Shown here piece after piece: positions 1-64,000 of a DNA stretch of 64,000 bases. The stretch lies in assembly GCF_023734135.1 (NCBI RefSeq), contig NZ_AP025730.1, positions 3,224,001-3,288,000 on the forward strand, written 5' to 3'. How positions within the stretch are numbered: position 1 is the stretch's first letter; each line of letters starts with the position of its first letter. Source of the stretch: Sphaerotilus microaerophilus (GTDB lineage Bacteria > Pseudomonadota > Gammaproteobacteria > Burkholderiales > Burkholderiaceae_C). The notes under the pieces were generated by a model. That model searched no databases. It worked only from the letters and a program-made list of their open reading frames with translations, and had not been told where the DNA came from. A program made the translations under genes and the position numbers.

Positions 1-174
1 CTCTTTGCTGCAGTGACGGAGATGATACGAGTGGCCTCGGGTGCTGCGTTGTCAGCCGCAGCGTCGCTTCAACTGCCGACGGCATCAAGCGCACCGGCTT
101 CGTGGCTGAGGCGCGGCATGGCATGGAAGGTGCTGCGGTGGCCCCTTCCACCTGATCCGCACCGGGACCCCGCC

Positions 175-454
175 ATGAACCTGCCTGCCCACCAACTCAC
201 CATGACGGTGCTGATGACGCCCGACACGGCGAACTTTGCCGGCAACGTGCACGGCGGCACCATCCTGAAGCTGCTCGACCAGGTGGCCTACGCCTGCGCC
301 AGCCGCTATGCGGGCCGCTACGTCGTCACGCTGTCGGTGGACCAGGTGGTGTTCCGCCAGCCGGTGCATGTCGGCGAGTTGGTGAGCTTCCTGGCCTCGG
401 TGAACCATACCGCGCCAGGAGTTCCAGCGCCGGGCGGCGCTGGCAGCGGGCTGA
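175..454 (+). pseudogene. Acyl-CoA thioesterase (YciA/hotdog type) with internal deletion
   Basis: The first ~79 codons from ATG 175 read as a hotdog-fold acyl-CoA thioesterase, which hydrolyses acyl-CoA to fatty acid and CoA. The family's characteristic HGG turn is visible (NVHGGTILKLLD), followed by the strand SVDQVVFRQPVHVGELV and the SVNHT segment. At about 411 the similarity stops abruptly. In another frame the next bases encode RQEFQRRAALAAG and then TGA at 452-454, which looks like a plausible charged C-terminal tail of the same family. I infer that the middle of the gene (the catalytic half of the hotdog dimer) was deleted with loss of frame. The original frame stays open far beyond this point, but only as read-through over genes on the other strand. 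The alternative is a truncation with unrelated sequence downstream. Confidence 0.6.
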
Positions 455-567
455 GAGCCTCTCTGCGGAAGGGGGATTCGCGGGAGGCTCGCCACCTGTG
501 CAGCAGGTCTGCGCCGACACTGGCCGATCTGGCGATCTGCGGGTGGGGGTGCACCGTGGGGTGCATT

Positions 568-873
568 TCACCCGGGCGGTTCGCCGAACTCCGCCAGGCA
601 GGCCCGCGCGAAGCGCTCGCTGCCGGTGAGCGTCAGGGCCACGGTGTGCCAACCGTCGGCTTCCGCCTGTACCTGCAGGTCGTGGTTCCAGTCGCCGCCG
701 TCTTCGGCGGGGCCGTGGCTGTGGCCGAAGTGCCGCCAGGCCCAGTCGAGCAGGCGCTGTGCTTCAGCCAGGGCAGCGCCGTGCTGTGCACTGCGGGTGG
801 AGGCCAGCCACTCCAGCACGGTGATGCCGTCGGTGGTGTCCACCACCTCGCAGGTCAGGTACTGCAGGGTCAT
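568..873 (-). CDS. Conserved hypothetical protein, 101 aa
   Basis: A short acidic/aromatic protein of 101 residues that I do not recognise. It has no signal peptide or membrane segment. It begins MTLQYLTCEVVDTTDG and is rich in Trp and His in the middle (LDWAWRHFGHSHG), with an alternating pattern suggestive of a small alpha/beta fold. It lies 37 bp downstream of the FmdB-type zinc ribbon gene on the same strand and is probably cotranscribed with it. Coding is supported by frame-consistent GC usage and by the absence of a better frame here. Confidence 0.6.
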   Translation of the reverse strand: MTLQYLTCEVVDTTDGITVLEWLASTRSAQHGAALAEAQRLLDWAWRHFGHSHGPAEDGGDWNHDLQVQAEADGWHTVALTLTGSERFARACLAEFGEPPG

Positions 874-910
874 CGGGGGGATGCGCAGTGCAGCGCGACG
901 ACGCGCGGCC

Positions 911-1132
911 TCACTGCATCATCGGGCAGCCGCCGCCGGCCGCCTGGCCGCAGCCCCCGCAACCGGGCGGCAGGGCCGGCGCAGCGTCCTGGCCCATCGG
1001 CTTGGCGGGCACGGACAGCAGCTTCTCGAGCCGGGTCGAGTGGCATCGCGGGCAGGCCGGCACGGTGTCCGAGCGGACCAGGGTTTCGAAGGCGTGGCTG
1101 CAGTCCTGGCAGGCGTATTCGAAGATGGGCAT
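911..1132 (-). CDS. FmdB-family zinc-ribbon protein
   Basis: A 73-residue protein with the FmdB/putative regulatory zinc-ribbon signature: it starts MPIFEYACQDC, and two CxxC knuckles (C8/C11 and C27/C30) are positioned to bind one zinc. The tail is Gly/Cys-rich (GCGGCGQAAGGGCPMM), as is common in this family. The start at 1132 is chosen because MPIFEY is the conserved N-terminus; longer upstream readings are not conserved-looking. The family was named after a formamidase-linked regulator, but its biochemical role is unproven. It lies between a LiaF-like membrane protein and a hypothetical gene on the same strand. Confidence 0.85.
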   Translation of the reverse strand: MPIFEYACQDCSHAFETLVRSDTVPACPRCHSTRLEKLLSVPAKPMGQDAAPALPPGCGGCGQAAGGGCPMMQ

Positions 1133-1199
1133 GGTGGAAGGGCTCCCGAGGCAATGGCCGTGATTGTCGCGCAGCCTCCGCCGCTCGCCGCCCCCGCGT

Positions 1200-1562
1200 T
1201 CAGCGCTGTGGGCGCCAGGTGCGCAGCAGCAGGAGGACGCCCGCCCCGATCGGCAGCAGCGGCCACCACTGCCGCAGGTGCAGCGCGGGGAGCATGCCAA
1301 GGTGGCCGGCGGTCAGCAGGCTGCCGACGATCACCAGCGCAGGGCCCCCGATCCGCAGGCCGCCATGCCGGCTGCCGAAGAGCTTGCCCAGGCCAAGCAG
1401 CACCAGCGCCATCGGCCAGAAGGTGTGCAGCAGCCGCAGGTCCGTCAGCTGCAGGTTGTCCGCCAGCGCCAGCAGGCCGATGCCGATGGCGGCGATGCCG
1501 AGCGTTGCTTGGCGCGCGATGGGGCGCGTTGCCGGGGCGAGGGAGGCGGTGGTGGTGTGCAT
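1200..1562 (-). CDS. LiaF-like/DUF5668-type transmembrane protein
   Basis: A small integral membrane protein of 120 aa with about four hydrophobic stretches: GIAAIGIGLLALADNL, WPMALVLLGLGKLF, GPALVIVGSLLTAG and WPLLPIGAGVLLLL. The repeated pattern of a 'WP' turn before a hydrophobic helix is typical of the LiaF/YvqF transmembrane domain family, which is often linked to cell-envelope stress responses. The start at 1562 (MHTTTA) removes a poorly hydrophobic, proline-rich upstream extension. It lies upstream of the FmdB-like gene. A specific function cannot be given from the sequence. Confidence 0.7.
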   Translation of the reverse strand: MHTTTASLAPATRPIARQATLGIAAIGIGLLALADNLQLTDLRLLHTFWPMALVLLGLGKLFGSRHGGLRIGGPALVIVGSLLTAGHLGMLPALHLRQWWPLLPIGAGVLLLLRTWRPQR

Positions 1563-1710
1563 GGTGGCGTGCTGGGTTGGGTGTTGGAGAAGCCGTGACG
1601 CCAGTGGAACGCCTGGGCCCAGGCGCGCAAAGCGGGAAGCGACGAAACACCCCGGCGAGACCGCCAAACGACGCCAGCGGCGATGAATGGCAGGCCCCGT
1701 TGCCCGCGCT

Positions 1711-2070
1711 TCAGCCGACCGCGGCGCGGCTGACCGTGGTGCTGCTGACCGGCCGCCCCGCCAGCGGGTGCGCGATGCCGCCGTCGCCGTAGCTGGCCAG
1801 CACTTCGGCGATCACGACCTGGTAGCCCTTCAGCCAGCGCGCCTGCGCCCGCTTGGCCGCCAGGTGGTCCGGGTGGTCGATCAGCGCCTGCAGCGCCTCG
1901 CGGGTCGCCCAGTAGTAGACGTTCGAGACCAGCCCGGTGGCCGGGTTCTCCCAGGCCTCCTCGCCCAGGTAGCCGGGCAGCGACTTCGCCAGCGCGGCAA
2001 TGGCCGCATCGAGCCGGTGGAACTCGTCGTCATACTCGCCCGGGGCGAAGGTGAAGGTGGCGGTGTACAT
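1711..2070 (-). CDS. Antibiotic-biosynthesis-monooxygenase (ABM) fold protein
   Basis: A 119-aa protein with the dimeric ferredoxin-like ABM pattern: MYTATFTFAPGEYDDEFHRLDAAIAAL, then PGYLGEEAWENPATGLVSNVYYW, then a helix ending in HLAAKRAQARWLKGYQVVIAEV. In the family the 'ARWLKGYQVVI' strand closes the beta-sheet. Such proteins are small cofactor-free monooxygenases or heme/quinone-related enzymes; no substrate can be named. It lies 17 bp downstream of the PaiB-like gene on the same strand, so the two are probably one transcript. Confidence 0.75.
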   Translation of the reverse strand: MYTATFTFAPGEYDDEFHRLDAAIAALAKSLPGYLGEEAWENPATGLVSNVYYWATREALQALIDHPDHLAAKRAQARWLKGYQVVIAEVLASYGDGGIAHPLAGRPVSSTTVSRAAVG

Positions 2071-2087
2071 GGTGTGTCAGCCCCGCC

Positions 2088-2714
2088 TCAGCCGGCCTCG
2101 CGCATCGAGCGGGCCAGCGCGGCCTGCCCCCGCGCATCCAGCGTGTCGGCGGCGTTCTGGCGGTCGCGCGCTTCCTTGTTCTGGCTGAGCTTGGACTTGC
2201 CGACCAGGGAGGTGATGCGCACCTCGATGCCGACGATGTGGCGCAGCATCGCATCCAGGTAGTCGGTGGGGGCATCGCCCATCTTCCAGGGCAGTGGCTC
2301 GCCGGCCTCGTGGCGCCGGGTCAGGCGTGCGAGCAGGCCGCGCAGCCAGCGCTCGTCGTCGTGCAGGTGCAGCGTGCCGTGGGCGTGCACCACCTCGTAG
2401 TTCCAGGTCGGCACCTGCCGGTGCGCCTCGTGCTTGCTCGGGTACCAGCTGGGCGAGATGTAGCCCTGCGCGCCGCGGAAGATCACCAGCACCGGCGACC
2501 CCTCGGCGCAGCGCTGCCACAGCGGGTTGGCGCGGGCCACATGGGCGCACAGCGTGCCCTGCGTACCCGTGGTGGGGTCGAATTCGAAGGGCAGGTGGTC
2601 CGCGTCCAGCCCTTCGGGCCCGGCGGTGGTGACCAACGCACCCAGCGGGTGCTCACGCAGGATGCGCTGCAGCGTCTCGCTGCGGGTCTCGGCAAAGTGG
2701 GTGGGCAGGTACAT
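2088..2714 (-). CDS. PaiB-type FMN-binding negative transcriptional regulator
   Basis: 208 aa, starting MYLPTHF, which is the canonical PaiB N-terminus. Other family features are HPLGALVTT, ADHLPFEFD, AHVARANPLW, the segment GYISPSWYPSKHEAHRQVPTWNYEVVHAHG (given here in two overlapping family motifs, SPSWY and PTWNYEVVH) and the C-terminal KLSQNKEARDR. PaiB in Bacillus represses sporulation and protease genes; in proteobacteria the FMN-binding split-barrel probably acts as a flavin-dependent enzyme or sensor. The start at 2714 is preferred to one 20 codons upstream because it matches the family start. Length fits the family (~205 aa). Confidence 0.88.
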   Translation of the reverse strand: MYLPTHFAETRSETLQRILREHPLGALVTTAGPEGLDADHLPFEFDPTTGTQGTLCAHVARANPLWQRCAEGSPVLVIFRGAQGYISPSWYPSKHEAHRQVPTWNYEVVHAHGTLHLHDDERWLRGLLARLTRRHEAGEPLPWKMGDAPTDYLDAMLRHIVGIEVRITSLVGKSKLSQNKEARDRQNAADTLDARGQAALARSMREAG

Positions 2715-2959
2715 GGGCGGGGTGGTGTGGTGGCGCCGAGGGCCTTGGCACTGGCCTTGGCATGTGGCCTTCATCAGGGCGAGCTGCGGAATGTCCCGTC
2801 AATCGGTTTCCGTGACAAGGCCTTCGGCCGGCCTGTTGGCGCGCCAGCGGCATCTGCGGTGACCTTGATCCCGGTTGACCCCCGTTGATCCGCGGGTGTC
2901 GGCAAGCGGCTGCGTTGGAGTACGCTGGCTGCGTTGACGACAGACGGGAGCCACGCACC

Positions 2960-3244
2960 ATGAGCAAGCACCACGCCACCCTGATCCGGGCGCTCTTCCA
3001 TGATCCGCCCGCGCACAACCTGCACTGGCGCGACATCGAAGCCCTGCTGCGCCACGTTGGCGCCGAGATGGAGCCGATCACCGGCAACCGCGTGCGCGTC
3101 ACGCTCAATGGCATGGAAGACGTGCTGCACCGCCCCCACGGCAACGAGGTAGACCGGCACTCCGTGCAGCACATCCGGGCCTTCCTCGGCCGCTCGGGCG
3201 TGACGCCGGCGGCGTATGAGGGGGTGGGGGAAGGCGGCAGCTGA
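2960..3244 (+). CDS. HicA-like (YcfA) small protein, apparently without a HicB partner
   Basis: A 94-aa basic protein with the HicA-like double-stranded-RNA-binding-fold pattern: helix LIRALFHDPPAHNLHWRDIEALLRHVGAE, then strands around GNRVRVTLNGMEDVLHRPHG, then HSVQHIRAFLGRSG. In HicAB toxin-antitoxin systems HicA is an mRNA interferase whose catalytic His sits in the strand after the first helix; H54-type histidines are present (VLHRPHG). No hicB-like antitoxin gene is adjacent. Stand-alone versions of this length are common in proteobacteria and are probably not toxins. It is the only plus-strand gene among minus-strand neighbours. Confidence 0.7.
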   Translation: MSKHHATLIRALFHDPPAHNLHWRDIEALLRHVGAEMEPITGNRVRVTLNGMEDVLHRPHGNEVDRHSVQHIRAFLGRSGVTPAAYEGVGEGGS

Positions 3245-3289
3245 AGGGGCGATTGAAGCAGGGGATGGGTGACTGGCGCCTGACCGGCG

Positions 3290-4213
3290 TCATGAGCCAT
3301 CCCGGCGGGCCGCCCGCCCCGGCCAAGTGGCCAGCACCACCCCTGCGAGTGCCAGCGCAAACGCGGCGCCCTGCGCGCGGCTGACCGCCTCCCCCAGGAA
3401 GCCCACGCCCACCGCTGCAGCAGACAGCGGCAGCATCACGGTGAAGACGCCCGCCTGCGCGGCCGGCACATGGCGCAGGCCGGTCATCCACAGCCACACG
3501 GTGACCATGCTGGCGGCCAGGGCGTAGAACAGCAGCAGGGCCCAGGTGGGAGTGCCGATCTGGCCGAAGTCAAAGCTCAGCGCCTGCCACAGCCCCAGCG
3601 GGGTGACCAGCGCCAGGCCCCAGAGGTTGACCAGCGCGCTGATGCGCTTGGGGCCGATGTGGCCGGTGAGCTGCTTGCCGATGACGACGTAGCTGGCCTC
3701 GCAGAACACCGCTCCCAGCAGCAGCAGGTTGCCCAGCCAGGCCGAAGGCGCTGCGCCCGCCCCGGTGGCGCCGGGCGGCGCCTTGCTGAGCGAGACCAGC
3801 GCGATGCCGCCCACCGCGCAGGCGATGCCGGCCAGCACGCGCGGGGCGATGCGCTCCTTCAGGAACAGGCGCGACAGCAGCGCCACCGCGCCCGGCAGCG
3901 CCGCCATGATCACCCCCGCGGCCAACGCGGTGGACAGCGCCACGCCGTAGAGCATGCAGATCGAGAACAGGAAGTTGCCGAGGAAGCTCTCCCAGAACAG
4001 CAGGCGGCGGTGGCGGACGTCCAGCGGCGGCTCATTGCTCGGCCGGCGCACCCACCCAGCCATCGCCACGGCGGCGATGCCGAAGCGCAGCCAAGCGAGC
4101 AGGAAGATCGGGAAGAGGGCGACCAGCAGCTTGGACAGACCGACGTAGGAGCCCACCAGCGCCATGCTGGCCGCCAGGCTCGCGTAGGCGAGCCAGGGAA
4201 CGGGGTGCTGCAT
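3290..4213 (-). CDS. DMT-superfamily (EamA) transporter
   Basis: 307 aa with ten hydrophobic helices arranged as two EamA repeats, as expected for drug/metabolite exporters of the inner membrane. Visible segments include LLVALFPIFLLAWLRFGIAAVAMAG near the N-terminus, FLGNFLFSICMLYGVALS, GVIMAALPGAVALLSRLFLKERI (end of repeat 1) and GVFTVMLPLSAAAVGVGFLGEAV (end of repeat 2). The 'P...A.L.RLFLKERI' and 'P...A.....LGE' motifs end each half in this family. It lies 27 bp downstream of puuC. The substrate is unknown; the neighbours would allow an amine or amino-acid role, but that is only an inference. Confidence 0.85.
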   Translation of the reverse strand: MQHPVPWLAYASLAASMALVGSYVGLSKLLVALFPIFLLAWLRFGIAAVAMAGWVRRPSNEPPLDVRHRRLLFWESFLGNFLFSICMLYGVALSTALAAGVIMAALPGAVALLSRLFLKERIAPRVLAGIACAVGGIALVSLSKAPPGATGAGAAPSAWLGNLLLLGAVFCEASYVVIGKQLTGHIGPKRISALVNLWGLALVTPLGLWQALSFDFGQIGTPTWALLLFYALAASMVTVWLWMTGLRHVPAAQAGVFTVMLPLSAAAVGVGFLGEAVSRAQGAAFALALAGVVLATWPGRAARRDGS

Positions 4214-4240
4214 CGCGGTCAGCGGCCCCGGAACGACAAA

Positions 4241-5737
4241 TCAGTCATCGATGCGGACCCAGGTGGTCTTCAGCTCGGTGTACTTGTCGAATGCATGCAG
4301 GCTCTTGTCGCGCCCGTTGCCGCTCTGCTTGTAGCCGCCGAAGGGCACGGTGATGTCGTCCTCGTCGTACTGGTTGACGTGCACGGTGCCGGCGCGCAGC
4401 GCGCGGGCCACGCGGTGGGCGCGGTTGAGGTGGTCGCTCCACACGCTGGCCTGCAGGCCATAGGGGGTGCCGTTGGCGATCGCGATTGCCTGCGCCTCGT
4501 CCTTGAAACGAATCACCGAGGTCACCGGGCCGAAGATCTCCTCCTGGGCGATCTTCATGGCCGGGTCCACGCCGTCGAACACGGTGGGCTCGACGTAGTA
4601 GCCGCCCGTCTCGGCACGCGCCTGGTGGCCACCGACCACACAGCGGGCGCCCTGCTCGCGACCCGCGTCGATGTAACCCAGCACGGTGCGCAGCTGGGTC
4701 TCGTCGACCAGCGCGCCCATCACGGTGCTGGGCGCCAGCGGGTCGGCCGGTTGCCAGGCCGGGGCGTGGGAGGCCAGCAGCTCGACGAAGCGGTCGGCAA
4801 TGTCCTCGTGCACCAGCACGCGCGAGGGCGCGTTGCAGCTTTCACCCTGGTTGAAGAACATCGACTCGGCCAGGGTCTTGGCGGCGCGGGGCAGGTCCTC
4901 GAAGTCCGGGAAGACGAGGAAGGCGCTCTTGCCGCCCAGCTCGTTGTAGACCCGCTTGAGGTTGGAGCGCGCCGCGTAATCCAGCATGCGCCGGCCGGTG
5001 CGGGTGGAGCCGGTGAAGCCGATGGCGTCCACCTGCGGGTGCAGCGCCAGCGCCTCGCCGGCCTCGTGGCCAAAGCCCGGCACGACGTTGAAGACGCCCG
5101 GCGGCAGCCCGGCCTCGATGGCCAGCTCGGCCAGGCGCAGTGCGGTGTACGGCGACTTCTCGCTGGGCTTGAGCACCACCGAGTTGCCGGTGGCCAGGGC
5201 AGGGCCGAGCTTCCAGGCCGCCATGATCATCGGGTAGTTCCAGGGCACGATGCAGCCGATCACGCCCATCGCCTCACGGGTGATCAGTGCCAGCGCGTTC
5301 GGCCCGGTGGGCGCAATCTCGTCGTAGACCTTGTCGATCGCCTCGGCGTACCACTGGATGCAGCGGGCGGCGGCGGGCACGTCCATCGTGCGGGCGAACT
5401 GGATGGGCTTGCCCATGTCCAGCGTCTCCAGCAGGGCGAGTTCGTCCTTGGCCGCCAGGATCTTGTCGGCGAAGGCCTGCAGCACCTTCTTGCGTGCCGC
5501 CGGCGCCCGGCGCGCCCAGCGGCCATCCTCAAAGGCGGCGCGGGCACTGGCGACCGCGGCGTCGATGTCGGCGGCCTGGCCACGCGCGACCGCACCGAGC
5601 AGGCGGGCGTCGATGGGCGAGTGCTTGGCAAAGGTGGCGCCGTTGGCGGCGTCGCGGCGCTGGCCGTCGATCAGGCAGCGGCCATCGGGCACCAGCGCCG
5701 CGGCACGCTCGGCCCAGCTCGGGGTCGTGGTGGCCAT
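4241..5737 (-). CDS. puuC: Gamma-glutamyl-gamma-aminobutyraldehyde dehydrogenase (PuuC-like aldehyde dehydrogenase)
   Basis: 498-aa NAD(P)-dependent aldehyde dehydrogenase. The catalytic elements are intact: GCIVPWNYPM and LKPSEKSP (cofactor binding), GFTGSTRTGRRM, ELGGKSA (general base Glu), FNQGESCNAPSRV (nucleophile Cys), EEIFGPV and PFGGYKQSGNGRDKS. The last motif and the N-terminal CLIDGQRRDA are typical of the PuuC/KauB branch, which oxidises gamma-glutamyl-gamma-aminobutyraldehyde or 4-guanidinobutyraldehyde. This is the third step of the Puu putrescine pathway. It is followed 27 bp later by a DMT exporter and preceded by the DUF3138 porin gene, which ends 2 bp from its start. All other Puu steps are encoded within 13 kb, which supports the assignment. 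Confidence 0.9.
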   Translation of the reverse strand: MATTTPSWAERAAALVPDGRCLIDGQRRDAANGATFAKHSPIDARLLGAVARGQAADIDAAVASARAAFEDGRWARRAPAARKKVLQAFADKILAAKDELALLETLDMGKPIQFARTMDVPAAARCIQWYAEAIDKVYDEIAPTGPNALALITREAMGVIGCIVPWNYPMIMAAWKLGPALATGNSVVLKPSEKSPYTALRLAELAIEAGLPPGVFNVVPGFGHEAGEALALHPQVDAIGFTGSTRTGRRMLDYAARSNLKRVYNELGGKSAFLVFPDFEDLPRAAKTLAESMFFNQGESCNAPSRVLVHEDIADRFVELLASHAPAWQPADPLAPSTVMGALVDETQLRTVLGYIDAGREQGARCVVGGHQARAETGGYYVEPTVFDGVDPAMKIAQEEIFGPVTSVIRFKDEAQAIAIANGTPYGLQASVWSDHLNRAHRVARALRAGTVHVNQYDEDDITVPFGGYKQSGNGRDKSLHAFDKYTELKTTWVRIDD

Positions 5738-5739
5738 GG

Positions 5740-7161
5740 TCAGAAGCTCACCAGCACCGAGGCGCCGAAGATCTGGTTGCTCTTCTTGAACAGGCCGTCC
5801 TTGACGTACTCGAATACCGGCAGGTTGGCGCGGTCCAGGCGGTACTCGGCCTTGAAGGTGGTGTTCAGGTCCCAGAGGTAGGAGGCGCCTGCCGTCAGTG
5901 CCATGCGGTTGGCGCCCTTTTCGGCGTCACCGGCGGCGTCAGGGCCGATGCCGTTGCGGCCGTCTGCGCCGGTGTAGCCCAGCAGGCCACCGCCGTTCTT
6001 CTGGTTGCGCAGGTAGTCGAAGCGCGCCGTGGTCTCGAAGCGCGGCATCCACTTGTAGGCGAACAGGGTGGACAGGCCGATCCATTGCGAGTCTCGCAGT
6101 TCGCCGGTGACCGGGTCGGCAGTGACCGCCGCCTTCTTCTGCGTGCCGTAGCTCAGCTGGCCCTGCCAGGTCACGTCGCCGCGGATGAAGTAGGCGTCGA
6201 CCTCGAAGAGGTGCGCCATCGTGTCGCGCGTCGAGTAGGGCAGGGAGGTCACCGGGTTCACACCGACGCCGTCGGCCGTGGTGTCGTCGAGAGCGCGGAA
6301 GTTGGCCACCTTGCCATGCATGCCCGCGAAGCCAAAGCCCTGGAACTCGCCCTTGGAGTAGTCCACCCGGTAGGCCAGTGCCGGGGTCTTGTTGCTGCTG
6401 GACTTCTTGGCCGCGTTGACGTTGGCCAGCACGCCCTTGACGATCCACTTGCCGCGCGTGAGCTCGATGCCAGCGCCGGTGTAGGCGGTGGGCAGGGTGA
6501 AGTCGAACAGCAGGTTGTGGGTGATCAGCTTGTTCAGCGTGGGCTGCAGGTACTCGTAGCCCGACCAGTCGGGGATCTGGCCGGCGATGAAGCGGGTCTG
6601 CAGGTCGCCCAGCGGCACCGACACGCTGGCTTCGTGCACCGGCGACGTACCGTCGAAGACCGAGCCGACGCCGCGGTTGGGCGCCAGCGTCAGGCGCCAC
6701 TTGGTGCCGGAGTCGGTTTCCTTCTGGAAGTCGATCACCGCGGCGCCGAAGTAGGAGTTGTCGTAGTTGTAGCCGTCATCGGCCACGCGGTTCAGGAACT
6801 GGAAGCCGGCGCGGTCCTGGGCCCGGTTATAGAAGAAGGTCGGGTCCATGTAGCCGCTGATCTTCAGCAGCTTCATGCCGGCGGCGTCACGCCCGTCCTC
6901 CAGCGCTTCAGCCTTGACGGCCACGCGGTTGAGCTCGGCCACCTGCTCGGGCGTCATGCCCCATTGGCGCTCGCCGGCGGCCGCCGCAGTCGCGGGCTTG
7001 GCCTCCAGCTTCTTTTCCAGCTCGGCGACCTTGTCCTTGAGGGCGCGCAGCTCCTTCAGCAGGTCCTCGTTGCTCTGTGCGGCGGCAGCACCGGGAAAGG
7101 CAGCGGCGAGCGCCAGCACGACGGGCGCCAGCAGCAGGGGGGCGGGTTGCCTGGAAGTCAT
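5740..7161 (-). CDS. DUF3138-family outer-membrane porin-like protein
   Basis: 473 aa. A signal peptide ends near AAAAQS, followed by a short coiled-coil (LLKELRALKDKVAELEKKLEAKP), as in trimeric porins, and then alternating amphipathic beta-strands ending in a C-terminal aromatic residue (IFGASVLVSF), the usual outer-membrane insertion signal. It matches my recollection of the betaproteobacterial DUF3138 family. It sits between potI and puuC with only 2 bp to puuC, so it is probably the outer-membrane entry route for polyamines or a related cation; that role is an inference from context. The start at 7161 has an AGGAGAG Shine-Dalgarno just upstream. Confidence 0.8.
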   Translation of the reverse strand: MTSRQPAPLLLAPVVLALAAAFPGAAAAQSNEDLLKELRALKDKVAELEKKLEAKPATAAAAGERQWGMTPEQVAELNRVAVKAEALEDGRDAAGMKLLKISGYMDPTFFYNRAQDRAGFQFLNRVADDGYNYDNSYFGAAVIDFQKETDSGTKWRLTLAPNRGVGSVFDGTSPVHEASVSVPLGDLQTRFIAGQIPDWSGYEYLQPTLNKLITHNLLFDFTLPTAYTGAGIELTRGKWIVKGVLANVNAAKKSSSNKTPALAYRVDYSKGEFQGFGFAGMHGKVANFRALDDTTADGVGVNPVTSLPYSTRDTMAHLFEVDAYFIRGDVTWQGQLSYGTQKKAAVTADPVTGELRDSQWIGLSTLFAYKWMPRFETTARFDYLRNQKNGGGLLGYTGADGRNGIGPDAAGDAEKGANRMALTAGASYLWDLNTTFKAEYRLDRANLPVFEYVKDGLFKKSNQIFGASVLVSF

Positions 7162-7212
7162 CGGGGCTCTCCTCTCGGGTCGGGGTTCGTGAAATGGGTG
7201 CGGATGGGGAAA

Positions 7213-8061
7213 TCAGCGGCGGGCGGCCTCGGCCATTTCGAGCTGGCGGCGGCGTTCGGCGCGGGCAATGGCGTAGCTGGCGGCGACCACGCCGATCGCG
7301 ACCACCACCACCACCACGGTGGCAATGGCGTTGACGCTGGGGCTCAGGCCCAGCCGGGCGCGCGAGAAGATCACCAATGGCATCGTGGTCGCGCCAGGGC
7401 CGGACAGGAAGGCCGACAGCACCACGTCGTCCAGCGACAGCGTGAAGGTCAGCAGCCAGGCCGACAGCATGGACTGCGTGATCATCGGCAGCGTGACGAG
7501 TCGGAAGACCTGGTGAGGCCGGGCACCCAGGTCCATCGCGGCCTCTTCCAGCTGCGGGTTCAACTCGCCCAGGCGGGCCTGGATCACCACGGTGGCGTAG
7601 GCCAGGCCGAGCAGCAGGTGGCCCAGCCAGATGGTCATCATGCCCCGCTCGGGGAAGCCGATCGCCCTCTGGACGGACACCAGCATCAGCAGCAGCGACA
7701 GGCCCACCACCACCTCGGGCATCACCAGCGGCGCATTCACCATGCCGTTGAACACGGTGCGGCCAGTGAAGCGGCGGTACTTGATCAGCGCAAAGGCCGC
7801 CAGCGTGCCCAGCAGCACCGAGCCGCAGGCGGTCAGGAAGGCGATCTTGACCGACAGCCACAGCCCGGCGAGCAGCTCGTGGTCCTCGGCCAGCGCGGCG
7901 TACCACTTCAGCGTGAAGCCGCGCCAGACGTTGGCCACCGGCGAGTCGTTGAAGGAATAGACGACCAGCGCGACGATCGGCAGGTAGAGGAAGACGAAGC
8001 CAGCGGCCAGCCAGCCGAACGCGAAGCGGCGGTTGAAGGCCGCGGAGGTGCCTCGATTCAT
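7213..8061 (-). CDS. potI: Putrescine ABC transporter permease PotI
   Basis: 282-aa inner-membrane permease of the PotC/PotI type. There are six hydrophobic helices. The N-terminal FGWLAAGFVFLYLPIVALVVYSFNDS is characteristic: the YLPI...YSFN segment is shared by spermidine/putrescine permeases. The EAA loop that contacts the ATPase reads EEAAMDLGARPHQVFRLVTLP. The gene overlaps potH by 4 bp (ATGA), so the two are translationally coupled. It ends 51 bp before the start of the DUF3138 porin gene. Confidence 0.93.
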   Translation of the reverse strand: MNRGTSAAFNRRFAFGWLAAGFVFLYLPIVALVVYSFNDSPVANVWRGFTLKWYAALAEDHELLAGLWLSVKIAFLTACGSVLLGTLAAFALIKYRRFTGRTVFNGMVNAPLVMPEVVVGLSLLLMLVSVQRAIGFPERGMMTIWLGHLLLGLAYATVVIQARLGELNPQLEEAAMDLGARPHQVFRLVTLPMITQSMLSAWLLTFTLSLDDVVLSAFLSGPGATTMPLVIFSRARLGLSPSVNAIATVVVVVVAIGVVAASYAIARAERRRQLEMAEAARR

Positions 8062-9005
8062 CGCTGCGCCTCCTGTGCTTCGGCCTGGTATTTGTTGAAG
8101 ATGGCCAGCGGCACGATGATCAGCAGGATCATCACCACCGCCACCGCCGAGGCCATTGGCCAGTCGTTGTTGGAGAAGAACTCGTCCCACATCGTGCGGC
8201 CGATCATCATCGTCTCCGGTCCGCCGAGCAGCTCGGGGATGACGAACTCGCCCACGCAGGGGATGAACACCAGCATCGAGCCGGCGATGATGCCTGCCTT
8301 GGACAGCGGTACGGTGATCTTCCAGAACGTCACCCAGGGCGTGGCGCCGAGGTCGGCGGCGGCTTCCAGCAGGCGCAGGTCCATCTTGGCGAGGTTGCCG
8401 TACAGCGGCAGCACCATGAAGGGCAGGTAGGTGTAGACCATGCCCAGCACGAGCGAGAAGGGCGTGTTCATCAGCTTGCCCGGCGCGGTGATCAGGCCGG
8501 CAGCGGCCAGCAGCTGGTCGGCTCCGGTGGCGATCAGCAGGTCGGCCACCCAGCCATGCTCGGAGAGCAGCGCCTTCCAGGAGTACACGCGCAGCAGGAA
8601 CGAGGTCCAGAAGGGCAGCATCACCAGCATCAGCAGGGCCGGCTGCACGGTGGCCTTCGCCCGTGCCATGAAATAGGCGAAGGGGTAGCCGATGCCCAGG
8701 CAGAGCAGCGTGGTGGCCGCGGCGTACTTCAGGCTGGCGAGGTAGGTGCGCCAGTACAGCTCGTCCTGGGTGATGAAGACGTAGTTGCCCAGCTTGATGC
8801 TGAGCTGCAGCAGGCCATCCCGGTAGGTGACCAAGTCCTTGAACTGCACCGTCTCCATCTCGGAGACGCTGATCTTGGCCAGGATCAGGAAGGGCAGCAG
8901 GAAGAACACCAGCAGCCAAAGGTAGGGGATGCCGATCACTACGCGCCGGCCCGTGAACCAGCCACGCAGGCGCGACCCCAGGGACCCGAGCGAGGCGAGG
9001 CTCAT
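8058..9005 (-). CDS. potH: Putrescine ABC transporter permease PotH
   Basis: 315-aa permease paired with PotI. The N-terminal IGIPYLWLLVFFLLPFLILAKISVS helix, a long periplasmic loop containing the second-helix leader TYRDGLLQLSIKLGNY, and the EAA loop LLEAAADLGATPWVTFWKITVP are typical of PotH. It ends FNKYQAEAQEAQR. The start at 9005 is chosen because it overlaps the potG stop by 4 bp and lies at the conserved position; an open frame continues upstream only antiparallel to potG. PotHI form the channel for periplasmic putrescine delivered by PotF. Confidence 0.93.
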   Translation of the reverse strand: MSLASLGSLGSRLRGWFTGRRVVIGIPYLWLLVFFLLPFLILAKISVSEMETVQFKDLVTYRDGLLQLSIKLGNYVFITQDELYWRTYLASLKYAAATTLLCLGIGYPFAYFMARAKATVQPALLMLVMLPFWTSFLLRVYSWKALLSEHGWVADLLIATGADQLLAAAGLITAPGKLMNTPFSLVLGMVYTYLPFMVLPLYGNLAKMDLRLLEAAADLGATPWVTFWKITVPLSKAGIIAGSMLVFIPCVGEFVIPELLGGPETMMIGRTMWDEFFSNNDWPMASAVAVVMILLIIVPLAIFNKYQAEAQEAQR

Positions 9006-10141
9006 TGCGTCAGCACCACGTGGGCCGAACGCGACCAGTGCGCCCAGACCTCGTCGCCCCAGGTCAGCTCGTCGTCGCGGTGGCGCTGCGTGTTGGCGAG
9101 CGTGACCTTGAGCACCGCGCCGCTGCCCAGCTGCACGTGGTAGACCGTGTAGCCGCCGAAGTAGGACAGCTCCTTGATCGTGCCGCGTGCGGTGTTGAAC
9201 GCGTCGCTGGGTGCGTGGCGGCCAATGTGGATCTTCTCGGGCCGCAGCGCCACCGTGACGGCCATGCCTTCGGTGCCGGTGATGCCGTGGCCGACGTAGT
9301 GGCGGCAGTCGGGGCAGTCGATCACGACGTGGTCGGGCTCGTCCACCGCCAGCGTGCCGTCCATCAGGTTGACGTTGCCGATGAAGTCGGCCACGAAGCG
9401 GGTGGCTGGCGTCTCGTAGATCTCGCTCGGGTGGCCCACCTGCAGGAAGCGGCCCTCGCTCATCACCGCGATGCGCGAGGCCATGGTCATCGCCTCTTCC
9501 TGGTCGTGTGTCACCATCACGCAGGTCACGCCGACCTGCTCGATGATGTTGACCAGCTCGATCTGGGTCTGCTCGCGCAGCTTCTTGTCGAGTGCGCCGA
9601 GCGGCTCGTCCAGCAGCAGCAGCTGCGGCTGCTTGGCCAGGCTGCGCGCCAGGGCCACGCGCTGCTGCTGCCCGCCGGAGAGCTGGTGCGGCCGGCGCTT
9701 GGCGTACTTGGCCAGCTGGGTGAGCTTGAGCATGGCCTCGACCCGCTCGGCCACGCGGTCCCTGGCCCAGCCGTCGCGCTGCAGCCCGAAGGCGATGTTC
9801 TCCCACACCGTCAGGTGCGGGAACAGCGCGTAGGACTGGAACATCATGTTCAGCGGCCGCTCGTAGGGCGGCAGCCCGGCGAGGTCCTGCCCGTTGAGGA
9901 TGATCCGCCCCGAGGTGGGTGTCTCGAAGCCCGCCAGCATGCGCAGCAGCGTCGTCTTGCCGCAGCCCGACGAGCCCAGCAGCGCGAAGATCTCGCCCTT
10001 GGCGATGTCCAGGCTGACGTGGTCGACGGCCTTGTAGCCGCTGAAGTCCTTGACGATGTCGCGGATCTGCAGGAAAGCCGGTTGCCCGGCTCCTGCTGCG
10101 GCCGGTGACACCGTCGCCGCCGCCGCACTGCTGCTTGCCAT
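9002..10141 (-). CDS. potG: Putrescine ABC transporter ATP-binding protein PotG
   Basis: 379-aa ATPase. Walker A is LLGSSGCGKTT, the Q-loop is MMFQSYALFPHL, the signature is LSGGQQQRVALARSLA, Walker B is LLLLDEPLGALD and the switch His is VMVTHDQEEAM. The C-terminal third is the TOBE/OB regulatory domain, with a CPDCRHYVGHGI segment containing a CxxC pair that is common in PotG. The Ala/Ser-rich N-terminal 20 residues are probably disordered. It energises PotHI. It is followed by potH with a 4-bp overlap and preceded by potF. Confidence 0.94.
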   Translation of the reverse strand: MASSSAAAATVSPAAAGAGQPAFLQIRDIVKDFSGYKAVDHVSLDIAKGEIFALLGSSGCGKTTLLRMLAGFETPTSGRIILNGQDLAGLPPYERPLNMMFQSYALFPHLTVWENIAFGLQRDGWARDRVAERVEAMLKLTQLAKYAKRRPHQLSGGQQQRVALARSLAKQPQLLLLDEPLGALDKKLREQTQIELVNIIEQVGVTCVMVTHDQEEAMTMASRIAVMSEGRFLQVGHPSEIYETPATRFVADFIGNVNLMDGTLAVDEPDHVVIDCPDCRHYVGHGITGTEGMAVTVALRPEKIHIGRHAPSDAFNTARGTIKELSYFGGYTVYHVQLGSGAVLKVTLANTQRHRDDELTWGDEVWAHWSRSAHVVLTQ

Positions 10142-10179
10142 CGATGCGCTCCTTCCGGTCCGTCGGGCCAGCGATCAGG

Positions 10180-11298
10180 TCACATGCCGGTCTTGAAGCC
10201 GGTGTAGGTGCGCGTCATCAGGCGGCGCAGGTCGTTGTTCAGCGCATCCGGGGCGACCATCTTCTTCATGTCCGCGTCGGACAGGAACACGGTCGGGTTG
10301 CTCGCCACCTCGGGTTTGACGAACTTGCGCGATTCCTTGTTCGGGTTGGCGTAGAACACCTTGTTGGTCAGCGCCGCGTGCACTTCGGGGCGCAGCAGGT
10401 AGTTGATCCACTTGTGGGCGTTGCCGGGGTGGGCGGCATCGGCGGGGATCACCATCACGTCGAAGAAGAGGATGCCGCCGCTCTTAGGGATCAGCACCTG
10501 GATGTTCTGGCCGGTCTTGCCGTCAATGGCACGCTGGCGCGCGATGCTGATGTCTCCCGACCAGCCCAGCGCCAGGCAGATCGAGCCGTTGGCCATGTCG
10601 TTGATGTAGCCCGACGAACTGAACAGCGTCACCGAGGGGCGCACGCTCTTGAGCAGGTTGGCCGCGGCGGTGTAGTCCCCGGGGCTCTTGCTGAAGGCCG
10701 GCTTGCCGAGGTAGTGCAGGGCGGCGGGGATCACTTCCGTGGCGGAGTCGAGGAAGGACACGCCGCAGGACTTCATCTTCGAGACGTACTCGGGCTTGAA
10801 GACCAGGTCCCAGGCGTTGTCGGGCATCGGTGTGCTGCCCAGCGCGGCCTTGACCTTCTCGACGTTGATGCCCACCGTGGTGTAGCCCCACAGCCAGTTG
10901 ACCATGTACTCGTTGCCCGGGTCCATGCGGGCGAGCTGCGCCTGCACCGCCGGGTCGAGGTGCTTGTAGTTGGCGATCTGGGCCTTGTCGATCTTGCGCA
11001 GCAGGCCGCCGTCGGCCTGCAGCTTGGCCCAGTTGGACGAGGGCACCACGATGTCGTAGCCCGTCTTGCCCGCCACCAGCTTGGCGTGGACGATCTCGTT
11101 GTTGTCGAAGTTGTCGTAGCGGACCTTGATGCCGGTTTCCTTCTCGAAGTTCCGGATCGTGTCCTCGGCGATGTAGTCTGACCAGTTGTAGATGTTCAGC
11201 ACCTTCTCCTCTTCCTGCGCGATCGCGCTGGCGCCAGCAAGGAGGGAGAGGGCCGCAGCCGCCAGGGAGACGACCGATCGGACAGACATCAGTTTCAT
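10180..11298 (-). CDS. potF: Periplasmic putrescine-binding protein PotF
   Basis: 372 aa, starting MKLMSVRSVV with a signal peptide cleaved near ASAIAQ. The mature start EEEKVLNIYNWSDYIAEDTI is the hallmark of PotD/PotF (the NWSDYI motif helps form the ligand pocket). Further polyamine-binding features are VPSSNWAKLQADGGL, NWLWGYTTVGIN and ALGWSGDI. The start at 11298 is supported by a strong GGAGG ribosome-binding site 7 bp upstream. The protein captures putrescine in the periplasm and hands it to PotHI. It is the first gene of the potFGHI block and lies downstream of spuC. Confidence 0.94.
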   Translation of the reverse strand: MKLMSVRSVVSLAAAALSLLAGASAIAQEEEKVLNIYNWSDYIAEDTIRNFEKETGIKVRYDNFDNNEIVHAKLVAGKTGYDIVVPSSNWAKLQADGGLLRKIDKAQIANYKHLDPAVQAQLARMDPGNEYMVNWLWGYTTVGINVEKVKAALGSTPMPDNAWDLVFKPEYVSKMKSCGVSFLDSATEVIPAALHYLGKPAFSKSPGDYTAAANLLKSVRPSVTLFSSSGYINDMANGSICLALGWSGDISIARQRAIDGKTGQNIQVLIPKSGGILFFDVMVIPADAAHPGNAHKWINYLLRPEVHAALTNKVFYANPNKESRKFVKPEVASNPTVFLSDADMKKMVAPDALNNDLRRLMTRTYTGFKTGM

Positions 11299-11400
11299 GA
11301 AGGAACCTCCAGGAAGGTGAGGCCGTGGGGCCTGGGGACAGCAGTGTCGGAGCGTGACGCGCCGTAACGCACGTGATGTTTGCAACGAGTCTAAGGTGAG

Positions 11401-11419
11401 GCCGGCCCGGTGGGCCGGC
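11401..11419. other. Strong GC hairpin between spuC and potF
   Basis: A perfect 8-bp stem (GCCGGCCC / GGGCCGGC) with a 3-nt loop lies in the 185-bp gap between the spuC stop (11484) and the potF start (11298). There is no U-tract on either strand, so it is not a classical intrinsic terminator. It could act as an attenuator, a 3' mRNA stabiliser for spuC or a Rho-dependent site. The rest of this gap shows no clear promoter boxes. Confidence 0.45.
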
Positions 11420-11483
11420 GCGGCGGCCGAAATCTGCCCACCGCCTCCCCACGATGACTTGCTTACAACAGCCGCCGGGCGGG

Positions 11484-12866
11484 TCATGGCATCCAGCCGC
11501 GTGCGCGCACGTCGGCCAGGGTCAGGTCCAGGCAGCGGCGGATCAGCGCCACCATCTCGTCGACCTGCGCCAGCGTCATCACCAGCGGCGGCGCGATGAT
11601 CATGCGGTCACCCACCGCGCGCATGATCAGCCCGTTGCCGAAGCAGTGGCCGCGGCAGAGCATGCCGATCTCCAGCTCGCCGGGGAAGGCCTCTCCGCTC
11701 GCCCGGTCCTTGACCAGCAGCAGTGCGCCCATCGCGCCGCAGGTCTGCGCCTCGCCCACCAGCGGGTGCTCGCCCAGCTGTGCGAACTGCTCGGCCAGGT
11801 AGGGCCCCAACTCGTCGTGCACGTGCTCGACCAGCTTCAACTCGCGGATCAGGCGGATGTTGGCCAGCGCCACCGCGCAGGCCACCGGGTGGCCGGAGTA
11901 GGTGTAGCCGTGCTCGAACTCGCCACCCTGCTCGATGAGCACCTTGGCGACGCGCTCGCCCACCATCACGCCGCCCAGCGGGATGTAGCCGCTGGTCACG
12001 CCCTTGGCGAAGGTGATGAGGTCCGGCCGGCTGCCCACGGTCTGGCAGCCGAACCAGTGGCCGGTGCGCCCGAAGCCGCAGATCACCTCGTCGCTCACCA
12101 GCAGGACGCCGTACTGGTCGCAGATGCGCTGGATCTCGGGCCAGTAGGTCTCGGGCGGCACGATCACGCCGCCGGCGCCCTGGATCGGCTCGGCGATGAA
12201 GGCGGCCACCTTCTCCGGGCCGACCTCCAGGATCTTCTGCTCCAGCCAGCCGGCCGCCACCTTGCCGAATTCGGCGCGGCAGAGCCCCGCCGGGCGGCCG
12301 TGCAGCCACCAGTAGGGCTGCTCGATGTGCGTGATGCCGGGAATCGGCAGCCCGCCCTGGGCGTGCATGTACTTCATGCCGCCCAGCGAGGCGCCCGCCA
12401 TCGTGGAGCCGTGGTAGCCGTTCCAGCGGCTGATGATGACCTGGCGCTCGGGCTGGCCCTGCAGGTCCCAGTAGCGGCGCACCATTCGCACCACGGTGTC
12501 GTTGCCCTCCGAGCCCGAGCCGGCGTAGAAGACGTGCTGGAAGCCCGGCGGCATCACCTCGGCCAGCAGCTCGGCCAGCTCGACGGCCGGCGGCGTGGTG
12601 GTCTGGAAGAAGCTGTTGTAGAAGGGCAGTTCCCGCAGTTGACGGGTGGCCGCGTCGATCAGCTCCTGGCGGCCGTAGCCGACGTTGACGCACCACAGGC
12701 CGCTCATCGCGTCGAGGATGCGGTGGCCCTCGCTGTCGCGCAGGTAGATGTTCTCGGCGCTGGTGATGATGCGCGAGCCCTTCTTGGCCAGCGCCTGGAA
12801 ATCGGTGAAGGGGTGCAGGAAGTGCGCCGCGTCCGCGGCCTGCCATTCGGCGGTGGTTCTTGTCAT
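11484..12866 (-). CDS. spuC: Putrescine-pyruvate aminotransferase (SpuC-like)
   Basis: 460-aa PLP class-III aminotransferase. Features are GLWCVNVGYGRQEL, GSGSEGNDTVVRMVRRYW (phosphate-binding region), WNGYHGSTMAGASLGGM, DEVICGFGRTGHWFG (Asp that pairs with PLP) and the Lys-containing TFAKGVTSGYIPLG. The family converts putrescine and pyruvate to 4-aminobutyraldehyde and alanine, giving a route parallel to PuuA-D. The start at 12866 is preferred to ATG 12878, because a GGAG Shine-Dalgarno lies 6 bp upstream of the inner ATG, within the codons of the outer one. It lies between puuA and potF on the same strand. Confidence 0.9.
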   Translation of the reverse strand: MTRTTAEWQAADAAHFLHPFTDFQALAKKGSRIITSAENIYLRDSEGHRILDAMSGLWCVNVGYGRQELIDAATRQLRELPFYNSFFQTTTPPAVELAELLAEVMPPGFQHVFYAGSGSEGNDTVVRMVRRYWDLQGQPERQVIISRWNGYHGSTMAGASLGGMKYMHAQGGLPIPGITHIEQPYWWLHGRPAGLCRAEFGKVAAGWLEQKILEVGPEKVAAFIAEPIQGAGGVIVPPETYWPEIQRICDQYGVLLVSDEVICGFGRTGHWFGCQTVGSRPDLITFAKGVTSGYIPLGGVMVGERVAKVLIEQGGEFEHGYTYSGHPVACAVALANIRLIRELKLVEHVHDELGPYLAEQFAQLGEHPLVGEAQTCGAMGALLLVKDRASGEAFPGELEIGMLCRGHCFGNGLIMRAVGDRMIIAPPLVMTLAQVDEMVALIRRCLDLTLADVRARGWMP

Positions 12867-12907
12867 GACGTACTCCATGGATGGCGTTGGGTCTTCGTCC
12901 AGCAGAC

Positions 12908-12983
12908 ACCGCGGAGCCGGCTTTGCCGGGCCGCTGGTGTCGCCCCCTTGAGGGGGAGCGGCGTCAGCCGCAACGGGGGTGGG
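12908..12983. repeat. REP-like double-hairpin element between puuA and spuC
   Basis: Three stacked inverted repeats fill this gap. First comes CACCGCGGAGCCGGC with its partner GCCGGGCCGCTGGTG around a TTT loop, then CCCCCTTGAGGGGG, then GCGGCGTCAGCCGC, ending in GGGGGTGGG right at the puuA stop. This 'CCCC hairpin, second hairpin, GGGGTGG' layout is a known type of extragenic palindrome in Burkholderiales genomes (from memory). It can act as an mRNA stabiliser or transcription barrier. It has the same overall design as the elements at 60880-62015, with a different sequence. Confidence 0.6.
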
Positions 12984-14351
12984 CTACACGTGCAGCAGGA
13001 GGTGCTCGCGCTCCCAGGGCGAGATCACCTTCATGAACTCGGCGTGCTCGATCTCCTTGACCTCGGTGTAGACGGTCACGAACTCCTCGCCGAGCACCGC
13101 CGCCAGGTCCTTCTCGGCGCGCAGCTTCTCCAGCGCCTCGCCCAGGCTGCGCGGCAGCTGGTAGTCGCCCAGGTAGGCGTCGCCCTTGCACTCGGGAGTG
13201 GGCTCGATGCGGTTCTGGATGCCCAGCCAGCCGCAGGCCAGGGTGGCGGCCAGGGCCACGTAGGGGTTGGCGTCGGCGCCGATCACGCGGTTCTCGATGC
13301 GGCGCGCCGCCGGGCTGGCCACGGGCGATCGGATGCCCACGGTGCGGTTGTCGGTGCCCCACTGGATGTTGATCGGCGCGGCGGTGAAGCGCGCCAGCCG
13401 GCGGTAGCTGTTGACGTAGGGGGCGAACAGCGCCATCGCCGCCGGGATGTAGTGCTGCAGCCCGCCGATGTACCAGCGGAAGGCGTCGCTGGCCGAGCCG
13501 TCCGGGTTGCTGAAGATGTTCTGGCCCTGCTGGTCCACCACGCTCTGGTGGATGTGCATCGCGCTGCCCGGCTCGCCCGCGATCGGCTTGGCCATGAAAG
13601 TGGCGAACATGTTGTGCCGCATGGCCGCCTCGCGCACCGTGCGCTTGAAGAAGAACACCTCGTCGGCCAGCCCCAGCGGGTGGTCGTGGAAAAAGTTGAT
13701 CTCCATCTGCCCGGCACCGATCTCGTGGATCAACGTGTCGACGTTCAGCTCCATCTGCTCGCAGTAGGAGTAGACGTCCTCGAACAGCGGGTCGAACTCG
13801 TTGACCGCGTCGATCGAGTAGGCCTGGCGCGAGGTTTCCGCCCGGCCGCTGCGGCCAATGGGCGGCTTGAGCGGCATGTCTGGGTCGGTGTTGCGCGCCA
13901 CCAGGTAGAACTCCAGCTCGGGCGCCACGATCGGATTCCAACCCGCACCCTCGTACAGGTCGCACACGCGCCGCAGCACCGAGCGCGGCGCGAAGGGCAC
14001 CATGCGGCCGTCCTTGTCGTAGCAGTCGTGGATGACCTGCGCGGTCGGGTCGGTGGCCCAGGGCACGATGCGCACCGTGCGCGGGTCGGGGCGCAGGTGC
14101 ATGTCGCGGTCGGTGGGGTTGATGACGTCGTAGTAAGGCCCCTCCTCGGGGAACTCGCCCGTCACGCCCATCGCGACCACCGCCTCGGGCAGCCGCATGC
14201 CGCGGTCCTCGGTGAACTTCTGGCGCGGCAGGATCTTGCCGCGCGCCACGCCGGTCAAGTCCGGCACCAGGCATTCGATCTCGGTGACGCGCCGCTCGTT
14301 GAGCCAGTTCTCGAGTTCGGCGAAAGTGAAATGTTCTCTGCTGCTGACCAT
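12984..14351 (-). CDS. puuA: Gamma-glutamylputrescine synthetase (PuuA-like, glutamine synthetase family)
   Basis: 455 aa of the GlnA-like/PuuA branch of the glutamine synthetase fold. Metal- and ATP-binding motifs are PELEFYLV, HEIGAGQMEINF, FMAKPIAGEPGSAMHIHQS, NRTVGIRSP and RIENRVIGADANPYVALAA. It lacks the adenylylation loop typical of housekeeping GlnA. It ligates glutamate to putrescine, protecting it as gamma-glutamylputrescine. The next enzymes (PuuB, PuuC, PuuD) are all in the neighbourhood, which favours PuuA over glutamine synthetase. The puuD gene lies upstream on the same strand, separated by 126 bp. Confidence 0.9.
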   Translation of the reverse strand: MVSSREHFTFAELENWLNERRVTEIECLVPDLTGVARGKILPRQKFTEDRGMRLPEAVVAMGVTGEFPEEGPYYDVINPTDRDMHLRPDPRTVRIVPWATDPTAQVIHDCYDKDGRMVPFAPRSVLRRVCDLYEGAGWNPIVAPELEFYLVARNTDPDMPLKPPIGRSGRAETSRQAYSIDAVNEFDPLFEDVYSYCEQMELNVDTLIHEIGAGQMEINFFHDHPLGLADEVFFFKRTVREAAMRHNMFATFMAKPIAGEPGSAMHIHQSVVDQQGQNIFSNPDGSASDAFRWYIGGLQHYIPAAMALFAPYVNSYRRLARFTAAPINIQWGTDNRTVGIRSPVASPAARRIENRVIGADANPYVALAATLACGWLGIQNRIEPTPECKGDAYLGDYQLPRSLGEALEKLRAEKDLAAVLGEEFVTVYTEVKEIEHAEFMKVISPWEREHLLLHV

Positions 14352-14477
14352 GGGGTCTCCCGTTGACCATCCCGTTCGGTGCCTTCGATGCGCTCAGGGC
14401 GCCCGGGCATCAGGCCGGGGATGCATGGGCCTGGGAAGCAGGTGCCGGCGACGCCAGATGAGGCGGCCGGCACCCGG

Positions 14478-15266
14478 TCAGCGATCGGGGGGGCGGTGGG
14501 TGTCGCGGTAATCCTGGCAGGCCGCACCGAAGGCACGCAGGAGGGCCATGGAGACCGGGTTGTCGGCTGCCAGCCACTCCGGGTGCCACTGCACGCACAG
14601 GGCGAATCCGGGGGTGTCGGCGGTAGGGACCGTCGAGAAGGCCTCGACCAGCCCATCGGGCGCGAGTGCCTCGACACGCAGGCCGTCGGCCAGGCGGTTC
14701 ACGCCCTGGCCGTGCACGCTGTTGACCTGCAGTTCGGCGCCGACGCCGAAGAGCCTTTCGAGCCAGCCGCCGCGCTGCACCACGATGGGGTGCGACGCGG
14801 CGTACTGCACCTCGGCGGGGGCCGCTTCCGGGGCGCGGTGGTCGTGCTTGCCGGGCACCTCCTGCACCGCCTGGTGCAGGCTGCCGCCCAGCGCGACGTT
14901 GGCTTCCTGGAAGCCCCGGCAGATCGCCAGCAGCGGGATGCCGCGCTGCAGCGCTTTCGGGATCAGCGGCAGTGTCCAGTCGTCACGCACCGGGTCGAGC
15001 GGCAGGCGCTGGTCGTAGACCTCCTCGCCGTAGTGGCTGGGGTGCACGTTGGAGGGCGAGCCGGTCAGCAGCACGCCATCGGCCAAGTCCAGCAGGACGT
15101 CCAGCTCCGCGGGCGAGGCCGAAGGCACCACCAGCGGCAGCGCGCCGGCCAGGCGCACCGCGTCGACGTACTTCTTGCCTGCCACGTGGAAGGGATGCTG
15201 TCCAAGCATCCGGTTGCAGGCCGGGACCAGCACGAGCGGCTGGCTGGACGGGGGTAGGGTGCTCAT
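14478..15266 (-). CDS. puuD: Gamma-glutamyl-GABA hydrolase (PuuD-like class-I amidotransferase)
   Basis: 262-aa peptidase-C26 protein. The nucleophile elbow is LLAICRGFQEANVALGGSL (catalytic Cys in ICRG), preceded by VLLTGSPSNVHP. The catalytic His-Glu pair is in VQWHPEW. It hydrolyses gamma-glutamyl-GABA to GABA and glutamate, the last Puu step. The ATG at 15266 (MSTLPP) is chosen as start; a GTG five codons upstream is possible, and neither has a strong Shine-Dalgarno. The 136-bp gap to the puuB stop upstream shows no obvious regulatory site. Confidence 0.9.
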   Translation of the reverse strand: MSTLPPSSQPLVLVPACNRMLGQHPFHVAGKKYVDAVRLAGALPLVVPSASPAELDVLLDLADGVLLTGSPSNVHPSHYGEEVYDQRLPLDPVRDDWTLPLIPKALQRGIPLLAICRGFQEANVALGGSLHQAVQEVPGKHDHRAPEAAPAEVQYAASHPIVVQRGGWLERLFGVGAELQVNSVHGQGVNRLADGLRVEALAPDGLVEAFSTVPTADTPGFALCVQWHPEWLAADNPVSMALLRAFGAACQDYRDTHRPPDR

Positions 15267-15417
15267 TGGGCTTGCCGCCACGGGGCTGAGTCCGCGGCTC
15301 TGGGCTTACTGAAGTGATGGATGGTTCCTGCTCGTGCAGGGAGTGTGCCAGAGGCGTTGGGGGCCGGTGCGCGGGGTTCCACCAAGGCCCGATCTCCGAC
15401 CTGTCGAGGGACGCCTG

Positions 15418-16728
15418 CTACCAGAAGCTGTCGCGCAGCCGGTACCAGGCCATGCCCAGCACCAGCAGCGGCGTGCGCAGGTGCGCCCCGCCAGGGAAGG
15501 GGCGGTGCCGCAGCCGCGCAAAGGTGTCGAAGCGCTCGGCGTCCCCGGCCATGGCCTGTGCCACCAGCTGCCCTGCCAGCCCCGTGAGCGCCAGGCCGTG
15601 GCCCGAGAAGCCCTGCAGGTAGTAGACATTGGCGACATGGCCCCGTGCCGGCAGGCGGCCGAAATCCGGCGCGCGGTTCATCGACACGTCCACGAAGCCG
15701 CCCCACGCGTACGCCACCGCCACGCCCTGCAGCTGCGGAAAGGTCTGCACCATGCGCTGGCGCAGCCCCTCGGCCATGCGCAGCGGCGTGAGCGTGCTGT
15801 AGGTGGCGCGCCCACCGTAGAGCATGCGGTGATCGGCACTGAGCCGGTAGTAGTCCAGCACCCAGTTGTTGTCGCAGACCGCCGCGCCGCAGGGGATCAG
15901 CGCCCGCGCACGTTCGGGCGTCAGCGCCTCGGAGCCGACGATGTAGGTGCCGACCGGCATGATGCGGGCCTGCAGCGCCGGCACCAAGCCCTGCAGGTAG
16001 ACGTTGCCGGCCAGCAGCACCTGGCGCGCGTGGACCTCGCCCTGGGTGGTGCGCAGCACGGGCTCCGGGCCCTCGACCAGCGCGGTGACAGGGCTGTGCT
16101 CGAACAGCTGCGCCCCGGCCTGCTCGGCCGCGCGTGCCAGGCCCAGGGTGTACTTGAGCGGATGCAGGTGGCCGGAACGGGCGTCGTACACCGCGCCGCG
16201 CACGCGCGGACTGGCGATCCAGTTCGGCAGGTCGGCCCGCTCGATCGGCCGCTGCTGCCAGCCGTAGAGGCGCTCCAACCGCTCGGCATCGTCGTACAGG
16301 CCGCGCGCCTTGCCCTCCTGCACCGCCACGCCGAGGAAGCCGTCGCGCCAGTCGCAGTCGATGCCGTGGCGCGCACAGCGGCTGCGGATCAGCGCCAGCG
16401 CGTCAATGGACATCGCGAAGATGCGCCGCGCCTCGTCCAGCCCCAGCTGCGCCTCGATCTGTCCCATCGAGCAGGCCAGCCCGTGGATCGCCTGGCCGCC
16501 GTTGCGCCCGCTGGCGCCCGAGCCGACCTGGCGGGCCTCCAGCAGCACCACGCGCCGGCCGTGCTCGGCCAGCTCCAGCGCGGCGGAGAGCCCCGCCAGC
16601 CCGCCGCCGACGATGGCCACGTCCGCCTCGATGCGCCCCTGCAGCGCCGGCCGATCCGCCCCGCGTGGCGCCGTGGCGGCGTAGTAGGAGTCGCGCGCCA
16701 GGCTCAGGTCGGTGTCGAGCAGGGCCAT
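15418..16728 (-). CDS. puuB: Gamma-glutamylputrescine oxidoreductase (PuuB-like FAD enzyme)
   Basis: 436-aa DAO-family FAD oxidoreductase. The ADP-binding Rossmann motif is VAIVGGGLAGLSAALELAEHG, followed by ASGRNGGQAIHG, where the GRNGGQ segment is the PuuB/OrdL hallmark near the flavin. The C-terminal FAD motif is YYLQGFSGHGLALTGLAGQL. It oxidatively deaminates gamma-glutamylputrescine to gamma-glutamyl-gamma-aminobutyraldehyde, the substrate of PuuC. It ends SFW, and its start at 16728 lies 15 bp from the stop of the upstream aminotransferase, so the two genes form one transcript. Confidence 0.9.
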   Translation of the reverse strand: MALLDTDLSLARDSYYAATAPRGADRPALQGRIEADVAIVGGGLAGLSAALELAEHGRRVVLLEARQVGSGASGRNGGQAIHGLACSMGQIEAQLGLDEARRIFAMSIDALALIRSRCARHGIDCDWRDGFLGVAVQEGKARGLYDDAERLERLYGWQQRPIERADLPNWIASPRVRGAVYDARSGHLHPLKYTLGLARAAEQAGAQLFEHSPVTALVEGPEPVLRTTQGEVHARQVLLAGNVYLQGLVPALQARIMPVGTYIVGSEALTPERARALIPCGAAVCDNNWVLDYYRLSADHRMLYGGRATYSTLTPLRMAEGLRQRMVQTFPQLQGVAVAYAWGGFVDVSMNRAPDFGRLPARGHVANVYYLQGFSGHGLALTGLAGQLVAQAMAGDAERFDTFARLRHRPFPGGAHLRTPLLVLGMAWYRLRDSFW

Positions 16729-16743
16729 GACGCCAGGCGCCGG

Positions 16744-18051
16744 TCAGGCCACCCGGTTGATCGCACCGCGCAGCGTGTCCACGATCTGGTCGATCTGGCC
16801 GCGCTCGATGATCAGCGGCGGTGACAGCGCGATGGTGTCGCCCGTGGTGCGGATCAGCACACCACGCTCGTAGCAGTCCAGGAACACGTCGAAGGCCCGC
16901 TTGCCCGGCTCGCCCGGGCGCGGCGCCAGCTCGATGCCGCCGACCAGGCCGATGTTGCGGATGTCGATCACGTGGGCGCAGCCGCGCAGTGAGTGCACCG
17001 CCTCGGCAAAGTAGCCCTGCAGCTCGCCGGCCTGGGTGAGCAGGCCCTCGTCGGCATAGGTGTCCAGCGTGCCCAGGCCGGCGGCGCAGGCCAGCGGGTG
17101 GGCCGAGTAGGTGTAGCCGTGGAACAGCTCGATCAGGTGCTCCGGCCCGTTCATGAAGGTGTCGTGGATCGCCTGCTTCACGAGCACCGCGCCCATCGGC
17201 ACCGCCCCGTTGGTGATGCCCTTGGCGGTGGTGATGAGGTCCGGCGTGACGCCAAAGGTCTGTGCCGCAAAGGGCTGCCCGGTGCGCCCGAAACCGGTGA
17301 TGACCTCGTCGAAGATCAGCAGGATGCCGTGCCGGTCGCAGATGTCGCGCAGGCGCTGCAGGTAGCCCTGCGGCGGGATCAGCACGCCGGTGGAACCCGC
17401 CACCGGCTCCACGATCACCGCGGCAATAGTGGATGCGTCGTGCAGCGCCACCAGCCGCTCCAGGTCATCGGCGAGGTCCGCCCCATGCTCGGGCTGGCCC
17501 ACGCTGAAGGCGTTGCGCGCCGGGTCGTGCGTGTGGCGGATGTGGTCCACCCCGGCCAGCAGCGTGCCGAAGGCCTTGCGGTTGGCCACGATGCCACCCA
17601 CCGAGATGCCGCCGAAGTTGACCCCGTGGTAGCCCCGCTCACGGCCGATCAGCCGGGTGCGGGTGCCTTCGCCGCGGGCGCGTTGGTAGGCGATGGCAAT
17701 TTTCAGCGCCGTCTCGACCGACTCGGACCCGGAGTTGGTGAAGAACACGCGATTCAGCCCCGGCGGGGCCAGCTTCGCCAGCCGGTCGGCCAGTTCAAAG
17801 GCCTGCGGGTGGGCCATCTGGAAGGGCGGCGCGTAGTCCATTTGCGCCGCCTGCGCCTGGATGGCCTGCACAATCTTCGGCCGCGCGTGGCCGGCGTTGA
17901 CGCACCAGAGGCCGGCCACGCCGTCCAGGATCTGGCGGCCGTCATCGGTCCAGTAATGCATCCCCTCGGCACGGGCCAGCAGGCGCGGGGCCTTCTTGAA
18001 CTGGCGGTTGGCGGTGAAGGGCATCCAGTAGGCGTCGAGGGAGCTGCTCAT
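16744..18051 (-). CDS. Omega-amino acid:pyruvate aminotransferase (class III)
   Basis: 435-aa PLP-dependent transaminase, distinct from SpuC. It begins SSLDAYWMPFTANRQFKKAPRL; 'YWMPFTANR' is typical of beta-alanine/omega-amino-acid:pyruvate transaminases. Other motifs are FFTNSGSESVETALKIA, RGYHGVNFGG, FDEVITGFGRTG, TTAKGITNGAVPMGAVL (PLP Lys) and HGYTYSAHPLACAA. It could deaminate GABA, beta-alanine or 4-aminobutyrate-like products of polyamine breakdown. It is the first gene of the minus-strand catabolic block and is divergent from the Lrp-type regulator, which suggests direct control by it. Confidence 0.88.
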   Translation of the reverse strand: MSSSLDAYWMPFTANRQFKKAPRLLARAEGMHYWTDDGRQILDGVAGLWCVNAGHARPKIVQAIQAQAAQMDYAPPFQMAHPQAFELADRLAKLAPPGLNRVFFTNSGSESVETALKIAIAYQRARGEGTRTRLIGRERGYHGVNFGGISVGGIVANRKAFGTLLAGVDHIRHTHDPARNAFSVGQPEHGADLADDLERLVALHDASTIAAVIVEPVAGSTGVLIPPQGYLQRLRDICDRHGILLIFDEVITGFGRTGQPFAAQTFGVTPDLITTAKGITNGAVPMGAVLVKQAIHDTFMNGPEHLIELFHGYTYSAHPLACAAGLGTLDTYADEGLLTQAGELQGYFAEAVHSLRGCAHVIDIRNIGLVGGIELAPRPGEPGKRAFDVFLDCYERGVLIRTTGDTIALSPPLIIERGQIDQIVDTLRGAINRVA

Positions 18052-18212
18052 CGTGCGCTGTGAAGGGAGTGGGTTGGCGGTGAATTCGTTGGCCGTGAAT
18101 TCGGTCCGAATCAGTCTAGCCAAGGTGGTGCGCAATGTGCATGCACGATGGGCCGGTGCTCACCCTGCCAAACGCAATTTTCTGCGAAGGCACATGCCAC
18201 AATCCGCAGATC
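18052..18212. promoter_or_regulatory. Divergent intergenic control region, aminotransferase/Lrp
   Basis: This 161-bp region separates two divergent starts (18051 on minus, 18213 on plus). It contains a direct repeat of GTGAATTCG spaced 16 bp apart (about 18079 and 18095), a perfect palindrome GTGCATGCAC (18137-18146) and an AT-rich CGCAATTTTCTGCG dyad nearer to the regulator gene. Lrp/AsnC proteins usually bind several such degenerate dyads and regulate their own and the divergent gene. Which of these is the operator cannot be decided from sequence alone. Confidence 0.45.
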
Positions 18213-18692
18213 ATGCGAGACATCAAAAACGCTCTGCAATTGGATGCGATCGACCGGCACATCCTGGCCGAGCTGCAGCGCGACGGCAAACTCTCCAACG
18301 TCGAGTTGGCACAGCGCGTGCACCTCTCGCCGTCAGCCTGCCTGCGCCGGGTGCGCCAGCTGGAGGAGGAGGGCGTGATCGCCCAGTACGTCGCCCTGCT
18401 CAACCCCAAGGCGGTGGGGCAACACGGCACCAGCTTCACCATCATCAACCTGGAGACGATGAGCAACCAACTGCTCGGCGCCTTCGAGCAGGCGGTGCGC
18501 GACGAGCCCCGCGTGCTGGACTGCTACTACGTCGCCGGCTCCAACGACTACCTGATCCGCTTCGCCTACCGCGACGCCGAGGACCTGGAGCGCTTCCACA
18601 CCGAGGTGCTGATGCACCTACCGGGCGTGGCGCGCTCCAACTCCATGCTGGTGCTGCGCACCGTCAAGAAGACCACCGCGCTGGCGGTGTGA
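18213..18692 (+). CDS. Lrp/AsnC-family transcriptional regulator
   Basis: 159 aa. The N-terminal winged helix-turn-helix reads LDAIDRHILAELQRDGKLSNVELAQRVHLSPSACLRRVRQLEEEGVI, quoted here only as family landmarks DRHILAELQRDGK, LSNVELAQRV and SPSACLRRVRQLE. The C-terminal RAM ligand-binding domain contains VLDCYYVAGSNDYLIRFAYRD. These regulators sense amino acids or related metabolites as octamers. The start at 18213 is the conserved MRDIKN...LDAIDR position; an upstream in-frame ATG would add 26 unlikely residues. The gene is divergent from the aminotransferase-puuB-puuD-puuA-spuC-pot block, which it probably controls. Confidence 0.9.
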   Translation: MRDIKNALQLDAIDRHILAELQRDGKLSNVELAQRVHLSPSACLRRVRQLEEEGVIAQYVALLNPKAVGQHGTSFTIINLETMSNQLLGAFEQAVRDEPRVLDCYYVAGSNDYLIRFAYRDAEDLERFHTEVLMHLPGVARSNSMLVLRTVKKTTALAV

Positions 18693-18714
18693 GGCGGGCA
18701 TGTGAAGCGGGCAT

Positions 18715-18740
18715 GAAAAAAGCCGCCCGGTCGGGGCGGC
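18715..18740 (-). terminator. Intrinsic terminator downstream of the hemerythrin gene
   Basis: On the minus strand the stem GCCGCCCC / GGGCGGC is followed directly by six T residues, a textbook Rho-independent terminator. It lies 29 bp after the hemerythrin stop (18769) and also in the 3' region of the convergent lrp-type gene (stop 18692), which it might serve weakly in the other direction. Confidence 0.8.
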
Positions 18741-18768
18741 TCGTTCGGTCTGGTCGGGCCGAGCTGGC

Positions 18769-19323
18769 TCAGGCCTTGGCCCGACGGCGGCTTGCCGCAC
18801 CGTCACGGCCGCTGCCGGCATCCGCCGGGGCCGCCATCTGCTTCTTGGCCTCGGGGTAGATCAGCGACTCTTCCAGGTCGATGTGGTCCAGGTACAGCGC
18901 CTTGAAGACCGGCAGCGCGGCGCGCAGCCCGTCGAGCTGGTACCAGCTGTAGCCCTTGGAAATCGCCTCCAGCTGCGGCTCCAGTTCCAGCCAATCCTCT
19001 TCCAGCCAGCCATGGTCCTGCTGCAGGCGTTGCACGTGCTGCACCAGTTCCGCATCGGCGCTGGCGAGCAGCCCCGGGAAGATCATGCGCTCTTCATCGA
19101 GGTGGTGCTGGCGCCCGTTCTCGTTGAAGAACTTGACGATGTCCGCAGCCAGCGTCTGCGCCTCGCTATCCACGCCCTTGTCTTCCAGGTGATCGATCAG
19201 GCGGGCCAACTCGTCCAGGGTCTTCAGCACCTCCCGGTGGCAGCTGTCCAGCGCCTCGAACGCGGTCGCCGTGACGGCGGTGACAGTGGCGGGGGCAGCA
19301 GACGCAGTGGCAGTCACGGACAT
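18769..19323 (-). CDS. Hemerythrin-domain protein
   Basis: 184 aa with a four-helix-bundle hemerythrin pattern. Candidate di-iron ligands are H in LDSCHREVL, H/E in RQHHLDEERMIFP, H in VQRLQQDHGWLEEDW, and H/E in YLDHIDLEESLIYPEAKKQM. The first ~28 residues are Ala/Thr-rich and low-complexity, and the last ~18 are basic. Single-domain proteins of this kind bind O2 or NO, or protect iron centres. The start at 19323 has an AAAGGAG Shine-Dalgarno 6 bp upstream. The gene has its own terminator and is not obviously part of the polyamine operon. Confidence 0.85.
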   Translation of the reverse strand: MSVTATASAAPATVTAVTATAFEALDSCHREVLKTLDELARLIDHLEDKGVDSEAQTLAADIVKFFNENGRQHHLDEERMIFPGLLASADAELVQHVQRLQQDHGWLEEDWLELEPQLEAISKGYSWYQLDGLRAALPVFKALYLDHIDLEESLIYPEAKKQMAAPADAGSGRDGAASRRRAKA

Positions 19324-19392
19324 GGCAGGCTCCTTTGAGGATTCCCCGGGGCGGGGCGATGGCGCATTCTTGCCGCGGTGCAACATTTCGAG

Positions 19393-19406
19393 TTGCGCAA
19401 TGTCAA
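19393..19406 (-). promoter_or_regulatory. Possible FNR/DNR-type box upstream of the hemerythrin gene
   Basis: TTGCGCAATGTCAA resembles the FNR/ANR/DNR consensus TTGAT-N4-ATCAA in its outer bases (TTG and TCAA, spacing correct) but departs from it at two inner positions. It is centred about 76 bp upstream of the hemerythrin ATG. A redox or NO-responsive control of a hemerythrin is biologically sensible, but this is a weak match. Confidence 0.3.
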
Positions 19407-19456
19407 AACCTGCGTGCTGTGGCCTCGGTCACACAACACTTGGCGCGCGCAGGCTC

Positions 19457-20422
19457 TCAGGCGTGGCCTGCCGACGTCCCGTGGTGTCGGATGTGCCCGC
19501 ACAGGTAGGTCCACACCAGCGTTGCCGCTGCCAGCGAGGTGATCTCCGCGTGATCATAGGCCGGCGCCACTTCCACGCAGTCCATGCCCACCCACGGCAG
19601 GTCGGCCAGCGCTTCCAGCAGGCTGAGCACCTGGTGGCTGCTCAGCCCACCCGGCTCGGGCGTGCCGGTGCCCGGGGCAAAGGCCGGGTCCAGGCAGTCG
19701 ATGTCCAGGCTCAGGTAGAGCGGCGGCTCGCCGGCCGCGCGCCAGCGCTGGCGCAGATCCTCCGCAATGGCAACCAGCTCAGCGGGCCGGTCGACCCCGC
19801 GCAGCGCACGCGCCGTGTGAATGCGACCGCCCCGGTCGGCCACGTACTCCCGCGCCGAGCGCTCGCCGGACGAGCGGATGCCGATCTGCGTGAACAGCTC
19901 CGGCAGCACCAGCCCCTCATCGAAGGCCTCGCTCACCCAGGTGCCATGCCCGCTCGGCTCACCGAAGTGGTCCGCCCAGGTGTCGCAGTGCGCATCAAAG
20001 TGCAGCACCGCCAGTGGCCGACCCAGCCAGGCGCGGTAGGCCCGCAACAGGCTGAGCGTCACCGCATGGTCCCCCCCCAGCCAGACCATGTGGTGCTGCG
20101 GCAACAGCGCCGCCACCTGGAGCTCCAGCGCCGCGCGCAGCGCCGGCAGCGCCGTGTTGGGCAGCGGCAGGTCGCCCAGGTCGCCCAACCAGGGCAGGCC
20201 ACCTGCCCCACCCGCATCCAGCGGGCTGACATCGAACAGCGGGTGAATGCCATCGCACAGCATGTGGCTGGCCTGCCGGATCGCGCGCGGCCCGAACCGC
20301 GCCCCCGGCCGGTTGGTCACCGCCCCATCCCAGGCGATGCCCGCCAGCGCATAGCGCTGCCCGGCCGAGGCCGAAGGAGCCTTGAGGAAGTTGGCGGCGC
20401 TGCGGAAGGCGAAGTCGGTCAT
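19457..20422 (-). CDS. speB: Agmatinase (ureohydrolase family)
   Basis: 321-aa ureohydrolase. The Mn-binding motifs are complete: WLGGDHAVT, LHFDAHCDTW and YLSLDIDCLDPAFAPGTGTPEPGG. The 'HCD' within DAHCD and the PGTGTPEPGG segment fit agmatinases and related guanidino hydrolases. It converts agmatine to putrescine and urea, feeding the adjacent pathways. The start at 20422 has no strong Shine-Dalgarno. The 172 bp between it and the first CRISPR repeat hold no recognisable gene, only a short AT-rich stretch next to the array. Confidence 0.9.
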   Translation of the reverse strand: MTDFAFRSAANFLKAPSASAGQRYALAGIAWDGAVTNRPGARFGPRAIRQASHMLCDGIHPLFDVSPLDAGGAGGLPWLGDLGDLPLPNTALPALRAALELQVAALLPQHHMVWLGGDHAVTLSLLRAYRAWLGRPLAVLHFDAHCDTWADHFGEPSGHGTWVSEAFDEGLVLPELFTQIGIRSSGERSAREYVADRGGRIHTARALRGVDRPAELVAIAEDLRQRWRAAGEPPLYLSLDIDCLDPAFAPGTGTPEPGGLSSHQVLSLLEALADLPWVGMDCVEVAPAYDHAEITSLAAATLVWTYLCGHIRHHGTSAGHA

Positions 20423-23400
20423 GGTGCGAGGGCGGGTTTGGTCGTGGTCGAACGCCAGGCCGAAAGAATTTCGGACACAGTGCCAAGCCTACCCGCGTTC
20501 GGGCGTCACCCCGTACGAGAAGCTGAAGTTGCCGTGGATGATGCTCCCCGCGGCCGGCATCGCGCGACGCAGTATTACCACCGACAACTCATTTTTTCTG
20601 CGCTGCCTACACGGCAGTGAATCCCGACGCGTACAGTTATTGAAACGGGTCCAATTTCTGAGCTGCCTACACGGCAGTGAATCGCGCCTCGGCCTGCGCA
20701 TGGCGGTGCCGCAGTTTCTGAGCTGCCTACACGGCAGTGAATGGGCTCTCGTTGATGAGGTGACGCAGCGGCTCTTTCTGAGCTGCCTACACGGCAGTGA
20801 ATTTCTCGCCGGTCTCGGGGTCCACGGTGTTGTATTTCTGAGCTGCCTACACGGCAGTGAATACAGCATTTCGGGGCGACTCCGGGGCGGCACTTTTCTG
20901 AGCTGCCTACACGGCAGTGAATATCCCACGGCAGTTCTTCCTCCTGCTGGCCGTTTTCTGAGCTGCCTACACGGCAGTGAATCACGCGACCAGTCCACCG
21001 CTAGCTTTTCCTCATTTCTGAGCTGCCTACACGGCAGTGAATTACCGCGCCCCCCGCTGCGGCATCACGACGATTTTCTGAGCTGCCTACACGGCAGTGA
21101 ATCAGGGCTGGATGCCGGTGTGGCAGGTGAGCTTTTTCTGAGCTGCCTACACGGCAGTGAATGTCCGCCAGCACGACAGGCGCGCCCGCAGGTATTTCTG
21201 AGCTGCCTACACGGCAGTGAATAAGGCCGAAGGTGTGCGCGCGCTGTGGGAGAATTTCTGAGCTGCCTACACGGCAGTGAATGACGGCGCCGACGGCGTC
21301 AACGGCACCCGCACTTTCTGAGCTGCCTACACGGCAGTGAATGCCGGGCGTGGACCCGTTGACGAAGGAGGCATTTTCTGAGCTGCCTACACGGCAGTGA
21401 ATCGAGTGGCGCAGCGTGTGCACGGTCGCGCGTTTTTCTGAGCTGCCTACACGGCAGTGAATCTGGCCGGCGGCCCATGCGCTGGCGTCGATGATTTCTG
21501 AGCTGCCTACACGGCAGTGAATGGCGCGGGCTGCGGCCTCCAGTGCCTGCATGTTTTCTGAGCTGCCTACACGGCAGTGAATGCAGATCGTGCCGAAGTC
21601 GGCCGTGCCTGCCGCTTTCTGAGCTGCCTACACGGCAGTGAATAGAGGCCAGGGATAATTCTGTTGGCGATGAATTTTCTGAGCTGCCTACACGGCAGTG
21701 AATTCCTCAACTGCGCAGCCGTGCGTGCGGCAAATTTTCTGAGCTGCCTACACGGCAGTGAATGGCATCGGCACCCACTCGCTGCGCGCCTCGCTTTTCT
21801 GGGCTGCCTACACGGCAGTGAATGTCGGAGGGAGAACGGGCGAATTCGTCACGGGCTTTCTGAGCTGCCTACACGGCAGTGAATCCTGGTCGAGCGCGCC
21901 GAGCACGATCACCAGCATTTCTGAGCTGCCTACACGGCAGTGAATGCAAGGACCCAGCCTGGGTGCGCCTGGTCGACTTTCTGAGCTGCCTACACGGCAG
22001 TGAATTCTGTCTCGATGATGCCCGCCGTGGCGTTGACTTTCTGAGCTGCCTACACGGCAGTGAATGAGGAGACCGAGAAGTACCTGGTGCCGCAGCAGTT
22101 TCTGAGCTGCCTACACGGCAGTGAATGTAGATGGCGGCACCAGGGCGCCGCGCAACAATTTCTGAGCTGCCTACACGGCAGTGAATCACAACGCGGCGCC
22201 CGGCAATGTCGATGCGCCTTTCTGAGCTGCCTACACGGCAGTGAATGTCCACCGCGGGCCGATCCTGCCGGGCGTAGATTTCTGAGCTGCCTACACGGCA
22301 GTGAATCTGCGCAGTCGGGCCGGTGAGATGGCCTACAATTTCTGAGCTGCCTACACGGCAGTGAATTGTGGCGCGCGCAGGTGGCGCGCAATGGCTCTTT
22401 TCTGAGCTGCCTACACGGCAGTGAATGCAAGGGGCTTGGTTCGGTTGATTTCCCGCTCTTTCTGAGCTGCCTACACGGCAGTGAATGTTCAAAGCCTGCG
22501 ACGCGGCCCTGGAGTCCTTTTCTGAGCTGCCTACACGGCAGTGAATATCAGTGACGTGATCGCAGCGAGCCTCGCTCATTTCTGAGCTGCCTACACGGCA
22601 GTGAATATGACTCGTGGCGCGACATCGAAGGTCTCCAATTTCTGAGCTGCCTACACGGCAGTGAATTCGGGCTGGACGGCCGACACCGTGCGCAACGATT
22701 TCTGAGCTGCCTACACGGCAGTGAATCTTACCACCCCATATAACGGCCAGGAGGGCAATTTCTGAGCTGCCTACACGGCAGTGAATATAGACCGGCAGCT
22801 CATGATGTTCAATCGAAATTTCTGAGCTGCCTACACGGCAGTGAATCGAGAGCCCGCTGGCCGGGCGTGATGTGGCCTTTTCTGAGCTGCCTACACGGCA
22901 GTGAATCTCCACCCAGGCGTCAGGCAGCGATGACTCGTTTTCTGAGCTGCCTACACGGCAGTGAATTCGCCGGATCAGAAGGCGCAGGCCATCCGAGATT
23001 TCTGAGCTGCCTACACGGCAGTGAATCGCCTTCCTCGTCACTGCGGCTTTCTCGTCACTTTCTGAGCTGCCTACACGGCAGTGAATATCGTGCGCACCCC
23101 GAAGCGGCGCACTGCACCTTTCTGAGCTGCCTACACGGCAGTGAATAATCGCACACTCTCACCGAGCTGTTGCGCCGTTTTCTGAGCTGCCTACACGGCA
23201 GTGAATGGTAGGCCAGCCATTCAGGCGAGCCCTGGATCTTTCTGAGCTGCCTACACGGCAGTGAATTGCAGGTCGGCGGGTGCAGGTCGGCGGGTGCATT
23301 TCTGAGCTGCCTACACGGCAGTGAATTCTGCGCGGATCTCTTCACGCATTTTTTCTTCTTTCTGAGCTGCCTACACGGCAGTGAATGCCTGCCATGCAGG

Positions 23401-24205
23401 ACACGCCGAAGTCCGCCATTTCTGAGCTGCCTACACGGCAGTGAATGGTTGCATGCGTCTAGCTGGTGACTCACGTCATTTCTGAGCTGCCTACACGGCA
23501 GTGAATATTCTGTAGACCCGCGATAAACACGCGGGGCATTTCTGAGCTGCCTACACGGCAGTGAATGGACCGTTTCCGATCCATGTATGTATTATCATTT
23601 TCTGAGCTGCCTACACGGCAGTGAATCACGGGGCAGTGTGTGTAAGCCTATCAGGCTATTTCTGAGCTGCCTACACGGCAGTGAATCTCAAGCCCCGGAT
23701 AATCGGGTTAGTGCGTCATTTCTGAGCTGCCTACACGGCAGTGAATGACCAGATCGGCCGCCCACTGCGCATCGGTTCTTTCTGAGCTGCCTACACGGCA
23801 GTGAATGCGCGATGGCCTCGACGTGCTTTGCAGGAAGATTTCTGAGCTGCCTACACGGCAGTGAATGATAACTTGGCGTCACTGCGCGCGAATCTCCTTT
23901 TCTGAGCTGCCTACACGGCAGTGAATTCGACTATCACCAGCGCAAAGCGGGGCTTGGTTTTCTGAGCTGCCTACACGGCAGTGAATTGGGCCAGCCCGGA
24001 TTGCACGTTTCACTCCAATTTCTGAGCTGCCTACACGGCAGTGAATACAAAGTGCGGACACGATGCGGATGACGCGCGTTTCTGAGCTGCCTACACGGCA
24101 GTGAATTGGCAGCGAGGTGCAGCCCGACACCGGCGGGCTTTCTGAGCTGCCTACACGGCAGTGAATCCGTACAGGCGTGATTCGATGCGCTGCAGGCTTT
24201 TCTGA

Positions 24206-25363
24206 TAGGACTTACGCAGGGTCACTTCAGCTAGCGCAATGATTCGCCATTTCGACTCAATATGTCAGATGGGTGCCATGCGAATGGTTGGTGACCGAAG
24301 TTCCTTCTTGAGGAATTCCGAGAGGATTCCCTTCTTCAGGCTGTAGATGTTTGTCTTCAGCGCTTTGGCCGTCTCGCAGAGGTGGACCCAGGCCAATATC
24401 GCGCAGGCGATGTGATTCTTCTGTGACCGGGCCATTCTGCACTGACATTTTTCGATGCCAAGAACCTGCTTGATCTCCCTGTGGTACTGCTCAATCTTCC
24501 AGCGCACGGCACACATCTCATGCGTATCGTCCGTCGAATCTTGAGATAGGTCGTTTGTCACAACCCAGTCCGTGCGATTGGTATCAACCACAACCCGGAA
24601 CAGTTTCAGCTTGATGTCACTGGGAAACTTGAACAGTTTGACGTGTTTGCCATGCACATGTTCTTGGGCACTCCACTGCAGCGTACTGACCGCCTTGTAG
24701 GGCTGCTGGCCTTGGCTGTCGTCAACCTTGCGATTGCTCTTGAGCGGGCAGTAGAAGTGCTTGCCCGCCCGGTGGATGTGCTTCATCAGATCCATGGTGG
24801 CGTACCAGGAGTCCATCAGCACGGTGCGAAAGGGCAGCTTCTTGTGCGCCATGGCATTGTCGAACATCTCCTGGACATGATCCAGCTTGGACTTGCCGTC
24901 TTCGTCAGGCGCATAGATGCGCCAGTCGATGATCCAGTAGTGGCCGGTCTTGATGTTCACGTACAGGCAGTTGACCACCCCAATGCCCTTGATCAGGCCG
25001 TGGGCGTTGCCGCTGTACTGTTTGCGCACCAGCTCGATTTTGTGCGAGTGGTTCTTGTCCAGAACGCTGTCATCGAAAACCAGGCAGGCATCGTCGTCAA
25101 ATTCGATGTTTCGTCGGGCCAGATTCCAGACATCGGCCGGGCTGATATTGGCAGCCTGCAAGTAGCGATTTATGGCGTCATGAGAAAACCTCTGATGGTG
25201 ATCCGCAAAATAGGTCTGCGTGTAGTTGATTTGTGTGGATATCAGAAATTGGCAGTAGTCTCGGCTCGTGGGTTTCATGGTGAATATATTATCACAAATA
25301 CCACGAAATCGGCGCCGATATATTAAATAATCTAGTTTGATTTAAACGTTTGCGTAAGTCCTA
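24206..25363 (-). mobile_element. 1158-bp insertion sequence inside a CRISPR repeat
   Basis: The element has perfect terminal inverted repeats (TAGGACTTACGCA at the left end, its complement at the right) and is flanked by a 5-bp direct repeat TCTGA (24201-24205 and 25364-25368), which is part of the CRISPR repeat, so the insertion point is exact. It carries one transposase gene on the minus strand and is lower in GC than its surroundings. It splits the 61st repeat from the trailer end. The ends and gene content look intact, so it may still be mobile. Confidence 0.95.
24265..25278 (-). CDS. IS transposase (IS701-like DDE)
   Basis: 337-aa DDE-type transposase. The catalytic triad candidates are D in VFDDSVLDKNHSHK, D in TVLMDSWYATMDLMKH, and E in CAVRWKIEQYHREIKQ ('WKIEQYHRE', the C1-region motif). 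The ELVRKQYSGNAHG segment and the overall order resemble transposases annotated as IS701 family in cyanobacteria and proteobacteria; this family label is from memory and the 5-bp target duplication is not decisive. The frame is complete from ATG 25278 to its stop, with no frameshift, so the protein is probably functional. It occupies nearly all of the IS. Confidence 0.85.
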   Translation of the reverse strand: MKPTSRDYCQFLISTQINYTQTYFADHHQRFSHDAINRYLQAANISPADVWNLARRNIEFDDDACLVFDDSVLDKNHSHKIELVRKQYSGNAHGLIKGIGVVNCLYVNIKTGHYWIIDWRIYAPDEDGKSKLDHVQEMFDNAMAHKKLPFRTVLMDSWYATMDLMKHIHRAGKHFYCPLKSNRKVDDSQGQQPYKAVSTLQWSAQEHVHGKHVKLFKFPSDIKLKLFRVVVDTNRTDWVVTNDLSQDSTDDTHEMCAVRWKIEQYHREIKQVLGIEKCQCRMARSQKNHIACAILAWVHLCETAKALKTNIYSLKKGILSEFLKKELRSPTIRMAPI

Positions 25364-28300
25364 TCTGAGCTGCCTACACGGCAGTGAATGCGGCAGGTCG
25401 GCGATGGCCTTGATCGCGACATTTCTGAGCTGCCTACACGGCAGTGAATACAGATTGGTATGGCATGACGGTTTACTATTTTTTCTGAGCTGCCTACACG
25501 GCAGTGAATGCCTACAACGCGGCGCGGTTCAGGCGGATCACTTTCTGAGCTGCCTACACGGCAGTGAATAGGATCGGAGTGAAGCGTCATGGCTGACGAC
25601 TTTTCTGAGCTGCCTACACGGCAGTGAATTCACCGGCGGTGCCGAATCCGCCCATGGTTGTTTCTGAGCTGCCTACACGGCAGTGAATCGTCCGCCCGCC
25701 GGATCGCCGCCCCGACAGCGTTTCTGAGCTGCCTACACGGCAGTGAATTTGCACGCCCTCGCGAACAGCGAAGTGGCGAATTTCTGAGCTGCCTACACGG
25801 CAGTGAATGCGCACAGGCTGCACGCGCTGGCCAACAGCGATTTCTGAGCTGCCTACACGGCAGTGAATGCCGAAGGGCAGCGCGCGGTCGCTGCGTTGCC
25901 TTTCTGAGCTGCCTACACGGCAGTGAATGGCCCGGCTGTCATCGGCCAGCGACGCCTGCATTTCTGAGCTGCCTACACGGCAGTGAATGCAAGCCAGGCC
26001 GCATCTCCGCCATGCACCAATTTCTGAGCTGCCTACACGGCAGTGAATAGCGAGCCGCTGCTCTTCCTACGGCTCGACCATTTCTGAGCTGCCTACACGG
26101 CAGTGAATGACAGGTCGATGTCACAAACTCGCATTTCACATTTCTGAGCTGCCTACACGGCAGTGAATGTTGACAAGGGTGCGCACTCCAATGTACTTAA
26201 CTTTCTGAGCTGCCTACACGGCAGTGAATGGGGCTGTACAGCGCCGGTGCGTTCGTCACCCATTTCTGAGCTGCCTACACGGCAGTGAATTGCGCCTGTA
26301 TGGACTCGACGTGCGACGCATTTTTCTGAGCTGCCTACACGGCAGTGAATGTCTCGGCGCTGGCCGACCGGGCGAACAGCGATTTCTGAGCTGCCTACAC
26401 GGCAGTGAATGACCAGTGCGCAAAGCTGCACGCGGAGCGGGCTTTCTGAGCTGCCTACACGGCAGTGAATGCCAGCAGGCCCGATGCCTGCGCCTGCGTC
26501 TCTTTCTGAGCTGCCTACACGGCAGTGAATGGCGTAGGCGTCCATCGCCACCTTGGCAGCCTTTTCTGAGCTGCCTACACGGCAGTGAATACCGGCAAGG
26601 CCTTTGACGCGATGCGATCCAATTTCTGAGCTGCCTACACGGCAGTGAATGGCAGGGCGTGCTGTTTGGCGGCGATGCGCCCTTTCTGAGCTGCCTACAC
26701 GGCAGTGAATGGCCCAGACCTGCACTACTGCGCAGCGCACCTTTTCTGAGCTGCCTACACGGCAGTGAATGGGTTGGTACTCGCAGCGCTACTGATGGCC
26801 ATTTTCTGAGCTGCCTACACGGCAGTGAATTTTCATGTGCCGCTGAATGGTCCAGTCGAACATTTCTGAGCTGCCTACACGGCAGTGAATGGTCGCGGCT
26901 GCAGCTGACCGATCTTGCGGATTTTCTGAGCTGCCTACACGGCAGTGAATGTCAAGCTCAGCCTGCGCCTCTGCAGCCAGGCTTTCTGAGCTGCCTACAC
27001 GGCAGTGAATGCCGTCTTCGGCGATTCCCAGGATGGCCTTCATTTCTGAGCTGCCTACACGGCAGTGAATCCCGGCTGCCGCCAGGTAGTCGACGTCGTG
27101 ACTTTCTGAGCTGCCTACACGGCAGTGAATGCAACGCCGCATCACGCAGACGCATACGGACATTTCTGAGCTGCCTACACGGCAGTGAATACTAGACGTG
27201 ACATCCCCCTGAGCGTCAACGTTTTCTGAGCTGCCTACACGGCAGTGAATTTCGGCTTGCGCTACGTCCAGAGCAACGACGTTTTCTGAGCTGCCTACAC
27301 GGCAGTGAATGCCAGCTACCTGCGTCGGCAGATCGTCAACAATTTCTGAGCTGCCTACACGGCAGTGAATGCAGTCAGATAATCCTACAGCAGGTGCCAA
27401 CGTTTCTGAGCTGCCTACACGGCAGTGAATGGCGGCGCGCTTGACGTTGCGCACGCGGTGGCTTTCTGAGCTGCCTACACGGCAGTGAATTGCCGTAGTG
27501 GCGCACTCCGGCCCCGCTCGCTTTTCTGAGCTGCCTACACGGCAGTGAATTCGAAGGTGGCGGCGTTGCTGCTGCACGTGCTTTTCTGAGCTGCCTACAC
27601 GGCAGTGAATTGGCGGGACACGCCGAGCTCACGCGCCAGCTCTTTCTGAGCTGCCTACACGGCAGTGAATTCCAGGGTCATCAGGCGGGCGTCGACGGCG
27701 GATTTCTGAGCTGCCTACACGGCAGTGAATGGAGGTGCTCCCATGAGCGGCCGACGGGTGCATTTCTGAGCTGCCTACACGGCAGTGAATGAACTCCGGC
27801 CCAGCCATGATCCCGCCGGACCTTTCTGAGCTGCCTACACGGCAGTGAATCGGGCGAGTAACTGCCCATGGCCCATCGGCGATTTCTGAGCTGCCTACAC
27901 GGCAGTGAATGCCGCCCAGGATCACAGCGGCGTGGCCGAGCTTTTCTGAGCTGCCTACACGGCAGTGAATTGCCATTCGGTATCGGTGGCGTGCTGCTCG
28001 ATTTTCTGAGCTGCCTACACGGCAGTGAATCTCAAGGACTCCGGCCTGGAGGCGCATCCCGATTTCTGAGCTGCCTACACGGCAGTGAATATCGACACCA
28101 TGCGGGCAGCTGGGCACCAGGTTTTCTGAGCTGCCTACACGGCAGTGAATCGCCGCGCATCGAAGCGGCCGAAGGGCCTGGATTTCTGAGCTGCCTACAC
28201 GGCAGTGAATCCAGGTTGCAAGAGCGCAGGAACCGCTCTTGCATTTCTGAGCTGCCTACACGGCAGTGAATTGACGGGATCTGACCGTGGCTGGCCCCGT

Positions 28301-28691
28301 TGATTTCTGAGCTGCCTACACGGCAGTGAATCTTGTCGATGTACATGGGTGCTCCTTCGATCATTTCTGAGCTGCCTACACGGCAGTGAATTCGCCATGC
28401 GCCAGCGACGTATCGGCCAGCGTTTTCTGAGCTGCCTACACGGCAGTGAATCTGGTTGCGCACATGGTCCGACACGGCGCCGATTTCTGAGCTGCCTACA
28501 CGGCAGTGAATGTGGTGCGAGGCCGACACAGCCAATGCCGAGATTTCTGAGCTGCCTACACGGCAGTGAATCGCTTTTCCTCAACGCCACCGTCCGCCTT
28601 GGTTTTCTGAGCTGCCTACACGGCAGTGAATACACAACGAGCGCAATCACTGACATCGCCACTTTTCTGAGCTGCCTACACGGCAGTGAAT

Positions 28692-28820
28692 CAGGCTCCT
28701 TCCGCTGCAACTCATTGTCGCAGCAAGGAATTCGGCTTGAAAGGGGGTGGCGGCCCTCTTCTTGACGGGCCGCCTAAGTGGTTGATTTTTAAAGAGCTTC
28801 CGGAGCTCCCGGAAAAAGGG
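28692..28820 (-). promoter_or_regulatory. CRISPR leader
   Basis: The 129 bp between the cas6f stop and the first (leader-end) repeat. On the minus strand it contains a GC dyad next to the cas6f stop, an A/T-rich box (CTCTTTAAAAATC), an IHF-type site, a perfect 8-bp hairpin GGCGGCCC / GGGCCGCC with a 10-nt loop (28748-28773), and then about 55 bp to the repeat. Leader-side spacer insertion in type I-F uses Cas1-Cas2/3 with IHF, so this is the acquisition site. A clear sigma-70 promoter is not evident. Confidence 0.75.
28775..28787 (-). promoter_or_regulatory. IHF site in the CRISPR leader
   Basis: On the minus strand AATCAACCACTTA matches the IHF consensus WATCAANNNNTTR at every fixed position. 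It is about 85-95 bp from the first repeat. IHF-induced leader bending is established for type I-E and I-F spacer integration, so this is a likely functional site. Confidence 0.7.
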
Positions 28821-29399
28821 TCAGAACCAGGGCACGGTGGCGCCGAGGCTCAGGCCGTAGGGGCTGAAGGTGCCTGGGAGGGGGTGAGGCAGCAGGGGGC
28901 CATGCTCGATGAAGAGGCGGAAGTTCTGGTCCGTGCTGCTGCTGCGCAGCTGCACCCAGGGCAGCCGCAGGGTTTGGGCGACGCTGTCGGGGATGCGTTG
29001 TGCGGCTTCGGCGGCGTCCAGCTGGTGCCGGCGGGCCAGGCGGCGGCGCAGGCGCTCCGGGCTGCTTTGTGCCTGGACCCGGCGCACGACGCGGTGTTGG
29101 GCGCCTGCCGGCACCGGGGCGACGGGAGCGGGCAGGCTGTGGTCGCGCATGCCCGACAGCCAGTCACTGGCCAGCAGGGTGTCGAGCGCGCTCGCCTCTC
29201 CGTGCAGGCGCAGCCGTTCGCCCAGCTGCAGGGCGCGACCAGTGCCAACGTGCCCCGGGAAGCTCGCTCCCAGGCGGCCACCCAGTTGCGCGCTGTGGCT
29301 CACCAGCGCTCGGTGCAGCTTGGCGAACAGGGCATTCATCAGCAGCGGGGCCGGGAAATCGGGGTCCGGTCGCAAGGTGATGTCCACGTAGTGGTCCAT
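28821..29399 (-). CDS. cas6f: Cas6f (Csy4) CRISPR RNA endoribonuclease
   Basis: 192 aa. It begins MDHYVDITLRPDPDFPA, typical of Cas6f, with the catalytic-His region LFAKLHRALVSH near residue 30. An arginine-rich helix RVVRRVQAQSSPERLRRRLARRH (key run SSPERLRRRLARR) contacts the repeat hairpin, and the terminal motif is FSPYGLSLGATVPWF. It cuts the pre-crRNA at the base of the repeat stem and stays bound as part of the Csy complex. It starts 3 bp after the csy3 stop and ends next to the leader. Confidence 0.95.
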   Translation of the reverse strand: MDHYVDITLRPDPDFPAPLLMNALFAKLHRALVSHSAQLGGRLGASFPGHVGTGRALQLGERLRLHGEASALDTLLASDWLSGMRDHSLPAPVAPVPAGAQHRVVRRVQAQSSPERLRRRLARRHQLDAAEAAQRIPDSVAQTLRLPWVQLRSSSTDQNFRLFIEHGPLLPHPLPGTFSPYGLSLGATVPWF

Positions 29400-29402
29400 G
29401 GC

Positions 29403-30446
29403 TCAGTCCTTGCCGGCGTCGCCGAACACGCCACCCCGGATCAGCGTGGCCATCACGAAGTGCTGCTGTTCCACCGGCGGCACCTTGTCCTTGAGCAACC
29501 AGTTGTCCAGCAGGTTGTAGAAGTCGAGCTTGTCGGTCGGGCGCCGGCAGGCCTTGCCCAGGGTGGTGACGGAGCCGTAGGGCTCGACGGCGATGGGGCC
29601 GACTTCGGCCACGTCCGGGTGCCAGGTGTCGATGGTGCGCAGCGCGTTGCCGAGCTTCTGGGAGTGGATGCCGGCCACGTCGTGCACGGTGTACAGCGTC
29701 TTGCTTTTCTTGCTGGCCGCCTTGTCGAGCAGGAGTTCCTGGGAGGGGAACACCTCCTGCCCGGCGCCGACGCGGGCAAACGCGGTCACGGCCAGCAGCA
29801 CGTGCGCCTGCCCGGCCAGGCCCTTGGCGATGAGCGCCGCGATGTCGCCAGCGGCGGTGGCGGCCTCGGCGGGCAGGTCGAAGTGGCGGGTGGGCAGGGT
29901 CAGGGCATCGAAGGTCCAGGTGGCCGCAGCGTCCCCGCCGACGATGTGGCGCACCTGCACCTCCACCTGCTCGGCGCCCACGCGGTTGCGCCACAGGAAG
30001 CGGCCGTTGGCCAGGTTGCAGGCGTAGCGGCGCGCCAGCTCGTCAAACCCCTGCGCCTGCACGTAGCCCTGCACCGTGGCAAGCAGCTTGACCTGGTAGT
30101 CGGCGTTGTTGCAGGCCGACGGGGTTCCGGCGCCGCCGAGCACGCGCAGCGTGAAGCTCACGCGCAGGGTGTCGGCCTCGGCGGGCAGGGTGGCGACGTC
30201 GACGGTCTGAGGATTCGGAACATCGAGAGGCCGATCGAGCTTCGCTGCGTCGGTGGATCCTGCCTTAGTTCGGTGCGACATCGTGCCGCGTACGGACTTC
30301 TCATGCACGGAAACGGGCGTCCAAGCTGCAACATCGGCCCGATCGACCCAACGGCCAGATGCAAGGAGAGCGTCAGAAGGGTCCAGCTTGCGGTCGAAGG
30401 CGAGAACGGTCGGGGTCTTGAGCGTGGAGGAAACGTTGGTGGCCAT
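29403..30446 (-). CDS. csy3: Csy3 (Cas7f) backbone subunit
   Basis: 347 aa. It forms the six-subunit backbone of the Csy interference complex along the crRNA spacer. Landmarks are LKTPTVLAFDRKLDPSDAL at the N-terminus, GTMSHRTKAG, RYACNLANGRFLWRNRVGAE (RNA-contact region NLANGRFLWRNR) and YGSVTTLGKACRRPTDKLDFY. The start at 30446 has an AAGGAG Shine-Dalgarno 7 bp upstream, and upstream read-through is antiparallel noise. It lies 16 bp downstream of csy2. Confidence 0.95.
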   Translation of the reverse strand: MATNVSSTLKTPTVLAFDRKLDPSDALLASGRWVDRADVAAWTPVSVHEKSVRGTMSHRTKAGSTDAAKLDRPLDVPNPQTVDVATLPAEADTLRVSFTLRVLGGAGTPSACNNADYQVKLLATVQGYVQAQGFDELARRYACNLANGRFLWRNRVGAEQVEVQVRHIVGGDAAATWTFDALTLPTRHFDLPAEAATAAGDIAALIAKGLAGQAHVLLAVTAFARVGAGQEVFPSQELLLDKAASKKSKTLYTVHDVAGIHSQKLGNALRTIDTWHPDVAEVGPIAVEPYGSVTTLGKACRRPTDKLDFYNLLDNWLLKDKVPPVEQQHFVMATLIRGGVFGDAGKD

Positions 30447-30462
30447 GGTGAACTCCTTGGGT

Positions 30463-31545
30463 TTACTGGTCGGAAGAAACGGGTTGAACGTCCGGCGATG
30501 CATTGCTGCGCCGCGCCAGGTGAAGGGCGTAATCGTTGGTGCAGAGGTACAGGCCCTGCTCGTCGGGGCGCTCGGCGAACCAGAACAGCTCGGTCGGCGC
30601 GCGCAGGCGGTGCGGGCTGAGCCACTGGCCGATCGAATAGACGCTCTCGACGAAGCGGAAGGGCACATGTGGGTCACGCGCGCCGGCCACCGTGCCGGGC
30701 TCGTGCAGCGGTGCCAGCGCGGCAAAGCCGACGGGAATGGGCACGATCCAGCCGGGCCGGGCGTCCTGCTGCCAGTCGGCGGGCTGGGCGGCCTCCGGGG
30801 CTGGCGGCGCTGCACCGTCGGGGCGCGGGTGCAGGACGGCGCGATGGTTCCAGCGGGAGAGGTCCAGCCAGGCATCGAGGCGGCTGGCCCCGGGCGTGGC
30901 GGCCAGCAGCTCGGCATGCCGGGCCTCCAGCAGGTCGTGACGCGACACCAGCGCGAAGCCGGGCAGGCAGCGGCGCGCGATGCGGCGGAAGGCCTTGCGG
31001 GCTTCTTCCTCGTCCGCTGGCGTCAGCACCAGCTCCGGCACGGGCCGCCGGTGGGGGCCGCCCGGCGTGTCCGCCAGGTGAGGCAGTACCGAGCCGCCCG
31101 CTACCCGCATGCCGGCCACCTGTTCAGCCACCCGATGCACGAGGTCGCTGCGCGCCGCCGCGTCCAGCAACGGCGATGCGACGCGGGCCTGGAACACCAG
31201 CGTCAGCTCCAGGTGGGCACGGCCTTCCTCCACGATCGCGCTGGTGCTGCCATCGTGGCCCACCGGGTTGCGCGTGAGGGCGAAGCTGCGCGTGTAGCCG
31301 CCTGCGCTCACCTGCGGCTCGAAGCCGTGGCACACCACCCCCACGCCGTCCAGCGTGATGCCGGCGCCGCGGCCGAGGCGCCGCTCCAGCGCCGTCATCA
31401 GGCCCAGGAAGGCGGTGATGGCCGGGAAGCCCCAGGTCATCGGGCTGGAGATCGCGTTGGCGTTCTGCACCCGCAGGCGCGGCAGCACCAGCCAGGCGGG
31501 GTTGGAGGGCTCTTCGGGCTGCCGCGTGAGGTCGGTGTCACTCAT
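30463..31545 (-). CDS. csy2: Csy2 (Cas5f) crRNA 5'-handle subunit
   Basis: 360 aa with the Csy2 pattern: LVLPRLRVQNANAISSPMTWGFPAITAFLGL near the N-terminus, a central basic region around RRIARRCLPGFALVSRHDLLEAR, and the C-terminal FRFVESVYSIGQWLSPHR. It caps the 5' handle of the crRNA together with Csy1. It overlaps csy1 by 8 bp (31538-31545), implying coupled translation. It contains a Pro/Ala-rich linker (PDGAAPPAPEAAQPADWQ) that may be disordered. Confidence 0.93.
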   Translation of the reverse strand: MSDTDLTRQPEEPSNPAWLVLPRLRVQNANAISSPMTWGFPAITAFLGLMTALERRLGRGAGITLDGVGVVCHGFEPQVSAGGYTRSFALTRNPVGHDGSTSAIVEEGRAHLELTLVFQARVASPLLDAAARSDLVHRVAEQVAGMRVAGGSVLPHLADTPGGPHRRPVPELVLTPADEEEARKAFRRIARRCLPGFALVSRHDLLEARHAELLAATPGASRLDAWLDLSRWNHRAVLHPRPDGAAPPAPEAAQPADWQQDARPGWIVPIPVGFAALAPLHEPGTVAGARDPHVPFRFVESVYSIGQWLSPHRLRAPTELFWFAERPDEQGLYLCTNDYALHLARRSNASPDVQPVSSDQ

Positions 31546-32836
31546 CGTGGGCCTCCCGGAGGTCGTCTTCGATCTGCTCCAGCGCCAACTTGCGCCAGTG
31601 CTGGTACTCGGGGTCGCCCATCGGCAGCGGTTTGCGCAGGCGGGCGTTCAGCCAGTTGGCAAAACCGGCAGCGATGCGCTCGGCGGCCTCGTCGGTGATG
31701 GGCACCGCCGCGGCCCCCTCCTCGGTGCCCGCCCCAGGGTCCAGCCACAGCCGCTCGGCGGCGCTCAGCCGGCAGGCGGGGTCTTGGCTCCAGCCAGGGG
31801 CGAGGCTGCGCACTTCGGCGGCGAGGTGGAGCAGCTCATCGAGCAGGTCGGCGACCAGGGTATCGATGCGCGTGCGGGTCCTGATATTGGGCGCGGGGTC
31901 CGAGGCGAGGAAATCGCGCAGCATCCGAACCAGCCTCACTACCTCGCGGCGGCGGCCATAGCGCTGGAAGACGCTGTCCACGCCATGCACTGGCTGGACG
32001 GCGACGGTTTTCCAGACGGGTGGCAGCGACGCGAGCAGGTAGTTTCTTCCAAGGCGCTCGCTGTTGAGCTGGCTGATGTTCAGGGGCTTGGTGCCACCGA
32101 GTTTTTGCACCGCCAGTTCGCCATATTCACGCACCGGTCTCGGGTGGAAGCGGCCGGCCTTGCGAGCTTCCCATGCCGCCTTGGCCTCGTCGCCGAACCG
32201 GTCCAGCTGAACAGTCTGGTAGACCCGGTGCGCCAAGGAGGTCGCGTACAGAGGCGCCAACAGATGAAACCCCGTGTCGTCGTGGGCATCCTCGCCAGTC
32301 AGCCAGTAGAACTGCTTGGCCAGGGTATGTGAAGCGGGCCGGCCGCGCTGCTTGGCCACGCCAGCAAAGGCATCCAGCCAGGACCGGGCCTGTTCGGCGT
32401 CGTCCGTCAGCGCTGCGGCCAGGTCGGCGTCACCGGCCACCGCGAGATCCAGCAGGCTGCGGCCATCAAGGCTCAGCTTGAGGAATTTGTAGACGTCCAG
32501 CGCGGCGGCATTGCCTGCCACATCGCCTTCGAATGTGTCACATAGGCAATGTGTTCCGACGACACGATGGTCTGGCAATTGGCTCGGTGCCGTGTAGACG
32601 TTGGTGCCCTTGGCTGACGGGTGAATAGGCTTGAGCGAGTGAGTGACGGCCTGAATCTGTACCGAGCGATTGGCCGCGTCATCGATCCAGGTGGCATATT
32701 CAAATTTCAAGCGCAACTTGGCGCGTTTGGTGTCACCTTCCTTCAGTTCATCGAGCTTTTCGTCGAGCTGACTCTGGAGAAACTCCGAAATCAGCGCCCG
32801 GATGGCATCGACCCGTGGTCGATGGATGGTTTCCAT
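31538..32836 (-). CDS. csy1: Csy1 (Cas8f) large subunit
   Basis: 432 aa. Family landmarks are FLQSQLDEKLDEL, YATWIDDAANRSVQIQAVTHSLKPIHPSAKG, the DVYKFLKLSLDG segment, AKQFYWLTG, and GGTKPLNISQLNSERLGRNYLLASLPPVW, which is highly conserved in Csy1. The subunit recognises the GG PAM and binds the 5' end of the crRNA with Csy2. It follows cas2-3 by 68 bp, in which a small dyad GCATCA/TGATGC (32849-32870) lies just before the Shine-Dalgarno GGGAG. Confidence 0.94.
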   Translation of the reverse strand: METIHRPRVDAIRALISEFLQSQLDEKLDELKEGDTKRAKLRLKFEYATWIDDAANRSVQIQAVTHSLKPIHPSAKGTNVYTAPSQLPDHRVVGTHCLCDTFEGDVAGNAAALDVYKFLKLSLDGRSLLDLAVAGDADLAAALTDDAEQARSWLDAFAGVAKQRGRPASHTLAKQFYWLTGEDAHDDTGFHLLAPLYATSLAHRVYQTVQLDRFGDEAKAAWEARKAGRFHPRPVREYGELAVQKLGGTKPLNISQLNSERLGRNYLLASLPPVWKTVAVQPVHGVDSVFQRYGRRREVVRLVRMLRDFLASDPAPNIRTRTRIDTLVADLLDELLHLAAEVRSLAPGWSQDPACRLSAAERLWLDPGAGTEEGAAAVPITDEAAERIAAGFANWLNARLRKPLPMGDPEYQHWRKLALEQIEDDLREAHDE

Positions 32837-32904
32837 TGTTTTCTCCCTGCATCAACGATCGGGCTGATGCGGTGGTTGTGGCACGGGAAATTCAGATCGT
32901 TCGT

Positions 32905-35900
32905 TCAGGGCCTCCTTCCTTTCGTGAATCCCAGCGCCGGGTGAAACGCCCAGCCGTCGTCGTGTTCGGGCAGCGTCACCGTGCCGAAGCGCTTGGCGCA
33001 GGCGTCGAGCGGCCAGTCCAGGTCCTGCGCCAGTTCGGCGAGGGCGGCGAGGTAATCGGTCTGCCCCCAGGTCGAGATCCCACGGCCCGATACCGCTTCA
33101 TCCGGGATGCGGCGGTTCTGGGACGCGTCCACCAGGGTGTACGACGCCCGGGTGCGCCAGCCAGCGCGCGGGTCCACCACGCGGTGGAGGGCGTAGTCGT
33201 CGCCGTCCTCGTTGGGCAGCAGTACCAGGTCGGCCTGCGGCCGGCCGTCGGCGCGGAAGGGTGTGGCCTGCTGCAGCAGGCCGGTGAGCAGCGCGTCCTG
33301 CGGCGGCAGGTGCCACCAGGTGGCCGCGTTGATCGCCAGCGGCGCGGGAGCGGTCGCACCGCGGCGTCGGTTGCTGGTTGCAGGTGTTGCTTGTACGCCG
33401 GTCGATGGCAGCATCGCGGCGCGCATGCGGGCGTGCTCCAGGTCCACCCAGCGTTCGCGCGGACGCAGCTGGTCGGCGGGCCGGGCCAGGATGCGCGCGC
33501 GGGCGTCGATGTGGCGGCTTTCGTCGGGCAACAGCAGGTTGCGCAGGTCGTGGCTGGCGAGCAGGAAGCCACCGGTCTCGAAGCCAGGGCGGCAGAAGGC
33601 CGGCTCGCCGGGTGCCCGGAAGTGCCGCAGGTTGCTGCTGAACACATGCAGGTTCGGCAGGCGGCAGAGCCCCGGCCGGTGGCGGCGCACGCGGCCGGCC
33701 AGCTGGATGAGGGAGCGCATCGACGAGGGTTCGACGACGGCCCAGTCGTAGTCGTGGTCCCGCCCCACCTCGGTGACGGGCGAACCGAGCACGATGAAGA
33801 GGTGGTCGGGCTCGGGGTGTGCGTCCAGCGGCTGGCGCACGTCGGGCAGGGCGAACACGGCCGCAGGGTCACGCCGGTTCAGGGCCCTGTCGAGCCGCTG
33901 CTCGATACCTGAACGCAGCAGCAGCGGGAACTGCGAGTGGTACACGCAGAGGTGGATGCGCAGCCCTGCAGGGGCGCCGAGGCGGAACAGCGCCAGCGCC
34001 ACGGCCACCAGCGGCTCGATGTTGGCCATGCGCACAAGGCCGAAGCTGACGCGCTTGCCACTCACCGGGTCGATGTCATGGTGCGCAGCGTGCAACGCCG
34101 CAGCCGATGCCAGCACGCGGCTGGCAAAGGGCTCGGCCTGGGCATCGCGATCGCGCGGCAGGTCGGCCAGCGGCACGATCTCGGCCAGGCGGCGAGGCTC
34201 GGCGTGCGTGAGGCGCTCGGCACGCTGACGCACAAAGCGCTCGTGCGCCTCGGCAAAGGCGGCGGGCGTGGGGCAATCGGCCTGCTCGCGCGCGTACTCG
34301 TCCACCCACGCACAGCAGACCGGCGGGGGGGCGGCGCCAGGAGGCAGCGGCTCGCCTCGGCTGTGCTGGTAGTGGGCGCGCCCGCTGCGGTAGGCCTCGA
34401 ACAGCCCCTGCACCAGGGCCGGCGGCAGGGTGGCGGAGGACAGCAGCACGCGGCTGCCCAGCAGGCCCGCCCAGTGCACCAGACGGGTCAGGGCGGGCAG
34501 GTCGGCGATATCGAAGTCGTCCGGCTCGTCCAGCACCAAGTCGCCGCTCATCAGGCGCAGCATCGGCGCGATCTGCCGGCCGCCGCGCAGCCCTTCGGTG
34601 GCGGGCGTCAGGTGGTCGATGGTGCACACCAGCAGGGGCGCGGCCAGCAGCCGGCGGACGTTGGAGTCGGCGAAGGCGCGGCGCAGCAGCGGATGCTGGT
34701 CGTGCTGGCCTTCGTAGACGACGTGGGTGTCCTCGTCGAGCAGCGCCTGGCGAGAGGCCGAGCCGGTGGCCTCGGCCTGCTTCTCGTGGTGGTCGAACAG
34801 CGCCCGGCTGGCCGTGCCCCCCACCCGGATCGCCAGCTCATCGTCCCCCAGGCTGAGCAGGTCGCGGAAGGCCCGGCCGGTCTGCAGCGTGAGGCTGCGC
34901 AGCCCCATCGCAAAGGCGCAGCGTAGGCCCTGCTCGGGGTCGGCCAGCGCGTACATGACCCGGGCGTTGGCCAGCGTCTTGCCGCAGCCGGTCGAGGCCA
35001 TGTTGACGATGAAGGCGCCTTGCCGGGCGCTGCGCTCGCGCAGGGCCGTAGCCAGTTCGGCGGCCCGGTCCTGCCAGCGGAAGCGCTCATCCTGCGAGCG
35101 CCGGGCCAGGGCGCGGTGGCGGCCCAGCCGGGGCAGGTGGCGCTCGAAGCGGGGCAGGAAGTGGGCCAGCTCGGCACCCAGCCGGGCGACGCCGACGAGG
35201 TGCTCGTCAAGCGTCTGGTTCATGTCGCCATCCCGGGTCGTGTTGGCGTACAGCGGGCCGGGGGCCGTCAACTTGATCCGTTCGGGGTGGGCTCCTTCCA
35301 GGCTGGAGTAGTGGTGGTCGGCCAGCATCAGCGCCAGGCGCGACACGTGCATCACATAGGGGTTGGCGAGCCAGCCGCCGGCGCCCGGCTGGGCCTGCAG
35401 TGCCAGCAGGCGCCGGGCAATGCGGGCGGCGCGCTCGCGCCAGGCCTCGTGGGCCACCGGCAGCCCCTGCGGAAACTGCCAGTACGGGTCCACCACGGCG
35501 GGGTCGTCGCTGCTCGGCGGTTCGTTCCAGGCCGAGGTGAGGTGGCGCAATGGCCCCTGAAAATGGCCCGCGGCCGGCTTCACATCTGGCGTTCGGCCGT
35601 GGAAGACCGGCAGCCGATGGTGGGTGACCACCAGCCAGCCGATCGCCTGCGCCAATGGCGCATGGCCCAGGCCGACGAAGGGGGAGGGGTGAGCGCTGCC
35701 CGGGCCGTCCACCCGGAGCGATCTCAGCCACGTCTCGTCGGCCCCATTGGGCTGCGCCAGGCGTTCGAGCCAGCGCGTGTCATCGTCGCGGCCCACGAAG
35801 GCCTCGAACAGGCGCAGCGACACCCACTCGTGGCGGTACTGGTTGCGCTCGGCCAACTTGCCCTGCAGCCGCCACTGGAAGGCCAGGCTGGCCTTGCCGA

Positions 35901-36273
35901 GGTCGTGGATCAGCGCCGCCAGCGCGGTCAGCAGGTGGATGACCTCGCCGTGGCGCCAGTCGTTCTCGCTGCTGCGGCGCAGCACGTCGCGGGTGGTGGT
36001 GTTGGTCGGCACGGCGCCTTGGGCGTTGAAACGCCGGCCGTCGCCCACGACCCAGAGCAGCTCGCTGTGGTCCAGGCCGCGGATCCAGTGGCAGGCCACC
36101 GCGGTGTTCTTGCGGGCGGTCTTGCGCAGGAGGTGGCGCAGGGTGTCCAGGCCGTCCTGCGTGATCGGGGTCTGCCAGGTGCGATCACCCCGGCGCTCGG
36201 CGAACTGGTCGAGGATGCGGCGGGTCTCGGTGAGTGCGCGCTTGTCGCACTGCGAAATCAGCAGGACGTTCAT
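32905..36273 (-). CDS. cas3: Cas2-Cas3 fusion (type I-F helicase-nuclease)
   Basis: 1122 aa. The N-terminal ~95 residues form the Cas2 domain (starting NVLLISQCDKRALTETRRIL). The HD nuclease domain follows, with an HD pair at about residues 123-124 in ALAALIHDLGKASLAFQW. SF2 helicase motifs are Walker A in STGCGKTLANAR (about residue 430), a DE box in LVLDEPDDFDIADL (about 580) and motif III in LLSSATLPPAL (about 610). The C-terminal ~300 residues include motif VI-like LAGRVRRHRPGLCRLPN and the accessory domain. The start at 36273 overlaps the cas1 stop by 4 bp (ATGA). It degrades targets bound by the Csy complex and takes part in spacer integration with Cas1. Confidence 0.95.
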   Translation of the reverse strand: MNVLLISQCDKRALTETRRILDQFAERRGDRTWQTPITQDGLDTLRHLLRKTARKNTAVACHWIRGLDHSELLWVVGDGRRFNAQGAVPTNTTTRDVLRRSSENDWRHGEVIHLLTALAALIHDLGKASLAFQWRLQGKLAERNQYRHEWVSLRLFEAFVGRDDDTRWLERLAQPNGADETWLRSLRVDGPGSAHPSPFVGLGHAPLAQAIGWLVVTHHRLPVFHGRTPDVKPAAGHFQGPLRHLTSAWNEPPSSDDPAVVDPYWQFPQGLPVAHEAWRERAARIARRLLALQAQPGAGGWLANPYVMHVSRLALMLADHHYSSLEGAHPERIKLTAPGPLYANTTRDGDMNQTLDEHLVGVARLGAELAHFLPRFERHLPRLGRHRALARRSQDERFRWQDRAAELATALRERSARQGAFIVNMASTGCGKTLANARVMYALADPEQGLRCAFAMGLRSLTLQTGRAFRDLLSLGDDELAIRVGGTASRALFDHHEKQAEATGSASRQALLDEDTHVVYEGQHDQHPLLRRAFADSNVRRLLAAPLLVCTIDHLTPATEGLRGGRQIAPMLRLMSGDLVLDEPDDFDIADLPALTRLVHWAGLLGSRVLLSSATLPPALVQGLFEAYRSGRAHYQHSRGEPLPPGAAPPPVCCAWVDEYAREQADCPTPAAFAEAHERFVRQRAERLTHAEPRRLAEIVPLADLPRDRDAQAEPFASRVLASAAALHAAHHDIDPVSGKRVSFGLVRMANIEPLVAVALALFRLGAPAGLRIHLCVYHSQFPLLLRSGIEQRLDRALNRRDPAAVFALPDVRQPLDAHPEPDHLFIVLGSPVTEVGRDHDYDWAVVEPSSMRSLIQLAGRVRRHRPGLCRLPNLHVFSSNLRHFRAPGEPAFCRPGFETGGFLLASHDLRNLLLPDESRHIDARARILARPADQLRPRERWVDLEHARMRAAMLPSTGVQATPATSNRRRGATAPAPLAINAATWWHLPPQDALLTGLLQQATPFRADGRPQADLVLLPNEDGDDYALHRVVDPRAGWRTRASYTLVDASQNRRIPDEAVSGRGISTWGQTDYLAALAELAQDLDWPLDACAKRFGTVTLPEHDDGWAFHPALGFTKGRRP

Positions 36274-37271
36274 GCCGGCCCCTGCGTGCGGGCCAGTTGG
36301 CCCACCTGCAACGCCGTGGCCTTGACGGTGTCGATCATGAAGTCCAGGGCTTCGCTGCGGGTCAGTGCCTCGATGCAGGCCTGGCGGAACTCCTGCTCGC
36401 TGTCGCCACGGGTGGCGGAGATGAAGGCCTGCGGCAGGATGCTGGCGTCCTTGACCAGATCGGCCACGTCGAAGACCAGGCCGCCGCGACGAGTCTTGCC
36501 ATGCAGCACCGCCAGCCCATGCGGCAGGCCGAGCACCCAGGTGGCGGTGGCGCCCAGGCCGTAGGCCAGGTAGTTGCCGTGATCCAGAAACTGGTTGGCG
36601 GCATCCGCACTCTCGCCCCGCTTGCTGCGGGTGAACTCGCCGTACGAGGTGGCATCGCCGGCCAGGCGGTAGAGCTGCTTGGTCAGGCGCGCCTCCTCGG
36701 TCAGCAGGCACATGTTGTCGGGTGCTGCGGCCATGGCCGGTGCCGACTGGGCCAGGCAGGCCGCCAGCGCCGCCAGATCCGGCTGGAACCGCGAGTCACG
36801 CTGGGCCGCCAGCCTGCTCCACTGCTGCTGGATGCGCGCCAGGCGGGCGGCCTGGAAGAGCTGGGCAGCGCGCAGGCGCAGCGCGTCGTCGAACCAGAAC
36901 CTCACCCAGTGCCGCAGGAACTCGGTCGGCCGGTATTCGCTCTGCGGGCTGAGCCAGGCGATTTCCACCTCGAACTCGGTGGCCGCGAACAAGGGGGTGC
37001 CGCCACCCCCGCAAAAACCGACCAGCACACCGGCCTTGGCCAGCTCCCGCATCGCCGCCTGGGTGATCGACGTCCCGGTGCCCAGCAGCACGGTCGTGGT
37101 GTTGGCGATCGGGATGTTCCAGTACAGCGACTGCTTGCCCGCGTCGGTGACGTACTCGACGCGCCCGCCGTTGACCAGCACGCGGCAGTGCTCCAGGTAG
37201 TAGAGGTTGGCGCGCTTGGAATGCAGGATCGTCTTGAGATCGGAGGCCTGGATGGCCGGCGTTGAAGACAT
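36270..37271 (-). CDS. cas1: Cas1f integrase
   Basis: 333 aa. Family motifs are SDLKTILHSKRANLYYLEHCRVLV at the N-terminus (beta-strand dimer domain), AGVLVGFCGGGGTPLF, LTEEARLTKQLYRLA (catalytic Glu region), ATSYGEFTRSKRGES, and LPHGLAVLHGKTRRGGLVFDVADLVKD (catalytic His and Asp). The start at 37271 is chosen because a GGGAGG Shine-Dalgarno lies 6 bp upstream. It is the first cas gene; its stop overlaps the cas2-3 start. The enzyme integrates new spacers with Cas2-3. Confidence 0.95.
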   Translation of the reverse strand: MSSTPAIQASDLKTILHSKRANLYYLEHCRVLVNGGRVEYVTDAGKQSLYWNIPIANTTTVLLGTGTSITQAAMRELAKAGVLVGFCGGGGTPLFAATEFEVEIAWLSPQSEYRPTEFLRHWVRFWFDDALRLRAAQLFQAARLARIQQQWSRLAAQRDSRFQPDLAALAACLAQSAPAMAAAPDNMCLLTEEARLTKQLYRLAGDATSYGEFTRSKRGESADAANQFLDHGNYLAYGLGATATWVLGLPHGLAVLHGKTRRGGLVFDVADLVKDASILPQAFISATRGDSEQEFRQACIEALTRSEALDFMIDTVKATALQVGQLARTQGPA

Positions 37272-37452
37272 GGTTCCTCCCTGATGTATCGACGATGGTT
37301 GCACTCTTCTGGTGCGACCTCGGATCGACGATAGAGGGCCACTGGCTCACCAGCTGCGCCAGCAGGGCAGGGGGACGGGTTGGAATGTGAACAATTTGCG
37401 AAATCTGGCGCCTCGGGCCCCCGTTGCACCTCGCCTGAACGGTGCTTCTGCC
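37272..37452 (-). promoter_or_regulatory. Upstream region of the cas operon
   Basis: Between the actP terminator and cas1 there are about 180 bp without a gene. The cas operon promoter should lie here because the terminator upstream isolates it from actP. The stretch around 37385-37405 (on the minus strand TTTCGCAAATTGTTCACATTCC) is the only AT-rich part. I cannot identify convincing -35/-10 boxes. Confidence 0.4.
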
Positions 37453-37485
37453 AAAAAAACAAGGCGCCCTCAAGGCGCCTTGTTT
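37453..37485 (-). terminator. Intrinsic terminator after actP
   Basis: On the minus strand the stem ACAAGGCGCC / GGCGCCTTGT is followed by a run of T residues (TTTTTTT). It lies 56 bp downstream of the actP stop (37541) and separates the acetate-permease operon from the cas operon. The stem is symmetric enough (with AAACA on the other side) to work in both directions. Confidence 0.85.
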
Positions 37486-38244
37486 GCAGTCACGGGGCGC
37501 GGCAGCAGCAGGGCTGCGCGCCATCGGTCAGTGTGGCCGATCAGTGCTTCGACGCCACCGCCGCGCCGTAGCCGGTCTGGGCCCGCACGAACTGGTCTTC
37601 GAAGGCGTCCTTTTCCTTGGCGGCGGAGGCGCTGCTGTCGGTGACGGACACCAGCCAGCACACCAGGAAGGCCAGCGGCATGGAGAAGAGCGCCGGCTGG
37701 TCGTAGGGGAAGAGGGCCTGGGCGTTGCCGAACACGGTGACCCACACGGACTTGGACATCACCACCAGCGCCACGGCCACGAACAGGCCGATGTAGCCGC
37801 CGGCCAGGGCGCCGCGGGTGGTCAGGCCCTTCCAGTACATCGACAGGATCAGCACCGGGAAGTTGCTGGACGCGGCGATGCCGAAGGCCAGGCCGACCAT
37901 GAAGGCGACGTTCTGCTTCTCGAAGGCGATGCCCAGCAGCACGGCGACAACGCCCAGCACGACGGTGGCCATGCGCGAGACCTTCATCTCGTCGGTCTCG
38001 CTGGCCTGGCCCTTCTTGATGACGCGGGCGTACAGGTCATGCGAGACCGCCGAGGCGCCGGCCAGCGCCAGGCCGGACACGACGGCCAGGATGGTCGCGA
38101 AGGCCACCGCGGCCAGGAAGCCCAGCAGCAGGTTGCCACCGACCGCCTTGGCCAGGTGCATCGCCACCATGTTGCCGCCGCCCAGCAGCTTGCCACCGAC
38201 CTTGCCGCCTTCGAAGAAGTCCGGGTTCTGGCCGACGATGACGA

Positions 38245-39853
38245 GTATCTATTCACCCCCCCCCCGCTGAAGTGCTGAGGTGAACGCCAGCAGAGGTGAT
38301 CAGCCCCGAGGAGGGGAGTCAACCGGTGGGTGCCGGGAGCATGCTGGGCGGGGTGGCCTTGTCGATCCAGGCGGTGACGGCGCGGTGCAGGAAGGCCCAC
38401 AGATCCAGGCCCTGGCGACGGCAGGTCTCGTGCACGCTGAAGCCCCGGGCGATGAACTCGTCGCCGCGGCGCGATCGGGTGGGCCCGGAGATCTTGCGCT
38501 TGAGCACGATGGTGCGCAGGGCCTGTTCGGCGGCATTGTTGGTGGGCTGCACACCCGCATGCGTGATGAAGCCCCACAGCGCCGGCCACAGCTTGAGCAC
38601 GTTGGCACAGGTGTTGGCCGTGCGCTTGCAGGCCCGCTGTGCGGCGCCTTGCTCCAGGGCAGCACGCAGACGCGGCACGAGCGGCTCGAACTGCTCTGCG
38701 GTGGTCTTGCCGCGCTCGCGCCAGCGAAACAGCACGCAGCCCAGCCCGAGCAGGCGCCGGCCGATGTGCCCGGCACGCCCGCTGCGCTGGGAGATGCGCG
38801 TGAAGTCGCGCAGCAGATGCGCCCAGCACACCTGGCGCCGGCTGGCGTCGAGGTGGGCGTAGCCGGCATAGCGGTCCGACACCACCACGCCCTGCGGCGC
38901 CTGGCCGATCAGGTCCGTAATGACATAGCGTGCCCGCGAGGGCAGGATGCTGAAGACCGCCAGCTTGGGCTGGATCACACCCCACACCCAATTGGCCGAG
39001 CCTTCACGCGGGTAGCGCGTCTCGTCCATGTGCAGCACCGGGGCCTGCGCCAGCGAGGCCACCGCGACCGCCACCGGCGCCTTCAGCGCAGCGGCTACCT
39101 TGCCGTGGGCCTGCGAGATGGCCCCCACGCTGAAATCGAGCCCCAGCAGTTGGGCCAGCAGGTCCCGGATCTTGCCCTGCGTGAGGTGAAAGCGCGTGCC
39201 CAGCACACCCACCAGCGCCAGCGCGCGTGGCCCGATCTGCCCGCTGGGAACACCCTGCGGCAGAACGCCCCGATGGCCCAGCCCGCATTGGGTGCACACA
39301 CCGCTGTAGAGCCGGTACTCCTGCACATCGGGGGTCACCGGCGGGATGTCGAAGACCTGGTGACGCACCGGTTTGCCCTGCACGTTCACCGCGCCGCCGC
39401 AGTTGCACTGCGCCGGGGGCACACAGTCTTGGACACCGTCCACCTCCGTCTCGGGCAGCAGCGCCCGGTACGCGCCGGGGTGGCCCTTCTGGGCACCGCG
39501 CTTGCGCTGGCTGGCGCGGCGCTGGGCGCGGTTGCCGCTGCCCGGTCCATCCGACGACGGCGGCTTCGATGAGTTGCGCGAGTCCACCTTCAGCCGCTCT
39601 TGCAGCCACGCCATCTGCTCGCGCAGTTGGGCGAGTTCCAGGGCCATCGTCTCGATCACCGCGTGGCACTCCGGCAGCGTCGCCGGCATCGTCATCGATA
39701 CCGGCTGGAACGGTGCCTTGTCCTCGCTCTCAGCGCTGTTCATGCGGCCAGTGTCTTCGCAAAATCATCCACTTACAAGTAGACCTTCAAGTCACGGCTG
39801 AGGTAAGGGTGCAAGCCTGCGTTGGCGCTTGGGGGGCGGGGGTGAATAGATAC
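38245..39853 (-). mobile_element. IS66-family element (single-ORF type), 1609 bp
   Basis: The ends are perfect inverted repeats GTATCTATTCACCCCC. The element is flanked by the direct repeat CGATGACGA (38236-38244 and 39854-39862), the target duplication (IS66 elements usually give 8 bp; 8 or 9 is compatible here). It encodes only the large IS66 transposase, without tnpA and tnpB, which fits the ISBst12-like subgroup. A homopolymer of ten C follows the left terminal repeat (38256-38265). Confidence 0.93.
38319..39743 (-). CDS. IS66-family transposase (TnpC-like)
   Basis: 474 aa. An N-terminal leucine-zipper-like coiled coil (LREQMAWLQERLKVDSRNSSKPPSSD) carries the IS66 'NSSKPPSSD' motif. It is followed by a basic stretch and a zinc-finger-like CNCGG...CTQCG region, then the DDE core: D in VLHMDETRYP, D in VVSDRYAGYAHL, and E in PTNNAAEQALRTIVLKRKIS. 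The coding frame is intact from 39743 to 38319. It is transcribed in the same direction as actP and the cas genes. Confidence 0.93.
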   Translation of the reverse strand: MNSAESEDKAPFQPVSMTMPATLPECHAVIETMALELAQLREQMAWLQERLKVDSRNSSKPPSSDGPGSGNRAQRRASQRKRGAQKGHPGAYRALLPETEVDGVQDCVPPAQCNCGGAVNVQGKPVRHQVFDIPPVTPDVQEYRLYSGVCTQCGLGHRGVLPQGVPSGQIGPRALALVGVLGTRFHLTQGKIRDLLAQLLGLDFSVGAISQAHGKVAAALKAPVAVAVASLAQAPVLHMDETRYPREGSANWVWGVIQPKLAVFSILPSRARYVITDLIGQAPQGVVVSDRYAGYAHLDASRRQVCWAHLLRDFTRISQRSGRAGHIGRRLLGLGCVLFRWRERGKTTAEQFEPLVPRLRAALEQGAAQRACKRTANTCANVLKLWPALWGFITHAGVQPTNNAAEQALRTIVLKRKISGPTRSRRGDEFIARGFSVHETCRRQGLDLWAFLHRAVTAWIDKATPPSMLPAPTG

Positions 39854-40837
39854 CGATGACGATGGCGCTCAGGCCCATCAGGAAGATGACGTTGAAGAAG
39901 TAGGCGATGAAGCCCGAGGCGTAGAGCACCGACTTGCGCGCTTCCTTGGCGTCCGTCACGGTGAAGAAGCGCATCAGGATGTGCGGCAGGCCGGCGGTGC
40001 CGAACATCAGGCCCAGGGCCAGCGAGACGGCGGTGACCGGGTCGGCGGTGAGCTTGCCGGGGCTGAGGATCTTCAGGCCGTCCTTGTGGGCGGCGGTGGC
40101 CTTGGCGAGGATCTCGGTGTAGCTGAAGCCGAACTGGCTGATGGCCAGCAGCATCACCAGCGTGCCACCGGCCAGCAGCATGCAGGCCTTGATGATCTGC
40201 ACCCAGGTGGTGGCGAGCATGCCGCCCTTGATGACGTAGACGGTCATCAGCGCGCCCACGGCCACCACGGCGATGGCGTAGTCCAGGCCGAACAGCAGCT
40301 TGATGAGCTGGCCGGCACCGACCATCTGCGCGATCAGGTAGAAGCAGACCACGGTCAACGAGCCGATCGAGGCCATGGTGCGCACCTTGCCCTGGTCGAG
40401 CCGGTAGGCGGTGATGTCGGCAAAGGTGAAGCGGCCCAGGTTGCGCAGGCGCTCGGCCATCATGAACAGGATCAGCGGCCAGCCGACGAAGAAGCAGATC
40501 ATGTAGATATAGCCGTCCAGACCCGAGGTATAGGTCATGGCGGTCAGGCCCAGCAGCGTGGCGGCGGACATGTAGTCACCCGCGATCGCCAAGCCATTCT
40601 GGAAACCCGTGATCCCGCCACCGGCGGTATAGAAATCCGCCGCCGATTTGGTGCGGTTGGAGGCCCAGTAGGTGATCCCCATCGTGCCTGCGACGAAGAT
40701 CAGGAACATCACGATGGCGTGCAGGTTGAGCGGCTGCTTCTCGGTGGCCTCGACGGCCGGGCCGGCCCAGGCGCTGGCCTGGAGGGCGAGGGCGGCCAGG
40801 CCCGCGCCAAGGCGGGTGGAGGTGGCTGTGAGGCGGC

Positions 40838-41167
40838 TCATCGCTTGGCTCCCTTCTTCTCGGCATCCTGGACGATGGCGCGGTTGAGCTCGTCGAACTC
40901 GCCATTGGCGCGCTTCACGTACAGGGCGGTGAGCAGCCAGAACAGCACGAACATCGACAGGATCACCACCGGCCCGAGCGTGACCAGCGAGGCTTCGCCG
41001 CCCAGGCGCGTGGCCATCATGGCGGGGTTGAAGGCCACCAGCAGGATGAAGCCGCAGAAGATCACCAGCACGGCAAGCGAGAGCAGCCAGGCAAAACGGC
41101 TGCGACGCTGTACCAGTTCCTGGAACTTGGGATTGGCCTTGATGCGGCCATAGACGTCGGCACTCAT
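40838..41167 (-). CDS. DUF485 membrane protein (YjcH-like), partner of ActP
   Basis: 109 aa with two transmembrane helices ([20 protein letters not shown] and [21 protein letters not shown]) and the family start [26 protein letters not shown]485 genes are nearly always just upstream of actP; here the stop overlaps the actP start by 4 bp. The function is unproven, but it is assumed to help ActP. Because actP is broken, this gene is probably now without its partner. Confidence 0.9.
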
Positions 41168-41358
41168 GGGAGGAGATTTCTGCGCGAACAGAAACTAGGC
41201 TACGGGAAAACACGTAGTTTACTAGGTGCCAGACTCTAATAATTTTGAATGATCTGATGCGGATCAGGAAACGGAAACCCAAGGACACCGTCTTGTTGTC
41301 GTGGTTTTGCCAATATGTCAGGGTATTGTCAGTACCCTGGAAATTGGGGTATCTGGGG
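41168..41358 (-). promoter_or_regulatory. Upstream region of the DUF485-actP operon
   Basis: A 191-bp AT-rich region (unusual for this GC-rich DNA). It contains an inverted repeat CAGGGTA-N7-TACCCTG (41319-41339), a second imperfect dyad CTACG-N8-CGTAG about 35 bp from the start, and a GGAGG ribosome-binding site immediately before ATG 41167. These suggest a regulated promoter; I see no unambiguous sigma-54 or sigma-70 elements. Confidence 0.45.
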
Positions 41359-41826
41359 TTATTCGCCGGCGCTTCGCGGGCGGGCGCAGCCCTGCGTGAC
41401 GTAGGCCTCGCGCTCGAAGGCGTTGTCGCGGTAGGCATCGCGCCGGCACAGCCAGGCCCAGGCGCCGGCCACGAGGTAGGCGGGCACGAACAGCGGTCCC
41501 CAGCGCTCGTACTGGCGCACGTGCACCTGCTCATGGAGCCGGAAGGTGGCCAGCGTGGCGGCGTCGGTGGCGAGGATGACGTGGCCCAGCGTGATCGCGC
41601 AGCAGGCGCCGGGCCGGGCGGCCAGCCAGTGGCCGAACCGGCCGCCGGTGACTTCGATCGCACCGCCGTGGCGCTGCAGCGAGGCGCCTCCCAGCCAGGC
41701 CAGGAGGCCGCAGCCCAGACCAAGCAGCGTCCAGGGTGCGGCCCACAAGCGGACCACCCAGCGGCCCGCCCAGCGCCGCACCGGGCGATGCCCGTGGTCA
41801 GGCCGGGCTTGCAGCGGGCGGCGCAT
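41359..41826 (-). CDS. Membrane protein with HExxH motif, hypothetical
   Basis: 155 aa that I do not recognise as a named family. A hydrophobic segment ([20 protein letters not shown]) is followed by a core with [13 protein letters not shown], an HExxH zinc-metallopeptidase-like motif, then a second hydrophobic stretch ([17 protein letters not shown]) and FEREAY, whose Glu might serve as the third ligand. This order (HExxH, helix, E) recalls small minigluzincin-like proteins, but catalysis is only inferred. It lies 8 bp downstream of the prmB stop and could be the last gene of that operon. Confidence 0.65.
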
Positions 41827-41834
41827 GCAGGTAC

Positions 41835-42893
41835 TTAGCCGTGCCGTGCTGCGCGGCTCAGGGCTTCGCGGGTGAGCAGCAGCACCTGGTCGCCGCCGGC
41901 GCTGGTGTCCAGCCAGACCGCTTCGAGGTGGGGGAAGGCCGCCTCGAAGTGCCCGCGCTCGTTGCCGATCTCCAGCACCAGCACCGCCCCCGGGGTCATG
42001 TGGGCCGGGGCGTCGCGCAACAGGCGGCGCACGAAGTCCATGCCGTCGCTGCCGCCGGCCAGGGCCAGCTCGGGTTCGGCGCGGTACTCAGGCGGCAGCG
42101 CGGCCATCGAGGCGACGTTGACGTAGGGCGGGTTGCAGAGGATCAGGTCGTAGCAGTGCGGCAGCTGGGCCAGGCCGTCGCTTTCCAGCAGCCGGATGCG
42201 CTCGCCGACACCGTGGCGCTGCACGTTGATGCGGGCCACCTCCAGCGCCGTTGGCGAAAGGTCTGCCGCGTCGATTTCCACCTGCGGGTAGGCCATCGCG
42301 GCGAGCACCGCGAGGCTGCCGTTGCCGGTGCACAGGTCCAGCACGTGGTGGGTGTCGGCACTCAGCCAGGCATCGAGCTGCATGCCGAGCTCGGGGTCGC
42401 CGAGCAGCTCGGCGATGAAGGAGCGCGGCACGATGCAGCGTTCGTCAACGTAGAAGGGCACGCCCTGCAGCCAGGCCTCGCGGGTGATGTAGGCCGCGGG
42501 CTGGCGGCTGGCGATGCGCTGCTCGACCACCGCGCGCACCTGGGTGGCGCGCTCGGCGGTCACGGGGGAGTCGGCCACTTCGTCAAGCTCATCCAGCGGC
42601 AGGCCGAGTTTCCAGAGCGTCAGCCAGGCGGCTTCGTCGTGGGCGTTGGTGGTGCCGTGGCCGAAGGCGACGCCGGCCTCATCCAGCCGCCGCGCCATCG
42701 CCTCGACCAGGCCGAGCACGGTGGTGGCCCGCTCCGGGGGCTGGGCGCCACCGACCTCCAGGTCGAGTGGCAGGTCGAGCGCGTCGTCCGCTTGCCCTGC
42801 GACGGTGGCTGTGGTGGCGGTCGTGGCCGAGGTGGGCGAGGCGGGCGAGCCGGTGACCGAATCGGCGAAGGGGCGGCCTTGTGGGGTGTTCAT
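41835..42893 (-). CDS. prmB: Ribosomal protein L3 glutamine methyltransferase (PrmB)
   Basis: 352-aa class-I SAM methyltransferase. It has the glutamine-methylase signature [10 protein letters not shown], the SAM-binding motif [20 protein letters not shown], and the N-terminal domain [42 protein letters not shown] (landmarks RQPAAYIT and VPFYVD). It N5-methylates a Gln in ribosomal protein L3. The first ~40 residues are Thr/Ala-rich and not part of the fold; a later start is possible. The start overlaps the dapE stop by 4 bp (ATGA). Confidence 0.92.
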
Positions 42894-44038
42894 GCCACGA
42901 GTCCCTCCAGGGTGCGCCGGTAGACCTCCTTGAGCGGGCCGAGGTCGGCCACCGCCGTGTGCTCGTCGATCTTGTGGATGCTGGCGTTGAGGGGGCCGAA
43001 CTCGACCACCTCGGGGCAGATGGAGGCGATGAAGCGGCCGTCCGACGTGCCGCCGGAGGTGGACAGCTCGGTGTGCACACCGGTGACCGCGTGGATCGCT
43101 GCGGCCAGCGCGTCCAGCAGCCGGCCCGGACGGGTCAGGAAGGGCCGCCCGCTCAGGCTCCAGGCGATGTGGAAATCCAGCCCGTGGCGAGCCAGCAGGG
43201 ACTCGACGCGCGCCTGCAGGCCCTCGGGAGTGGATTCGGTGCTGAAGCGGAAGTTGAAATCCAGCACGAAGTCACCGGGGATGACGTTGGTCGCGCCCGT
43301 GCCGGCGTGGGCGTTGGAGACCTGCCAGGAGGTGGGCGGAAAGTGGTCGTTGCCCTCGTCCCAGCGGATGGCGGCCAGCTCGGCCAGCGCCGGCAGGGCC
43401 TGGTGGATCGGGTTGCGCGCCAGGTCCGGGTAGGCGATGTGGCCCTGGATGCCCTTGATGGTGAGCCGCCCGGACAGCGAGCCTCGCCGGCCGTTCTTGA
43501 CCATGTCGCCCAGGTGCTGCACCGAGGTGGGCTCGCCGACGATGCAGGCGTCCAGCCGCTCGCCGCGCAGTTTCAGCCACTCGCAAACCTTGACGGTGCC
43601 GTCCACCGAGGGGCCCTCCTCGTCGCTGGTGAGCAGGAAGGCGATGCTGCCGGCATGGCCGGGGCGCGCGGCAATGAACTCCTCGGTGGCCACCACCATC
43701 GCGGCCAGCGAGGCCTTCATGTCCGCGGCACCCCGGCCGTACAGCCGCCCATCGCGGTGGGTGGGCACGAAGGGGTCGGAGCGCCACTGGGCCAGCGGCC
43801 CGGTGGGGACCACGTCGGTGTGGCCGGCGAAGACCAGCGTCGGCCCGGCACCACTGCCGCGGCGCATCGCCCAGAGGTTGTCGACGGTGCCCCCCTCCGG
43901 CCCGAAGGGCAGGTGGTGGCACTCGAAGCCCAGCGGCGCGAGCCGCGCGGCGATCAGCGCCTGGCAGCCGGCGTCGTCGGGGGTGATGGAGCGGCGCGAG
44001 ATCAGCTGCTCAAGCAGGGCGAGGGTGGCGTGGTCCAT
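42890..44038 (-). CDS. dapE: Succinyl-diaminopimelate desuccinylase DapE
   Basis: 382-aa M20 metallopeptidase. Zinc ligands and the catalytic site are visible in [42 protein letters not shown] and the C-terminal [15 protein letters not shown]. The distinctive [12 protein letters not shown] segment marks DapE. It hydrolyses N-succinyl-LL-diaminopimelate in lysine and cell-wall synthesis. It lies 75 bp after the pilU-like stop and overlaps prmB. Confidence 0.95.
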
Positions 44039-44113
44039 CGGGGACGGTCAGGAACGGTCGAGAACAGTCGGTGAAGCGGGCAGCGGCTTGCCGAAGCAGG
44101 CAGGGCAGGGCGC

Positions 44114-45325
44114 TCAGCCGCCGATGCGGGTGAGCGTGGCGCGGGGGCGGCCCTTGTCCTGGGCCGGCGCGTGCACGTCCAGCGTGATTTCGGTGAAGGA
44201 GGGGCCAGGCGCCGCTTCCTGCTCGGACTCGGCCTGGCGGCGGCTCGGTGCGCCGTCGTTCTGCAGGCGCCAGAGCAGGTTGGTGGGGGAATCGGCGTGC
44301 GACAGGCCCTCGTCGCGGGTGACGATGCCCTCGGTGATCAGGCGGGCGATGTCCTGCTCGAAGGTCTGCGAGCCCTCGGCGATGGAGCGCTCCATCGCGT
44401 CCTTGATGCCGGCGAAGTTGCCCTGGTCGATCAGCTCGGCGATCAGCTGGGTGTTGAGCAGCACCTCGGCGGCCGGCACGCGCCCGCCACGGGTGGAGCG
44501 CAGCAGGCGCTGCGAGACGACCGCCTTCAGGCCCGAGGACAGGTCGGTCAGCAGGGCCGGGCGCGCCTCGGGCGTGTAGAACGACAGGATGCGGTTGAGC
44601 GCATGGTGGCTGTTGTTGGCGTGCATGGTCGAGAGCACCAGGTGCCCCGACAACGCGTAGGACAGCGCCGCGCTCATGGTCTCGCGGTCGCGGATCTCGC
44701 CGATGAAGATGCAGTCCGGCGCCTGGCGCATCGCGTTCTTCAGGCCGATCTGCAGCGACTGCACGTCGCGGCCGACCTCGCGCTGGTTCACCACCGACTT
44801 GAGGTTGGGGAAGAGGAACTCGATCGGGTCCTCGATCGTGAGGATGTGCCCGGCCATGTGGCGGTTGCGGTGCTGCAGCATCGCCGCCAGCGTGGTGCTC
44901 TTGCCAGTGCCCGTGGCGCCCACCATCAGCACCAGGCCGCGCCGCGCCATCGCCAGGTTGGCCAGGGCCTCGGGCAGGTGCAGGGTGTCGAGCGCCGGGA
45001 TGTCGGTGGGCATGCAGCGGAACACCGCCGCCACCGTCCCGCGCTGCTTGAAGGCCGACAGGCGGAAGGTGCCCGCGCCCTCCAGCGGGATGCCCACGTT
45101 GAGCTCGCCGGTTTCGTCCAGCTCTTCGAGCTGCACGGGGGTGAGCAGCTCGGCGATCAGCTGGCGCGGCTGGTTGGGCCCCAGCTGCTCCTGCGTGAGC
45201 TGCAGGATCTGGCCGTGGATCTTGATCAGCACCGGCATGTTGGCCGACAGGAAGATGTCGGAGGCGCGCTTGTCCGCCATCAGGCGCAGGATGCGCTCCA
45301 TGTTCTTGCCTGGCGTGGCGCTCAT
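44114..45325 (-). CDS. pilU: PilT/PilU-family pilus retraction ATPase (PilU-like)
   Basis: 403 aa. The PilT-type N-terminal domain contains ADKRASDIFLSANMPVLIKIHGQI. The ATPase motifs are GATGTGKSTTLAAML (Walker A), the Asp box PIEFLFPNLKSVVNQREVGRD, the Walker-B region CIFIGEIRDRETM and the His box LSTMHANNS. The C-terminal ~60 residues are extended and polar, which suits PilU rather than PilT. It would drive type IV pilus retraction, but no other pilus gene is nearby; it lies between dapD and dapE. The start at 45325 is favoured because GGGG lies at a proper distance. Confidence 0.88.
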   Translation of the reverse strand: MSATPGKNMERILRLMADKRASDIFLSANMPVLIKIHGQILQLTQEQLGPNQPRQLIAELLTPVQLEELDETGELNVGIPLEGAGTFRLSAFKQRGTVAAVFRCMPTDIPALDTLHLPEALANLAMARRGLVLMVGATGTGKSTTLAAMLQHRNRHMAGHILTIEDPIEFLFPNLKSVVNQREVGRDVQSLQIGLKNAMRQAPDCIFIGEIRDRETMSAALSYALSGHLVLSTMHANNSHHALNRILSFYTPEARPALLTDLSSGLKAVVSQRLLRSTRGGRVPAAEVLLNTQLIAELIDQGNFAGIKDAMERSIAEGSQTFEQDIARLITEGIVTRDEGLSHADSPTNLLWRLQNDGAPSRRQAESEQEAAPGPSFTEITLDVHAPAQDKGRPRATLTRIGG

Positions 45326-45440
45326 CGTGCGCATCCCCTTCTTGTTCTGTCGCGGTCTGCCAAAGTCTGCTGGCGGTGCCGATCATGCCCCAGACGGCGC
45401 CGCAGTGCCGCGGCTTTGACACCCGGGGCAGGCCGACCGC

Positions 45441-46274
45441 TCAGTCGCGCAGCAGGTCGTTGATGCTGGTCTTGGAGCGCGTCTGCGCGTCCACCCGCTT
45501 GACGATGATGGCCGCGTACATGCTGTATGGGGCGCCGTTGGCGCCCGTCTTGGGCAGGTTGCCGCTGACCACCACCGAGCCGCTGGGGATGCGGCCATAG
45601 GAGATTTCGCCCGTGGCACGGTCGAAGATCGGCGTGCTCTGGCCGACGTAGACGCCCATGCCCAGCACCGAGTTTTCCTCGACGATCACGCCTTCGACGA
45701 CCTCGGAACGCGCGCCGATGAAGCAGTTGTCCTCGATGACGGTCGGGTTGGCCTGCAGCGGCTCCAGCACGCCGCCGATGCCCACACCACCCGACAGGTG
45801 CACGTTCTTGCCGATCTGGGCGCAGGAGCCGACGGTGGCCCAGGTGTCGACCATCGTGCCCTCGTCCACATAGGCGCCGATGTTGACGTAGCTGGGCATC
45901 AGGATCGCGCCCTTGGCGATGTAGCTGCCGCGGCGGGCCACGGCCGGCGGCACCACGCGCACGCCGGTGGCGCGCAGGCCTTCTTCTTCCATGTGCGAGA
46001 ACTTGGTCGGCACCTTGTCGAAGAAGGTCAGGTCGCCGGCTCCCATGCGCACGTTGTCGTTCAGGCGGAAGCTCAGCAGCACGGCCTTCTTCAGCCACTG
46101 GTGCACGGTCCACTGGCCCACGCCCTCGCGGGTGGCCACGCGCAGGCGGCCGGCGTTGAGCTCGCCGATGGCCTGGTCCACGGCGTCACGCACGTCGGCC
46201 GGGGCGCTGGAGACGGACAGGTTGGCGCGGTTCTCCCACGCGGCTTCGATGACGGATTGCAGTTGGCTGGACAT
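45441..46274 (-). CDS. dapD: Tetrahydrodipicolinate N-succinyltransferase DapD
   Basis: 277 aa. It begins [17 protein letters not shown] and has a left-handed parallel beta-helix with hexapeptide repeats ([53 protein letters not shown], of which [20 protein letters not shown] is the DapD signature). It succinylates tetrahydrodipicolinate in the lysine/diaminopimelate pathway. The start at 46274 corresponds to the family start; longer frames upstream run into the dapC stop region. It is downstream of dapC by 106 bp. Confidence 0.95.
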
Positions 46275-46380
46275 GGGTGTGGACTGTTCTGAAGAAAAGG
46301 GAAACATCGAAACAGGGCAGGGCGCCCCGGACATCCTGGTGGATTGCCGCCCGCGCGAGGGAAACGCCCCGGCCGAGCGG

Positions 46381-47616
46381 TCAGGTGCCGCGGCTGCGCT
46401 GAACGAACTCGGCGATGCGCCGGGCAGCCTCCAGGCACTCCTCGACGCCGGCCACCAGCGCCATGCGCACACGCCCGGCACCGGGGTTGCTGCCGTGCGC
46501 CTCGCGCGCCAAATAGCTACCTGGTAGCACGGTCACATTGTATTGAGCCAGTAATTCCCGCGCGAAGGCGGTGTCCGAGCCGTCGCAGACGCCATCGGGC
46601 ACCTTCGCCCAGAGGTAGAAGCCGGCGTCCGGCAGGGCGACGTCCATCACCTCGGCCAGCACGGGCGTGACCTGGGCGAACTTGCGGCGGTACAGCTCGC
46701 GGTTCTCGACCACGTGCGCCTCGTCGTCCCAGGCCGCGGTGCTGGCCTGCTGCACCGGCAGGCTCATTGCGCTGCCGTGGTAGGTGCGGTAGAGCAGGAA
46801 CTGCTTCAGGATCTGCGCATCCCCGGCCACGAAGCCCGAGCGCAGCCCCGGCACGTTGCTGCGCTTGGACAGGCTGGTCAACAGCACGAGGCGGCGAAAA
46901 TCCGTGCGGCCCAGCTTCATGGCCGCTTCCAGGCCACCCAGCGGGGCATCGTCGCGGAAGTAGATCTCCGAGTAGCACTCGTCCGAGGCGATCACGAAGC
47001 CGTGGCGGTCGCTCAGCTCGAACAGCCGCGCCCACTCTTCCAGCGGCATCACCGCGCCGGTCGGGTTGCCGGGCGAGCAGGTGTAGAGCAGCTGGGTGCG
47101 TGCCCAGGTTGCGTCGTCGATCTGCGACCAGTCGGCGGCGAAGTTGCGGGCCGGGTCGCTGTTGGCAAACACCGGCGTGGCGCCGCCCAGGTAGGCCGCG
47201 CCTTCATAGATCTGATAGAACGGATTCGGGCAGACCACCACGGGGCCGCCGTTGTCGTTCCCGTTTCCGCGGTGCTGCGTCGGGTCGAGCACGGTCTGCG
47301 CCAGCGAAAACAGCGCCTCGCGCGTCCCGATGACCGGCAGCACCTGTGTGGCCGGATCCACCGCCACGCCATAACGCCGCTGCAGCCACGCCGCGCAGGA
47401 CTGCCGCAGGGTCGGTTCGCCCGCCGTGGCCGGGTACGCCGCGAGCCCGTCGAGCGAGGCCGTCAGCCGCTCCTTGAGAAAGGCCGGTGTCGCGTGCTTG
47501 GGCTCGCCGATGCCCAGGCTGATCGGGCGCAGCGCCGCATTCGGCGTCACGTCCTGGAAAAGTGCGCGCAGCCGCTCGAAGGGATAGGGCTGCAGCCGCT
47601 GGAGCAGAGGATTCAT
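46381..47616 (-). CDS. dapC: Succinyldiaminopimelate transaminase DapC
   Basis: 411-aa class-I PLP aminotransferase. It begins [19 protein letters not shown], typical of DapC. Active-site elements are the N-containing [24 protein letters not shown] and the PLP Lys in [21 protein letters not shown]. The start at 47616 lacks a strong Shine-Dalgarno but corresponds to the conserved MNPLL start; longer reading is possible to 47697. With dapD and dapE it supplies three consecutive steps of the succinylase route of lysine synthesis. Confidence 0.93.
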
Positions 47617-47739
47617 GGGGCGCGATTGTGGCATTGGCGCGTAACGCCTGACGATCCGACACATGGACTCCCGGAACGGTTCGGGTGTCACGATCACAAT
47701 GGCCGGGCTCTACCATCCATCCTCTGCGTGATCATCGCC

Positions 47740-49389
47740 ATGAAAACACGACGTGCGGTTCTGATGTCCTCCGTCACCACGCTGGCCGGAGCTTCCTGGG
47801 CGGAGTTCAGCGCCGCGCAGAACCTGCCGGTCAGTCCGGTCGGCCGGGGCACCGGGAAGCAGGTGGACGTGACCGCAGCCCCCTGGCGGGCTGACCCGAC
47901 GGGAAGCCGTTCGGCTACCCTCGCCATCGAGGCAGCAGCAGCATCACTACAAGACGGTGATGTGCTGTGGGCACCAGCCAGTAGTGCATTCCTCATCGAC
48001 CATCCGTGGGAGGCGTTCTCCGACTCTGATCCGGTGGACCTGCCTGGTCGTGGCAGGGCCGTGGTATCCATCATTCGCAAGCGCGCTATCACCATTGACT
48101 TCAACGGATCGACCGTGCGTACCGTCAACCACCCGATCGACGCGAAGGGCGGGCTGCTGTTTGCTTTCTTCAAGAACGCGCCGGATTGCCGTGTCACGGG
48201 CATCCATTTCGACATGTCGTTCACGGGCTGGAACACCCTCGCGCGACGATACTCCCTCTGTGGCGGCGTGATGGCATTCGACAAGTATGGCGGGGCCACA
48301 CCAAGCTCGACTCTCTGTTCTGGCTTCGAGGCCGACCACCTGAGCTTCAAGCTGTTTCACCCGCAGGGGGCCTTCTCAGTCACGAATGCCCCCCACGGCG
48401 TGGACAACAACAACGGGCACAAGATCCTCAGTGTCTTTGCCTCGGGAGATTCTGCAGCGGCCAGCGAAGACACGCAGAACCGCGGGCTCTACCTTCACGA
48501 CATTACGTTCCTGGACGGGCACAACGGCTACGGATGCTGGGGTGTGGCGTACAGCGATGCGCGCTTTCAGCAGATCACGGCCAAGGCATGTACCGGTGCG
48601 TACTACCACCAGCCCAGTGCCAAGATGGCAGGAGCCAACTTTCTCGGCCCCGTACGCTACTACCAGTATCGCTGCAAGGGCCTTGAGATCGTCGGCATCC
48701 TGGCCCGTTCCATCCCGTACGCCCAACGGACAGGGGCATTCATGGGGCTGTGCGGTGCAGTGCATGTCCATAGCGGGTTGCCCGACAACACCGGTGGCGG
48801 TGCCGTCATCCGCAACATCCAGGCGATCCTGGATGGCGAGACGACCCAGCTAGGGCCGTCATTCGACGTGGGAGTGTCCTCGACCCTATCCGGCATCGTC
48901 GGAATCGAGGATGTGCGCATCGATTGCCACACACAGTCAGCCGCCGTGGGGCTACTGCTGGTCGGCAATGACGGCAGCGCGCAATCTCACTACAGGGTGG
49001 TCCAGATTCAAGGCTCGCAGCGGCTGAATGGGCCCCTGATCGAGGTTCTGAACGGTAGTAACGTTTCGGACGCGCGCCGAACCATCAAGAGCCTGTACAT
49101 CGACCGACCCCGTGCGCTCGGATTCGGCTCCGCCGGTTCGATTTTCATGCAATCCGCTGGAAAGACCTTCTTCGGCGTCGAAAAGGTCACCATCACCGGC
49201 GGGGAGTTTTCCGGCGAGAAATCGATGCTGCCGGGACACGCCATCAACTTCCAGGGCCGTACCGATGGTGACACCCTGGAGGTCACCGACTGTGTGGTCA
49301 AGTCCCCGGTCAAGCCCATCTCTGCAGGGTCGGCGCGCCTCGTCGAGCGAGGCAACGAACACAACAACGGATCGGGCGGTGAACGGTGA
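47740..49389 (+). CDS. Secreted right-handed beta-helix (pectin-lyase-like) protein
   Basis: 549 aa. The N-terminus MKTRRAVLMSSVTTLAGASWA has a twin-arginine-like RR and a hydrophobic core, suggesting Tat or Sec export. The body is Gly/Asn/Asp-rich with repeated short strands (for example AITIDFNGSTVRTVNHP, LEIVGILARSIPYA, IVGIEDVRIDCHT, KVTITGGEFSG), the pattern of pectate-lyase-like beta-helices or phage-tailspike-type glycan hydrolases. No catalytic motif can be assigned. The gene is isolated, on the opposite strand to its left neighbours, and is lower in GC than they are, which suggests horizontal transfer. Function unknown; extracellular polysaccharide binding or degradation is an inference. 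Confidence 0.7.
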   Translation: MKTRRAVLMSSVTTLAGASWAEFSAAQNLPVSPVGRGTGKQVDVTAAPWRADPTGSRSATLAIEAAAASLQDGDVLWAPASSAFLIDHPWEAFSDSDPVDLPGRGRAVVSIIRKRAITIDFNGSTVRTVNHPIDAKGGLLFAFFKNAPDCRVTGIHFDMSFTGWNTLARRYSLCGGVMAFDKYGGATPSSTLCSGFEADHLSFKLFHPQGAFSVTNAPHGVDNNNGHKILSVFASGDSAAASEDTQNRGLYLHDITFLDGHNGYGCWGVAYSDARFQQITAKACTGAYYHQPSAKMAGANFLGPVRYYQYRCKGLEIVGILARSIPYAQRTGAFMGLCGAVHVHSGLPDNTGGGAVIRNIQAILDGETTQLGPSFDVGVSSTLSGIVGIEDVRIDCHTQSAAVGLLLVGNDGSAQSHYRVVQIQGSQRLNGPLIEVLNGSNVSDARRTIKSLYIDRPRALGFGSAGSIFMQSAGKTFFGVEKVTITGGEFSGEKSMLPGHAINFQGRTDGDTLEVTDCVVKSPVKPISAGSARLVERGNEHNNGSGGER

Positions 49390-49564
49390 TTCCCGCGTCC
49401 GCGACCTGGCAGATGTCGCCGGCTAGGCCGCACGCGACGGCAGCGGAGCGCTGCTACCGTCGATAAGGTCGGTAAGAAAAGTGGAGCTTGCTTCACATTG
49501 TTATTTTACATAATACACATCGTCATGCATTGCGAATGCGGGGGTCGTGGAGAAGGGCCTGCCT

Positions 49565-50332
49565 TCAGAAGTCTTCATCCCCCCGCTGCGGCAGCGGCAC
49601 CAGGCGGCTGACGGAGCGCACGGGCTCTGGGCGCTCCTTCACATACCAGTGGCTGATTTGCCGGCCGTCCCAGTGCAGGCCGAGGTGCCGGTCGACGCGT
49701 GCCGGGCCGAGGGCGCGCGGGCGCCACACGGCGACGCAGTGTCCGTCGGGGTCGCGCACGCTGCGGTAGTAGGCGCCCCAGCTGCCGCGCTCGCGCAGCC
49801 GTTGGCCCAGGATCTGCGCGGTGCCATAGGCCTCCGGATCCTCCACGGCTGGCAGTTGCGTGGCGGCCCACTGGCGCAGGTCATGCATCGGAGCGACCAC
49901 GTCGGCCAGGATGAGGCGCAGGTCCAGGTCGATCGGGCCCTCGCGGGTGTACGACAGGAAGCGCGCCCGGTGGTGGCTGACCTCGGCGACCGCGGTTTCC
50001 AGCCGGTCGGCGGCGTAGTAGACGCCCCAGCTGCCGTTGGAGAAGCGCGAGCCGTCCGGGTTCAGGTGCGTGAAGGCGGCCATGATGGGCGTGCTGCCCG
50101 GGCCGCTGACACGGTCGGCCGGGCGCACCAGGCTGAGCTCACCCAGCTCCTGGCGCAGGCGCGGATTGGTGAGCGATTCGATCGCGAACACCACTTCCAG
50201 GTCCGCCGGGTCGGCAATCTGGTCGTACAGGCCGGCGGTCGGAAAGCGCGAGGCGATCAGCCGGTAGCTCGGCTGCCAGGCCTCGTCGGTGACGGGGATG
50301 CTGGCCAGCAGCGCCTCGTCAGAGGGGTTCAT
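49565..50332 (-). CDS. RES-domain toxin
   Basis: 255 aa. RES-domain features are YRLIASRFPTAGLYD, GSRFSNGSWGVYYAADRLETAVAEVSHHRARFL (conserved Arg...Tyr...Glu arrangement, core GVYYAADRLETAVAEV) and LRERGSWGAYYRSVRDPDGHCVAVWRP. RES toxins are ADP-ribosyltransferase-like enzymes that degrade or consume NAD+. The start at 50332 overlaps the upstream antitoxin stop by 4 bp. The 175-bp plus/minus gap after its stop (49390-49564) holds no gene, but has an AT-rich stretch. Confidence 0.9.
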   Translation of the reverse strand: MNPSDEALLASIPVTDEAWQPSYRLIASRFPTAGLYDQIADPADLEVVFAIESLTNPRLRQELGELSLVRPADRVSGPGSTPIMAAFTHLNPDGSRFSNGSWGVYYAADRLETAVAEVSHHRARFLSYTREGPIDLDLRLILADVVAPMHDLRQWAATQLPAVEDPEAYGTAQILGQRLRERGSWGAYYRSVRDPDGHCVAVWRPRALGPARVDRHLGLHWDGRQISHWYVKERPEPVRSVSRLVPLPQRGDEDF

Positions 50333-50736
50333 GCCTTGCCGCCGCGCTGGGCATCCAGGTACTGGCGCACGACGTAGAGGTCGGCCACCTGGCCGCCCAT
50401 CATCCGGTCGAGCGCGCTGGCCCCGGCGAACAGCGGTGCCGAGTTGGGCTTGCGCAGCCACTCGTGCGCCCGCTCGGGCACCGGCAGCAAAACCTGCAGC
50501 GCGGCGTAGATGCCGAAGAGGTAGGACAGCCGCTCCAGCACCGCGCCGTCCAGCGGGCCGGCCTTGCCCTGGCGCCATTGGTAGAAGGTGCTGCGCCGGG
50601 CGCCGAGCAGCACCATCTGCTCCTGGGCCGACAGCTTCCAGGCCTCCGCCAGGCGCCAGAAGGTGCGCAGTGCGGCGGCGGCTGCTTCGGCGCTGTGCAG
50701 GTCGACGGGCGCGTTGGCTTGGCTGAGTGCACTCAT
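50329..50736 (-). CDS. Xre/MbcA/ParS-type antitoxin of the RES toxin
   Basis: 135 aa. The N-terminal Xre-like HTH contains LRTFWRLAEAWKLSAQEQMVLLGARRSTFYQWRQG (landmark GARRSTFYQW). The C-terminal DUF2384 toxin-binding domain contains LFAGASALDRMMGGQVADLYVVRQYLDAQRGG. Such antitoxins neutralise RES toxins and repress their own promoter. It is translationally coupled to the toxin gene by the 4-bp ATGA overlap. Confidence 0.92.
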   Translation of the reverse strand: MSALSQANAPVDLHSAEAAAAALRTFWRLAEAWKLSAQEQMVLLGARRSTFYQWRQGKAGPLDGAVLERLSYLFGIYAALQVLLPVPERAHEWLRKPNSAPLFAGASALDRMMGGQVADLYVVRQYLDAQRGGKA

Positions 50737-50756
50737 GACGTGCCACCTTGCGAGGT

Positions 50757-50850
50757 GATTTGATGTCCTACTGTACTCCTGTAGCGGATTAACTAAAGAC
50801 TTTATTCCTGAACCGGACTTAATAAATCACTTTAGGTTCGTGGAACACGT
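50757..50850 (-). promoter_or_regulatory. Promoter/operator region of the RES-Xre pair
   Basis: This is an AT-rich stretch upstream of the antitoxin gene. It contains separated inverted copies of a CTAAAG box (AACTAAAG at 50791-50798 and CTTTAGGTT at 50830-50838) and a short dyad CTAC-N9-GTAG (50768-50784). These are good candidates for antitoxin-binding operators, but their assignment is inferred from position and symmetry only. Confidence 0.5.
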
Positions 50851-50903
50851 TGTCATTCAATGGCTTGTAGTCCTTTTGTGAAGTGACCTTCAAGTGGACC
50901 TTG

Positions 50904-53423
50904 TCACTGCCCTGCCCCGTCCTGGGCTGTCAGGACCAGCTTGCGGACGGTGCCAGCGGGCTGCGGCCACAGCGAAACGTAGCGCACAGCGGCCCAGTCG
51001 GCGGCGAAATCGCGGTAGTGCGGGCTGAAGAACAGGCCCGACTGGCCGGTGGAATGGATCACCCGCGAGCGGGATGGATCGGCCAGGTCGTAGAGGGCGC
51101 GCAGGCTCGGGCCGTGCTCGCTGGCGTAGGTGTGGCTGCCCACGGGCCCGGGGTGGAGGGTGACGCGGGTGGCGTTGACGCTGTGGGTGTCGCCACCGGT
51201 GGGAACCTGCACCTCGAAGAAGCGGGCCAGCGCGGCCACCTTGCTGAAGGGCCGGTGCTCCGAGCGGGCGACGTGCAGGTCGCTCCAGCGCCACTTCGCC
51301 GGGGCCGGGCCAAGGCGCTGGCTGAGTTCGGCCAGGGCCTGGTCGAGCGCGGTGTCGGCCCGGTTGGCGCAGGTTTCAGCGGCGGGGGTGGCCTTGTCGT
51401 CACACCACCAGCCGTCCTGGCGGCTGACGATGCCCTCGATCGCCTCGCGGAAGGTGCGGCGCTCGCTGAAGGCGGTGTTCCACAACGGGCCGAGTTCGTC
51501 GGCCAGCACCAGTGCGGTGAAGGCCCGCAGCCAGGCGTGAAAGACCGCGGGGGCGGCCGCGTCGGCGGTCATCTGGCCATCGAAGGCGGCAAGCGCCGGG
51601 GCCAGCGCGGCGGCCCCCGGGTGCTGGCTGCGCGCCGCGCGGAAGGTCGCCAGCAGCGGCTGCACCGCCAGGGAGCGCTCGTCGCGCTGGATCGCGGCCA
51701 GGCTGTCCAGGTCGTGTTGCGGTTGGGCTGCCAGCAGCTGCTCGATGCGCTGTTGGCGCCAGGGCGCGGTCCACTCGCTGGTCAGGAAGTGCGGGTAGTC
51801 GGCGGGCACCACCCGCTGGTTGGCGGTGGCGATCCAGCCGCGCGCCGGGTCGCGCTCGCGCGGGGTGGACTCGGCGTCCAGCCAGCCGTCCCAGTCGTAG
51901 CGGGCCTCCCAGCCGGGGGCAGGTACGAGCCCGCGCAGGTCGTGCTCGGGTTTGCGCAGTGGCACACGCCCCGGTGCGACGAAGCCGATGTGGCCCTGCC
52001 CGCCCTGGGCGTCGGCCACCACCATGTTCTGCATCGGCGCGGTGTGGCTGGCCGCGGCGGCGATGAACTCTGCCACCGACCTGGCCCGGTTGAAGCGCAG
52101 GTTGGCGGTGATGGCACCGGGGTCGGGCTCCAGCGCCGTCCAGCGCAGCGCGATGGCGTAGCGTTCGCCCGATCCGTCGCCCGCCTCGCCGCCTGTCAGC
52201 CCGGCGGTGGCCGCCGTGGCGGCGTCGGAGATCACCGGGCCGTGGCGGCTGCTGCGCAGGCGCAGCGTCACCGGGGCCTGGCCGCGCACGGCGATGGTTT
52301 CCTCGCGGGTCTCGAAGCGTGCCCAGCCACCGCCGGGCGTCTGGTAGCGCTGGGGGTCGCGCGGGTCCAGGCGCTCCAGGTAGAGGTCCTGCACGTCCGG
52401 GTTGGTGTTGGTGTAGCCCCAGGCGATGTCGCGGTTCTGCCCCAGCACCACCGCGGGCAGGCCCGGCAGGGTCGCGCCGGCCACGTGCAGGTCGGGTGCT
52501 TCGATGCGGGCGAAGTACCACAGCGCCGGGCTGCTCAACTTGAGGTGGGGGTCGTTGGCCAGCAGGGGCTTGCCACTGCGGCTGTGGCTGCCGGCAACCA
52601 CCCAGTTGTTGGAGCCGACGCCCTCGATGCCGGATTCGGGCGCCGCGGCGGCCAGCCGGTCGATGGTCCGATCCAGCCCGTGGGCGCCATCGGCGACGCG
52701 CCATTCGCGGGCCAGCGCGGGGTAGTCGGCCGTGGGCAGCGGCGCCTCCCCGGGATAGGGGGGCAGGAGTTCCCGGATGCGCGCCAGGTCCAGCCGGCTG
52801 GCCAGGCGCAGGCGCAGCAGCTCGCCGGTCCAGTTGCCGCCCAGGTCCCAGGCCATCATGATCGACCAGGCCAGGCTGTCCACCGGCTCCCAGGGCTGCG
52901 GGTGCAGGCCGAGCAGCAGGAACTCGGGTGGCCGGGCGCGCAGGTGGTCGCCCAGGTAGGCGTTGACGCCGGCGGTGTAGGCCAGCAGCGCCTCGCGGCC
53001 CTCGCCGCCCTGGGCCTGCAGGCGCTCCCACTGCGCGGCGGCGGCGCGGCGCACGCCCAGGGCGCGCAGGAACTTGTCGGTGTCCAGCGCCGCAGGGCCG
53101 AAGGCCTCCGCCAGCCGGCCCGCACCGATGCGGCGGTGCGTCTCCATCTGCCAGAGCCGGTCCTGCGCATGGGCGAAGCCCAGCCCGAACCAGGCTGCAG
53201 CGGCGCTGGCCGCGCGGATGGTCGGGATGCCGTGCGCATCGCGCTCGATCGTCACCTCGCCCGGCGCCCCACCGACAGAGGCCGGCAGCCCCCGCACCGC
53301 CAGCCGCCCGCTGTCGACCGGCAGGGCCCGCTCGCGGTAGAGCCATGCCCCGCCCGCCGTGCCCAGGGCGATCACGCCCAGCGCCGCAGCCCCCCTGCCC
53401 GCCCACCGTCGCCAAGCTGCCAT
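50904..53423 (-). CDS. Penicillin-acylase-family (Ntn) hydrolase
   Basis: 839 aa. A signal/anchor segment (GRGAAALGVIALGTAGGAWLY) is followed by VTIERDAHGIPTIRA, the typical start of the A-chain. The autocatalytic cleavage site and Ser nucleophile are in GVGSNNWVVAGSHSRSGKPLLANDPHL (core GSNNWVVAG). The family includes penicillin G acylases and quorum-sensing acyl-homoserine-lactone acylases; the substrate cannot be told apart by sequence alone. The start at 53423 has a GGAGAGG Shine-Dalgarno 6 bp upstream. It is exported and probably processed into two chains in the periplasm. Confidence 0.9.
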   Translation of the reverse strand: MAAWRRWAGRGAAALGVIALGTAGGAWLYRERALPVDSGRLAVRGLPASVGGAPGEVTIERDAHGIPTIRAASAAAAWFGLGFAHAQDRLWQMETHRRIGAGRLAEAFGPAALDTDKFLRALGVRRAAAAQWERLQAQGGEGREALLAYTAGVNAYLGDHLRARPPEFLLLGLHPQPWEPVDSLAWSIMMAWDLGGNWTGELLRLRLASRLDLARIRELLPPYPGEAPLPTADYPALAREWRVADGAHGLDRTIDRLAAAAPESGIEGVGSNNWVVAGSHSRSGKPLLANDPHLKLSSPALWYFARIEAPDLHVAGATLPGLPAVVLGQNRDIAWGYTNTNPDVQDLYLERLDPRDPQRYQTPGGGWARFETREETIAVRGQAPVTLRLRSSRHGPVISDAATAATAGLTGGEAGDGSGERYAIALRWTALEPDPGAITANLRFNRARSVAEFIAAAASHTAPMQNMVVADAQGGQGHIGFVAPGRVPLRKPEHDLRGLVPAPGWEARYDWDGWLDAESTPRERDPARGWIATANQRVVPADYPHFLTSEWTAPWRQQRIEQLLAAQPQHDLDSLAAIQRDERSLAVQPLLATFRAARSQHPGAAALAPALAAFDGQMTADAAAPAVFHAWLRAFTALVLADELGPLWNTAFSERRTFREAIEGIVSRQDGWWCDDKATPAAETCANRADTALDQALAELSQRLGPAPAKWRWSDLHVARSEHRPFSKVAALARFFEVQVPTGGDTHSVNATRVTLHPGPVGSHTYASEHGPSLRALYDLADPSRSRVIHSTGQSGLFFSPHYRDFAADWAAVRYVSLWPQPAGTVRKLVLTAQDGAGQ

Positions 53424-53530
53424 GAACCTCTCCGTGACGGCCGGGATCCGGCCAGGGCACAAGCCTAGCCGAGCTTGCGCAGGCACAATGTCACGTCTGT
53501 GTGTCAAGCCCGTGCAGCCCCTCTGAGCCC

Positions 53531-54538
53531 ATGAACATCCTGATCCTCGACGACTACCAGGACGCGGTCCGCAAGCTCCCCTGCGCGGAGCGGCTCGCCG
53601 GGCACAACGTCAAGGTCTACACCAACACGGTCAAGGGCATCGGGCAGCTGGCCGTGCGGCTCAAGGACGCCGAGATCCTGGTGCTGATCCGCGAGCGCAC
53701 CCAGTTCCCGCGGGCCCTGCTGGAAAAGCTGCCCCGCCTGCGCCTGATCGCCCAGACCGGGCGGGTCGGCCCACACATCGATGTCGAGTCCTGCACGCGC
53801 CAGGGCATCGCGGTGGCCGAGGGCGTGGGCTCGCCGGTGGCGCCGGCCGAGCTGACCTGGGCGCTGATCTTGGCGGCGATGCGCCGGCTGCCGCAGTACA
53901 TCGCCAACCTCAAGCACGGCGCCTGGCAGCAGTCGGGGCTGAAGGCCGGGTCGATGCCGCCCAACTTCGGGTTGGGCATGGTGCTGCGCGGCAAAACGCT
54001 GGGCGTCTGGGGCTACGGGCGCATCGGCAAGCTGGTGGCCGGCTATGGGCGGGCCTTCGGCATGGAGGTGCGCATCTGGGGCCGCGAGCCTTCGCGCGCG
54101 CAGGCCGCGGCGGACGGCTTTGCGGTGTTCGAGAGCCGCGCGGCCCTGTTCGCCGAGAGCGACGTGCTGAGCGTGCACCTGCGGCTGACCGACGACACCA
54201 CCGGCATCGTCAAGGCGGAGGACCTGGCGCGCATGAAGCCGACGTCGCTGTTCGTCAACACCTCGCGCGCCGAACTGCTCGACGACAACGTGCTGATCAC
54301 CGCCCTGAACCGCGGCCGGCCCGGCATGGCGGCGGTGGACGTGTTCGAGAGCGAGCCCATCCTGCAGGGCCACCCGCTGCTGCGGCTGGAGAACGCGGTG
54401 TGCACGCCGCACATCGGCTACGTGGAGCTGGACAGCTACCAGCTCTATTTCAATGCCGCGTTCGACAACATCCTGAACTACCTGGCCGGCTCGCCGACGA
54501 ACATCGTCAATCCGCAGGCGCTGCGCATGATCGGGTGA
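53531..54538 (+). CDS. D-2-hydroxyacid dehydrogenase family protein
   Basis: 335-aa NAD-dependent dehydrogenase. The Rossmann motif is LGVWGYGRIGKLVAGYGRAFGM, and the catalytic residues sit in LRLIAQTGRVGPHIDV (substrate Arg/Gly region), the Arg in HLRLTDDT, the Glu in DVFESEPI and the His in CTPHIGY. It reduces 2-keto acids or oxidises D-2-hydroxy acids; the substrate is unknown. It starts 107 bp after the divergent acylase start. It is the first gene of a plus-strand run that continues with an MFS carrier and two chromate-type transporters, all with minimal spacing. Confidence 0.9.
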   Translation: MNILILDDYQDAVRKLPCAERLAGHNVKVYTNTVKGIGQLAVRLKDAEILVLIRERTQFPRALLEKLPRLRLIAQTGRVGPHIDVESCTRQGIAVAEGVGSPVAPAELTWALILAAMRRLPQYIANLKHGAWQQSGLKAGSMPPNFGLGMVLRGKTLGVWGYGRIGKLVAGYGRAFGMEVRIWGREPSRAQAAADGFAVFESRAALFAESDVLSVHLRLTDDTTGIVKAEDLARMKPTSLFVNTSRAELLDDNVLITALNRGRPGMAAVDVFESEPILQGHPLLRLENAVCTPHIGYVELDSYQLYFNAAFDNILNYLAGSPTNIVNPQALRMIG

Positions 54539-54542
54539 GGGC

Positions 54543-55733
54543 TTGAACACCCTCGCCGACGAACGCCAGCAGCTCGGCGTGCGTGCCGCCCTGCTCTACG
54601 GCAATTTCGCGATCGGCTGCGGCGTGATGGTGGTGGCCGGCTCGCTCAACGACCTGGTGCGCTCGCTGGGCGTGTCCGTGGCGGTGGGCGGCCAGCTCAT
54701 CAGCGTCGGGGCGGCCTGCATGTGCTTTGGCGCGCCGCTGCTGGCCGCCGCGGTGGCGGGCTGGGACCGCCGCCGGCTGCTCACCGCCGCGCTGCTGTGG
54801 TTTGCCATCGGCCACGCGCTGTGTGCGCTGGCGCCCAACTTCGCCACCCTGCTGCCGCTGCGCGCCCTCGCGGTGCTGGCAGCAGCGGTCTTCACGCCCC
54901 AGGCCGCCGCGGCAATCGGCCACATGACCGCGCCGCAGCAGCGCGGCCGGGCGATCACCACGATCTTCCTCGGCTGGTCGCTGTCCTCGGTGATCGGCAT
55001 GCCGGTGCACGCCTACATCGGCGAGGCCTTTGGCTGGCGCTGGGCCTATGCGCTGGTGGTGCTGCTGTCGGCCAGCGGCGCGGCCTGGGTGTGGCGCGTC
55101 ATGCCCGACGGCGTGCGCCCGCCCGCGCTGTCCCTGGCCGCCTGGCGCGAGGTCTTCACCCACCCGGTGCTGATGGCCATCGTCGCCGTCACCGCGCTGT
55201 CCAGCGCCGGGCAGTTCACGCTGTTCTCCTACCTCGCGCCCTACTACCGCGAGGTGATGCACGCCGGCGCGGGCGAGATCAGCCTGCTGTTCATGGGCTT
55301 TGGCGCCTTCGGGGTGCTGGGCAATGTGCTCATCACCCGGCACATCGACCGCATCGGCCCGGCCCGGGCGGCCGGCTGGGCGGTGGCGCTGATGGCCGTG
55401 GGCATGCTGCTGTGGCCGCTGGGCGCACTCGCTGGCTCGCTGGCGGTGACGATGCTGGTGATCGTGCCCTGGGCGCTGGGCTGCTTCGCGTCCAACTCCG
55501 CCCAGCAGGCCCGCCTCGGCCAGGCCGCCCCGGTGCTGGCACCGGCACTGATGGCGCTGAACACCTCGGCCATCTACTTCGGCCAGGCCGCCGGTGCGGC
55601 CAGTGGCGGGCTGATGCTGAGCGGCTCGGGCTACCAGTGGCTGAACTGGGTCGGCCTGGTGTGGCTGCTGGCGGCGGTGTCGCTGAGCCACTGGGCGGCC
55701 CGGCGCATGGACCGCGACCCCCACCATGTCTGA
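54543..55733 (+). CDS. MFS transporter
   Basis: 396-aa major-facilitator protein with 12 hydrophobic segments. The family's loop motif A is seen as CFGAPLLAAAVAGWDRRRLL (landmark GWDRRRLL), and a second half begins around EVFTHPVLMAIVAVTALSS. The start is a TTG at 54543, only 4 bp after the dehydrogenase stop, and there is no ATG close by in frame. It belongs to the arabinose/chloramphenicol-exporter-like branch by general look. Its stop overlaps the following chromate transporter start by 8 bp. Substrate unknown. Confidence 0.85.
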   Translation: MNTLADERQQLGVRAALLYGNFAIGCGVMVVAGSLNDLVRSLGVSVAVGGQLISVGAACMCFGAPLLAAAVAGWDRRRLLTAALLWFAIGHALCALAPNFATLLPLRALAVLAAAVFTPQAAAAIGHMTAPQQRGRAITTIFLGWSLSSVIGMPVHAYIGEAFGWRWAYALVVLLSASGAAWVWRVMPDGVRPPALSLAAWREVFTHPVLMAIVAVTALSSAGQFTLFSYLAPYYREVMHAGAGEISLLFMGFGAFGVLGNVLITRHIDRIGPARAAGWAVALMAVGMLLWPLGALAGSLAVTMLVIVPWALGCFASNSAQQARLGQAAPVLAPALMALNTSAIYFGQAAGAASGGLMLSGSGYQWLNWVGLVWLLAAVSLSHWAARRMDRDPHHV

Positions 55734-56334
55734 CATCACCTCCCCCGCAGCGGAACAGGCCCGTGCCGCACCGGCATCGCCGGCCGAGCTGTTCCGCGTC
55801 TTCACCCGCCTGGCGATGCAGGGCTTTGGCGGCGTGCTGCCGATCGCCCAGCGCGAGCTGGTGGAGCGCTGCGGCTGGCTGACGCAGGCGCAGTTCCTGG
55901 AGCTGCTGGCGGTGGGCCAGGTGCTGCCGGGGCCGAACATCGTCAACGTCGCGCTGATGTACGGCGACCGCTGCTTCGGCTGGCGCGGCGCGCTGGCCGC
56001 CTGCAGCGGGCTGCTGCTGCTGCCGTTGGGGGTGGTGTTGGCGGCCACGGTGCTGTACCAGCAGCTGGCCACCCAGCCGATGGTGGCCGGCGCCCTGCGC
56101 GGCATGGGGGTGGTGGCGGCCGGGCTGGTCATCGCCACCGGCAGCAAGCAGCTGGCTGGCCTGAAGCGCCACCCGCTCGGCCGCACGGTGGCCCTGGGCT
56201 ATGCCCTGCTCACGGCCGCGCTGGTCGGTGGGCTGCGCTGGCCGATGGCTGCCGTGGTGCTGGGCCTGGGCGGCGTGGCCATGCTGCACGTGGCCTGGGT
56301 ACTGCGGCGTGGCGCGGCCAAGGGGCCGCGATGA
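55726..56334 (+). CDS. Chromate transporter, half-size (first)
   Basis: 202 aa with a CHR domain: FRVFTRLAMQGFGGVLPIAQRELVERCGWLT (landmarks GFGGVLP and CGWLTQAQFLELLAVGQVLPGPNIVN). Short-chain CHR proteins form heteromeric pairs with a second half of opposite topology. It starts inside the last codons of the MFS gene and overlaps the next half by 4 bp, so all are translated together. The family name comes from chromate efflux, but sulphate-like oxyanions or other substrates are possible. Confidence 0.9.
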   Translation: MSDITSPAAEQARAAPASPAELFRVFTRLAMQGFGGVLPIAQRELVERCGWLTQAQFLELLAVGQVLPGPNIVNVALMYGDRCFGWRGALAACSGLLLLPLGVVLAATVLYQQLATQPMVAGALRGMGVVAAGLVIATGSKQLAGLKRHPLGRTVALGYALLTAALVGGLRWPMAAVVLGLGGVAMLHVAWVLRRGAAKGPR

Positions 56335-56921
56335 GCGCGCTCGACGCCCTCCTCGACCTGTCGCGCTGGTCGGCAGTGCTGGGCATGCACGGCATGGATA
56401 CGGCAGCGCTGTTCGGCCTGTTCGGCCACTTCCTGCTGCTGTCCATGCTGGCGGTGGGCGGCGCGATCACCACCGCGCCGGACATGCAGCGCTACCTGGT
56501 GCAGGAGCACGGCTGGCTGAGCGATGCGCAGTTCAGCGCCTCGATCGGCCTGGCGCAGGCCGCGCCGGGGCCGAACATCCTCTTCGTCGCCGTGCTGGGC
56601 TGGAACGTGGCCGGCCTGGCCGGCATGGTCGCCACGATGGCCGGCATCCTGATCCCCAGCTCCACGCTGGCCTTCGCGGCCTCACGCTGGCTGGGCAGCC
56701 GGCGCGAGCGGCTCGGCGTGCGCGCCTTCACCGCCGGTCTGGCGCCGCTGACCATCGGCCTGCTCTGGTCGACCGGCTGGGTGCTGGCCACGCCCGTGCG
56801 CCACCAGTGGAGCGCCTGGCTGCTGCTGGGCCTCACGCTGCTGGTGATGCTGCGCACCCAGGTCAGTCCGATGTGGCTGATCGGCCTGGGCGCGCTGGTT
56901 GGCGCGGCCGGCTGGGTCTGA
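56331..56921 (+). CDS. Chromate transporter, half-size (second)
   Basis: 196 aa with a CHR domain: LFGLFGHFLLLSMLAVGGAITTAPDMQRYLVQEHGWLSDAQFSASIGLAQAAPGPNILF (landmarks AVGGAITTAPDMQRYLV and APGPNILF). It is the second half of the pair begun by the preceding gene, and its start overlaps that gene's stop by 4 bp. The two differ strongly from each other, consistent with opposite membrane orientation. Confidence 0.9.
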   Translation: MSALDALLDLSRWSAVLGMHGMDTAALFGLFGHFLLLSMLAVGGAITTAPDMQRYLVQEHGWLSDAQFSASIGLAQAAPGPNILFVAVLGWNVAGLAGMVATMAGILIPSSTLAFAASRWLGSRRERLGVRAFTAGLAPLTIGLLWSTGWVLATPVRHQWSAWLLLGLTLLVMLRTQVSPMWLIGLGALVGAAGWV

Positions 56922-56951
56922 GCCGAGATCGATGTCGCGCCGGCCTGGGGC

Positions 56952-57320
56952 TCAGCGCGGGCTTTCGTGGAAGACGTAGGGCGTCGAGTAGTCGCTGATC
57001 TCAAAGTAGACCCGCTTCTCACCGTCGTCGGCCGTGCCGTTGAGGTTCTCGTCCAGGATGCCGTAGCCGTAGCGATACGGGCGCGGATTGGTGTCGTCGG
57101 TGCCGTAGGCGGTGCTGATCTTGTCGATCTTGACGAAGCGCTTGACCACCTTGTCCCCCGCGTAGATCTCCAGCACGCCGTTGGTGCCGGTCCAGTTCTG
57201 GATGCCGCGGCGGATCTCGTTCTGGGTTTCCTGGGTGCAGCCGGCCAAGGCCAGCAAGGCGGCGCCGGCCAGTAGCGTGCAGGTGGCGCCAAGGCGACGT
57301 GGGCTCAGGGAGGTCTTCAT
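56952..57320 (-). CDS. Lipoprotein, hypothetical
   Basis: 122 aa. The signal peptide ends in the lipobox LALAGC (Cys about 28), followed by TQETQNEIRRGIQNWTGTNGVLEIYAGDKVVKRFVKIDKISTAYG (landmarks VLEIYAGDKVVKRFVKID). The fold appears to be a small beta-sandwich. I do not recognise a named family; similar lipoproteins next to upp are common in this group (from memory). It follows upp on the same strand, with a 31-bp gap. Confidence 0.75.
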   Translation of the reverse strand: MKTSLSPRRLGATCTLLAGAALLALAGCTQETQNEIRRGIQNWTGTNGVLEIYAGDKVVKRFVKIDKISTAYGTDDTNPRPYRYGYGILDENLNGTADDGEKRVYFEISDYSTPYVFHESPR

Positions 57321-57351
57321 CAAGTGGATCCTTGTCAGTCGGCGGCGCGGC

Positions 57352-57975
57352 TCAGCGGGTGCCGAAGATGCGGTCGCCCGCGTCCCCCAGGCCGGGCAGG
57401 ATGTAGCCGTCGGCATTGAGGTGGCTGTCGATGGCGGCCGTCCAGCAGCGCACGTCGGGGTGGGCCTTCTCCAGCGCGGCAATGCCTTCGGGCGCTGCCA
57501 CCAGCACCAGCGCGCGGATGTCGCGGCAGCCCCGCGCCTTGAGCATGTCGACGGTGGCGATCATCGAACCCCCGGTGGCCAGCATCGGGTCCAGGATCAG
57601 CGCGGTGCGCTCGTCCAGGTGGCCGACGAAGCGGTCCACATAGGGCTCGGGCTGCAGCGTCTCGTGGTTGCGCGCCACGCCCACCACGCTGACCTTCGCG
57701 TTCGGGATCATGTCCAGCGCGCCATCGAGCATGCCCAGGCCGGCCCGCAGGATCGGCACCAGCGTGACCTTGCGACCGGCGATGCGCTCCACCGGAATTT
57801 CGCCGCACCAGCCGGTGACCGTGGCCGGCTCCAGCGGGAAGTCGGCCGTGGCCTCGTAGACCAGCAGCCGGGCGATCTCGCCGGTCAGCTCGCGGAACTT
57901 CTTGGTCGAGCCTTCCTCGCGCAGGAGGCCGACCTTGTGGCGAATCAGGGGGTGAGGAACGGCGAGGACGGGCAT
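57352..57975 (-). CDS. upp: Uracil phosphoribosyltransferase
   Basis: 207-aa type-I PRTase. It begins [18 protein letters not shown], then has [16 protein letters not shown], the PRPP-binding loop [19 protein letters not shown] (PRPP motif DPMLATGGS), and the terminal [10 protein letters not shown] typical of Upp. It converts uracil and PRPP to UMP in pyrimidine salvage. The length is as expected (~208 aa). It is followed by a lipoprotein gene. Confidence 0.96.
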
Positions 57976-58014
57976 CGGGCGTGACGGCGGTGCGTGGCAA
58001 CGCCCGCAGTGTAC

Positions 58015-58845
58015 TCAGCCGGGTGTGTCGTTTTCACGATCTGCGTCAGCCTCCTCGGGCTCCACAGGCTCCTGCTCCTGCGCATCCTCTGCTTCCTGCG
58101 CCGCCGCCCGGCGCTGGCGCAGCGCCTCGTACAGGCACACCGCGGTGGCCACCGAGACGTTCAGGCTCTCCACCGCGCCGCTCATCGGGATGTGCACCAG
58201 CTGGTCGCAGGTCTGGCGGGTGAGCTGGCGCATGCCGTCGCCCTCGGCGCCCAGCACCAGGGCCACAGGGCCGGTGAGGTCCACGTCGTAGATCGACGCC
58301 TCGGCGTCGTCGCTGGCGCCGATCAGGCGCAGGTCGCGCTCCTTGAGTTCGCCCATCGTGCGCGCCAGGTTCGGCACCATGAAATAGGGCACCGTCTCGG
58401 CCGCGCCGCTGGCCACCTTGGCGACGGTGGCGTTGATGCCCGCGGCGTTCTTCTGCGGCGCGATCACCGCCTGCACGCCCGCGCCATCGGCCACGCGCAG
58501 GCAGGCGCCGAGGTTGTGCGGGTCGGTCACGCCGTCGAGCAGCAGCAGCAGCGGCACGCCGCCCACGGCCTCCAGCTCCTCCAGCAGCTCGTCGATCGAG
58601 TGGCGCTGCGGCAGCGGGTCCACCCGCGCGGCCACGCCCTGGTGGCGCGGCGAGTGGGCCAGCTTGCACAGGCGGGCGTCGTCGCTCTCCACCAGCGTGG
58701 CGCCGGCGGCGCGGGCGCGCTCGACGAAGTGGCGCATGCGGGCGTCACGCCGCGACGGGTCGAAGTACAGCTCGCGCACGGTTTGCGGCGCGATCTTCAG
58801 GCGCACGGTCAGGGCATGGAAGCCGAACAGCAGGTTGGCAGGCAT
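58015..58845 (-). CDS. rlmB: 23S rRNA (guanosine-2'-O-)-methyltransferase RlmB (SpoU family)
   Basis: 276 aa. The N-terminal substrate-binding part begins PANLLFGFHALTVRLKIAPQTVRELYFD. The SPOUT knot motifs are LLDGVTDPHNLGACLRVADGAGV, VALVLGAEGDGMRQLT and IPMSGAVESLNVSVATAVCLYEALRQR. It methylates G2251 of 23S rRNA. The C-terminal ~30 residues are acidic and low-complexity (EDAQEQEPVEPEEADADRE). The start at 58845 is chosen at the conserved MPANLLFGFHA. The gene begins 19 bp after the ABC ATPase stop. Confidence 0.93.
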   Translation of the reverse strand: MPANLLFGFHALTVRLKIAPQTVRELYFDPSRRDARMRHFVERARAAGATLVESDDARLCKLAHSPRHQGVAARVDPLPQRHSIDELLEELEAVGGVPLLLLLDGVTDPHNLGACLRVADGAGVQAVIAPQKNAAGINATVAKVASGAAETVPYFMVPNLARTMGELKERDLRLIGASDDAEASIYDVDLTGPVALVLGAEGDGMRQLTRQTCDQLVHIPMSGAVESLNVSVATAVCLYEALRQRRAAAQEAEDAQEQEPVEPEEADADRENDTPG

Positions 58846-58864
58846 CAGGGGTCCGATCAGGAAT

Positions 58865-59647
58865 TCAAGCGGCTGCCGCGGTGGCGGCAACGGCGGAGGC
58901 ATCAGCAGCGGCATCAGTGGCGGCACCGCCGGCCAGGGCCGCAGCGGCATCGCCGCCAGGGGCGCGGACGGCCACGTCGGCGGTGATCCGCCCCGCCTCG
59001 ATGCGGATCTGGCGGTCGCAACGGGAGGCGATTGCCGGGTCGTGGGTCACCAGCACCAGCGTGGTGCCCACCTCGCGGTTGAGGTCGAACATCAGCTGCA
59101 TCACCGCCTCGCCGGTGGCATGGTCGAGGCTGCCGGTGGGCTCGTCGGCAAAGAGCACCGCCGGGCGCAGCACGAAGGCGCGCGCCAGCGCCACGCGCTG
59201 CTGTTCGCCGCCCGACAGCAGGCGCGGGTAATGCCCCAGGCGCTCGCCCAGGCCGACGCGCTGCAGCATCTCGGTGGCCAGGCGGCGGGCCTGGCGGTCC
59301 CCGCGCAGCTCCAGCGGCAGCATCACGTTCTCCAGTGCGCTCAGGTGGCCCATCAGCTGGAAGCTCTGGAACACGAAGCCCACGCGCTCGCCCCGCACCG
59401 CAGCGCGGGCGTCCTCGTCCAGCGTGAACAGGTCCACCCCCGCCAGCCGGACCTGGCCGCTGGTCGGCAGGTCCAGCCCCGCCAGGATGGACAGCAGCGT
59501 GCTCTTGCCGGAGCCCGAGGCGCCGACGATCGCCACCGACTCGCGCTCGGCGAGGCTGAATTCGATCTCGTGCAGAATCGTCAGCACCCCCGTGGCATCG
59601 CGGACCTGCTTGGTCACGCCCTTGACTTCAATGATGTTCTTGCCCAT
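58865..59647 (-). CDS. ABC transporter ATP-binding protein (LolD/YbbA type)
   Basis: 260 aa. Walker A is VGASGSGKSTLL, the signature LLSGGEQQRVALARAF, Walker B AVLFADEPTGSLDHATGE and the switch His VTHDPAIASRCDRQIRIEAG. This belongs to the MacB/LolD-like branch and matches YbbA, which in E. coli is divergent from tesA as here. The partner permease (YbbP) is not next to it; rlmB follows instead. The last ~35 residues are an Ala-rich low-complexity tail. The ATG at 59645-59647 overlaps the divergent esterase ATG by two bases. Confidence 0.88.
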   Translation of the reverse strand: MGKNIIEVKGVTKQVRDATGVLTILHEIEFSLAERESVAIVGASGSGKSTLLSILAGLDLPTSGQVRLAGVDLFTLDEDARAAVRGERVGFVFQSFQLMGHLSALENVMLPLELRGDRQARRLATEMLQRVGLGERLGHYPRLLSGGEQQRVALARAFVLRPAVLFADEPTGSLDHATGEAVMQLMFDLNREVGTTLVLVTHDPAIASRCDRQIRIEAGRITADVAVRAPGGDAAAALAGGAATDAAADASAVAATAAAA

Positions 59648-60368
59648 GCGTTTGCAGCCCTGGCAGCGCGCCGGCTGCGTAGGTGTTGGTGTCAGTGTCG
59701 ACCGGCGGCACTTTATCCTGCTCGGGCTGGCCGGCGCCGCCGGCATGGCTTGTGCCGCTTCGACCCCGACCACGACCGCGGCCCCCTCACCGAAACGACG
59801 CCTGCTGGTGGTCGGCGACAGCCTCTCGGCCGAATACGGCCTGCGCCGCGGCAGCGGCTGGGTGGCCCTGGCCGACCAGCGCCTGAAGGCCGAACTGCCC
59901 GGCACCGAGGTGGTCAACGCCAGCATCAGCGGCGACACCACCTCCGGGGGGCGCTCGCGCCTGGCCGCCCTGCTCGCCCAGCATCGCCCCACCCACGTGG
60001 TGATCGAGCTCGGCGGCAACGACGCCCTGCGCGGCCTGCCCCTGGAGATGACCCGCGCCAACCTGGCCGCCATGGCCCAACAGGCCAAGGCCGCCGGCGC
60101 CAAGGTCATGCTCATCGGCATGCAGGTGCCGCCCAACTACGGGCCGGGCTATACGCGGGACTTCCAGGCCCTGTTCCCCCAGGTCGCCAAACAGGAGTCA
60201 GCCGCCCTGCTGCCCTTCCTGCTGGCCGGCGTGGCTGACGATGCCGACCCGATGCGCTGGTTCCAGGCCGACCGCATCCACCCCAACGAGGCGGCGCATC
60301 CGCGCATCCTCGCCAACGTCTGGCCGGTGCTGCTGCCCTGGCTGAAGCAGCCTGGCGCGAAGGGATAG
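59646..60368 (+). CDS. tesA: Secreted SGNH-hydrolase esterase (TesA/arylesterase-like)
   Basis: 240 aa. The RR-containing N-terminus (DRRHFILLGLAGAAGMACAAS) looks like a Tat or lipoprotein-type signal. The SGNH blocks are complete: block I VVGDSLSAEYGL (Ser), block II Gly in NASISGDTTSGG, block III IELGGND (Asn) and block V DRIHPNEAAH (Asp, His). It is similar to E. coli TesA, a multifunctional thioesterase/lysophospholipase. The start is taken at ATG 59646, since no other ATG/GTG exists before the signal; a TTG two codons on is possible. It is followed by a hypothetical gene after 9 bp. Confidence 0.85.
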   Translation: MRLQPWQRAGCVGVGVSVDRRHFILLGLAGAAGMACAASTPTTTAAPSPKRRLLVVGDSLSAEYGLRRGSGWVALADQRLKAELPGTEVVNASISGDTTSGGRSRLAALLAQHRPTHVVIELGGNDALRGLPLEMTRANLAAMAQQAKAAGAKVMLIGMQVPPNYGPGYTRDFQALFPQVAKQESAALLPFLLAGVADDADPMRWFQADRIHPNEAAHPRILANVWPVLLPWLKQPGAKG

Positions 60369-60377
60369 AGCCTGACC

Positions 60378-60872
60378 ATGCCCACCGAAAGCCCCGACAA
60401 CGAAGCCATCCACGAGCCACGCCGCTGGCGTGACAACGGCTGGACCGCCCAGGTCATCAAGAACAACGACGACGACGGCTGGGCCGTCGCGATGTACAAG
60501 GCCGGCGAAGCCGAGCCGGCCCTGGTCGGCCCCTGGACCATGGGGCGCGACAAGAAGAACCCCAAGCCGCTCGATCAGGCCGCCTTCAACACCCTGGTCA
60601 AGACGGCGGGCGAGGTGCTGCGCCGCCACGAGCAGCAGCGGCACGCCGAGCTGCACAAGGAGTTCACGCTGACCGGCACGGATGGATCGGTGGTGGTGAT
60701 GATCGACATCGTGCCCGACGAGGAGCACCCCTACGCGCTGCTCAGCGCACGCGGCGCCTGGGGCGACACGATCGCCGAAGTGCGCGTGCCGCCCAGCTTC
60801 AAGCTGACGCGTGCCAGCGCCGCAGCGTGGCTGGAGGGCGGCTGTCAGCCACCGGGACGATCGGACAGGTGA
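60378..60872 (+). CDS. Conserved hypothetical protein, 164 aa
   Basis: An acidic/basic soluble protein beginning MPTESPDNEAIHEPRRWRDNG. It has two similar beta-rich halves: WTAQVIKNNDDDGWAVAMYKAGEAEPALVGPWTMG and FTLTGTDGSVVVMIDIVPDEEHPYALLSARGAWG (landmarks WAVAMYKAGE and VVMIDIVPDEEHPYALL). No membrane segment or catalytic motif is apparent. It follows the esterase gene by 9 bp, so it is probably cotranscribed. Its end runs almost directly into the first 155-bp repeat unit (60880). No function can be assigned. Confidence 0.7.
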   Translation: MPTESPDNEAIHEPRRWRDNGWTAQVIKNNDDDGWAVAMYKAGEAEPALVGPWTMGRDKKNPKPLDQAAFNTLVKTAGEVLRRHEQQRHAELHKEFTLTGTDGSVVVMIDIVPDEEHPYALLSARGAWGDTIAEVRVPPSFKLTRASAAAWLEGGCQPPGRSDR

Positions 60873-60879
60873 GGTTCAG

Positions 60880-62015
60880 CAACCACCCCGCCCCTGCGGG
60901 ACACCCCTCCGGAGGAGGGGAATGGAGACGCCGGCCGCCAGGGGCAGGCAACGCAGCATTGATTCCCCTCCGTTGGAGGGGTGGCAGGCGAAGCCTGACG
61001 GGGTGGTTCACGATGGCACAACGAGACTTGAATGCAACCACCCCGCCCCTGCGGGGCACCCCTCCGGAGGAGGGGAATGGAGACGCCGGCCGCCAGGGGC
61101 AGGCAACGCAGCATTGATTCCCCTCCGTTGAAGGGGTGGCAGGCGAAGCCTGACGGGGTGGTTCACGATGGCACAACGAGACTTGAATGCAACCACCCCG
61201 CCCCTGCGGGGCACCCCTCCGGAGGAGGGGAATGGAGACGCCGGCCGCCAGGGGCAGGCAACGCAGCATTGATTCCCCTCCGTTGGAGGGGTGGCAGGCG
61301 AAGCCTGACGGGGTGGTTCACGATGGCACAACGAGACTTGAATGCAACCACCCCGCCCCTGCGGGGCACCCCTCCGGAGGAGGGGAATGGGGACGCCGGC
61401 CGCCAGGGGCAGGCAACGCAGCATTGATTCCCCTCCGTTGGAGGGGTGGCAGGCGAAGCCTGACGGGGTGATTCACGATGTCACAACGAGACTTGAATGC
61501 AACCACCCCGCCCCTGCGGGGCACCCCTCCGGAGGAGGGGAATGGAGACGCCGGCCGCCAGGGGCAGGCAACGCAGCATTGATTCCCCTCCGTTGGAGGG
61601 GTGGCAGGCGAAGCCTGACGGGGTGATTCACGATGTCACAACGAGACTTGAATGCAACCACCCCGCCCCTGCGGGGCACCCCTCCGGAGGAGGGGAATGG
61701 AGACGCCGGCCGCCAGGGGCAGGCAACGCAGCATTGATTCCCCTCCGTTGGAGGGGTGGCAGGCGAAGCCTGACGGGGTGGTTCACGATGGCACAACGAG
61801 ACTTGAACGCAACCACCCCGCCCCTGCGGGGCACCCCTCCGGAGGAGGGGAATGGAGACGCCGGCCGCCAGGGGCAGGCAACGCAGCATTGATTCCCCTC
61901 CGTTGGAGGGGTGGCAGGCGAAGCCTGACGGGGTGGTTCACGATGGCACAACGAGACTTGAATGCAACCACCCCGCCCCTGCGGGGCACCCCTCCGGAGG
62001 AGGGGAATGGGGACG
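60880..62015. repeat. Tandem array of 155-bp units, each two inverted REP-like elements
   Basis: Seven complete units start at 60880, 61035, 61190, 61345, 61500, 61655 and 61810; a partial eighth (61965-62015) ends next to the DUF559 gene. Each unit contains a forward element (AACCACCCCG, small GC hairpin, CACCCCTCC, 3 nt, GGAGGGGAAT) and, about 35 bp later, the same element inverted (its complement begins AACCACCCCG and ends GGAGGGGAAT, with the hairpin TCAGGC/GCCTG). This is the layout of a BIME made of two REP sequences. Units are almost identical, with a few single-base differences. It has no coding role; long open frames through it on both strands are artefacts of the period. Confidence 0.95.
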
Positions 62016-62044
62016 GTTCCAGGTTCACCCGGAACTATCGGTCG

Positions 62045-62443
62045 TTGCCGTTCAACCCTCGGTTGAAGGAACGGGCCAAGGCATTGCGCAAGGCGGGCAA
62101 TCTGTCCGAAGTGCTGCTCTGGAATCAGCTCAGGAAGGGGCAGTTCAAGGGGCTGGATTTCGACCGGCAGAAGATCATTGGCAACTACATCGTGGACTTC
62201 TTCTGCGCCGAGAAGAACACCGTCGTCGAGGTGGATGGCAGCAGTCACGACGACAAGGCGGACTATGACGCACAACGCGACGCCTTTCTGGCGGGGCTGG
62301 GCCTGCATGTGGTCCATATCCTGGACAAGGACGTGAAGCAGGACATGGCCGCTGTCATGGGCTTCTTGATGCAGCAGATGTTTCCTGACCCGCAGGGCGC
62401 CGTGACCTGGGATTCAAGCCGTTGCCTGGGTCACTCACGCTGA
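62045..62443 (+). CDS. DUF559-domain (Vsr/PD-(D/E)XK-like) endonuclease
   Basis: 132 aa from a TTG at 62045. Family landmarks are PFNPRLKERAKALRKAG, SEVLLWNQLRKGQFKGLDFDRQKIIGNYIVDFFCAEKNTVVEVDGSSHDDKADYDAQRDAFL (core NYIVDFFCAEKNTVVEVDG is the nuclease site with Asp and Glu) and the C-terminal GLGLHVVHILDKDV. These proteins are related to the very-short-patch-repair endonuclease fold. The TTG is chosen because the family usually starts just before (P)YNPxLKxRAxxLR and no ATG is available upstream in this frame except in the repeats. The gene begins 30 bp after the partial repeat. Confidence 0.85.
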   Translation: MPFNPRLKERAKALRKAGNLSEVLLWNQLRKGQFKGLDFDRQKIIGNYIVDFFCAEKNTVVEVDGSSHDDKADYDAQRDAFLAGLGLHVVHILDKDVKQDMAAVMGFLMQQMFPDPQGAVTWDSSRCLGHSR

Positions 62444-62625
62444 CTGTGCCGTCACTTTCCGCTGATGGCTGGCCTGGCAGTCGCCGCGTCGGCCCTGCCG
62501 TTCGATTTCACCCATGTCGGCAACTTCGGACACATGAGCCACACCGGCGACTCCGCCGGCAAGGCAGCGCTGGCCAGTGACCCTGCCCCCCTGCCCTCCT
62601 CCCGCCCTCGCCCCCGCTCAGCCTC

Positions 62626-63288
62626 TCAGGTCACCAGCACCCGCAGCGGGCTCGTCCAGGGTCCGGAACCCCGGTTGTTGACCCCGCGCATGCGCACCCA
62701 GACGAAGCCGGGCCTCAAGTCATCGACAGTGAAGCGCTGTACCGAAAACACCGTCTGCACGTGCGACCAGACCGAGGCTTCAGTACTCACGCTGCTCGGG
62801 TCGGTGGACGCGGTCTGCACCTCGTAGCCCAGCGCACCCTCGGCGCGGTTGGCATGCAGCTCGATCCGCCCGGTGTGTTCGGTCGGTGCACCGCGCAGGC
62901 CAGCCATCGGCCCCGGCAGCGCACCATTGCCATTCGAGGCGCGCGCCTGCTCCTGCCTGAGCTCGAAGCCGGTGCTGCCCAGTTTGGCCACATCGCCGTT
63001 GGCCGTGAACTCCACGTAAGCGGCCAGGCGCTTCAGCAGCTCGACGAAGCTGCGCCGCGTTTCCTTGCGCACCGCGATCTTCTGCGAGTCGTGCGTCAAC
63101 GCTGCGTAGTAGGCGTCCCGGTACCCCTGGTAGGCCAAATCCAGCTGATCCCAGCTGGGTGTGGCGTCGCCCCAGGGCTGAGGAAACACCGGGTTCTCCT
63201 TCATCGCAGTCACCGCTGCGCCGCCGTAGGCGAGCAAATCCGGGTCGCTGCGCCGTTCCAGGCCAAGAATCAACTTCGGCTGAAGCAT
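62626..63288 (-). CDS. Hypothetical protein with C-terminal FN3-like domain
   Basis: 220 aa. The N-terminal half has helices (LAYQGYRDAYYAALTHDSQKIAVRKETRRSFVELLKRLAAYVEF, landmark RRSFVELLKRLAAYV). The C-terminal ~75 residues have the fibronectin type III pattern GALGYEVQTASTDPSS, then VQRFTVDDLRPGFVWVRMRGVNNRGSGPWTSPLRVLV (landmark WVRMRGVNNRGSGPWS-type 'GWSPW' turn). There is no signal peptide. Proteins of this kind are often found with phage or mobile regions. The start at 63288 is chosen for a GGGGG about 8 bp upstream; an upstream in-frame start would add 11 residues. The gaps 62444-62625 and 63289-63476 hold no recognisable gene. Confidence 0.65.
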   Translation of the reverse strand: MLQPKLILGLERRSDPDLLAYGGAAVTAMKENPVFPQPWGDATPSWDQLDLAYQGYRDAYYAALTHDSQKIAVRKETRRSFVELLKRLAAYVEFTANGDVAKLGSTGFELRQEQARASNGNGALPGPMAGLRGAPTEHTGRIELHANRAEGALGYEVQTASTDPSSVSTEASVWSHVQTVFSVQRFTVDDLRPGFVWVRMRGVNNRGSGPWTSPLRVLVT

Positions 63289-63476
63289 GATGAATTCCCC
63301 CATCGAATCAAGTCGCATCACCGTGATGCCCAGCCATCTTGCTGAGCCCTGGCGGCGCGGGGGGTCACTCGAAAGGGGGAAGCGGGCGTGAATGTTCCGC
63401 AGCGCCGGACCCCCTTTTGGGTTGGGGGCACCAGGAACCTGCAGCCGCTGTTCCCAGACGCGGCCACCGGTGCCAT

Positions 63477-64000
63477 TCAGGTCGGCGCAGGCTCGGCCAC
63501 GAACAGCTCGGCCGATGCCAGCCGCACCAGCTGGGCCGCCTGTTCCAGGGGCGCGTGCAGCCAGGTGTCCACGTCCTCAGGCTCGATCGGCACCACCGAC
63601 CGCTTGTCCTGCAGGTGGGCCGGCCGCTTGGGGTCGGGCTTGTGCATCCGCGCCATCAGCGGGTGGGCATCGGCGTTCAGGGTGAGCATGGTGTAGGACT
63701 CGACCAGCTCGCCCGTGGCCGGATCGGTCCAGGTGCTCCACAGCCCGGCCAGGCTCCAGGGCTCGCCATCTGCGCGAGTGAAGCGCCATGGCACGTGCCT
63801 GCCCGTCTCCCAGCAGGGCTCGAAGAAGGCGGCCGCCGGGATGACGCAGCGCTGTCCACGCGCCCAGGGGTGCTTGTAGCTGGCCTTCTGGGCCAGCTCT
63901 TCCGACCGGGCGTTGCAGGTGGGGTACTTGAGCTTGCGCTCCTTGGCGAACCAAGGGATCAGGGCCCACTGGCCGACCACCAGCTCGCGCCCGGGCGCAA
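63477..64000 (-). CDS. SRAP-domain protein (YedK/HMCES-like), 5' part outside the window
   Basis: The visible C-terminal part (about 174 codons) has SRAP features: QWALIPWFAKERKLKYPTCNARSEELAQK, RCVIPAAAFFEPCWETGRHVPWRF (Pro-x-x-x-Phe-Phe-Glu motif with the catalytic Glu), LAGLWSTW, YTMLTLNADAHPLMARMHKPDPKR (His in the 'MLT..A......RMH..M/KP' block). The essential Cys2 at the N-terminus lies beyond the window edge. SRAP proteins covalently trap abasic sites in single-stranded DNA. The gene runs off at position 64000. Confidence 0.9.
   Translation of the reverse strand, partial: APGRELVVGQWALIPWFAKERKLKYPTCNARSEELAQKASYKHPWARGQRCVIPAAAFFEPCWETGRHVPWRFTRADGEPWSLAGLWSTWTDPATGELVESYTMLTLNADAHPLMARMHKPDPKRPAHLQDKRSVVPIEPEDVDTWLHAPLEQAAQLVRLASAELFVAEPAPT

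Follow-up and report, generated by a model that had tools for sequence, protein, structure and literature searches.

Palindromes flanking DUF559 nuclease genes in many bacterial phyla: a probable mobile element seen from a locus of Sphaerotilus microaerophilus

Bacterial genomes commonly contain short palindromic repeats, and many families of these are not known to have a mobiliser. DUF559 is a widespread domain of unknown function that often goes by the name of a repair endonuclease. The two meet in a 64,000-nucleotide stretch of the genome of Sphaerotilus microaerophilus (contig NZ_AP025730.1, positions 3,224,001 to 3,288,000; here called the window), where a tandem array of paired palindromes adjoins a DUF559 gene (Table 1). 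The initial annotation proposed a partnership of repeat and nuclease, possibly self-spreading. The question raised by the locus is whether palindromes and nuclease belong to one element, and whether that element moves.

The composition of the array is as first described. Tandem Repeats Finder (60879-62015: period 155, 7.3 copies, 98% matches) bears out the seven full units and the partial eighth, as does comparison unit by unit, in which the full units lie 0-3 bases from a reference unit; every full unit has a pair of REP-like palindromes in inverted orientation. Each unit consists of a '+' palindrome, a 38-bp spacer, the inverted '-' palindrome and a short stretch. The '+' palindrome (AACCACCCCG..CACCCCTCCGGAGGAGGGGAAT) has a head, AACCACCCCG, followed by a small hairpin, a main stem (CCCCTCC/GGAGGGG) and AAT at the end. 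The closing stretch contains ATGGCACAACGA, replaced by ATGTCACAACGA in units 4 and 5. These two units have two substitutions in common, with one extra in unit 4, and the remaining full units are 0-1 base from the reference, a pattern that points to recent tandem duplication. Among the '-' palindromes, that of unit 2 carries a stem mismatch and those of units 4 and 5 an altered head base. The hairpins, earlier called variable, are constant inside the array; variation is found from '+' to '-' element and from one species to another. As single-stranded DNA, one palindrome pair (61035-61165) folds better than 200 of 200 shuffles (z -3.7). Rfam gave no match to 60700-62600.

The array had also been taken as a sign of spread. 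The 6.06-Mb genome has 8 forward and 6 reverse matches to the pattern CACCCCTCC N1-13 GGAGGGGAAT, all within the array (control 0), and a 128-base array query against the whole genome matched only the same 8 places. Because the element is restricted to one locus in this genome, the array was rejected as evidence for genome-wide spread; it is a local tandem duplication, incidental to the general finding.

The position of the gene, placed at first 30 bp after the array, is probably wrong, since an in-frame ATG sits in unit 7 and homologues start likewise. The 166-residue product from this ATG, which is in frame with the DUF559 domain, begins MAQRDLNATTPPLRGTPPEEGN, and the gene thus probably starts within the array, at 61943. 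With this start the last '+' palindrome would be partly translated. Homologues of about 85% identity, e.g., P0002 (85%), have the same kind of start and a translated palindrome; P0001, 98% identical, has the identical start and lends weak support, since it may derive from a near-identical record. The palindrome is translated in 30 of 34 homologues inspected from the best 120 of 1882 found, those 120 being 66-98% identical and bearing names from proteobacteria, cyanobacteria and others. The window's gene matches PF04480, not PF01797. Its palindromes lie on the upstream side only: ACCACCCC and CCCCTCC are absent from both strands of 62444-62800, in which it differs from most relatives. This genome has two further DUF559 genes, one of which is broken; they stand next to an inverted pair of another palindrome and are not enclosed by it. 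The window protein as query had matches in 38 of 72,556 plasmid and 4 of 50,697 phage records, a search that more distant DUF559 proteins may escape.

Table 1. Features of the array and nuclease gene (window positions).
Feature	Position	Strand	Details
Array of 155-bp units	60879..62015	+	Seven full units (60879-61963) and a partial eighth (61964-62015)
'+' palindrome, unit 1	60881..60923	+	Repeats at 61036, 61191, 61346, 61501, 61656, 61811 and 61966 (last to 62008)
Inverted '-' palindrome, unit 1	60962..61008	-	Repeats at 61117, 61272, 61427, 61582, 61737 and 61892 (last to 61938)
DUF559 nuclease gene, 166 aa	61943..62443	+	Likely start ATG 61943, in unit 7; fallback start TTG 62045
PF04480 (DUF559) domain	62063..62371	+	E 6.3e-29; residues 138-240 of the frame beginning at 61652

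Other features were recorded in the surroundings. An SRAP-domain gene (SOS response associated peptidase, PF02586) lies about 1 kb 3' of the DUF559 gene (63477-63980, - strand). Long CRISPR-like arrays with the repeat TTTCTGAGCTGCCTACACGGCAGTGAAT, which we take to be type I-F, occupy window positions 20655-24205 and 25417-28572. Elsewhere in the genome, a second CRISPR-like array (L003 1911-2546, C1 near 3185300; period about 67, repeat GTCTTAACCGGCTGCAAATTCAGCCGAGTGTGGCC) adjoins the broken third DUF559 gene. PADLOC gave only a weak DpdF score (E 0.0023).

The association between palindrome and nuclease extends far beyond this genome. A set of 80 loci was chosen by protein similarity alone from public genomes, as the best 80 of 567 confirmed. 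Two blocks named in the initial annotation were counted in it unaltered: AACCACCCCG lies within 300 bp of the DUF559 gene in 43 of the 80 loci (1.61 per kb, falling to 0.014 at distances over 1 kb) and CACCCCTCC in 60 (3.20 against 0.051 per kb). A wider palindrome rule covers 59 of the 80, and inclusion of the stem variants CCCCTCT, CCCCTTC and CCCCTTT with their matching partners brings the number flanked within 350 bp to 74, although neither is a held-out count, the rule and classes having been written after such loci were inspected. The 74 flanked loci represent 18 named phyla plus unassigned records. With slightly widened classes, palindromes are found on both sides of the gene in 54 loci, upstream only in 17, downstream only in 3 and on neither side in 6. 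The heads mostly point toward the gene: of 51 nearest upstream palindromes 42 are '-', and of 42 nearest downstream ones 39 are '+'. Inverted repeats between the two flanks were also scored independently of any class; in 75 of 105 loci the best of them lies above the 99th percentile of 311 controls, which were taken from the 80-locus set, with four short loci left out of the comparison.

In the window's own order, a PF04480 match is present in 107 of 250 genomes. Ninety places outside the window's genome were taken from the listed PF04480 matches with E at or below 2.9e-23 (L026-L055 first, then 60 more; one partial match, G114:C60, left out), so that the genes were picked irrespective of repeats. 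A palindrome lies within 350 bp in 72 of the 90; of 172 control windows placed 800 bp or more away, 10 have one. The classes for these places were written after the first 30 loci had been seen; for the 60 loci fetched later, a held-out count, 46 have a palindrome. With one class added, 42 places have palindromes on both sides, 11 upstream only, 20 downstream only and 17 on neither. Heads again mostly face the gene (upstream '-' in 16 of 17, downstream '+' in 18 of 21). Among 17 small loci without a class in the count that gave 72 of 90, the large locus L223 being left out, nine have inverted repeats between the flanks scoring at least 16.5 (control maximum 14.5) and eight fall below. The proposal that DUF559 genes regularly stand near such elements therefore applies to most of them (72/90 and 74/80) and not to all, as at least eight of the 90 have no palindrome that the search could find. 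Five of those eight (L242, L245-L248) are without the active-site residues, which L217, L229 and L244 retain.

All five of the residues in question (E22, D51, E62, D64, H68) are conserved in 169 of 178 loci; an internal stop interrupts five of the 178 DUF559 domains. Loci with the five residues are flanked by palindromes in 149 of 169 cases and those without in 4 of 9 (p 0.003), though the five palindrome-less loci lacking the residues may be close kin. The predicted fold (mean pLDDT 84.5) is nearest in Foldseek to NGO0050 (3hrl, 8.6e-8), then to the homing endonuclease I-Bth0305I (3r3p, 9.4e-5), with Vsr as a weak match (1cw0, E 0.012).

The class of palindrome follows the lineage of the nuclease. 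On a tree of the 178 nucleases, a quick one of 112 columns in which near-copies favour clustering, palindrome class, by definitions drawn up once loci had been inspected, changes 38 times, compared with a mean of 82 after shuffling and no value as low in 200 shuffles. In the window's order alone (73 loci), 26 changes are found against a shuffled mean of 41.8 and a lowest value of 35 in 300 shuffles. For A stem variants (90 loci), there are 12 changes, against a shuffled mean of 24.2 and a lowest value of 20.

Comparison of sites with and without the unit suggests that it moves. In 28 exactly bounded cases it measures 446-857 bp. The minimal case, a Serratia unit (L117) of 456 bp, lies at the 3' end of an hsdS-like gene and has a DUF559 frame as the only one between its palindromes. 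A Sphingomonas unit lies between sufB and sufC, and a Deinococcus unit within an hpa gene cluster on the opposite strand. In Sinorhizobium, 2118 bp containing palindromes, DUF559 and ISRm16 stand where the Shinella flanks abut (79-82% identity); ISRm16 is missing from a relative. Target-site duplication, as expected of an insertion sequence or MITE with a DDE transposase, was not evident in the 12-bp flanks of the 28 exact-ended units, read by eye. For the window locus itself no clean empty site was found: of 40 genomes searched, 12 besides the window's own have clear matches to the upstream gene, and the downstream side was seen at none of those 12 loci. Nor was an empty site found in Azospirillum, where seven records cover at least 80% of the query and each of these matches 99-100% of it. 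At L001 and L117, DUF559 genes adjoin genes resembling type I restriction-modification subunits (hsdM-like, hsdS-like).

Some units sit in frame inside conserved genes, identified by Pfam: two in metG, two in mnmG (GidA), one in a radical-SAM gene that is presumably YgiQ, and two in asparagine-synthase-type genes. The identity of metG was confirmed by PDB matches on both sides of the insert. Alignment places the metG unit of G090 and G140 between the anticodon region and the C-terminal tRNA-binding domain, and in G233 an 890-aa frame with the unit includes both domains. The unit is missing from the aligned metG genes of G203, G055 and G005, and G046 has a metG of ordinary length. In mnmG, the unit is present in G228 and G125, palindromes only in G198, and neither in G163; these alignments left out seven of 12 metG and three of 8 mnmG loci. 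The in-frame inserts code for proline- and glycine-rich linkers. In the asparagine-synthase-type gene with a DUF559 unit (L045, L051), there is a second in-frame insert of translated palindromes only. The mnmG site may be an insertion hot spot, since that of G038 (L267) contains an insert with a different inverted repeat, CTGGGTT..AACCCAG. Rickettsia palindromic elements also insert in frame, and resemble the DUF559 units in having palindromes within genes; the DUF559 units differ from them in the presence of a candidate mobilising gene.

These sites bear on the idea that DUF559 genes insert in or beside palindromes already present, which would make the palindromes a preferred target and not part of an element. 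The palindromes at the mnmG site of G198, where no nuclease accompanies them, fit this idea, as do genomes with palindromes and no strong DUF559 match. It is nevertheless very improbable, as the aligned empty sites of metG (G203, G055, G005) and mnmG (G163) have no such palindrome, every pattern match in Serratia and Methylomonas is at a nuclease gene, and palindrome class tracks nuclease lineage across phyla.

Copies of the palindromes away from the gene vary widely in number. The two pattern matches in Serratia microhaemolytica are the ends of unit L117, and all four Methylomonas matches are at most 1.3 kb from the nuclease gene. A Propionibacteriaceae assembly has 91, yet its DUF559 locus (L096) is among the six of 80 with no class hit nearby. 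In the window's order, 10 of the 250 genomes contain class A, and eight of the 10 have a strong DUF559; G146 (1 copy) and G172 (29 copies) are without it. Class-A copies stay near the gene in G028 (4 of 4 within 0.2 kb) and G115 (8 of 8 within 3.2 kb). The class-C stem is found in 83 of the 250 genomes, in up to 498 copies each, with almost no control matches. Class C and strong DUF559 (an analyst-chosen cut-off of 1e-10) are associated, with 55 genomes having both, 28 class C only, 20 DUF559 only and 147 neither (odds ratio 14.4, p 3e-18); since the genomes are related, p values in these association tests are optimistic. A strict rule that palindromes occur only with DUF559 was rejected, as 28 of the 83 class-C genomes have no strong DUF559. 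The anticipated co-occurrence of repeat and nuclease thus holds around the genes and is loose from genome to genome. Genomes with class C and no strong DUF559 may have lost the nuclease or may use another enzyme.

One such enzyme could be a transposase of the RAYT type (Y1_Tnp, HUH), moving the palindromes in trans with DUF559 as a passenger between two of them. A Y1_Tnp match is present in each of the nine class-C genomes with at least 10 copies and without a strong DUF559; the window's genome has two. Class C goes with Y1_Tnp across all genomes (odds ratio 4.2, p 3.9e-6) and also among those lacking DUF559 (4.0, p 0.003). The effect of Y1_Tnp vanishes where DUF559 is present (odds ratio 0.9), whereas that of DUF559 where Y1_Tnp is absent is large (38.5), and nine genomes with class C and DUF559, having up to 66 copies, have no Y1_Tnp match. 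Y1_Tnp is, moreover, a broader group than RAYT, and the class of palindrome tracks the DUF559 tree. A RAYT-driven origin is accordingly considered unlikely.

Alternatively, the hairpins could be terminators or insulators around a Vsr-like repair gene that spreads by ordinary gene transfer. DUF559 is indeed Vsr-like in fold, a strand of the palindrome pair folds better than all its shuffles, and excerpts of PMC12907096 describe the Caulobacter DUF559 protein VsrA, tied by genetics to putative mismatch repair. Terminators would not be expected to occur as in-frame copies in metG and mnmG, as palindrome-only inserts or as hundreds of dispersed copies, nor to have sequence-specific heads, which makes this explanation rather improbable.

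The locus is instead probably a member of a widespread mobile element composed of a DUF559 nuclease and terminal palindromes, a finding more general than that first proposed. Its one gene would encode a DUF559 nuclease with the Vsr/EDxHD fold, and inverted REP-like palindromes, their C-rich heads mostly facing that gene, would stand next to it or on both sides of it. The nuclease, for which a mobilising role is likely, would recognise its own palindromes and cut; the unit, or a bare pair of palindromes, would be copied in through repair or replication, and the dispersed palindromes would then be its non-autonomous derivatives. Ordinary tandem duplication would then have multiplied the palindrome pair at the gene's 5' end in the window, where the downstream palindrome is missing. 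The partnership thus looks mobile from the association, from the agreement of class with the nuclease tree and from sites with and without the unit; the array itself gives no sign of spread. Several observations count against the element so described. Target-site duplications were not evident in the flanks read, pairing at the genome level is loose, and at least eight of the 90 places have no palindrome. Four loci with an altered active site are still flanked, and flanking is one-sided in 20 of the 80 and 31 of the 90 loci. The mnmG gene of G038 has a different insert, and the window copy has palindromes only upstream and no clean empty site. The Caulobacter link to putative mismatch repair (PMC12907096, in excerpt) also weighs against it.

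No description of DUF559 flanked by palindromes was found among the titles and abstracts listed in searches of the open-licence PubMed Central literature. The closest parallel is the REPtron, the unit of REP/BIME and RAYT (Tyr-HUH). Excerpts of PMC3733652 describe units in which an enzyme gene has flanking palindromes, with dispersed copies and several families; the DUF559 units share the enzyme gene, the flanking inverted palindromes (here at the family level), the dispersed copies and the several families. They differ in having no HUH transposase, the enzyme being a Vsr-fold nuclease, and the 155-bp unit of the window has no GTAG on either strand. REPs tagged with CGTC also lack a dedicated transposase according to the same excerpts; the DUF559 units have a candidate mobilising gene and no CGTC at the palindrome ends, this motif occurring in the window unit only inside the '-' element and in the spacer. 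The EDxHD homing endonucleases, the subject of excerpts from PMC3943268 and exemplified by I-Bth0305I, are alike in catalytic fold, in acidic and histidine active-site residues and in presence or absence at conserved gene sites. In contrast to them, the DUF559 units are flanked by palindromes, no intron or intein was seen, and the 166-aa window protein has no long DNA-binding region. Vsr, Caulobacter VsrA and E. coli YcjD belong to the same fold or family: DUF559 is named Vsr-like, a YcjD profile finds Vsr, the structural match to 1cw0 (E 0.012) is weak, and excerpts of PMC1189080 place YcjD in the PD-(D/E)XK superfamily. Flanking palindromes go unmentioned in the available excerpts on these three proteins.

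Escherichia coli has such a gene in ycjD. The sapF-ycjD-fabI stretch is covered to at least 80% in 3362 of 5426 genomes of this species. Matches to the palindrome-bearing region next to ycjD in the sapF-fabI interval (L184) are found in 5375 of the 5426, at a median of 17 places; we assume that this palindrome may be the orphan box C repeat of E. coli. The species was rejected as an empty-site case, since another operon replaces ycjD at this position in other lineages; excerpts of PMC12817139 likewise report ycjD present where eefRABCD is absent.

If the element is as proposed, DUF559 turns from a presumed repair endonuclease into the enzyme of a mobile element, with a layout like that of REPtrons and an enzyme class unrelated to theirs. 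On balance, we lean toward regarding DUF559 nucleases as the enzymes of a new mobile-element superfamily in at least 18 named phyla, in which a protein of about 120 residues with the homing-endonuclease fold, together with hairpin-forming ends, would spread itself and bare palindromes without a known transposase and settle in frame in conserved genes without splicing. Such an enzyme would also be the mobiliser that orphan palindromic families have lacked, E. coli box C possibly among them. The in-frame units show how conserved proteins can acquire proline- and glycine-rich linkers together with an entire nuclease domain. A nuclease travelling with its own palindromes in many phyla is a candidate enzyme for palindrome families that lack a mobiliser, a question that can be tested in E. 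coli K-12 through ycjD.
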